38,232 nt of DNA from Chlorobium sp. GTDB lineage: Bacteria; Bacteroidota; Chlorobiia; Chlorobiales; Chlorobiaceae. The notes under the pieces were generated by a model, which had not been told where the DNA came from, did not search any database, and saw only the letters and a list, made by a program, of their open reading frames with translations. The stretch is taken from assembly GCA_005843815.1 (NCBI GenBank), contig SZYA01000019.1:1-38232 (forward strand), given 5' to 3'. This document shows, in pieces, positions 1 to 38,232 of the stretch. Both the position numbers and the translations under genes were made by a program. Position 1 is the first letter of the stretch. Each line of letters begins with the position of its first letter.

Positions 1-1
1 C

Positions 2-235
2 GAGATCAAACAAAATATGAAACTGTCTGTTCAGGAGATCAGATTCAGTAAGAACAACCTTCAAGAGCTCCGCATCCATAAAGTCCAGTACGACATCAGT
101 TTTTGCCTCTACCCAAGTGTGGACGATATTTTCGTCAACGACACTCATCCACTTGGTATACCCGGCAGCTGGATGGCGGTTGTGCCAGTGATTTCTTTTT
201 GTTACGTCATGAGCTTGCAGTGATGCTTGATCCAT
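2..235 (-). CDS. Unrecognised protein, 5' part only (runs off window)
   Basis: An open frame on the minus strand starts at an ATG (235) and stays open for 78 codons to the window edge. It is absent from the ORF track because its stop lies outside. The translation begins MDQASLQAHDVTKRNHWHNR and contains GYTKWMSVVDENIVHTWVEA, which has a credible soluble-protein composition. The plus-strand ORF over the same bases (17..223) is Cys/Phe-rich and looks like its shadow. I do not recognise the family, and no signal peptide or membrane segment is visible. It is divergent from the GlmU-like gene, with about 280 bp between the two starts. It is probably real, but the function is unknown. Confidence 0.6.
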   Translation of the reverse strand, partial: MDQASLQAHDVTKRNHWHNRHPAAGYTKWMSVVDENIVHTWVEAKTDVVLDFMDAELLKVVLTESDLLNRQFHILFDL

Positions 236-257
236 TTGTTCTCCGCAGAATTGTGTG

Positions 258-311
258 ATTCCTGAATATTTCCACGCACTTCGGCGTGCAATAAAATTAT
301 TGCGCAGGAAT
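258..311. repeat. Nested inverted repeats between two divergent genes
   Basis: An outer 7-bp arm pair, ATTCCTG (258-264) and CAGGAAT (305-311), encloses two adjacent small palindromes: CACGC-ACTTCG-GCGTG (273-288) and GCAATAA-AA-TTATTGC (288-303). As drawn this is a three-way-junction shape. It lies in the 283-bp gap between the minus-strand gene starting at 235 and the plus-strand gene starting at 519, so it could be a regulatory site, a leader structure or a small dispersed repeat. The pairing is read directly from the sequence, and any function is inference. Nothing else recognisable was seen in 236-518. Confidence 0.4.
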
Positions 312-518
312 ATAGTCACCAATTGCTAGTTCTATAAAATAATCCTTGGTTACACTCTCTTTTTTTGATTTAAAAAACGTAATTTCACGCTTTGCCAGGT
401 GAGAAAATATTGAGGTGAACTGCTCTTATGGCCTGTTTTTTTATATTGGTTGGTGGCTTTGTTGCTGGTTCGCAGTCTGAGAGCTCCAAAAGTCTGAAAT
501 TTACTGAGTATTTGCAAT

Positions 519-1772
519 ATGCAGATTGTTGTTTTTGAGGATGCCAAGGTACTGGATCTACAGCCTCTTGTCAATCTTAAGCCGGTTTATGGTCTTTATA
601 CCGGTTTCCGCTCTCTTCAGGAGAAACTTGAACATTTAACAAGGGGGAGAGCGAAGCTTACCTATCACTTGCGGCGATATCTTGCTCAATTTTTCGCTGA
701 ACAGCATCCAGAGTCTCTGGTTAACAGGCTTGAAGAGAGGGATGTGTTGCTGGTAAATGGTCGTGTTGTCTGTGATGAGGCTGTCGCCCGAGCAATCACT
801 GAAGGTGCCTTTGATTCAGGCAAGGGCTACATGCTGGGCGATACTCTTCTGTTTGCCAGAGTTGACAGCTCTCTGTTGCTAACGGCTGACGGAGGTCTCA
901 TGCCAGATCTTTTTGATACATCCCGTCTAGTCCAGGAACTTGCCATTGAAACGGTAACAGGCTTTCGGGTCATTGAAAATCTTTGGGATGTCATTGCTTT
1001 TCATGCAGATGAACTTTTGCGGGATGCTGAAACGCTTGAGCTTGGTCGTATTGAGGGAGAGGTTCATCCCTCTGTCGCTATCGTCAATCGTTCAAATATC
1101 TATGTTGGCCCTGGAGCTGTAATTCGAGCAGGTGCAGTGCTTGATGCTGAAGAGGGATTTGTGGCTGTTGGTTCAGGTGCAATTGTAGAGCCTCAGGCGG
1201 TGTTGATGCAGAATGTATTTCTTGCTCCCTGGTCGAGGGTTAAAATTGGCTCCAAGGTCTTCAGTAATGTAGCCATTGGCATGGCCTCAAAAGTTGGTGG
1301 TGAGGTCGAGGACTCCCTTATTGAACCGTTTGCCAACAAGCAGCACGATGGCTTCCTTGGCCATTCCTATATCTCTTCCTGGTGTAATCTTGGCGCAGGT
1401 ACCAATACAAGCGATCTGAAGAATAACTACAGTCAGATAAAATTGAGTATTAATGGCCAAGTGTATAAGACGGGATTGCAGTTTCTTGGTTTGTTGATGG
1501 GTGACCACAGCAAGAGTTCTATCAATTCGATGTTCAATACCGGTACGGTGGTCGGCACGGGGGCAAATATTTTTGGCGGGGGATTTCCACCGAAAGAGGT
1601 ACCCTCTTTTTCATGGGGCGGGAGCGGCGGTTTTGAGAGCTATGATGTTGAAAAAGCAGTGGAAACGGCAATGATGGTGATGGAGCGCCGCAAGGTTACC
1701 ATGAGTAGCGCTTATGAATCCATGTTTCGTTTTGTCGCCGGGGCTGAGGGGGCGGTCCAGCCATTTATTTAA
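519..1772 (+). CDS. GlmU-like sugar-phosphate nucleotidyltransferase / acyltransferase
   Basis: This 417-aa protein resembles the alternative bacterial GlmU-like group (TIGR03991 type) common in Bacteroidota and Chlorobiota. Members are expected to make UDP-N-acetylglucosamine for peptidoglycan and LPS from glucosamine-1-phosphate. The N-terminal part (about 1-150) is a reduced nucleotidyltransferase-like domain opening MQIVVFEDAKVLDLQPL. The C-terminal half (about 180-380) has the hexapeptide-repeat rhythm of a left-handed beta-helix (e.g. VGPGAVIRAGAVLD) and a GlmU-like block LGAGTNTSDLKNNYSQIKL. The start fits the family, although no clear ribosome-binding site precedes it. trpG follows 23 bp downstream on the same strand. 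The exact sugar substrate cannot be read from the sequence. Confidence 0.85.
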   Translation: MQIVVFEDAKVLDLQPLVNLKPVYGLYTGFRSLQEKLEHLTRGRAKLTYHLRRYLAQFFAEQHPESLVNRLEERDVLLVNGRVVCDEAVARAITEGAFDSGKGYMLGDTLLFARVDSSLLLTADGGLMPDLFDTSRLVQELAIETVTGFRVIENLWDVIAFHADELLRDAETLELGRIEGEVHPSVAIVNRSNIYVGPGAVIRAGAVLDAEEGFVAVGSGAIVEPQAVLMQNVFLAPWSRVKIGSKVFSNVAIGMASKVGGEVEDSLIEPFANKQHDGFLGHSYISSWCNLGAGTNTSDLKNNYSQIKLSINGQVYKTGLQFLGLLMGDHSKSSINSMFNTGTVVGTGANIFGGGFPPKEVPSFSWGGSGGFESYDVEKAVETAMMVMERRKVTMSSAYESMFRFVAGAEGAVQPFI

Positions 1773-1795
1773 ACATTTATTAAGCCGGGTGGTGC

Positions 1796-2359
1796 ATGAT
1801 TTTGGTTGTTGATAACTATGATTCTTTTACCTATAATCTGGTGCAGTATATAGGCGAGACTGGGGAGACTGTTGAGGTGTGTCGTAACGATGAACTTTCG
1901 ATCGAGGCCGTTATTGCTAAAAATCCGGCAAAGATTGTTATCTCTCCTGGCCCGGGCACTCCTGATGATGCTGGAATTTCTGTTTCGCTGGTTCATGCCG
2001 TCAAGGGGAAGATTCCATTGCTCGGTGTTTGCCTGGGTCATCAGTCGATCGGGGTGGCTCTTGGTGGTGTCGTGGGGAGGGCGGCTCGCATTATGCATGG
2101 CAAGACCTCATTGGTTTTTCATGATGGATGCGGGATTTTCAGGGGAGTAGAAAATCCTTTTGTTGCTACACGTTATCATTCACTCATTGTTGAAAGAGAG
2201 TCGCTTCCATCATCACTTGTTGTTCGGGCCTGGAGTGATGACGGGGTGATTATGGGGATGGATTCCGAACAACTCAAGCTCTATGGTGTTCAGTTTCATC
2301 CTGAATCTATCATGACTGTTGAGGGAAAAAAAATTATACGGAATTTTCTCGAGTTGTGA
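1796..2359 (+). CDS. trpG: Anthranilate/aminodeoxychorismate synthase glutamine amidotransferase subunit
   Basis: This 187-aa class I glutamine amidotransferase releases ammonia from glutamine for anthranilate synthase (tryptophan) or aminodeoxychorismate synthase (folate). It starts MILVVDNYDSFTYNLVQYIG, has the oxyanion block SPGPGTPDDAG, the nucleophile motif GVCLGHQ, and the C-terminal His-Glu pair in QFHPES. Length and motifs are typical of TrpG/PabA. No trpE or pabB is adjacent, so TrpG and PabA cannot be separated here, and one protein may serve both pathways. Its last 26 bases overlap the 3' end of the convergent haem-binding gene. Confidence 0.93.
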   Translation: MILVVDNYDSFTYNLVQYIGETGETVEVCRNDELSIEAVIAKNPAKIVISPGPGTPDDAGISVSLVHAVKGKIPLLGVCLGHQSIGVALGGVVGRAARIMHGKTSLVFHDGCGIFRGVENPFVATRYHSLIVERESLPSSLVVRAWSDDGVIMGMDSEQLKLYGVQFHPESIMTVEGKKIIRNFLEL

Positions 2360-2777
2360 GCAACGATTCAAGCCATTTCAGCAGCAATTCGGTTTCACTG
2401 GTACTCAATTGAGCTTCTGGTTTTAAAAGGTGATAAAGTTGCTGATGAGCATTCCCTTTCTTCACTATAGTTCGAATTTTTTTTGCCAGTAACGGTGTTA
2501 TCTCATCGCTTTTCACGGTTGAAAAATTCAGGGCAGTTCGGCCTGATGAGACGAAACCGGTGACAAACCATGATGCGGGAGCTATGTAGGCAATCCGTGT
2601 CCATCGTGTTTCGTATGAGTGGCAGTCATAACAAGCTTTTTTCAGTAGGCTTGTTATAGTGTAAGGAATCTTGATTTTTGAGCTCGCAGGCGGATTGATA
2701 CGGTTGAGTGGAATAAACTGCACAAGTATCAACACGATGACTGACCAGCTTGCAATAGTTTTGCTTGAGTATGCCAT
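2334..2777 (-). CDS. Small exported haem-binding-domain protein (CXXCH)
   Basis: This 147-aa protein has an N-terminal hydrophobic segment (about residues 7-25, SWSVIVLILVQFIPL) that would act as a signal or membrane anchor. A single c-type haem motif follows in KKACYDCHSYETRW, then a Trp-rich stretch (APASWFVTGFV). This matches the Haem_bd (PF14376) small cytochrome-like family, often found in Bacteroidota and Chlorobiota periplasms. The partner is unknown. It converges on trpG with a 26-nt overlap and diverges from the HTH regulator 59 bp away. Confidence 0.8.
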   Translation of the reverse strand: MAYSSKTIASWSVIVLILVQFIPLNRINPPASSKIKIPYTITSLLKKACYDCHSYETRWTRIAYIAPASWFVTGFVSSGRTALNFSTVKSDEITPLLAKKIRTIVKKGNAHQQLYHLLKPEAQLSTSETELLLKWLESLLTTRENSV

Positions 2778-2836
2778 TAACTCTGGAGATCTTAGGGTAA
2801 TTATTGTTTTATTGTTAACTCTATACGACTATTTTT

Positions 2837-3172
2837 GTGATATTTCCATGTGAAAAAGCAGTATGGCACTACCTTCCCCAAATCAGGGCAGATCTTGCTC
2901 TCGGGCTTGTAAAAACCGGTATGACGCAAACCCAAGCGGCCAGAAAGCTTGGTGTTACTCCAGCGGCTGTTTCGCAGTATATCCATAAAAAACGGGGTAT
3001 GCAATCCCTGAAGAGCATGGCGTATTGTACTGAGATTGCGGATGCAGTCAAAAAAATCTGCCAAGGGGCCTCTATGGACGAGCTTCTTCGTATTGTCTGT
3101 AACTGCTGTCGTCTGATGCAAAAGGATGGATCGCAAGATACAGAGCTGTTCTGTTCTAAAGCTCAACAATGA
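2837..3172 (+). CDS. COG2522-type HTH transcriptional regulator, Cys-rich
   Basis: This 111-aa protein with a GTG start begins [20 protein letters not shown]. An XRE-type helix-turn-helix follows (about 28-55: [22 protein letters not shown]). The arrangement N-terminal FPCE, HTH, then a C-terminal Cys cluster (VCNCCRLM and LFCSK) matches a family of short regulators seen in archaea and some bacteria (COG2522 style). There are seven cysteines in 111 residues, which suggests metal, Fe-S or thiol sensing, but that is inference. The GTG start preserves the PCE motif; no strong ribosome-binding site is visible. The 3' end overlaps the end of convergent bshC by 17 nt. Confidence 0.75.
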
Positions 3173-4847
3173 TATGTGCTTCAGTGGAGTGTCCGTTCAG
3201 CAGGTTTTTCAGTATATCGATAAGTTCCATGCCGTATTTATTCAGGTAGTAAAAAATATTGATGAGCCTCTCCTGGGGCAATCCCTCAGGAAAAAGCGCA
3301 GTTTCTGCTTTCAGTATCTGCTCAAGCAGCTCTTCATGCTTGCGTCTGCTTGCTTTCCATACTTTTTGTTCTATACCTTCTACAATTTTTCCTGACTGGA
3401 CTGATGAAGCTGCCAGAAGTGGTTCAAGAGTAGGATCTATCTTTGCAAGTACTGGTCCTAGTGCTGCAAAAGCTTTGCGGATCTCCTCTTTGGTCTCTTC
3501 GAACAGCCTCTCTAATTCAGGGTTTTCAGAGATGCCGACGGCGTTTTTTTTCAGTTGTTGCAGATCTCCGAATATTGCATGGTAAATCTGCTTGCGCGAA
3601 AAACCTGGTCTCCCCGTGACCTGGAGCAGTTTGTCCATGATCTTGCTTATTTTTGGTTCCACCAGGGTAAAGCTCCCTCTTGGAATAATAAATGGCATGG
3701 TGATGCCGAACAGTTCGTAATTTGTCCGGTATTGTGCCAGATAGCTCACCTCTCCCGGGCCGGCAATGCAGGCAAAGGTGGGCAACACATAATCCTGGAC
3801 AATCGGTCTCAGCACAACATTTGGGCTGAATCGCTCTGGATGATCCTGACACAGCTCAAGGATCTGATGTCGTGAATAGCGCTGTTTGTCGGGCACAATC
3901 AAAAAGGTATCCTCTGAAGGCTGCTCTATTTTTTGTCGTTGTCCCTGCTGGTTGATATAATAAAGGTTGACCGCTCTTGGTTTTGTCTGGGCTGAGTATC
4001 CAAGATGTTCAAGTCGGGTGCTTTGTGCAATCACGTTATAGGATGATGCTGGAGCGGACGAGAGCTCTTTCAGGAAAATGTTTGCCGAAAGCTTTTTGAA
4101 CTCGGGATCCTGGCTCGACAGCAGAATCAGTGGTTGCTGACTGAAGAGCCGCATCATGGTGCTGGCAAAACTGATTTCAAAAGTACTTCCTGGATAATAG
4201 CACTCCCTCAGGATATCCGAGATGCTCTGCTTGTAGGCAGAATCGGGCAGGAGGCGGAGAAACTCTTCGACTGTTCGGCTGATCTCTTCGCTGAAGCAGG
4301 AGTTTGCAACCATCTGGTCAGCCATTCGTCTGTAGGGCTCCTGTCTTAAGTGTACTACCTGATTTTCCGAAAAAATTGCGGTGTGTGCCGACTCCTCATA
4401 ATCGTGGTCTTCACCTTCGAGCCAGAAGATGGGAACAAAATCGTATTCGGGAAAGAGAGCTTTCTGGCGTTCAGCAAAAATAATGGCAGTTAACGCCTTA
4501 TAGATGGTGTAGAGTGGTCCGGTAAAGAGGCCAAGTTGCTGGCCGGTAACAATGGCCATACATCGTGGTGATCGGAGCTTTTCAATCGCTTTGAGTTGAA
4601 GTGCAGTACCTCCCCAGCGGCTGTTTTGCCGCGAAAGAAGCCGAACAAGAGTCTCCCGATGAAATGTTCTCGAACTCAGAAGCCCAAGCTGGCGGTAATA
4701 ATCAGCTTCTCGTTGATAATCGAGGTGAAAACTTCCGGTCATTAACTCTTCACGTTCCGGACTCTCTGAGGTGTAGTCACGGAAAAGCTTTGAAAATCCT
4801 TTTTTTGGTGTCAGGATCTGTTTATAGTCAAGCAGAAAGGTGTTCAC
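3156..4847 (-). CDS. bshC: Putative bacillithiol biosynthesis cysteine-adding enzyme BshC
   Basis: This 563-aa protein of the BshC (former DUF2317) family is thought to add cysteine to glucosaminyl-malate, the last step of bacillithiol synthesis. Green sulfur bacteria are known to use an N-methylated bacillithiol. Visible family features are [18 protein letters not shown] (about 110-130), [14 protein letters not shown] (about 160-175), and the C-terminal [10 protein letters not shown]. Length is slightly above the usual 530-545. The GTG start lies only 4 nt after the surE stop, so the two genes are probably cotranscribed and translationally coupled. The gene ends in a short convergent overlap with the HTH regulator. 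Confidence 0.9.
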
Positions 4848-4851
4848 GCGT

Positions 4852-5649
4852 CTATTTTTGCAGGTTCCATTGTTTGAGGGTACTGAGATAGCTGTGGTTG
4901 GTCAGATCGCACGACACCGGTGTTACGGTGACATAGTTGTGGCGAACAGCAAATTCATCTTTTTGCAACGTATCATCCAGGAGTTGCAACGTTCCGCTCA
5001 GCCAGTAGTAGGGGTTTCCGAACATATCGTGCCGTTCAATGGCATCCTCCTGCCAGCGTGAACGTCCCTGTTCGGTGATCACGATTCCGGCAATATCCGA
5101 TTCCGGCACATTTGGAATGTTGGAAGAGAGAATGGTATCTGTCGGGAGGCCCTCAAGGAGTACTTTTTTTGCCAGTTTGCGAGCAAATTTTGCGGCGTAG
5201 GAGAAGTCTGCATGTTCGTAGGTGGTCAGCGAAAAAGCCAGAGAGGTAATTCCCTGGATTGCCCCCTCAAGCGCCGCCGCTATGGTTCCCGAATAGATGG
5301 TATTGATGGCAGTGTTACTGCCATAGTTGATGCCCGAAACAATAAGGTCAGGTTTTGATGGCAGGATGTGACTCAGGGCAACCTTAATGCAGTCAACAGG
5401 GGTTCCGGAGACAGTGTAACCGAAAAAATGGCCGTTTTTCAGAAACTTCTTGATTCTCAGAGGTGTGCCGAGGGTCATGGCGTGGCTCATTCCGCTGTGG
5501 GGCTCTGCCGGAGCCACAACGGTGACTCGTCCAATTTTTTTCATTGCCGCAGCAAGTGCGTGGATACCATCACCTTCAATGCCATCATCATTACAGACCA
5601 GTATATGAGGTTTGTGGGGAGTAGTCAATGTATTCTGTTCGGCTGTCAT
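4852..5649 (-). CDS. surE: 5'/3'-nucleotidase SurE
   Basis: This 265-aa SurE-family phosphatase removes phosphate from nucleoside monophosphates in a metal-dependent reaction. The N-terminal metal site [14 protein letters not shown] (about 15-28), the [15 protein letters not shown] block, [11 protein letters not shown] and SGINYGSNT are all classical SurE motifs. Length is typical. The gene is followed 4 nt later by bshC on the same strand. About 300 bp upstream is non-coding, and its promoter is expected there. No ribosome-binding site stands out before the chosen ATG. Confidence 0.93.
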
Positions 5650-5945
5650 GAGAATGTTCTTGCATCAGTTGTCGCCATGGATGGGCGCTTCAGAGGGTAA
5701 AAATATAAAAAACTTCTCCTTAAACCATCAACTAACAATAAATAATAAAAGAAATTCACTCATCCTCTTTTCTCTATTGAAAAAGAGATGGCCATGCTTT
5801 TTTCTCTTTTCTTGCTATTACTTTAGTTCAGTTCGTCTCTTATGATTTTCATTGAACGGGTCAATAGGATCGTGTGGCAAAATTGTCGGTATATTTATTC
5901 GGTTTGTGTATTTTCTCTTTAACCATTAAACAGGAAGGGTGTCGT
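5650..5945. other. Intergenic gap, AT-rich, no gene found
   Basis: This gap lies between divergent surE and the small lipoprotein gene. It is AT-rich and includes a possible weak inverted repeat AAAAGAGA / TCTCTTTT around 5778-5810. It probably holds the promoters of both neighbours, but no element could be assigned confidently. The ORF 5612..5845 (+) in it is Phe/Ser-rich and looks spurious. Confidence 0.4.
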
Positions 5946-6125
5946 ATGAGTCTCAAATTATTTTTGGTTATAGCGTCAATCGCGGTTTCGCTGGCGGGTT
6001 GTGTTGGTGAACGATATGAAATTGTTGGCGCTGGAAGCTCTTGTGCGTATAAAATGGATCGGGATTCAGGCCAAGTATGGTTTATCTCGCCGGAAGGTGA
6101 ACGGAAGCTTCGTCTTGTTCCGTGA
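5946..6125 (+). CDS. Small lipoprotein, 59 aa
   Basis: The ORF track begins this frame at 5874, but the better start is the ATG at 5946. It is preceded by an AGGAAGG ribosome-binding site at about 9 nt and gives a proper lipoprotein signal, MSLKLFLVIASIAVSLAGC, with lipobox LAGC. The mature part is only about 41 residues (ERYEIVGAGSSCAYKMD...), with one further Cys. Such short lipoproteins are usually envelope-anchored, and no function is recognised. Its stop is 12 bp from the end of the convergent patatin gene. Confidence 0.75.
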   Translation: MSLKLFLVIASIAVSLAGCVGERYEIVGAGSSCAYKMDRDSGQVWFISPEGERKLRLVP

Positions 6126-6137
6126 GACCATGCTGTT

Positions 6138-8948
6138 TCAAAAGGTATGGCCAATGCTGAAATAGAGGATTGTTTCGGAAAGTTTTGAGGCAGGAGAGGC
6201 CGTAGCATGATTTTGTTCAGGAAAAGGGATGATTTTAGAGATAGTGAGCCTTGCCGGGCCAACTGGAGTTTCCAATATTATGCTTGTTCCGATACCCTGC
6301 ATCAAAGAGGAGACAGAGATATTGTCCATCTGTTCCCATGCATTTCCAATGTTGTAATGCAAAAACAGTGATGTTGGAAAGAGAATTTCAAACGTTGGTT
6401 TATACCCAAGTTGCATGCCGGCAGCAGCCATATTGTTGCAGGGGAGGGCATTCTCTTTCAGTCCGATGAAGCGCTGACTGTAGGTGGTTCCAGCTCCCCC
6501 GATGAAAAATTTCTCTGACGGAAGCATATTGTTGCTGCTTAAACCAAAAAGCCCTGAAAGCTGAAAGGTAACTTTGCTGGTGAGACGAATATTTTTTTCA
6601 TGGTTCCCCGATACCTGCCAGAACAGGTCATGATTGTCAAACAGGGCTGTTGTTAGTGAATATCTGATATTTGTGCAGCTTCCTGATGTGGGTATGAGAG
6701 CATTATTTCTTGAATCAAGAGTAAATTGTGTTCCGATGGAGAGCATGGTACTGTTGGAGTTCCCAAGCTCGGCAACTGAACTCTTTTCTCCATAGAATTG
6801 TGCATTTTGAAAAGTTATATCGGCAATAAACTGTCCATTTTTACGGATTCTGGTTCCAAAGGCGTGGTTAATGCCATATTTTTGGATGCCGTAATTGTTC
6901 GTGTTGCCTGTTGACTCAAGGTGCTCAAAAACATGCTGGTCATAGAAGATTCTGGAAGACATGGTCAGATGTGATGAGCCGATGCGCGGTATGGAGAGTT
7001 CAATGTTTGCACGGGAGCCGTTCCGTCCTGTTTTCAACCAGCCTCCGATGGAGCTGGTTGTTCCTCTAAAATTTTCATTTCTGATATCAACAAGGAATTG
7101 GGCATCATTTGTTTCATCATAGCGCAATCCCAGTCGCAACACTGAGGCTGGTTTTTCTTCAAGAGAAAACCAGAGGTGATGATTTCTGTCGGGCCGGGAG
7201 GCATCAGGAGGTTCTGCAGAGATGGATACCCTGTTAAAGACCCCTGTTTCATAAAGATTGTCCACCGATTCCTCAGCCTTGAGGATATTGAGTGGCTGAG
7301 TACTGTCAATTTTTATCTCTCGTGTTATTGGTGTGATTTTTGTTAAATGTTTGTCACTGCGGATATTCATACCTCCAGGCTTTCCGGAAGAGAGGGTTAT
7401 TTCAAGCAAGCCTCTCTCTATAGTTGTTTTTTCGATGGTTACAAGGCTGTATCCTCTTTTTCGGTATTTACTAATCAGGTTTTCAAGCGCTTTAGTCGCG
7501 GTAGTGTTCGTATAGAACTCTCCTTTCACCGGTTGGAAGCACTCATCAATCTCTTCTTTTGACACGATGTTTTGTGGCCCTCCCACTAGAGTTACCGTGG
7601 TTATGGCTGGAAGTGGGTGAAGATGAAAGAGAACTGTTTTGTTCTCCTTGTTGAGTTCAGCAAAAACTCTGGTAAAGAGATCTGTTGCCAGCAGCTCCTG
7701 AAGGGTTTTGTTCAGGTCGGTTGCCTTGAGGAGAATGGGGGCAATTATTGGCTCAAGTTGAGGATTATTGTGCTCAAAAAGAGATTTTTTTGAATAGTAT
7801 TTGATAGCGGTGGCCGGGAGACTTTTTCTTTCGATACCCTGTCTTATCTTTAGTGCCTCAGCTTTACCCTTGGCATAACCAGCCTCGATCAGCGCATTAA
7901 TATTGGAAAAATCGGTGGCTTTATGGTTGCTGAGATCGGGAGTGATAACGATATCAGCTTTTGCAAGTTGTGCCGGATATTGTAATTTTGTGAGAATGGT
8001 CATGGATTGATCCATTGTTTTCCAGGGGAGATCAAGCTCTTCGCCGGTTGCATACATGCTGCCGCGCGTGTCGACCGCGATTTTGTAGTCAGCGTTAAAG
8101 ATTTCAAGTTCATCGACCGGAAGATTTGCAACCAGCCCGCCATCAACCAGATGAAAGTTATTCTGGATGATTGGTTCATAGAGAATAGGAATGGTGCTGC
8201 TTGCCCGCATTGCCTCCGAAAGCGATCCCGAAGAGAGTGAAACCCGCATTCCTGAAACGAGATCGGTCGCTATCGCTTTGAAATTGACAGGGAGGGATGA
8301 AAAATCACCTGAAGAGTGATACAGGGCGTTCAGAGTCAGAATGTCAAGTTTTCCGGTTATCTTTTGAGCGGAATTCAGCGATTTTGGGATGAGCAGTTTC
8401 AATTTATTAAAACGGATCGCAATTGATGCCCGGTCCCGGATTTGCTGCTGTTCAAGAAATATATTTGATCTGGCGTAATCAGTGTTGAGAGAAATAATGG
8501 ATTCCCATGGGATGGTCTGGACGATCTTTTCAAGTTCCGACGGACTGTATCCGCAACTGTAGAGGCCTCCTATAATGGCGCCTATGCTTGTACCTGCGAT
8601 ATAGTCAACGGCAATACCCTCTTCCTCAAATGCCTTGAGGATGCCAATTTGTGCAAGCCCATTGGCTCCTCCACCTGAAAGTGCAATGCCTGTGCTCTTT
8701 CTTGCAGGTCTCATGGAATTGAACAGGGCGTATCGGCGGCGGGGAAGTTTGAGCGTGTCTGGATAGACAAGAGTGCCCTGCGATGCTGTCGCATCAAGAG
8801 ATGTTGCCATTTCCGTCAGGAGTGCGCCGATGAGCAGCACTGTCATCAAGAGAGCTGTTCTGATATTCAACAAAAGTGTTGCTCCTGGTTCATAGTCCTG
8901 TAAAAAGGTTATATTCAGGCTGTTTTTGAGATCTGAAGCTGACTTCAT
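6138..8948 (-). CDS. Patatin-like phospholipase fused to POTRA and BamA-type outer-membrane barrel
   Basis: This 936-aa protein has a hydrophobic N-terminal segment (about 27-47), a patatin domain and a C-terminal surface-antigen (Omp85) barrel. The patatin domain (about 85-290) has the oxyanion loop SGGGANG, the nucleophile elbow GTSIG (Ser about 121) and the catalytic Asp in VDGGLVANLP. A POTRA-like region follows (about 440-580), then the barrel, ending in an aromatic residue (YFSIGHTF) as outer-membrane proteins do. The architecture resembles PlpD-type phospholipases (type Vd secretion). AAGG about 8 nt upstream supports the start, but the signal segment then sits unusually deep, so an internal start is possible. 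The gene is divergent from accD across about 40 bp. Confidence 0.88.
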   Translation of the reverse strand: MKSASDLKNSLNITFLQDYEPGATLLLNIRTALLMTVLLIGALLTEMATSLDATASQGTLVYPDTLKLPRRRYALFNSMRPARKSTGIALSGGGANGLAQIGILKAFEEEGIAVDYIAGTSIGAIIGGLYSCGYSPSELEKIVQTIPWESIISLNTDYARSNIFLEQQQIRDRASIAIRFNKLKLLIPKSLNSAQKITGKLDILTLNALYHSSGDFSSLPVNFKAIATDLVSGMRVSLSSGSLSEAMRASSTIPILYEPIIQNNFHLVDGGLVANLPVDELEIFNADYKIAVDTRGSMYATGEELDLPWKTMDQSMTILTKLQYPAQLAKADIVITPDLSNHKATDFSNINALIEAGYAKGKAEALKIRQGIERKSLPATAIKYYSKKSLFEHNNPQLEPIIAPILLKATDLNKTLQELLATDLFTRVFAELNKENKTVLFHLHPLPAITTVTLVGGPQNIVSKEEIDECFQPVKGEFYTNTTATKALENLISKYRKRGYSLVTIEKTTIERGLLEITLSSGKPGGMNIRSDKHLTKITPITREIKIDSTQPLNILKAEESVDNLYETGVFNRVSISAEPPDASRPDRNHHLWFSLEEKPASVLRLGLRYDETNDAQFLVDIRNENFRGTTSSIGGWLKTGRNGSRANIELSIPRIGSSHLTMSSRIFYDQHVFEHLESTGNTNNYGIQKYGINHAFGTRIRKNGQFIADITFQNAQFYGEKSSVAELGNSNSTMLSIGTQFTLDSRNNALIPTSGSCTNIRYSLTTALFDNHDLFWQVSGNHEKNIRLTSKVTFQLSGLFGLSSNNMLPSEKFFIGGAGTTYSQRFIGLKENALPCNNMAAAGMQLGYKPTFEILFPTSLFLHYNIGNAWEQMDNISVSSLMQGIGTSIILETPVGPARLTISKIIPFPEQNHATASPASKLSETILYFSIGHTF

Positions 8949-8990
8949 ATCTTGAGCCTTAATGTATAATCTTTACTCTTCATTGTGAAA

Positions 8991-9830
8991 ATGGTTTGGT
9001 TCAAACGGGTAAAACCATCGATACGTCCTACAGACAAACGCGATGTGCCGGAGGGGTTGTGGTGGAAATGTGAAGAGTGCGGAGCTATGCTTCACAAAAT
9101 TCAGCTTGCCGATCATCAGTTTACCTGTCAGCAATGCGGTCATCATTTCAGAATATCTCCTTATAAGTATTTTTCTATTCTTTTTGATGGCGACAAGTAC
9201 TCCGAGTTTGGTGATGAGCTTCGTGCAGCCGATCCACTTGGGTTTACCGATACAAAAAAATATTCGGACAGGGTTCATGACACGATTGAAAAAAAGGGAA
9301 AAACCGAAGCTTGCCGCAATGCTTATGGAGAGTGCGGGGGAGCCCCCCTTGTCATTTCTGCGATGGATTTTGGCTTTATTGGTGGCTCCATGGGCTCCGT
9401 TGTTGGTGAAAAAATAGCACTTGCGGTTTACAAATCACTTGAACTGAATGCCCCGCTTCTTGTTATTTCCCAGTCAGGGGGAGCAAGGATGATGGAGGGA
9501 GCCTTCAGCCTCATGCAGATGGCCAAAACCGCTGCCCATCTTACCCGACTTCACGAACGAAAACTGCCCTATATCTCTCTTCTGACGGATCCGACCATGG
9601 GCGGCATTACCGCCTCCTTTGCCATGCTTGGCGACATCAACATCAGCGAGCCCAAGGCGCTCATCGGTTTTGCTGGCCCCAGGGTAATCAGGGATACCAT
9701 CAAACGCGATTTGCCCGAAGGGTTTCAGCGTGCAGAATTTCTCCTTGAGCACGGTTTTCTTGACCGCATTATTCCGCGACGTGAGTTGAAGCGTGAGCTG
9801 GTGAGCTTGCTTGGTATGTTGAAGGTGTAG
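8991..9830 (+). CDS. accD: Acetyl-CoA carboxylase carboxyltransferase subunit beta
   Basis: The beta subunit of the carboxyltransferase moves CO2 from carboxybiotin to acetyl-CoA to make malonyl-CoA for fatty-acid synthesis. The N-terminal zinc ribbon is clear: [10 protein letters not shown]...[10 protein letters not shown]. The crotonase-like core shows [11 protein letters not shown] and [16 protein letters not shown]. The track uses a GTG at 8985; the ATG at 8991 ([10 protein letters not shown]) is preferred because family members usually begin this way. This gives 279 aa. No accA or accBC is adjacent. Convergent thyX ends 8 bp downstream. Confidence 0.95.
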
Positions 9831-9838
9831 CTCTGCAT

Positions 9839-10489
9839 TCAGCTCCACCCCAGTGCTGCCGCCGTCACAGGAAATTGTGTGATGAATATCTTTTTGATCT
9901 CCAGGGCAACCTCGCGGTGCTCTTGTTGGGTGCTCTTGTCGGTTCGTACCTCAAGGTAGTGAATCCAGCTCCTGACCGATCCTTTCATGTAGAGCTTCGT
10001 CTGTGTGGCAAGAGGCAGTAGTACGCGGGCGCACTCTTTGGCGATGCCTTTTTCAAGTGCCAGGTTATACTGCTCAAGCGCTGTGCTGGCCATCCGTTCC
10101 TGCGCTTCAGCAAACCACAGCTTCGTGGCATCATCCAAATCGTCAAGAGAGTTCTGGCGGTTTTTGCTGTCCTGTCGGCGCGGCTGGTATCTCTCAATCT
10201 CCTGCGCTTTGGCATAGCGCTGGCTGAACTCCTGAAATTGAAAGCTTTTGTGGCGCAAAATCTGGGGAGAAATAGCACGCGAGGTGATAATTTCAACACT
10301 CATATCAACCATCTCAAAAATGCTCCAGTGCTTGTGCTCAATGCAATAGGCGAGGAGCTTCTGATAATCAACGGTCTCCTGATGAGGGCTGGATACTCTT
10401 GCACAGTAGGCAATCAGCCCTTCAGGGGTGAGCGGCTGGTTGTCGACCTGAATAAGTGGAGCGGTGACTGCAATGAGGCGTACCTGCAT
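9839..10489 (-). CDS. thyX: FAD-dependent thymidylate synthase ThyX
   Basis: This 216-aa flavin-dependent thymidylate synthase methylates dUMP to dTMP with methylene-THF and NAD(P)H. The ThyX signature RHR-x7-S is present in the variant form [14 protein letters not shown], with Lys for the third Arg. The conserved C-terminal block [21 protein letters not shown] is also present (about 155-175). The length is usual. The gene converges on accD. Its start is separated by about 260 bp from the divergent clpP. Confidence 0.93.
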
Positions 10490-10749
10490 GATGCGGGATG
10501 TTTTGGTGGTTGTCTGACTTTGCAGAATATAGCGGAAATGGCTCCATTATCCATCAACCACTACTCATGCAAGGGGCTCTTTTTTTGCCAATTGAAACGG
10601 GAACTCTTGATTTATTGTTGTCACTGCGTATTTTGCAGTTCAATGTTCAAAAGCCTGGAAGAGGGAGGTATTTGGTTTGTTGGACGTGGCACCTTGGGGG
10701 CTGATCTCTTTATCAATGATATTATCACATTTCAAACAACAGAACAATT
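10490..10749. other. Divergent promoter region of thyX and clpP
   Basis: This is a 260-bp non-coding gap between two divergently transcribed genes. It should carry both promoters. The track ORFs crossing it (10238..10810, 10498..10704) are Cys/Leu-rich and partly antisense to thyX, so they are treated as spurious. No tRNA, riboswitch or strong hairpin was recognised. Confidence 0.4.
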
Positions 10750-11427
10750 ATGGCAAATATTAATTTTGGTTTTGAACACCATGCCCAAAAAATGTACTCA
10801 GGCGCAATAGAACAGGGGATTACCAACTCTCTTGTACCCATGGTCATTGAGACTTCAGGGCGTGGCGAGCGCGCGTTCGATATTTTTTCGAGGCTGCTGC
10901 GTGAGCGCATCATCTTTCTTGGCAGCGGGATTGACGAGCATGTCGCAGGTCTGATTATGGCCCAGCTTATTTTTCTTGAATCAGAAGATCCCGAGCGTGA
11001 CATTTATATTTATGTCAACTCTCCAGGCGGTAGCGTCTCTGCCGGTCTTGGTATCTACGACACCATGCAGTACATCCGTCCGGAAGTTTCGACGGTCTGT
11101 GTCGGTATGGCGGCAAGTATGGGCGCATTTCTTCTTGCAAGCGGAGCAAAAGGCAAGAGAGCTTCGCTTCCCCATTCACGCATTATGATTCATCAGCCAT
11201 CCGGTGGAGCGCATGGACAGGAGACTGATATTGTTATCCAGGCGCGGGAAATTGAGAAGATTCGTACTCTGCTTGACGAACTCCTTGCCAAACACACCGG
11301 CAAGGATGTGCAGCAGGTAAGGGAGGATTCAGAGCGGGATCGCTGGATGAACGCACAGGAGGCGCTGGATTATGGTATTATCGACGCTATTTTTGAGAAG
11401 CGTCCAGCACCTGAAAAAAAGGACTAA
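10750..11427 (+). CDS. clpP: ATP-dependent Clp protease proteolytic subunit
   Basis: This 225-aa serine peptidase forms the ClpP barrel that degrades proteins fed by ClpX/ClpA/ClpC. The catalytic triad is visible: Ser123 in GMAASMGA, His148 in MIHQPSGG and Asp197 in [23 protein letters not shown] is the substrate-binding strand-loop. The N-terminus is somewhat longer than the mature form of well-known ClpPs, consistent with a short propeptide. valS starts 16 nt after the stop, so the two may be cotranscribed. No unfoldase gene is adjacent. Confidence 0.96.
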
Positions 11428-11443
11428 CCCGAGCAAGCATATC

Positions 11444-14155
11444 ATGAGCGATCATACCGAAGCATTCAATCTGGAAAAAAGTTATAACCATCACGATGTT
11501 GAAGAGCGGTGGCAGAGTGCCCACTGGGAAGAGGTCGGGAGTTTTCATGCCGAGAGCTCCCGTCTCCTGAAAGAGGGCAAAGAGCCCTATACGGTGCTTA
11601 TGCCGCCCCCCAACGTTACCGGAAGTCTGACGCTCGGTCATGTGCTGAACCATACGTTGCAGGATATTTTCATACGCTATAACCGTATGACTGGCAAGGA
11701 GGCGTTGTGGCTTCCCGGCACTGATCATGCTGGTATAGCCACGCAGACGGTGGTGGAGCGAAAGCTGAAAAAAGAGGGGATTACCCGCCACGACCTCGGA
11801 CGCAAGGAGTTTCTTGACCGTGTCTGGGAGTGGCGGGATGAGTACGGTGGTCTCATTCTCAAGCAGCTTCGCAAGCTTGGCATCTCCTGCGACTGGCGGC
11901 GGAACCTCTTTACCATGGATGAAGGCGCTTCAACAGCGGTCATCAACTCCTTTGTCGAACTCTATCGCGACGGATTGATCTATCGGGGTGCCCGTATTAT
12001 CAACTGGTGCCCGGTGTCGCAGACCGCGCTCTCCGATGAAGAGGTGATTATGAAGCCGCGTCGCGACAAGCTTGCCTATGTGCAGTATGCTCTGGTCAAC
12101 CATCCTGGCGAATATATCACCATAGCGACTGTCAGGCCCGAAACCATTCTTGCAGATGTTGCCATTGCCGTCAACCCCGAAGATCCTCGTTATCGTCATC
12201 TGGTTGGGCAGTATACTATCGTGCCGATTGCAGGTCGCCATATTCCCGTTATTGCCGATGACTATGTTGACATTGAGTTTGGCACCGGGGCACTGAAAAT
12301 TACTCCGGCGCATGATCCCAATGACTATCAGGTTGCCCTGCGGCACAATCTGCCGATTCTCTCCGTTATCGGTAAAGATGGCAGGATGACTGATAATTTT
12401 GGGTATGGTGGTATGGATCGATTTGATGCCCGTGAAAAAATTCTCAAGGATCTGGAAGAGCTTGGCAATCTGGTGCGGGTTGAGGAGTATGAGCACAATG
12501 TTGGTTACTCCGAGCGAGCAGATGTGGTGGTAGAGCCCTATCTCTCTGAACAGTGGTTCGTCAAGATGAAGCCTCTTGCCGAGCCAGCCCTGAAGGTGGT
12601 CAATGATGGTGAGATCCAGTTTCATCCCCGGCAATGGATTAATACCTACCGCCACTGGATGGAGAACATTCAGGACTGGTGCATTTCGCGCCAGATCTGG
12701 TGGGGACATCGTATTCCCGCCTGGTACGATACGGAGGGCCGTGTATGGGTTGCAGCTTCATATCAGGAGGCATGTCATCTTGCTGGTACCGACAAGCTGG
12801 TACAGGATGAAGATGTGCTGGATACCTGGTTCTCGTCGTGGCTCTGGCCATTGACAACGCTGGGCTGGACAGAGAAGCAGAGTGACAATGATGATCTCAG
12901 GTCGTTTTATCCCACCAGTACGCTGGTGACCGGACCGGACATTATCTTCTTCTGGGTAGCCAGAATGATTATGGCGGGCCTCTATTTCAAAGGTGATGTG
13001 CCTTTCCGTGATGTCTATTTTACCAGTATTATCCGCGACATGAAGGGGAGGAAACTCTCAAAGTCGCTTGGTAATTCGCCTGATCCGCTCAAGGTGATCG
13101 ACACTTATGGCACCGATGCCCTGCGTTTTACCATAATCTATATTGCGCCTCTTGGTCAGGATGTACTTTTCGGTGAGGAGAAGTGCGAGCTGGGTCGCAA
13201 TTTTGCGACGAAAATCTGGAATGCCACACGCCTTGTCTTTATGCAGCGCGAGAAGTATTTCACTGATCAGGATGATTTTTTCTCATGCTATACAACGTTT
13301 GATCCTCGTTCAGTCACTCTTGATTTTGCGGAACAGTGGCTTCTTTCTGGCTATCATGCCATGCTTGAGCGCTATCATCATGGCTTCAGCCAGTTCAGAG
13401 TCAACGACATTGTCAAGCTGCTTCACGACTTCTTTTGGGGCGATTATTGCGACTGGTATCTTGAGGCGCTGAAGGTAAAGCTTGCGGGGGAGTTGACCAG
13501 AGAAGAGGCTCGCTACGCGGTATGCCTTGCGGTCTCTATCCTTGAGGGTACTCTCAAAGCCCTGCACCCTGTGATGCCCTTTATTACCGATGAGATATGG
13601 CACCATGTTCTGCCTCATGCCCGGGAGGAGAGTATTGCCCTGTCGGCGATGCCCCTTGCTGACGCAGCCATTGCAGGGGTTGATCGTCGTGGATTTGCTC
13701 TGGTTCAGAAGCTTGTTAATGAAATCAGAAGTCTGCGTTCATTGTTCGGCGTGCCCCATAAAAGCGAAGCGATTATTCTTTTCAGATCAGCCAATGAGGC
13801 AGATCGTGGTGTAATTGAGGCAAATCTTCCTCTTATTGCCGCACTTGGTCAATGTATTCCGGCGTTTATGGAGAGTGCAGAGCGCCCGCATCACGCAGCA
13901 GGCTCAGTTATTGAAGGAAATGAACTCTTTGTGCTGCTTGAGGGTTTAATATCCTTTGACAAGGAGCGTGCCCGTCTTCGGAAAGAGATTGACAATATCG
14001 CCTCTTATGTTGTCTCTGTCCGCAGAAAACTTTCCAACGGTGGTTTTGTTGATAATGCTCCTCCCGATGTGATTGAAAAAGAGCGTGAAAAGGTGAGGGA
14101 GGCGGAGGATAATCTCGAAAAGCTCAACGCAAATCTTGCCGTTCTCAGTGAGTGA
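11444..14155 (+). CDS. valS: Valine--tRNA ligase
   Basis: This class I aminoacyl-tRNA synthetase of about 903 aa charges tRNA-Val. The HIGH-type motif lies in [13 protein letters not shown] (about 50-62), the KMSKS motif is KLSKSLGNS, and the C-terminal coiled coil (about 840-903, rich in RLRKEID / [14 protein letters not shown]) is the tRNA-binding arm typical of ValRS. The track start at 11372 would overlap clpP by 56 bases; the ATG at 11444 ([15 protein letters not shown]) is chosen because it begins at the usual N-terminus. It follows clpP closely. Confidence 0.96.
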
Positions 14156-14226
14156 TGCTGCTGTCGTTTCAGCTCTCGATGGGGTTAAGGACGGTATGTG
14201 AGTATATTTATTAGGATAAGTCAACA

Positions 14227-14249
14227 AAAAGTGGTACACTCCCACTTTT
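14227..14249 (+). terminator. Inverted repeat between valS and sigma factor gene
   Basis: A perfect 8-bp stem AAAAGTGG / CCACTTTT with a 7-base loop lies 72 nt after the valS stop and 66 nt before the sigma-factor start. The T-run within the right arm fits a weak intrinsic terminator for valS. Its symmetry could equally be an operator in front of the sigma gene. Confidence 0.4.
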
Positions 14250-14314
14250 CCGGTTTATCAGGCAGGCAGGCTCGACAGATCTCAATTGCCCAAGTTCTTA
14301 AGGAGAAGTTTTAT

Positions 14315-15214
14315 ATGAGGCAACTCAAAATAAGCAAACAGATAACCAATCGTGAAAGCCTATCTCTTGATCGTTATCTGCAAGAGATAGGTAAATATGA
14401 CCTTTTGACCGCAGAAGATGAGGTACGGTTGACCAAAGCGATCAAGGAGGGTTTTGATATGCCGGTTGATACAACCGAATACAAGCGTGCCAAGCGTGCC
14501 CTCGACAAGCTGATCAAAGGTAACCTCCGGTTTGTTGTCTCTGTAGCCAAACAGTATCAGAACCAGGGGCTTACCCTTGGTGATTTGATTAATGAAGGAA
14601 ATCTTGGACTTATCAAGGCGGCTAAACGGTTCGATGAGACCCGTGGATTCAAGTTTATCTCTTATGCGGTATGGTGGATTCGCCAGTCCATTCTTCAGGC
14701 TCTGGCCGAGCAGTCGAGAATTGTCCGGCTTCCATTGAACCGTGTTGGTACCCTCAATAAAATCAGCAAGGCGTACAGCCAGCTTGAGCAGGAGTTTGAG
14801 CGCGACCCCAACACCAGGGAGCTTGCCACTCTTCTTGAGATGGATTCCCAGGATGTCGCCGATACACTGAAAATCGCCGGACGCCATGTGTCGGTTGATG
14901 CACCCTTTGCCCAGGGCGACGATAACCGTCTGCTTGATGTGTTGCAGAACGATGGCCATCTGCCTGATTATGGCCTTAACCGCGACTCTCTCACCCTTGA
15001 GGTGGAGCGCTCCCTTTCAGTTCTTGCGCCGAGAGAGGCTGATGTTATCAAGTCCTATTTCGGCATTGGCATGGATAACCCGCTGACGCTCGAAGAGATT
15101 GGAGAGAAGTTCAGGTTGACCCGCGAGCGTGTCCGCCAGATCAAGGAGAAGGCGATACGGCGGCTGAGGCAGTCCGCCTACAGCAAAATTTTGAAGGAGT
15201 ATATCGGGAGCTGA
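14315..15214 (+). CDS. rpoD: Primary RNA polymerase sigma factor (sigma-70, RpoD/SigA, short type)
   Basis: This protein of about 299 aa is the Bacteroidota/Chlorobiota-style vegetative sigma factor, which lacks the long region 1.1. It starts [20 protein letters not shown]. Region 1.2 ([16 protein letters not shown]), the region 2.3/2.4 core ([17 protein letters not shown]), region 3 and the region 4.2 helix-turn-helix ([19 protein letters not shown]) are all intact. The ATG at 14315 is chosen over the track start at 14198 because AAGGAGAAG lies just before it and homologues begin MRQLKI. It probably directs transcription of most genes in this window. Confidence 0.95.
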
Positions 15215-15242
15215 GATCGTTACTCCTGAAGAGAGGCATAAG

Positions 15243-15288
15243 TGGAGAGTCTGGCAAGATGTTTTGCTTGCTCTCCATTTTGATTTTT
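15243..15288 (+). terminator. Probable terminator after the sigma factor gene
   Basis: An imperfect hairpin, TGGAGA...GCAAG / CTTGC...TCTCCA, is followed by TTTTGATTTTT. It starts 28 bases after the sigma gene stop and lies before the convergent permease gene, the expected place for a terminator. Confidence 0.55.
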
Positions 15289-15323
15289 GCCCTGCGTTAT
15301 CTTTTGATCCTTCGTGAATTGCT

Positions 15324-16403
15324 TCAGTCCTGAGCAGTTTTATAGATCACGTAGCCGATGCCGAGAAAAAGCAGATTTGGCAGCCATGCAGCAAGCAGCG
15401 GGTTTATAGCCCCCTGGTTTCCGGCCATGGCAACAGTTTTCTGCAATCCGAGATAGAGAAATCCTGCAAAAAGTGATATGGTGATTTCAGAGGCGAGCCC
15501 ACCCCGTTTTTTTTTGGCGGAAAGCGGTACACCGATGAGCAGGATGATAAGAGAGGCGAATGGCATTGAGCTTTTGGTGTGAAAGAGTACCCTCGAGGGC
15601 TCAAGTCCAGCCAACCCGGCTTTTTGTTTTTCTGAGAGATAACGGTAGTGGCGGATGATATTCATTTCGTCCGGATGGAGATTGAGCGCTTTCAGTGATG
15701 ATGGCGACAGTGCAAGTTTTACCTCTTTTGACGGCTCAACGTAAAACTCCTCATTATCCTGAGTAAATACCCTGATTGAGGCGTTCCGCATCATCCACTC
15801 CCGAGTTTTGAAATCATACCGCATTGAGTCGGCATCGATTCTTGATGTAAGTCTGGCACCGCTGAACTGCTCTATGGAGACCGCGACGAGGAGTGAGCGG
15901 TCAGGATCAAACTCTCCAATTGAAACAATTCGATTGCCAGGTTCGAGCAGGTGAATATTCCGGTTCTCTTTCGCTTTTGAGTTGTTTTTAATGAAATATC
16001 GCTGATCAAAGGCATGTGTTTCACTGAATGCCGCAGGGGCTATCCACCATGCGTTTACAATATTCATGCCAAGAATGAGAAGGCCGCCAAGCAGAAAAGG
16101 GGTCAGGAGTTGGCGCATATTGATGCCAGCGGAGCGAATCGCAGGCAGTTCGCTTGAAAGCGCGAGTTTTCCTGATACAAGTATTGAGGCGAGGAGGGAG
16201 CTGATCGGGGAGGTGATCAGGATAGTGGCAGGAACGGTCAACAGAAAAAATCGCCCAACCTCCTGCACCGTGAGATGGTTCTCCATGATTGCATCAAGTC
16301 TCTCAACCACCGTAATGAGAATAAAGAGGCAGACAAAGACCAGAGAGGCGAAAAAGAAGGTTTTTGCAAACTGCCCGAATATATACCTGTAGAGAATCTT
16401 CAT
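15324..16403 (-). CDS. LptF/LptG-family permease (LPS export)
   Basis: This 359-aa inner-membrane protein belongs to the YjgP/YjgQ family. Together with LptB2 it extracts lipopolysaccharide from the inner membrane for transport to the outer membrane. It has about three N-terminal membrane spans (LYRYIFGQFAKTFFFASLVF, LLTVPATILITSPISSLLAS, LLTPFLLGGLLILGMNIVNA), a periplasmic beta-jellyroll-like middle (about 120-260) and three C-terminal spans. LptF and LptG cannot be told apart here. It lies 36 nt downstream of the M16 protease on the same strand and may share its transcript. Confidence 0.88.
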   Translation of the reverse strand: MKILYRYIFGQFAKTFFFASLVFVCLFILITVVERLDAIMENHLTVQEVGRFFLLTVPATILITSPISSLLASILVSGKLALSSELPAIRSAGINMRQLLTPFLLGGLLILGMNIVNAWWIAPAAFSETHAFDQRYFIKNNSKAKENRNIHLLEPGNRIVSIGEFDPDRSLLVAVSIEQFSGARLTSRIDADSMRYDFKTREWMMRNASIRVFTQDNEEFYVEPSKEVKLALSPSSLKALNLHPDEMNIIRHYRYLSEKQKAGLAGLEPSRVLFHTKSSMPFASLIILLIGVPLSAKKKRGGLASEITISLFAGFLYLGLQKTVAMAGNQGAINPLLAAWLPNLLFLGIGYVIYKTAQD

Positions 16404-16439
16404 CGTATTATCCGGGCAAGGGTGCAGGGCATCACTCTG

Positions 16440-19367
16440 TTAATAACCAAAAATATCATCAACTTTCAGCTCTTTGACGGTTCCATATTTCCGAAGAGTT
16501 GCCATGTCAAGATTTTTCTTGTTGCCAAGTACCAGCATGACATGTTTCCTGTTGTTGAAATGGCTCTTGTGGAACTGCTCAATGTCGTTGAGGTCCATGC
16601 TTCCAGCTCCCTGATAAATATCTTTTCTGATATCGTGGTCGTGCCCAAGCCGTAGTGCCTCCTCGTACGAGAAGAGAATTTCGGTTTTTGTGAGCCGTTC
16701 AGTAGAGATTTTCTGCAAAATGCCATTCTGCGCCGATGCAAAAAGTTGTGGCGATTTTGGCAGTTCCCGCATCAGATTGCTGATTCCTTCGAGCGCTTCG
16801 GGCAGTTTGTCGGCCTGGGTGCCAATGTAACTGACAATAAAGTTGTGCTCCTTTTTCTGTTTCGGAGTTTTATAGACAGAAAAGACCGAGTAGGCAAGCG
16901 CCTTGGCTTCGCGCAGCTCCTGGAAGACCACAGAAGACATGCCACCGCCGTAGTATTCGTTGAAGAGGGTCGAGAGGGGCACAATGGATTGGTTATACAG
17001 CTCATCCCTCGTCAGCAGAATCACCTCAGCCTGTGTCATATCGTAGTCGACGACATAGACAAGATTGTCGTTCTGTTCAAGATCTTTGTAGGGATCGTTT
17101 GCTGGCGGGGTTTTGAATGATGCAGGGTATTGCCGGACTGCATGCAGCTCTCCGAGCAGCTCCTCCGAAGAGGCTGGGCCGTAGTAAAGAACCCGATGGC
17201 TGTACTGCAAGAGCGACTCTATCTCTTGAAGCAACTCTTTCGATGTCACCTTTTCAAGCTCACTGTTGCTCAGGACATTGGTGAAGGGCGAAACCGGGCC
17301 ATACTTGCCATAACTTGTCATGGCCTCAAAGAGTATCTTCTTCTTGGAGAGCTTGTCATCAGCCCGCTCTTTGATCACTCCGGCTTTCAGCTTTTCAAGC
17401 GCCTCATTGTCAGGACGGGTATCCACCAGAAGTTTTTCAAGCAGTCGGATTGCCGCAGCAGAGTTCTTTTGAAGTCCTGAAAGCTTCAGATAGACATAGT
17501 TGTCGGAGGTAAATGCCGAGAAGCTTGCACCCACCTTGTACAACTCCTGGCTGAACTCTTTTGGGGTAAGTTCCGAAGTGCCAAGATAGGAGAGATAGTC
17601 GAGCGCAAGATCAATTTTTTTGCTGTTATTTTTTCCGATATCAAAGACGTAGTAGAGTGAGAACAGCTCGTTTTCACTGTTGTGCAGGTAGTGCAGCTTG
17701 ACTGAAGGGTTCAGCTCAAAAAAGCCGATATCTTTTTTATAGTCAAGAAAAGAGGGGCTGGTCTCTTCTGATTTTTTGGCCAGAATCTGCTCGGCAAACG
17801 GTGATGAGCTGTTCCTGTTCACCGTGAGAGGTGTGATCGGGGGTTTCTGGATTTTTGCTTCACTCTCTGGTGTGCCGTGCTCCTTGAAGATGGCGACATA
17901 ATTTGAGCTATAATGTTTTTTTGAAAACGCTATCAGCTCCTCTTTGGTAATTTTCTGGAGGCGATCAATATTGCTGACATGCTCCTGCCACGGCATATCC
18001 CAGACAAAACTGTCCACGTATGCTTCAACCCTGCCATGGTTGGTTTCGTAGAGTTTCAATTGCTCCACCTTCAGGTCATTGATTGCCGCTTCGAGGAGCC
18101 AGTCAGGAAACTTGCCCTCTTTCAGTAGCTCAAGCTGATCAAGCAGCTCGCGTTGTACCTCTTCAAGGCTTTGACCCTCTCGCGGTTTTCCGGTGAGAAT
18201 GTGCGTGGAATAATCTTTCATCATGATCAGCGATGAGCTGGCATCGAGCACTCTCTGCTGCTGGTTCAGATTGAGGTCAATCAGTCCGGCAGTGTGGTTG
18301 AAGAGGATTTTGTCGACAAGGGTCAGGTAGTCGGCATCCGGGCTGTTGACACCATTGAAACGAAAGCCGATAACCAGCTCTTCAGATTCAGGCCCTTTGA
18401 CCCTGGTGATCAAGGGTTTGGTGATCTCATCTTCAACAGCGGGAGTAAATGCAGGCAGCTCTTTTGGCTCCAGTACCGAAAACTTCTGATCAATCAGCTT
18501 GATCATCGCATCTGGTTCAAAATCTCCGGCGATACAGAGAGCCATGTTGTTTGGAACATAGTGGCTGCGGTAATAATCGACAACATTTTTGATAGAGGGA
18601 TTTTTCAGGTGCTCAGCCTTGCCAATGGTGGTCTGTGTTCCGTAGGTGTGTTTTTGGAAGAGCCCGGCAAAGAGCTTCTCCCATATTTTACGACTGTCAC
18701 TATCCATGGTCATATTCTTCTCTTCATACACCGTCTCAAGTTCGGTATGAAAGAGGCGCATGACCGGATTGCGAAAGCGCTCGGCTTCAATGGTCAGCCA
18801 ATGGTCAAATTTGTTGGAGGGAATATCGTTGACATAGACGGTCTGTTCAACCCAGGTGTAGGCATTGGTTCCTTGGGCTCCGATAGAGCTGAGCAGCTTG
18901 TCATACTCATTGGGGACGGTAAAGCCGGCCGCAGCATTGGAGAGTGAATCGATCTTTTTGTAGATCGCCGCCCGTTTTTCAATGTTGGCCGTTGAGCGGT
19001 ACTCTTCATAGAGATCAGTGATTTTTTGAAGCTCGACATGCTCCTTTTCATAATCGAGAGAGCCGAGGGAATCGGTGCCCTTGAAGAGCATGTGTTCCAG
19101 ATAGTGCGCAAGACCAGTCGTCTCCGCCGGATCATTCTTGCTGCCCGCCCTGACGGCGATAGAGGTGTATATTCTCGGCTCGTCATGATAGGGGCTCATG
19201 TAAACGGTCAGCCCGTTTTTGAGGATATAGATTCTGGTGTGAAGAGAGTCTCCGGGAACGGTGGTGTATGGATAGGGGCTGGTTTCGTGCTTGTTCATAA
19301 TGGGCGTACAGGAGATTAAATGCAAAAAAAGTATCCCGATGAGGAGCATGGGGATACCGCGTTTCAT
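16440..19367 (-). CDS. M16-family zinc metallopeptidase, lipoprotein
   Basis: This protein of about 975 aa is related to insulinase/pitrilysin. The inverted zinc motif HxxEH is in [12 protein letters not shown] with the distal Glu in ETVYEEKNM, so the N-terminal M16 domain looks catalytically complete. Later domains (about 240-440, 560-750, 760-960) have the M16 inactive-domain fold pattern. The start is ambiguous. The track begins at a TTG at 19400 and an ATG lies at 19397. The ATG at 19367 is preferred because it gives a compact lipoprotein signal, [20 protein letters not shown]. No strong ribosome-binding site supports any of these. Likely role: peptide degradation at the envelope. Confidence 0.88.
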
Positions 19368-19591
19368 GGGTACAACAAATCGAAAAGTATCAGGCATCAA
19401 ATAAAGACAATAATGGGATTAAAAGCAGATAATTGCAACCATGGCAAGAACCTTTTTTTTAAAGAGAAGGTTCCATATACCCCTCTCGTAATTTTTAAAT
19501 CTATTGCCAGGTGGTAAAGGCTCCTGTTCTCAGTATTTCAGGAATATGGCAAATCATTTACATATAACAACAATTTGTGCTTTCCATCTCC

Positions 19592-19645
19592 TGCCGCCGC
19601 CCCTCTTCTTAATTCCCCTCCTCTGGAGGCAAGATAATCTTGCCT
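19592..19645. repeat. Repeat copy 1: 38-bp flank plus AGGCAAGAT palindrome
   Basis: The unit spans 19592-19629 (TGCCGCCGCCCCTCTTCTTA...CTCTGGAGG). It runs directly into a perfect palindrome, AGGCAAGAT-A-ATCTTGCCT (19627-19645). The 38-bp unit recurs 72 bp downstream with a single mismatch (C/T at its ninth base). This is probably a member of a dispersed intergenic repeat family. Confidence 0.7.
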
Positions 19646-19663
19646 ACCTGTGAAGCCGTTTTG

Positions 19664-19717
19664 TGCCGCCGTCCCTCTTCTTAATTCCCCTCCTCTGGAG
19701 GGGTGCCCCGCAGGGGC
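19664..19717. repeat. Repeat copy 2: same 38-bp flank plus different palindromes
   Basis: The 38-bp flank is the same (19664-19701). Here it leads into CCCCTCC-TCT-GGAGGGG (19687-19703) and then GCCCC-GCA-GGGGC (19705-19717), strong GC hairpins that could terminate transcription or stabilise RNA. It lies over the end of a minus-strand open frame and contributes its last codons. Confidence 0.7.
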
Positions 19718-19905
19718 GGGGTGGTTCTTTCGGATAGCAAGAAATGATACCTATTATTCTTATGAATTGCGCACAAGTCATTATCCTCAGTAATGCGTAT
19801 CGGTTTGAACTCCGCATTGGTTGGGACAAGATACATCCCATCATCCCACACCGACAGATGCTTGAACTTGCAACAAAAAGAGAAAGAAGAGCCACAAAGG
19901 AGAGA
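19681..19905 (-). pseudogene. Possible 3' remnant of an unidentified gene
   Basis: On the minus strand a stop-free frame of about 74 codons ends at TAA 19683-19681. It reads KHLSVWDDGMYLVPTNAEFK and then PIRITEDNDLCAIHKNN, which is far more protein-like than the overlapping frames. No suitable start codon exists upstream, and a TGA closes the frame near 19908. The last residues (RTTPPLRGTPPEEGN) are encoded by repeat copy 2. Best guess: the tail of a deleted gene, extended by a repeat. The family is not recognised. Confidence 0.3.
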
Positions 19906-20209
19906 TCAAGCAGGGTAGAGAACCTCTTTCAGCGACAAAATAGAGAACATGAATCCGGTGGAGTATTTGTCCCGCCCCCTTTGCCAAATTGTAAGCCTTG
20001 CGATTTTTCTTATATTCTTGGCGGCCCTCTTTTTCGAGAATCGTCCATGATCTTTTACAAGTTCTGTCGATGAGATGTCGGCTCTGCCCTTTATGGATAC
20101 ATGCCGGGGCAGAGAATCATTGTTGAATCCGATAGTGGCGACATAGTGGTAGCACAGGGTGCAAAACCTGGGGGGAAAACGAAAAAAACATCAAGAGGGA
20201 GCATCAGGT

Positions 20210-22255
20210 ATGGCAGAGATTGTTGGCGGAACATACAGGCTTGTCAGTCCTTACAGTCCGGCGGGTGACCAGCCGAAAGCCATTGATGCGCTCCGTGAAG
20301 GTGTGCTCTCGGGGAATCCCTACCAGACGCTGCTTGGAGTGACCGGCTCAGGAAAAACCTTTACCATCTCCAACGTCATTACCCAGGTCAACAAGCCGGT
20401 GCTGGTGATGAGCCATAACAAGACGCTGGCGGCGCAGCTCTATGGGGAGCTCAAGCAGTTTTTTCCTGACAATGCGGTCGAGTACTTTATCAGCTACTAC
20501 GATTTTTATCAGCCAGAGGCCTACCTCCCCTCGCTTGACAAGTATATTGCCAAAGACCTTCGCATCAACGATGAGATTGAACGTCTTCGACTGAAGGCCA
20601 CAAGTTCTCTTCTCAGCGGTCGGAAAGATGTGATTGTGGTCAGCTCTGTCAGTTGTATTTACGGTTTGGGCTCTCCTGAAGACTGGAAAGCGCAGATTAT
20701 TGAACTCCGTTCCGGCATGGAGAAAGATCGTGATGTTTTTCTCAAAGAGCTGATTGCGCTCCACTATATTCGTGATGATGTGCAGCCCACCTCCGGCAAG
20801 TTCCGGGTCAGGGGCGACACTATTGATCTGGTGCCTGCGCATGACGAGCTGGCGCTCAGAATCGAGTTTTTTGGCTCCGAGATTGAGAGTATCCAGACCT
20901 TTGATATTCATACCGGAGAGGTGCTTGGGGTTGATGATTACGCCTTTATCTATCCAGCCCGGCAGTTTGTTGCCGACGAGGAGAAGCTCAAGGTGGCGAT
21001 GTTTGCCATCGAAAACGAGCTGGCGGAGCGGTTGAACTATTATCGCGCTGAAAACCGCTTTCTCGAAGCACGCAGAATTGAAGAGCGCACCCGCTACGAT
21101 CTTGAGATGATGAAGGAGCTTGGCTACTGCTCCGGCATTGAGAATTACTCCCGCCATCTTTCAGGACGCCCTGCCGGAGAGCGCCCGATATGTCTCCTCG
21201 ACTATTTTCCAAAGGACTATCTGGTGGTGATTGATGAGTCGCATGTGACGTTGCCGCAGATACGTGGCATGTACGGTGGCGATCGGTCACGCAAAACCAT
21301 TCTGGTGGAGCATGGCTTCAGGCTTCCCTCGGCGCTCGACAACCGGCCACTCCGCTTTGAGGAGTTTGAAGAGATGGTGAAGCAGGTGATCTGTGTCAGC
21401 GCCACTCCCGGCGACCATGAGCTGTTCCGTTCAGGGGGCGAGGTGGTTGAGCTGCTTGTTCGTCCTACCGGCCTGTTGGATCCGCCGGTGGTGGTGCGTC
21501 CAATCAGCGGGCAGATCGACAACCTCATGGCTGAAATCCGTCTCCACACAGGAAAAGGGCACAAGGTGCTGGTGATGACGCTGACCAAACGAATGTCGGA
21601 GGATCTGCACGATTTTTTCAGAAAGGCTGGTATTCGTTCACGCTACCTCCATTCAGAGATCAAGAGCCTGGAGCGCATCCAGATTCTCAGGGAACTCAGG
21701 ACGGGAGATATTGATGTGCTGGTCGGAGTCAACCTGTTGCGCGAAGGGCTGGATCTGCCGGAAGTCTCCCTGGTGGCAATTCTTGATGCCGACAAGGAGG
21801 GCTTTTTACGCAACACCCGTTCGCTGATGCAGATTGCCGGCAGGGCAGCCCGCAATCTCGACGGATTTGTGGTGCTCTATGCCGACGTGATCACCCGCTC
21901 GATTCAGGAGGTGCTCGACGAAACCGCAAGGCGTCGCATCATCCAGCAGCGCTACAACGAAGAGCACGGCATTACGCCTCGCTCAATCATCAAATCAGTT
22001 GACCAGATTCTTGATACCACCGGTGTGGCCGATGCCGAGGAGCGCTACCGCAGAAGGCGCTTTGGCCTTGAAGCCAAACCGGAGCGCGTTTTTTCGGGCC
22101 TTCTCGACACCTTGACGCCAGAGCAGGGGTATGCGATGGCGGCTGAGCTTCAGCTTGAAATGCAGGAGGCTGCAGTTCACATGGAGTATGAAAAAGCGGC
22201 ATATCTGCGTGACGAGATCAGCAAGCTGGAGCAGGTTTTGAAGCGGCCTCAGTAA
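20210..22255 (+). CDS. uvrB: Excinuclease ABC subunit B
   Basis: The DNA-damage recognition helicase of nucleotide-excision repair, about 681 aa. Walker A is [22 protein letters not shown] is the beta-hairpin that probes the damaged strand. [14 protein letters not shown] and the RAARNLDG helicase motif VI follow. The C-terminal UVR domain binds UvrC ([20 protein letters not shown]). The track start is a GTG at 20159; the ATG at 20210 ([17 protein letters not shown]) is preferred, with GAGGGAG about 10 nt upstream. It is followed 89 bp later by the RSH gene. Confidence 0.96.
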
Positions 22256-22344
22256 TGCAACCCTTTTATTGTACTCCATGACCCGACTTTTTTGTATGTT
22301 CAAAGGTAGGTTTTTCTTATGCCGTTCACCCCAGTTCGTTTGCG

Positions 22345-24546
22345 ATGTTAGCTCAGATAGGAAAGGATCATTACAATAAACTCAACGAGATACTTCAGCT
22401 TTCACGCAAGAATCTCAAGCATTTTGATGAGTCTCTGATTCAGCGTGCCTTTTTTATGTGCTATCGGGCGCATGAAGGGGAAAAAAGAGCTTCGGGGGAG
22501 CCATTTTTTTTCCATCCGGTGGAGGTCGCCACCATTCTGCTCAATGAACTTCCCCTTGATGGGGTCTCAGTTGCGGCGGCGTTGCTGCACGATGTTATAG
22601 AGGACAGTGGATACACTTATGAAGATATTGTTGCAGAGCTTGGCGTTGAAGTTGCCGATATTGTTGAGGGGTTGACAAAAATCTCCGGTATTGCGATCAA
22701 TCGGGAGACGACCCAGGCAGAGGGATTTCGCAAGATGATGCTCTCCATGGTCAAGGATATCAGGGTCATTCTTATCAAGTTTTGTGACCGTCTGCACAAC
22801 ATGAGAACCCTGGAGTCGCTGCCGGAGCATCGTCGCCTGAAGATTGCCCTTGAGACGAGGGATATCTACGCCCCTCTGGCGCACCGTTTCGGTCTTGGCA
22901 AAATGAAGGTTGAGTTTGAAAATCTGGCGCTCAGGTTTATTGATCCGGAGATGCACGCCTTTTTGCAGCAGAAACTGCGAACAAACAAAGGCGATCGTGT
23001 CAGTTATCTGGGTAAAATGATTCTCCCTATCAAGGCAGATCTTGAACTACAGGGGTTCAAGGTTGAGGTACAGGGGCGGGCAAAGCATCTCTTTTCGATC
23101 TACAACAAGATGCGCAACAAGAACAAGACTTTTGAGGATATTCATGATCTTTACGGTCTCAGGGTGATTATTGATACGGAGCGTATTGCTGACTGTTTTT
23201 CAGTCTATGGCTTTATTACGCAACAATATCCGCCTATTCCACAATACTTTAAGGACTATATATCAATCCCGAAGCATAATGGCTATCAGTCGCTTCATTC
23301 TGCAATTATTGGTACGAAAGGGCTCATGGTTGAATTGCAGATCCGTACGAAAAGGATGCACGAGTTTGCTGAGCTTGGTGTTGCAGCCCATTGGCGATAC
23401 AAGGAGAAGATTTCAAGGGATGATGCAAATGTTGACTCTTTTCTTCGATGGGCGCGGGAGTTGATCAAGGATGCAGATTCGGCGGCCTCGTTTATGGAGG
23501 GGTTCAAGCTCAATCTCTATCATGATGAGATCTATGTTTTTACACCGAAAGGTGACATGAAAACCATGCCTGCTGGAGCCACCCCGATAGATTTTGCCTA
23601 TGCCATACATACTGAGGTTGGCAACGGCTGTATTGGTGCCAAGGTCAATGGCAAGATTGTTCGATTGAATGCGCAGCTTAAATCGGGTGACCGTGTTGAG
23701 ATTATCACCTCGAAAAACCAGAAGCCTAAATCTGACTGGCTTAAAATAGTGGTGACGCAGCGCGCCAAGCTGAAGATACGATCGTCCATCAATGAAGAGC
23801 GCCGTCTGCAGATTGAGAAAGGGCGGGGAATATGGGAAAAACTGATGACGGGCACCAAAAAGTTGTTTTCGGACAGCGAGATTATTCAGCAGGTCAAAAA
23901 GTATGGCCTTAAAACCCCTGCCGATTTCTTCAGCGCTCTGGCCAGTCAGCAGATTAATGGTGAAGAGGTTATTGAGCGGGCCAACAACTTTAAAAAAGAG
24001 GAGAGTGTTGCAAAGAGCGCCAGTGATGAAGCGCGGGAGCTCGATGAGTATTTGCAGAGCGCCAGGCAGGAGGCGGAGCAACAGGGCTTTTCCGAAAAAA
24101 AGGATGAGGTTATCATTGCTGGTATGAGTAATATTGCCTACTCTTACGCTAAGTGTTGCCAGCCGGTTCCCGGTGACGATGTGATTGGTTTTGTGACTGC
24201 AGATGGTGTTGCCAAGATTCATCGCAAGAATTGTGTCAATGTCAGTAATGAGAATCTGCTGAAAAGTGAGCGTGTTGTCTCTGTAGCATGGAATCGTAAA
24301 GTTGAGACCGATTTTCTTGCCGGCATCAAGATTGTTGGTGAAGATCGTCTGGGTATCATGAACCAGATAACAACGGTTATTTCAAAATTTGACACCAATA
24401 TCCGCACCGTTTCGTTGAGAGCACGGGATGGTATGTTTGTCGGCACGATGATGATCTATGTGCGTAATGCAGACAAACTCACCACGTTGATGGACAAGTT
24501 GAAGAAGGTGCAAGGGGTTTTTACGGTCGAACGGCTGAGCAACTGA
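22345..24546 (+). CDS. rsh: Bifunctional (p)ppGpp synthetase/hydrolase (RelA/SpoT homologue)
   Basis: This 733-aa long RSH makes and degrades the stringent-response alarmone. The HD hydrolase domain (about 30-190) retains AALLHDVIEDSG, which argues for active hydrolysis. The synthetase domain (about 235-350) retains DIHDLYGLRVI and HNGYQSLHSAI. Then come TGS (about 385-445, VFTPKGDMKTMPAGATPIDF), a Cys-bearing region (YAKCCQPVPGD) and a C-terminal ACT domain (about 655-733). Both active sites look intact, as expected if it is the only long RSH. No clear ribosome-binding site is seen. Confidence 0.95.
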   Translation: MLAQIGKDHYNKLNEILQLSRKNLKHFDESLIQRAFFMCYRAHEGEKRASGEPFFFHPVEVATILLNELPLDGVSVAAALLHDVIEDSGYTYEDIVAELGVEVADIVEGLTKISGIAINRETTQAEGFRKMMLSMVKDIRVILIKFCDRLHNMRTLESLPEHRRLKIALETRDIYAPLAHRFGLGKMKVEFENLALRFIDPEMHAFLQQKLRTNKGDRVSYLGKMILPIKADLELQGFKVEVQGRAKHLFSIYNKMRNKNKTFEDIHDLYGLRVIIDTERIADCFSVYGFITQQYPPIPQYFKDYISIPKHNGYQSLHSAIIGTKGLMVELQIRTKRMHEFAELGVAAHWRYKEKISRDDANVDSFLRWARELIKDADSAASFMEGFKLNLYHDEIYVFTPKGDMKTMPAGATPIDFAYAIHTEVGNGCIGAKVNGKIVRLNAQLKSGDRVEIITSKNQKPKSDWLKIVVTQRAKLKIRSSINEERRLQIEKGRGIWEKLMTGTKKLFSDSEIIQQVKKYGLKTPADFFSALASQQINGEEVIERANNFKKEESVAKSASDEARELDEYLQSARQEAEQQGFSEKKDEVIIAGMSNIAYSYAKCCQPVPGDDVIGFVTADGVAKIHRKNCVNVSNENLLKSERVVSVAWNRKVETDFLAGIKIVGEDRLGIMNQITTVISKFDTNIRTVSLRARDGMFVGTMMIYVRNADKLTTLMDKLKKVQGVFTVERLSN

Positions 24547-24612
24547 GTTGAGACACCCCTTGAAAAAGAGATCTATTTATTAATGCTATAAATCAACAGG
24601 AAGGAGACAATT

Positions 24613-25200
24613 ATGAAATATTCACTGGCAAGGCTTATTGCGGTTTTTCTTTTTTTCAGCACTCTGTACGGATGCGGCTACAACAGCATCCAGCAGAATG
24701 AGGAGACGGTAAACCGTTCATGGGGTGATCTTGAATCGCAACTGCAGCGCAGGGCTGATCTTGTTCCCAATCTTGTAGCAACGGTCAAGGGAGCAGCTAA
24801 CTTTGAAAAGGAGACTCTCACGGCGGTGATTGAAGCAAGGGCAAAAGCAACCTCCATTCAGCTTACTCCTCAAATGCTCAGCGATCCTGCAGCCATGGCA
24901 AAGTTCCGCGAAGCTCAAGGGGGCCTCTCCTCAAGTTTGTCGCGCCTGATGGTGGCGGTAGAGCGTTATCCTGATCTCAAGGCAAACCAGAACTTCCGTG
25001 ATCTCCAGAATCAACTGGAGGGAACTGAAAACCGCATCAGCGTCGCCCGTCAGCGTTACAATGGCGCGGTGGAGATCTTCAATGTTTCAATCCGGCAGTT
25101 TCCAGGCTCTTTGACCAACAGTATTTTGCTGAAACTGAAAGCCAAAGAGTATTTCAAGGCTGATGAGGTGGCCAAAATAGTGCCGGCAGTGAAATTCTGA
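24613..25200 (+). CDS. LemA-family lipoprotein
   Basis: This 195-aa protein has a strong AGGAAGGAGA ribosome-binding site and a lipoprotein-type signal ending LYGCG. The LemA core [20 protein letters not shown] and a helical body follow. LemA proteins are membrane-attached coiled helical bundles of unclear function, often encoded beside TPM-domain proteins. That is the case here: the stop overlaps the next ATG by one base (TGATG). Confidence 0.92.
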
Positions 25201-25958
25201 TGCTGCCACGTTTTCCCTATCGGCTTGTCAAGCGTGGGCTCGGGGTTGCCCTCTCTCTTGTTATGCTTTTGGTGGTTGTGCCATTCGGCCACCTCATGGC
25301 AATCCCTGTGCCTGCTCTTTCAGGGCGGGTAAACGACTATGGTTCCATGATATCCGCTCAGGCAAGGTCGGATATTGAGGCAAAGCTTCAGCAGTTTGAA
25401 ACCACGGAGTCAACCCAGATTGTTATTTTGACGGTTCCTTCGCTCCAGGGTGACCCTATTGAAGATTTTTCGATACGGGTTGCCGAGGCGTGGAAGATTG
25501 GCCACAAAGGTTCCGACAACGGTGTGCTGCTTATTGTGTCAAGAGATGAACGCAAGGTTCGGATTGAAGTTGGCTATGGTCTTGAAGGCAAGTTGACTGA
25601 TCTTCTCTCTGGCAGAATTATCCGCGATGAAATTTCACCGCTCTTCAAGGCTGGTCAGTTCGATGCAGGATTTACCAGAGGGGTTGATGTGCTGATTTCT
25701 GTGGTTCATGGAGAGTACAAGGCCAAGCCACAGTCAAAAAGTAAGCCTTCGATGCCACTATTGGCGATTATTCTTTTGGTCATCTACTTTATCAGTCAGA
25801 TTTTCAGGGGTCACCGGGGTGGCGGTTTGATGGGTGGCGCTGGACTTGGAGGAGGGTTCTATGGAGGTGGTTTCGGTGGCGGTGGAAGTGGAGGAGGAGG
25901 TTTCGGTGGCGGTGGCGGCGGCGGTTTTGGAGGCGGCGGAGCATCAGGAGATTGGTAA
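25200..25958 (+). CDS. TPM-domain protein with Gly-rich tail (YgcG family)
   Basis: This 252-aa protein has a signal sequence (about 12-38), then a TPM domain (about 40-165: GRVNDYGSMIS, DNGVLLIVSRDERKVRIEVG, FTRGVDVLI). A transmembrane helix follows (about 182-200, LLAIILLVIYFISQIF), then a low-complexity Gly tail ending GGASGDW. The fold is known as TPM_phosphatase (DUF477), and its cellular role is poorly defined. It is translationally coupled to lemA, and its stop abuts the start of the second TPM gene. Confidence 0.9.
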   Translation: MLPRFPYRLVKRGLGVALSLVMLLVVVPFGHLMAIPVPALSGRVNDYGSMISAQARSDIEAKLQQFETTESTQIVILTVPSLQGDPIEDFSIRVAEAWKIGHKGSDNGVLLIVSRDERKVRIEVGYGLEGKLTDLLSGRIIRDEISPLFKAGQFDAGFTRGVDVLISVVHGEYKAKPQSKSKPSMPLLAIILLVIYFISQIFRGHRGGGLMGGAGLGGGFYGGGFGGGGSGGGGFGGGGGGGFGGGGASGDW

Positions 25959-26627
25959 ATGCCAGATAAAACAGAGTTCAAGATGAGTGACGCGGCAGAA
26001 AAATTCCTGACACCGGCAGATCGGCTTCAGATTGAGGCACGTATTGGAGAGGCTGAAAAGCGCACCTCGGGTGAGATTGTGGTGAAGGTGGTTTCGTCCA
26101 GTTACCACTATCCACTGGCATCCATGCTTGGCAGCTCTCTTCTGGCGATCCTTCTTGGTATCGTCGTGGCGCTTATCGCCAACAATGAGAGTATGTGGTT
26201 TTTTCTTGCCGCGTTCAGCATGTTGTTTATCGTGCTTCATGAACTTTTCAAACGGCTCCATTTTCTCCGACGTTATTTCGTTACAGCCTCCGACATGAAA
26301 GAAGAGGTTGAAGAGGGCGCAATTCACTCATTTTATCGAAGAAATATCAACAATACTGTTGATCACACTGGTATTCTTATCTATATCTCTCTTTTTGAAC
26401 GCAAAGTTCGTGTTGTTGCCGATCAGGGTATCAATGCCAAAGTTGCCCAGGAGGTGTGGCAGGAGATTGTTGCCATCATTGTCAGTGGTATCCGTGCAAA
26501 AACACAGGTGCAGGCAATCGGAAAAGCAGTTGACCGTTGTGCTGACATACTTTCCACCCATTTTCCGCTGAAAGCTGATGATCGTAATGAACTGAGTAAC
26601 ACCGTCATTATCGGGCAGGGGAAATAG
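25959..26627 (+). CDS. Second TPM-domain membrane protein
   Basis: This 222-aa protein begins immediately after the preceding stop. The N-terminal TPM half (LQIEARIGEAEKRTSGEIVV) is interrupted by two membrane helices (about 50-70 and 75-95: LGSSLLAILLGIVVALIANN and MWFFLAAFSMLFIVLHELF). The domain then resumes with HTGILIYISLFERKVRVVAD. It resembles the membrane-anchored DUF477/TPM proteins often found in lemA operons. The three genes probably form one functional unit at the inner membrane. Confidence 0.87.
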   Translation: MPDKTEFKMSDAAEKFLTPADRLQIEARIGEAEKRTSGEIVVKVVSSSYHYPLASMLGSSLLAILLGIVVALIANNESMWFFLAAFSMLFIVLHELFKRLHFLRRYFVTASDMKEEVEEGAIHSFYRRNINNTVDHTGILIYISLFERKVRVVADQGINAKVAQEVWQEIVAIIVSGIRAKTQVQAIGKAVDRCADILSTHFPLKADDRNELSNTVIIGQGK

Positions 26628-26701
26628 CGGGACAGGGGAGTTTAGATAATGATCAGTATTGGTGATACGACAACTACTTCTGAAATAAAAATTATCGAGC
26701 T

Positions 26702-26830
26702 ATGCCAGTTATTTCAATGTTTTATGGGATAATTATCCAGCTCTTGTTTTTTGATAACAGGGAGCATAAGCCTCCTCATATTCATGCCAAATATGGGGAG
26801 TTTGCTGCTGCTTTTGATTTTCCTGTTTAA
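26702..26830 (+). pseudogene. Truncated DUF4160 gene (42 codons)
   Basis: This ORF is too short for the track. It starts MPVISMFYGIIIQLLFFDN and continues HKPPHIHAKYGEF, the characteristic opening of DUF4160 proteins (normally about 80-95 aa), then ends early at AAFDFPV-stop. The C-terminal half (usually a Leu/Arg-rich helix and a W-x-L segment) is not found downstream in any frame. DUF4160 genes are often paired with DUF2442, in toxin-antitoxin-like modules; no partner is here. It is probably a decayed insertion between the TPM operon and gcvT. Confidence 0.7.
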
Positions 26831-26888
26831 ATGCTTTTATACAGTCCGTTGTAACTTGTCTTCATAACTTCAGGAGAAAAGAGTCGTC

Positions 26889-27989
26889 ATGAAAAAAACA
26901 GCATTGTACTCCTGGCACCAGCAGGCCGGAGCGAAAATTATCGATTTTGGCGGCTATCTGATGCCGGTACAGTATGCGGGCATTATTGCCGAGCATAAGG
27001 CTGTCCGCAGCGCTGCCGGGCTTTTTGATGTCTCGCACATGGGCAACTTTTATGTGAAGGGGCACCTTGCCAAGGACTTTCTTCAGTCTATGACCACCAA
27101 CGATCTTGATAAGGCAAAGAATGGTCAGGCGCAGTACAATCTCATGCTCTATCCCAGTGGTGGCATTGTTGACGACTTGATTATCTATCGTATCGACAGT
27201 GAAACCTTTTTCCTGATTGTCAACGCAAGCAATGCCGAGAAGGATTTTGCCTGGTTGCAGCAGCACATCGGAGCTTATGAAGGGGTGGTGCTTGAGGATC
27301 ATACCGATCGTCTCTCCTTGATTGCCCTCCAGGGGCCACTCGCCATGGATATTCTTGCAACAGTTTTTCCTTTGGATGATCTCAACGCATTGGGCTCATT
27401 CCAGTTCTGCAAGGCACTCTTTCAGGGAACAGAGGTGATTATTGCCCGCACCGGCTATACCGGCGAAAAGGGTGTGGAGCTCTGTTTGCCAAATGAGGCG
27501 TCGGTTGCGCTTTGGGAAGCTCTCATCGAAGCAGGAAAAGGGTCAGGTATTCAGCCGATTGGCCTTGGCGCTCGCGACACGCTGCGGCTGGAGATGGGCT
27601 ATTCGCTCTACGGCCATGAGATTGACCAGGATACCAATCCGCTTGAGGCACGCCTGAAATGGGTGGTAAAAATGGACAAAGGGCACTTTATCGGCAAGGA
27701 GGCCTGCCAGCAGGTTGAGAGTAATCTTCAGCGGGGAGTTGCCGGTTTTTCTCTTGAGGGTCGTGTTCTGCCTCGTCAGCATTTCAGGGTCTTTAACAGC
27801 GACCATCAGGAGATCGGGTGGGTCTGCAGCGGAACGCTTTCACCTACACTTCAGGAGCCTGTTGGTACCTGTGCTCTTGTGCGCGAGTATACCAAATTGG
27901 GGACGCCAATTCTGGTTGAGGTTCGCGGGGCGCTTCATGCCGGCGTTATCCGCTCCCTGCCTTTTGTGACAACAACATCTTTGGGCTGA
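26889..27989 (+). CDS. gcvT: Aminomethyltransferase (glycine cleavage T protein)
   Basis: This 366-aa T protein moves the aminomethyl carbon from the H-protein lipoyl arm to tetrahydrofolate, releasing ammonia. It has [49 protein letters not shown] and [18 protein letters not shown], all family hallmarks. An AGGAGA ribosome-binding site lies about 12 nt before the ATG. The other gcv genes are not adjacent. ftsK follows 32 bp later. Confidence 0.95.
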
Positions 27990-28021
27990 CAGTAATAAGG
28001 AATGAGAGGAGAGAGTGCACG

Positions 28022-30460
28022 GTGACCATGAAAAAAGCAGGTAAAGGTACCTTTGGGAGCGGCAGGGATACAACTGCGCTGAAAAAAGAGCTCATAGGTA
28101 TAGTGCTTATGTTTGGCTCTCTTTATGTCATCAGTGCAATTTTGAGTTTTCACCCTGATGATGAAGCGACCTTCAGCGCTCTTCGCTGGAATGATATATT
28201 CAGCCAGGCGGCAAAGGATGCGGCTGACACGATCCATAACCATTTCGGACTTTTCGGCGCAAGACTCTCTGCATTTTTTGTCGGCTCATTTATCGGTTAT
28301 TCAGTTATTCTGCCGATAAGCTCAATCTTCACCCTCGGCTGGTCGCTGCTGCGTGCCAATAGTCTGAAACCGGCGATCCTCTATTTTTTGTTCAGTGTTT
28401 TTATCTCTACCGATATTGCAACCCTGTTTGGCCTCACCTCGGCGGGTTTCAGTGATGTGATGGCGGGTGCGGTTGGCAGGATGCTCGCCGAGCGTCTTTC
28501 AACGGTTATTGGGGTGACTGGTGCATTGGTACTTCTGCTTGTTATTGGTGTGACCCTCATTGTCTATTTGGGACGAAGCGTGATTGTGGGGGCTTTGCGA
28601 GGCGCGGCCGGTTTTCAGAGCAGCATTGGCAAGCCATTGGCGATGATTGCGGCTAAACTGGATGCAATTCGTAAAAAAAAAAATCAAAAGCGGAAGCAGA
28701 GAGAGAGTTTGCAGGAGCTGAAAAGGGCGGAGAAGAGCAGGCGTGATGAGGCGTTGTTGGCCCAGAGGCTAGAAAAGGTGCCTCCTCCGCCAGCGCCACT
28801 CAAAGAGTTTCTGCCGAAAGAGGAGCCTTTTCAGCCAACACCGGTCATTCCTGATGCTTTTGCACACACTCCAGCGGTAACGACGTTGCCTTCTCTACCC
28901 GGAGAGCCGGAGATGGTCATCCACAAGGGTATCCGCGAGAAGGAGGCTGACCTTGATGAGCGCAAGCTGAAAGTGCAGACCAAGGACAGGGATGCCTATC
29001 GCTTTCCATCCATTGATCTTTTGGAAAAGGTTCCTGAGGATGATAATCATATTGATGAGCAGCATCTGGCGGAGAGCAAGCGAAAATTGCTTGAAAAGCT
29101 CAGGATCTACAAGGTGGAGGTGAAACGAATCTCCACGACGGTCGGCCCTCGTGTCACCCTGTTTGAGCTGGAGCTTGAGCCGGATGTCAAGGTGAGCCGG
29201 ATAACCTCGCTTGAGAATGATCTCGCCATGGCGCTCTCGGCCAGGGGCATCCGCATTATTGCCCCTATTCCCGGAAAAAATGCCGTTGGAGTTGAAATAC
29301 CCAACAGCAAACCGCAAACAGTCTGGCTGCGCTCGGTGCTGCAAGTTGAAAAATTCAAGAACAGCACCATGATGCTGCCGATTGTGCTCGGCAAAACCAT
29401 TGCCAATGAGGTCTGTATTGCTGACCTGGCAACCATGCCCCACCTGCTGATTGCCGGGGCGACCGGGGCGGGAAAGTCGGTCTGTATCAACGTTATTATC
29501 TCCAGCCTGCTCTATGCGTGCAGCCCCGACAAGGTGAAGTTTGTGATGATTGACCCAAAACGGGTGGAGCTTTTTCAGTACCAGCATCTGAAAAACCATT
29601 TTCTGATGCGTTTTCCCGGTATTGAGGAGCAGATCATTACCGATCCTCAGAAAGCGGTCTATGCGCTGCGCTGCGTGGTCAAGGAGATGGAGCTTCGCTA
29701 CGAAACCCTCGAAAAGGCAGGATGCCGCAATATCGGCGACCATAACAAGCGTATTCCTGAAGAGGCGATGCCCTACCTTGTTGTGGTCATTGACGAGCTG
29801 GCTGATCTGATGATTACCGCCGGACGGGAGGTTGAGGAGCCGATTATCCGCATCGCCCAGCTTGCCCGTGCTGTTGGTATTCACCTGATTGTGGCAACCC
29901 AGCGCCCCTCCGTCGATGTTATTACCGGCATTATCAAAGCGAACTTTCCGGCCCGTATTGCGTTTCAGGTGGCAAGCAGGGTGGACTCACGCACGATTCT
30001 GGATGGATCGGGGGCGGAGCAGCTTCTGGGCAACGGCGATATGCTCTATCAGCCCTCAAACCAGCCAAAATCACTGCGCATCCAGTGCCCGTACGTCTCT
30101 TCGAGTGAGGTTGAGGAGATCACCTCTTTTATCGGTTCACAGCACTCATTGAAGACCATATACATGCTGCCTGCGCCGGATGCGCCAAAAAGCAGCAACG
30201 GTATGCAGGCCTCTGGCAGCCAGGAGAGAGATGGAAGGGACAGTATGTTCGAGGAGGCAGCCAGACTGGTGGTGATTCATCAGCAGGCCAGTGTTTCGCT
30301 TTTGCAGCGGCGTTTGCGTCTTGGATTCAGCCGTGCAGGAAGGGTGATGGATCAGCTTCATGACAGTGGTATTGTCGGTATGGCTGATGGCAGTAAAGCC
30401 AGGGATGTCCTCATCAAAAATGAGGACTCCCTGGAGCTTCTTTTGAGAAATCTTGATTGA
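28022..30460 (+). CDS. ftsK: DNA translocase FtsK/SpoIIIE
   Basis: This 812-aa hexameric DNA pump clears chromosome termini during division. It has four N-terminal membrane helices (about 20-185), a Lys/Glu/Pro-rich linker (about 210-330), a RecA-like motor with Walker A GATGAGKSVCIN and Walker B VVVIDELADLM, and a C-terminal winged-helix gamma domain (ASVSLLQRRLRLGFSRAGRV) that reads the orientation sequence. The track start is a GTG with a GGAG site at a normal distance; an ATG two codons later is an alternative. Confidence 0.95.
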   Translation: MTMKKAGKGTFGSGRDTTALKKELIGIVLMFGSLYVISAILSFHPDDEATFSALRWNDIFSQAAKDAADTIHNHFGLFGARLSAFFVGSFIGYSVILPISSIFTLGWSLLRANSLKPAILYFLFSVFISTDIATLFGLTSAGFSDVMAGAVGRMLAERLSTVIGVTGALVLLLVIGVTLIVYLGRSVIVGALRGAAGFQSSIGKPLAMIAAKLDAIRKKKNQKRKQRESLQELKRAEKSRRDEALLAQRLEKVPPPPAPLKEFLPKEEPFQPTPVIPDAFAHTPAVTTLPSLPGEPEMVIHKGIREKEADLDERKLKVQTKDRDAYRFPSIDLLEKVPEDDNHIDEQHLAESKRKLLEKLRIYKVEVKRISTTVGPRVTLFELELEPDVKVSRITSLENDLAMALSARGIRIIAPIPGKNAVGVEIPNSKPQTVWLRSVLQVEKFKNSTMMLPIVLGKTIANEVCIADLATMPHLLIAGATGAGKSVCINVIISSLLYACSPDKVKFVMIDPKRVELFQYQHLKNHFLMRFPGIEEQIITDPQKAVYALRCVVKEMELRYETLEKAGCRNIGDHNKRIPEEAMPYLVVVIDELADLMITAGREVEEPIIRIAQLARAVGIHLIVATQRPSVDVITGIIKANFPARIAFQVASRVDSRTILDGSGAEQLLGNGDMLYQPSNQPKSLRIQCPYVSSSEVEEITSFIGSQHSLKTIYMLPAPDAPKSSNGMQASGSQERDGRDSMFEEAARLVVIHQQASVSLLQRRLRLGFSRAGRVMDQLHDSGIVGMADGSKARDVLIKNEDSLELLLRNLD

Positions 30461-30468
30461 TGAGCCTG

Positions 30469-30729
30469 TTACACAGATTCAACACGCACGATTTCAGGAT
30501 TTGCTTTTTTGATGGCCTGTTCGACGCCCGCCCTCAGGGTCAGGGTGCTCATCGGGCATGAGCCGCAAGCGCCAAGCAGTTTTACATCCACCACCATATC
30601 GGTGGAAATGCCGACGAGCTGACAATCTCCCCCGTCAACTTGCAGGTAAGGGCGTACGGTCTCAAGGGCGGCAATAACCCTGTCGTAGAGCGCATCGCTG
30701 TTCGGCAGATAATCCTTGCTGGTGCTCAT
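30469..30729 (-). CDS. NifU-like Fe-S scaffold protein (C-terminal domain type)
   Basis: This 86-aa protein is a free-standing NifU C-terminal domain. YLQVDGGDCQLVGI and the cluster-binding pair CGSCPMSTLTLRAGVEQAI are diagnostic. Such proteins hold and pass on Fe-S clusters. The gene lies 112 nt downstream of the Mrp-type ATPase, itself an Fe-S carrier, and both are on the minus strand, which supports a shared role. No strong ribosome-binding site is seen. Confidence 0.92.
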   Translation of the reverse strand: MSTSKDYLPNSDALYDRVIAALETVRPYLQVDGGDCQLVGISTDMVVDVKLLGACGSCPMSTLTLRAGVEQAIKKANPEIVRVESV

Positions 30730-30841
30730 GGTATAATTGGTTTACAATGGTTGAAAATAGTGGTTGTCTCTTTATGCTGAGAGCTTAATATTAAACCTCC
30801 AGAGCAAAAAAACAATATGAAAGTTATGATAGTTCCTTTTG

Positions 30842-31744
30842 TCACCCTGCATTTGTTATGGAAATCCTTCGACCTACCTCTGTTGCGACCTGTTTGATGG
30901 CTTTCGATGTTGCTGAATCGGGATGGGTGAGTATACAGGGGGCTCCACTGTCGCCACCTTCCCGGACTGCCCGGTCGATCGGGATGGATCCAAGGAACGG
31001 AATGCCCTGGATTTTGGCAAATTTTTCACCTCCGTGACTGCCGAAAATATAGTCTTTGGTTCCATCCGGAAGCTCATAATGGCTCATATTCTCTACAAGC
31101 CCGAGAATGGGGACATCGACCTTGCGGAACATACTGAGCGCTTTGGTGACATCGGCAATGGCAACATCCTGCGGTGTGGTCACCATAACAACGCCGGTCA
31201 GGGGAATGGTCTGGGCGATGGTGAGCTGGATATCGCCGGTGCCGGGTGGCAGATCAAAAATCAGATAATCGAGCTCCTGCCACTCTACCTCAGTGATAAA
31301 CTGTTTGATGGCGCTGGAGAGCATCGGGCCTCGCCAAACTAATGCCGTATCAACCTCAACAAGAAACCCGATAGACATCAGCTTCACCCCGTACTTTTCC
31401 AGTGGTGCCAGATTTTTACCCACCACTTCCGGTTTTTCGTTGAGCAGTCCGAACATGGTTGGAATGCTCGGACCGTAGAGATCGGCATCAATCAGCCCCA
31501 CTTTGGCACCAGATTGGGCCAGATTGATGGCAAGGTTAACCGCAACGGTCGATTTGCCGACCCCGCCTTTTCCCGATGCGACGGCAATGATATTTTTTAC
31601 CTCTTTGAGAGGAGGCTCATGATGGCTGCAGGTGTGCTCATTGCCATGCTGGTGGCCGCAGGAGGAGTGAGCGGAGGTGTGGCCATTACCACCGTGATGA
31701 TGGCCGCAGGATGAATGTGCTGATTCATCATGTACTGGAGACAT
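30842..31744 (-). CDS. mrp: Mrp/ApbC-family P-loop Fe-S carrier with His/Cys-rich N-terminus
   Basis: This protein of about 300 aa has the deviant Walker A KGGVGKSTVAVNLA (about 55-68), DADLYGPSIPTMFG and DLPPGTGDIQLTIAQT, all typical of Mrp/NBP35 ATPases that deliver Fe-S clusters. The track begins 71 codons upstream, inside der; the ATG at 31744 is the realistic start. Instead of the usual MIP18 (DUF59) N-terminal domain it has about 35 residues rich in His and Cys, with a repeated AHSSCGH motif. The usual CxxC pair of the ATPase domain is not visible. The C-terminus ends ISITNAG. Confidence 0.88.
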   Translation of the reverse strand: MSPVHDESAHSSCGHHHGGNGHTSAHSSCGHQHGNEHTCSHHEPPLKEVKNIIAVASGKGGVGKSTVAVNLAINLAQSGAKVGLIDADLYGPSIPTMFGLLNEKPEVVGKNLAPLEKYGVKLMSIGFLVEVDTALVWRGPMLSSAIKQFITEVEWQELDYLIFDLPPGTGDIQLTIAQTIPLTGVVMVTTPQDVAIADVTKALSMFRKVDVPILGLVENMSHYELPDGTKDYIFGSHGGEKFAKIQGIPFLGSIPIDRAVREGGDSGAPCILTHPDSATSKAIKQVATEVGRRISITNAG

Positions 31745-31814
31745 AGTATTCAAAAAGTTTAGTGTTGCGGAAAACTGAAAAAAGTGACTATCGATGGATG
31801 TATTGCCAAAAGCT

Positions 31815-33128
31815 CTATTTCTGCATGAAACGCATTGAAATGGGCACCCCCTCCAGTGTGAAATGTTCGCGCAGCTTTTTTTCCAGAAATTTTCTGAAAT
31901 TGTTCTGTACCAACAGTGGATCGTTGCAGAAAAATGCGAAGACTGGCCATGCAGCATTGATCTGGGTGACGTATTTGATCTTCAGCTCTTTGCCTGATTT
32001 TGTGGAGGCGTGTGTTTGTGAAAGCGCCTCTTCAAGGAATTTATTAAGCTTGCTGGTGCTGATTTTACGGGAGCGATTGTGGCTGATCTCCTGCGCCATG
32101 TCCATTGCCCGGTAGAGGTTCTTTTTGGTCAGGGCGGAAATAAAGACGACAGGAACGTACGAGAGGTTGCCCATGTTCATTCTCAGATTCTCTTCGTAAA
32201 TTTTGCTGGTTTTTGAATCTTTTTCGATCAGATCCCATTTGTTGATAAGGAGAAGCGCCCCTTTTTTGCGCTCAACGGCCATATTGATAATCTTCATATC
32301 CTGCTTTTCTATGCCTGGGGCGGCATCGAGCATCACCAGGGCAACCTCGCAGCGTTCAATGGCTTTTTCTGTTCTCAGCGAGCTGTAATACTCTATACCG
32401 GCATCAATTTTGGTTCGCTTTCTCAGTCCGGCAGTATCAATGAGGGTGAACTCCTGCTGTTTGCGGATAAAGCGGCTGTCGATAGCGTCACGGGTGGTAC
32501 CCGGTATGTTGGAGACAATGAGGCGGTTTGAACCAAGCAGAGCGTTGACAAAACTTGATTTCCCAACATTGGGTCGCCCTACCACGGCAAGCTGTATCGC
32601 GGTATCCTCTTCAGCAGGCACTTTGTCTGACTCAGGCAGCGACGCAAGAATGTCGTCAAGCATATCAGCTACGCCCCCCCCATCTCTGGCCGAGATAAAG
32701 TAGGGGCTGGTGAATCCGGTGCTGATAAACGATTCTGCATCAAGGGTAAGTTGGGGCGATTCCACTTTGTTGACGGCAAAGAAGAGCTGCTTGTGCTGGA
32801 AGGTGCGCTGCAGCAGCCGACCCAGTTCGAGATCTTCATAAGAGAGGCCTGCCCGTACATCAGTGACAAAGATGATAATGTCGGCATCGCGGATGGCCAT
32901 CAGTGTCTGTTCAAGCATTGCCATACTGATGATGTCGCCATCGGCGTTATAGCCTCCGGTATCCATCAGGAGGAACTGCTTGCCCTGCCACTCTCCTTCG
33001 GCTATATGTCGGTCTCGCGTGACACCGGGAGTCGGGTCGACGATGGCGCTTCGCTGACGCAGGATTCGGTTGAACAGGGTCGATTTGCCGACGTTTGGTC
33101 GACCCACCAGAGCAATTAAAGGCTTCAT
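31815..33128 (-). CDS. der: Ribosome-assembly GTPase Der (EngA)
   Basis: This 437-aa protein has two consecutive GTPase domains and a KH-like C-terminal domain, a layout unique to Der, which matures the 50S subunit. GTPase 1 shows [11 protein letters not shown] and DTGGY; GTPase 2 (about 178-350) shows [19 protein letters not shown] and NKWD. The KH-like end includes [12 protein letters not shown] and [15 protein letters not shown]. mrp follows after 70 nt on the same strand. Confidence 0.96.
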
Positions 33129-33161
33129 AAGAACGGATGGAGGTCCAGAAAAAAGTTTTGT

Positions 33162-33183
33162 CAGGAGCCGAAAGGAACTCCTG
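33162..33183. repeat. Hairpin just upstream of der
   Basis: CAGGAG / CTCCTG form a 6-bp stem with a 10-base loop. On the minus strand it is followed by ACAAAACTTTTTT and lies 33 nt before the der start. It may be an intrinsic terminator or leader element. The stem is short, so this is only suggestive. Confidence 0.35.
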
Positions 33184-33204
33184 TCAGGATAATGTTCTCT
33201 TTAC

Positions 33205-33471
33205 AATAAAAGTTGCTGACTTTTTAATTTCAAAATGGTTATTATGGTGCGGGAATTGTCGGTGGAACAACGGCAGGACTCTTCCTTAAGCATTCATTGT
33301 CTTCTTAGTGTGGTCAGCTTGCAAGCTCCCAAGGTACTCAATAAAACAGCCACCAGCAAAAAGCGGTCAAGGGTGAAAAAGAGTCCCCTGTGCGGGTCAA
33401 GAATCATACAGAACATTGTCCTCTTATGACGGCAATCATCTTTTCAAAGAACAGGCTGCGCGCTTTTCTCT
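33205..33471 (+). pseudogene. Decayed coding scraps upstream of the TPR-GT gene
   Basis: No intact gene lies between der and the TPR gene. One frame (about 33228-33305) reads FQNGYYGAGIVGGTTAGLFL before a stop; one extra base would give MVII-GAGIVGG, a Rossmann-type dinucleotide-binding start. Near 33426 a short ORF begins MTAIIFSKNR, reminiscent of the first residues of some glycosyltransferases, and fades into a hydrophobic run. These look like frameshifted or fused remnants of surface-polysaccharide genes. The identifications are tentative and rest on short motifs. Confidence 0.3.
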
Positions 33472-35490
33472 GTGGCATATTTATTCTTCTTGTGTCTCTG
33501 CTGTCAAGAGGAGTATCGGCAGTTTGAGGATCTGGTTGCCACGCCCGTCGAGACAATGTCGCGAATCTATTCGTGGTTGGGGGTGTCGCCGCACAGGATC
33601 AATCCTGAAAAGCTGATGGTAAGGCCCCATGAGAGCGATAGCCACTATCGCCATAAATATCTGCACAGGCAGCAACGCTGCATCTCTCCGCCAAAACCAC
33701 ATGAGGTGCCGCCCCGCATCCGCGACCTCATCGCCAATGCGTGCCGATGGTATAATGACCGGTTCTATCCATTGGGGACACCTCAGTATACCTCATTCAG
33801 CAGTACGTCGATACGACCGCCATTACCTGAAGGGAAGCAGATGCAGCAGGCCATGGCATATCATAAAAACGGTCAACTTTCCGAAGCTGCAGGGATATTA
33901 GAAGAGATAGTACTCCATAACCCAAAGAGTGGTGAGGCGCTTCATACTCTTGGTGTCATAGCCTATCAAAGGGAACAGTACCAGCGTGCTGCTGACTTGA
34001 TTGGCAAAGCTATAGCAGTCAATCCTGATAATGCCGCATATTTTTCAGACCGTGGCCTTGCGCTGCAACGACTCAAACAACTGGAGCCGGCGCTTAAACA
34101 CTTTGATAAAGCAATTGCCCTGCAGCCTGACCTTGCCGTAACGCACCTGAATCGGGGCAATGTACTGAAAGAACTCGGTCAGGGAGCTGCAGCCGCTGAG
34201 AGTTACGATAACGCGGCAGTTTTGCTGGAAAAGCAGCCAGAGAGTAGTGATGCGCTCCATTCGCTTGGCCTTATGGCTTACGAAAGTCAGGAGTATCAAC
34301 GAGCGGTTGATTTGATCGGCAAGGCTATAAAGCTCAATCCCGATAATGCGGCCTATTTTTCAGACCGGGGGCTGGCGCTGCAGCGACTGAAACAGTTAGA
34401 CCAGGCTCTTGAGAGTTACAACAAAGCCATAGCACTCAATTCCGACATTCCCGTCATACACTTGAATCGCGGCAATGCCCTGAAGGAGCTGCGGCAACTA
34501 AAAGCCGCTGTGGAGAGTTACGACAATGCCATCGCCATCAAGCTTGACTATGCCACAGCTCACTGGAATAAAGCGCTTGAACAGCTCATCCTTGGCGACT
34601 ACGATAAGGGGTGGCGCTCCTATGAGTGGCGCTGGCGGGAGGAGCATTTCCCCTCACCACGACGCAACTTCCCCTGGCCGCTCTGGCTTGGAGAAGAGTC
34701 GCTGAAAGGCAAGACGATTCTGCTCCACAGTGAACAGGGGCTGGGCGACACCATCCAGTTCTGCCGATATGTTCCTTTGGTCGCTCAATTGGGTGGTCGA
34801 GTAATCTTTGAAGTTGAGTGGCCCTTGATTCCCCTGGTTGAACAACTTGAAGGTGTTTCGCAATTCGTTGCCAAGGGGCAGCCCCTTCCTGCGGTTGATT
34901 TCCACTCGCCACTGCTCAGCCTGCCGTTAGCCTTTAAAACCAGACTCAATACCATACCCTTCACTCAAAAGTATCTGGTCAGCGATCCGCTCAAGGTTGC
35001 AGCGTGGGAACTCCGGTTAGGCCCCAAAATCATGCCGCGTATCGGGTTGGTATGGAACGGGCGAGCTGACCATCAGAATGACCAGCTTCGCAGCATCAAG
35101 CTCTTGGAGCTGACCGAGTATCTCCCTTCAGGGCTTCAGTACGTGAGTTTGCAAAAAGAGGTGCGCCCTCACGACAGGGAGACGCTTGAGTTGCATCCGA
35201 ATATTGCTTACTACGGTGATGAATTACAAGACTTTGCTGACACGGCAGCGTTGTGCGAACTGATGGATGTTATCATAAGCGTTGATACCAGTGTGGCTCA
35301 TCTTGGTGGAGCATTGGGGAAATCAACCTGGGTTCTGCTCCCCCTTATCCCCGACTGGCGCTGGCTGCTTGAGCGAAACGACAGCCCGTGGTACCAGAGT
35401 GCCAGGCTCTATCGACAGGAGGTTGAAGATGATTGGAGTGGCGTGTTGGAGCGAGTCCGGCAGGATTTATTGCAGATGCTGATGAAGTGA
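33472..35490 (+). CDS. Sulfotransferase-tail / TPR / glycosyltransferase-like composite protein
   Basis: A 672-aa ORF with a doubtful GTG start and no ribosome-binding site. Residues about 15-105 match the C-terminal end of sulfotransferase-family proteins (FEDLVATPVETMSRIYSWLG; RPHESDSHYRHKY; RWYNDRFYPLG). The N-terminal PAPS-binding loop part is missing, so this section is unlikely to be active. Residues about 120-375 are TPR repeats, including a tandem duplication of 105 codons. Residues about 400-672 resemble the GT-B-like domain that follows TPRs in many glycosyltransferases (LLHSEQGLGDTIQFCRYVP; SVDTSVAHLGGALG). Followed by fkbM and cysC, it fits a glycan-modification locus. It is likely the product of a deletion that joined two genes. 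Confidence 0.8.
   Translation: MAYLFFLCLCCQEEYRQFEDLVATPVETMSRIYSWLGVSPHRINPEKLMVRPHESDSHYRHKYLHRQQRCISPPKPHEVPPRIRDLIANACRWYNDRFYPLGTPQYTSFSSTSIRPPLPEGKQMQQAMAYHKNGQLSEAAGILEEIVLHNPKSGEALHTLGVIAYQREQYQRAADLIGKAIAVNPDNAAYFSDRGLALQRLKQLEPALKHFDKAIALQPDLAVTHLNRGNVLKELGQGAAAAESYDNAAVLLEKQPESSDALHSLGLMAYESQEYQRAVDLIGKAIKLNPDNAAYFSDRGLALQRLKQLDQALESYNKAIALNSDIPVIHLNRGNALKELRQLKAAVESYDNAIAIKLDYATAHWNKALEQLILGDYDKGWRSYEWRWREEHFPSPRRNFPWPLWLGEESLKGKTILLHSEQGLGDTIQFCRYVPLVAQLGGRVIFEVEWPLIPLVEQLEGVSQFVAKGQPLPAVDFHSPLLSLPLAFKTRLNTIPFTQKYLVSDPLKVAAWELRLGPKIMPRIGLVWNGRADHQNDQLRSIKLLELTEYLPSGLQYVSLQKEVRPHDRETLELHPNIAYYGDELQDFADTAALCELMDVIISVDTSVAHLGGALGKSTWVLLPLIPDWRWLLERNDSPWYQSARLYRQEVEDDWSGVLERVRQDLLQMLMK
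33937..34551 (+). repeat. Tandem 315-bp duplication inside the TPR region
   Basis: Two successive in-frame blocks start at 33937 and 34252 (period 315 bp, 105 codons). Both encode near-identical stretches such as NPDNAAYFSDRGLALQRLKQ and HLNRGN. Differences are mostly at third codon positions, so the duplication is not recent. Confidence 0.75.
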
Positions 35491-35553
35491 TCTGCAAGCT
35501 TTTTTGAGTGAGAAAGGAGGGGGGTAAATTTTTTTTAATCTGGAAAAAATACG

Positions 35554-36354
35554 GTGAAAAACAAGACTCTCAGGCCGGTCGCTTTTGTGGTGACATCCAC
35601 CAATCATGGTACCATGATCGTCAACAGGAATGACTATCGCATGATTGACCATGAGAGGGGATACGGCGTGGGCTATCAGCTCTTGACAACCTCTTCCTTC
35701 GATCAGCAGGAGGTTGATTTTGTTCTGCAACTGCTGGTTGAAAGACGGAACTCTTTTGGTGATGGCGTTGTAGCCATTGACCTCGGCGCCAATATTGGTG
35801 TTCATACCATTGAGTGGTCGAAATTCATGTATGGCTGGGGCAGCGTTATAGCTGTAGAGGCTCAAGAGCGATTATTTTATGCACTTGCGGGCAATGTTGC
35901 AATCAATAATTGTTTTAATGCAAAGGTTATCTGGGGGGCAATAGGGGAGAGTAATGGCACTCTGAATGTTCCTGTTCCGAATTACCACTCTCCGGGCAGT
36001 TTTGGTTCCATGGAGCTTATCCCTTCAGGTAATAATGAGTTTATAGGCCAGGTGGTCGACTATTCACCAGAACAGTCAATGCAGACTCCGCTTTTTACTC
36101 TTGACTCCCTGAATCTCTCTCGAATAGATCTCATAAAAATAGATGTTGAAGGGATGGAGATGAGCGTTCTCCGTGGTGGCCTTGGTTCGATTCAAAATTT
36201 CAGGCCGATTATGGTTATTGAGCGAATTAAAGTGGATGAACAGGAGCTGAAAAATTTTCTTGTTGCTGCGGGATACCTGTTATTTGATTTTGGTATCAAT
36301 GTGGTCGCGGTTCATTGTACTGACGAGATTCACAAGAAAATTATGACTGCGTGA
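35554..36354 (+). CDS. FkbM-family SAM-dependent methyltransferase
   Basis: This 266-aa protein has the FkbM methyltransferase layout: AIDLGANIGVHTIEWS (SAM-binding glycine loop, about 71-86), VIAVEAQERLFYALAGNV, and the later block RIDLIKIDVEGMEMSVLRG. FkbM enzymes O-methylate sugars or polyketides. Between a glycosyltransferase-like gene and cysC, a glycan target is the likelier role. The GTG start is the track's choice and has no good ribosome-binding site. Confidence 0.88.
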   Translation: MKNKTLRPVAFVVTSTNHGTMIVNRNDYRMIDHERGYGVGYQLLTTSSFDQQEVDFVLQLLVERRNSFGDGVVAIDLGANIGVHTIEWSKFMYGWGSVIAVEAQERLFYALAGNVAINNCFNAKVIWGAIGESNGTLNVPVPNYHSPGSFGSMELIPSGNNEFIGQVVDYSPEQSMQTPLFTLDSLNLSRIDLIKIDVEGMEMSVLRGGLGSIQNFRPIMVIERIKVDEQELKNFLVAAGYLLFDFGINVVAVHCTDEIHKKIMTA

Positions 36355-36429
36355 TGCCTTTTGCGCTTCTGACCTTGTGACCGGTATTACCAGCAAACAT
36401 GAACGATAAAATCATATACTTTTGAGACG

Positions 36430-37062
36430 ATGACTGACAAAGATTGCGCTGATTCGGGGAGAGGTCAACAAAATATCCACTGGCACAGGGGAGATGTTGC
36501 TCCATCTGAGCGTGCCGCATTAAAGAGTCAACAGCCCACTGTTATCTGGCTGACCGGTCTCTCGGGATCGGGCAAGTCGACACTTGCCAACAGAGTGGAG
36601 CGCAGGCTGCTCGAGGCGGGGCGACATACTATGCTGATGGATGCCGACAATATCCGCCATGGGCTATGTCGTGACCTTGGGTTCAGTGAAGGTGATCGTG
36701 CCGAGAACATTCGCCGTATTGGTGAAGTTTCAAAACTGATGGCTGAAGCTGGCCTCATCGTCATTACCGCCTTCATCTCTCCGTTTCGGGCCGACCGCGA
36801 TATGGTCAGAACACTTCTGCCCGCTGGAGCATTCATCGAGGTGCACCTCTCCACGTCTCTTGAAGTCTGTGAGGCCCGCGATGCAAAAGGGCTGTACCGC
36901 AAGGCACGAAAAGGGGAAATTGCTCACTTTACCGGCATAAGCTCACCCTACGAAGCTCCGCGTCAGCCAGAACTTCGTATCGATACGGCCACATTATCGG
37001 AGGAGGAGAGCTGTGATCTCATCATGAATTTTCTTTATCGGAAGAGAATTATTGATACGTAA
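36430..37062 (+). CDS. cysC: Adenylylsulfate (APS) kinase
   Basis: This 210-aa protein phosphorylates APS to PAPS, the sulfate donor for sulfotransferases. NIHWHRGDV, the P-loop [35 protein letters not shown], the phospho-serine loop [13 protein letters not shown] and the APS-site region [18 protein letters not shown] are intact. No sulfate-reduction genes (cysD/N/H or sat) are adjacent. With a sulfotransferase fragment 1 to 3 kb upstream, supply of PAPS for sulfation is a better fit than sulfate assimilation. It ends directly against the convergent small ORF. Confidence 0.94.
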
Positions 37063-37266
37063 TCATGATAGATCTTTCGCAATTTCCAGCCGATATTTCT
37101 CGTCCGTCGACATCCTTTGCATGTTTTTGTTGATTCTTTCGAGCCAAACTATTGTTTCATCCCATTGGAACTCCTCCGATTGCTTGCTGATAACATGGGG
37201 TTGAGATGGCGCCGGTTGCGAAGAGTTGCTCGATTGTGTCGCTGAGGCGCTGTTTGATTTGGTCAT
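37063..37266 (-). CDS. Small Ser/Gln-rich hypothetical protein, 67 aa
   Basis: It is preceded by a strong ribosome-binding site (CGGAGGG, 6 nt before the ATG on the minus strand), which argues that it is real. The N-terminal half is low-complexity (SASATQSSNSSQPAPSQP). The C-terminal half is a plausible charged helix (DETIVWLERINKNMQRM). No family is recognised. Its stop is immediately adjacent to the cysC stop. Confidence 0.6.
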   Translation of the reverse strand: MTKSNSASATQSSNSSQPAPSQPHVISKQSEEFQWDETIVWLERINKNMQRMSTDEKYRLEIAKDLS

Positions 37267-37443
37267 GATTTCCCTCCGATAAAAGTATAGACAGATGTTT
37301 CCATCCCATCATGGGTTGCGGATTTGACATATCTCTAATATCAATGAGGCAATATTCGTATGAAGTGCCAGATTATTGTTATACTCAAATAACAAAAAAT
37401 ATGGTTACAGATAGATTTTATGAGCTATAAAGGGACTCCATAG
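37267..37443. other. Short gap, no gene found
   Basis: This is AT-rich sequence between the small ORF and the restriction-enzyme fragment, with one tiny palindrome CCCATCATGGG. It should contain the promoter of the 67-aa gene. Nothing else is supportable. Confidence 0.35.
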
Positions 37444-37647
37444 ATTTTTCCACTCTATCTCTATCCTGAATCCGACAATCAGATTTCCACCGATGGCCAG
37501 CAGCAGAGAACCCCAAACCTGAACAGAGCAATCGTCGATGAAATGGCAACAGCACTCGGCCTTACCTTCACCCCGGAAAAAGAAGAAACGGCAGGAACCT
37601 TCGCCCCGTTCGACATCCTCCACCACTCGGCCAATCATTCTCCATAG
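37444..37647 (+). pseudogene. C-terminal fragment of a type ISP-like restriction-modification enzyme
   Basis: Right after an in-frame TAG, one plus frame reads IFPLYLYPESDNQIS, then RTPNLNRAIVDEMATALGLT, then FTPEKEETAGTFAPFDIL. This is the typical C-terminal region of large type ISP/adenine-methylase restriction enzymes, which normally continues DYIYAVLHSP. Here homology stops abruptly near 37620 and a few unrelated codons lead to a stop at 37647. Neither the methylase nor the nuclease part is present. The fragment overlaps the end of hicB, marking a recombination junction. Confidence 0.65.
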
Positions 37648-37832
37648 GATGCGTCCTCCAATACTTTTGGCTTGTCATTTTTTGGAAATTCCTCCAGATA
37701 CAATTCAGTTGCTTCTCGCAGATTTGCAAGAGACTCCTCAATGGTTTCACCTTGAGTTGTCGTCCCTGTTTCAGGATTGAACGCAACATAACCACCTTCA
37801 GCGGCGGGTGTTAGAAGAGCCGATAGTTCCAT
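37635..37832 (-). CDS. HicB-like antitoxin, probably with altered C-terminus
   Basis: This 65-aa protein has the HicB fold core GGYVAFNPETGTTTQGETIE and ESLANLREATELYLEEFP. Close relatives usually continue with a short Leu/Thr tail (TTFEV type). Here the end is KPKVLEDASYGE, at the junction with the restriction-enzyme fragment, so the tail may have been replaced. No hicA is found beside it. It starts 12 nt after the MazF-like stop, with AGGGGA as ribosome-binding site, and is probably cotranscribed. Confidence 0.82.
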   Translation of the reverse strand: MELSALLTPAAEGGYVAFNPETGTTTQGETIEESLANLREATELYLEEFPKNDKPKVLEDASYGE

Positions 37833-37844
37833 AATCTTTCCCCT

Positions 37845-38186
37845 TTATTTGATATCAAGCACACACCCCAAACCTTGCTTGATCAGTTGCATGGTTATTT
37901 CATCAACTACGCCAAGTTGTTTTATAAAGCGCTCCCTGGAGATAGAACGAACTTGAAACGTATCGGCAGCAGAGACTTTTTGAAGTGCATTGTGCTTATC
38001 TGGAGATAGCTTAATCATCCATTGCGCATGGCTATATTGCTCTTTCCAATCGGTAATTGGAACAATGATTTTTAGAGGTAAAATACCGATTTCATTGTTG
38101 CTAACAATAATCGCAGGACGTGTTTTTTTGATTTCTGCTCCAATTGTTGGTTCAAGGTTGATCAACCAGATTTCTCTATTCTTCAT
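37845..38186 (-). CDS. MazF/PemK-family endoribonuclease toxin
   Basis: This 113-aa protein of the CcdB/MazF fold cleaves mRNA in characterised members. REIWLINLEPTIGAEIKKTRPAIIVSN is the canonical N-terminus, with PIT, the middle strand LKIIVPITDW and the C-terminal helix near VVDEITMQLIKQGLG. GGAGAG serves as ribosome-binding site. Its ATG overlaps the stop of an upstream frame (ATGA), and it is followed by the HicB-like gene, an unusual partner for MazF. Confidence 0.9.
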   Translation of the reverse strand: MKNREIWLINLEPTIGAEIKKTRPAIIVSNNEIGILPLKIIVPITDWKEQYSHAQWMIKLSPDKHNALQKVSAADTFQVRSISRERFIKQLGVVDEITMQLIKQGLGCVLDIK

Positions 38187-38230
38187 ACAATTGGCTCTCC
38201 ATCAAGTGCCGTAAAACAAGTCAGTTCTGT
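38183..38230 (-). CDS. 3' end of an unknown gene upstream of mazF (possible antitoxin)
   Basis: A frame entering from the window's right edge reads TELTCFTALDGEPIV and stops at a TGA that overlaps the mazF ATG by four bases. Such ATGA overlaps typify toxin-antitoxin pairs. With only 15 codons visible the family cannot be named, and chance is possible. Confidence 0.45.
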   Translation of the reverse strand, partial: TELTCFTALDGEPIV

Positions 38231-38232
38231 GT

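Follow-up and report, generated by a model that had tools for sequence, protein, structure and literature searches.

A sulfotransferase–TPR–glycosyltransferase reading frame in a Chlorobium genome is very probably a deletion scar

Stand-alone sulfotransferases (ST) of the Sulfotransfer_3 family (PF13469) are the closest counterparts of the front part of the reading frame described here. In most of the relatives, the ST comprises ~270 residues (~274 aa) and displays an N-terminal 5′-phosphosulfate-binding (PAPS) loop (FVGVAGLPRAGSTLLCQLL), which reads GLPR[AS]GSTLL (GLPRAGSTLL) in the intact proteins. The gene ends with its own stop codon, a few residues past an FYP motif. An APS kinase lies 3′ of the ST in most loci, directly in several and ~3 kb on in others, and is the immediate downstream neighbor in genomes G023 and G006; this pairing fits a PAPS-using enzyme placed beside a PAPS-making one. 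The back part of the frame resembles Chlorobiaceae TPR-glycosyltransferase-like (TPR-GT) proteins (L149-L152), in which several TPRs likewise precede the C-terminal domain. Unlike the frame in question, those TPR-GT relatives with a readable N-terminus carry no sulfotransferase tail. A literature search for TPR-sulfotransferase fusions or for read-through remnants of this kind returned nothing to the point, and the main text of a genome survey of the Chlorobia (PMC8125076) does not mention sulfotransferases.

The window, by which we mean the whole stretch of 38,232 nucleotides analyzed, lies on contig C54, part of a draft genome (128 contigs totaling 1.90 Mb, ~90% complete) whose relatives are Chlorobiaceae. 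The ORF listing contains a frame of 672 codons (33472..35490, forward strand) that opens with GTG and encodes, in order, 83 C-terminal codons of an ST, a 23-codon linker, and a TPR-GT protein, with the TPRs beginning at about codon 124. Comparison with related genomes makes it very probable that this frame is a deletion scar, in which a sensor histidine kinase (HK) and the ST are both dead and the TPR-GT gene is intact with its own start at 33841. The ST tail is an ordinary gene remnant and probably not a new fused protein. The features of the locus are collected in Table 1.

Table 1. Features in and around the 672-codon frame, in window positions
Feature	Position	Strand	Evidence
der (EngA GTPase)	31815..33128	-	ORF; core gene, left anchor of the locus
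7TM-DISM sensor HK remnant, signal peptide MTAIIFSKNRLRAFLCGIFILLVSLLSRGVSAV	33426..33527	+	97% DNA identity to G006 over 33129-33508
Breakpoint 1: HK signal-peptide codons / ST codon ~187	33521..33522	.	Gap-free three-way comparison; limits of DNA match
ST 3′ remnant, the terminal ~83 codons minus the last few and the stop	33521..33771	+	DNA identity to G023 and G006
Breakpoint 2 at 33771/33772 and 23-codon open linker	33772..33840	+	Limits of match
TPR-GT gene, intact, 549 aa, proposed start ATG 33841	33841..35490	+	AAGG; C-terminal domain and N-termini of relatives
FkbM-family methyltransferase, between ST end and APS kinase	35554..36354	+	PF05050, E=1.1e-17
Short second copy of ST 3′ end with stop	36376..36404	+	Short, weak similarity to TAGTGAGTGGTTTTACCCGCAAGCCTGAAC of G006
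APS kinase (PAPS synthesis), intact	36430..37062	+	PF01583, E=2.4e-66; 78-82% identical to the copies at L031 and L117

Codons 18-100 of the frame (33523-33771, FEDLVATPVE...NDRFYP) correspond to the last 83 residues of a Sulfotransfer_3 protein; they read FEDLVATPVETMSRIYSWLGV...ACRWYNDRFYP and include the peptide LMVRPHESDSHYR. The tail lacks the PAPS loop, and its match to PF13469 stays below the gathering score, covering profile positions 191-213 of 216 (E=0.004, 18 bits vs a cut-off of 27), whereas the intact ST of G023 scores 67 bits over positions 4-212. Despite this weak profile match, the similarity is not due to chance, because relatives at 17 loci in the genome collection and in ten other genomes of the genus share 57-86% protein identity with the tail. 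The nearest intact gene, in G023 (L031 1976-2800), is 86% identical to it in protein over 86 residues, and 33521-33771 shows 87% DNA identity to that gene (L031 2535-2784) and to G006. Like the window, the G023 locus has the APS kinase downstream; the window differs in having lost the ST stop codon and the N-terminal ~187 residues with the PAPS loop, and since these residues are gone, the tail cannot be an active sulfotransferase. The loop is absent from the ORF and was not found elsewhere in the window's genome, and the first 185 residues of the ST have no match anywhere else in that ~90% complete assembly. The structure predicted for the intact ST family from nine sequences had a mean pLDDT of 42, too low for a fold search; the rough secondary structure, a strand at 183-187 followed by helices, would have the seam fall where a core strand ends and is given no weight.

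These relatives bear out the earlier note in its statement that a sulfotransferase tail without a PAPS loop stands in frame before the TPRs. Its estimate of ~90 sulfotransferase residues at the front holds for codons 18-100; codons 1-16 are instead an out-of-frame reading of the HK signal-peptide region. GTG 33472 is merely the mechanical first start codon of the frame, and it sits inside the HK signal-peptide codons in a frame other than that of the HK.

The DNA to the left of the tail belongs to a different gene. The der orthologues are 76-96% identical in the same-genus relatives searched, and the sequence beyond der matches the der flank of G006 at the identity given in Table 1, while the alignment with G023 runs on to 33522, so that across relatives the window follows HK-locus DNA as far as 33508-33522. 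An intact 7TM-DISM sensor HK with 7TMR-DISMED2, 7TMR-DISM_7TM, HisKA, and HATPase_c domains stands beside der in four related genomes (G006, G023, G028, and G036). The window keeps the signal peptide alone (MTAIIFSKNRLRAFLCGIFILLVSLLSRGVSA, the first ~31 codons from ATG 33426), and the HK frame meets a TGA stop at 33525-33527, 3 nt past the seam. The rest of the HK was not found elsewhere in the ~90% complete genome, where only paralogues of 40-42% identity occur; three 7TM-DISM HK paralogues in that identity range lie consecutively on one contig (G000:C122:4151-11400). Beside der in G013, the HK is reduced to a 3′ scrap. The gene typA adjoins the HK in G006 and lies on another contig in the window's genome, which has no bearing on the seam.

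Gap-free comparison of the window with the HK and the ST of G023 placed the first breakpoint at 33521/33522, a point at which AG is present in both parents. The microhomology is thus 2 bp, and the longest word common to the parents within 40 bp to either side of the seam is 6 bp. Against every relative, the DNA match to the ST runs from 33521-33523 to 33770/33771. Both broken genes have intact, separate orthologues in relatives, with homology ending at a shared point, and the missing parts of both are absent from the rest of the draft. The earlier note had raised a deletion as one explanation of the frame, and the seam supports it by joining a truncated HK to a truncated ST.

The neighborhood of these genes in relatives indicates where both halves come from. 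Of the 30 der loci read, 21 have rplM as a divergent neighbor of der at a distance of ~150 bp. The order der-HK-rplM is contiguous in G028 and G036, and G023 shows AAA-ATPase (PF09820)-ST-APS kinase-rplM-rpsI-rpsB; taken together, these arrangements place both halves in one der..rplM slot. Gene content between der and rplM therefore varies, and in Chlorobium-like bacteria this interval appears as a place of accessory-gene gain and loss. The full ancestral order der-HK-ST-APS kinase-rplM is present on no single contig of any genome. The window's contig stops short of rplM, and that gene is found at the beginning of contig C35 in the same genome; since no overlap was found between the window's right end and the start of C35, continuity on that side is an inferred one. 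An origin from two distant loci was also considered, given that der and the ST lie on separate contigs, and was dropped because the der-HK-rplM and ST-APS kinase-rplM orders make a deletion within one slot simpler.

A second case of the same kind is found in G006, where the first codons of an AAA-ATPase are joined to ST codon ~145 (L117 4400-4888). As in the window, a deletion has cut the ST, its 3′ end and the APS kinase are kept, and a short in-frame chimeric ORF results. The two differ in the partner gene (a PF09820 AAA-ATPase vs the HK) and in the ST breakpoint (codon ~145 vs ~187). This separate truncation indicates that the ST gene is being lost repeatedly: at the der-rplM interval, deletions have truncated it on at least two occasions, with the neighboring APS kinase kept each time.

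At the second seam, ST similarity ends against every relative, the ST stop codon is missing from the window, and the linker shows no similarity to ST genes or to their 3′ flanks. Similarity to the ST-APS kinase spacer returns at 36376-36406, and the TPR-GT and FkbM methyltransferase genes lie in between. A segment carrying these two genes thus took the place of the ST stop and left the frame open. The second copy of the ST end may mark the right edge of the segment, as suggested by a short, weak similarity. At another locus (L033, G075), a 31-residue C-terminal scrap of the same TPR-GT lies between the ST and the APS kinase, so the TPR-GT has been present at this site in another lineage, where the ST ahead of it is intact and keeps its stop codon. 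By chance, a remnant would land in frame and 23 random codons would be free of stops with a probability of ~0.10, and the open frame accordingly needs no selection as an explanation. The second ST-end copy has the same CGG as the first, replacing a conserved Trp codon; this shared CGG hints that the Trp change is older than the arrival of the TPR-GT/FkbM segment.

The TPR-GT itself consists of several tandem TPRs (TPR_1, E=3e-33) followed by the glycosyltransferase-like C-terminal domain conserved in its group, which is up to 62% identical to relatives (E down to 7e-127). Glyco_transf_9 matches this domain weakly (E=0.18 over 30 residues), and the glycosyltransferase label appears reasonable as a prediction from sequence. 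In relatives L150, L151, and L152, a short leader directly precedes the first TPR (in L151, MPPSVRLQQALKFHQKGEL...). ATG 33841, Met 124 of the 672-codon frame, immediately precedes QQAMAYHKNGQL, at a position that matches the starts of these relatives. It has an AAGG 7 nt upstream, with a predicted anti-Shine-Dalgarno duplex of -5.6 kcal/mol, whereas GTG 33472 has no suitable Shine-Dalgarno sequence (-3.1 kcal/mol). To judge from these signals, translation of the TPR-GT most probably begins at its own ATG. Because two in-frame starts inside the ST tail, GTG 33583 (-5.7 kcal/mol) and ATG 33616 (-4.9 kcal/mol), are similar to ATG 33841 in duplex energy, a longer product started within the tail may also be made. 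Within the gene, 33922-34214 and 34237-34529 form a direct duplication of 293 bp, 71% identical, that spans about three TPRs.

A single deletion explains the window, given the HK between der and rplM and the ST and APS kinase before rplM elsewhere. The ancestor would have had the order der-HK-(other genes)-ST-APS kinase-rplM. Illegitimate recombination would then have removed everything from the HK signal-peptide codons to ST codon ~187, with the ends rejoined at 33521/33522 over the 2 bp of microhomology. The TPR-GT/FkbM segment would have replaced the ST stop at 33771/33772, with a linker that was by accident in frame and open. The TPR-GT would be translated from ATG 33841, leaving the ST tail untranslated or functionless.

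A genuine new fusion would instead be a translated protein whose ST tail extends the TPR-GT at its N-terminus and has acquired a use such as substrate or partner binding. The frame is indeed open across the ST tail and the TPR-GT, and the tail has no stop or frameshift, retains most conserved residues, and contains weak start sites. Pairwise dN/dS of the tail is low (0.10 vs G023 and 0.16 vs G006), which may mostly be history from before the truncation; on the window branch, 6 nonsynonymous and 8 synonymous changes compare with 2:6, 5:5, and 10:15 on the other three, numbers too small to weigh over 83 codons. Neither the pairwise nor the branch measure separates a recently dead tail from one still under selection, given its length. 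Against a fusion, the tail lacks the PAPS loop and the whole N-terminal two-thirds conserved in intact relatives, and the Trp found at tail position 80 in all aligned intact relatives is replaced by Arg in the window. The linker could readily be open and in frame by chance at the odds given above, the TPR-GT has its own start where its relatives start, and the joint frame occurs in this genome only, across searches of 65 genomes from the genus and 395 from the phylum. We consider a fusion with a gained use very unlikely. That the deletion gave rise to a translated chimera, with the ST segment as an N-terminal extension and thus a freshly born architecture confined to one species, is judged highly improbable.

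The earlier note had also proposed a new architecture in which the tail acts as a binding module. This proposal finds no support: no other genome searched joins the tail to TPRs, and an in-frame ATG with AAGG stands exactly where the TPR-GT relatives begin. As evidence that would tell against it, the note had named an intact separate sulfotransferase gene and a real start just before the TPRs: the former was seen directly in related genomes, as ~270-aa STs with their own stops, and the latter is inferred at ATG 33841.

An assembly artifact would make the window a chimeric contig that joins two loci separate in the real genome. The window does come from a draft of 128 contigs, and G006, G014, G023, and G036 each carry der and the ST on different contigs. 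However, joins at microhomology typify illegitimate recombination rather than chimeras made by an assembler, for which a shared k-mer is required, and the words common to the parents here (6 bp within 40 bp, 2 bp at the seam) are far below assembler k-mer length. Moreover, the missing HK and ST halves turn up on no other contig, and both halves present map to the der..rplM slot of relatives. An artifact is accordingly quite improbable, and the deletion scar remains the favored reading. The case carries a caution for annotation: an automatic gene caller would list a 672-aa sulfotransferase-TPR-glycosyltransferase "fusion" where comparison resolves two dead genes and one intact one.

Further observations concern the slot. 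In G006, two apparent deletion scars lie on one 8.5-kb contig (L117:73-394 and L117:4372-4888), one joining the AAA-ATPase start to the middle of an APS kinase and the other joining it to the C-terminal half of the ST; both breakpoints fall within the first ~75 AAA-ATPase codons, as if that stretch were deletion-prone. Genes for an amino-acid-type ABC transporter and a substrate-binding protein flank the truncated ST-APS kinase pair before rplM in G006 (L117:810-6567), and neither was seen in the slot of G023. At the right end of the window, a PemK/MazF-like toxin gene is encoded on the reverse strand (37845-38186, PF02452, E=3.8e-22), and the rplM contig begins with what appears by eye to be an AbrB-type antitoxin (G000:C35:1-330); the two may flank an assembly gap in the der-rplM slot.
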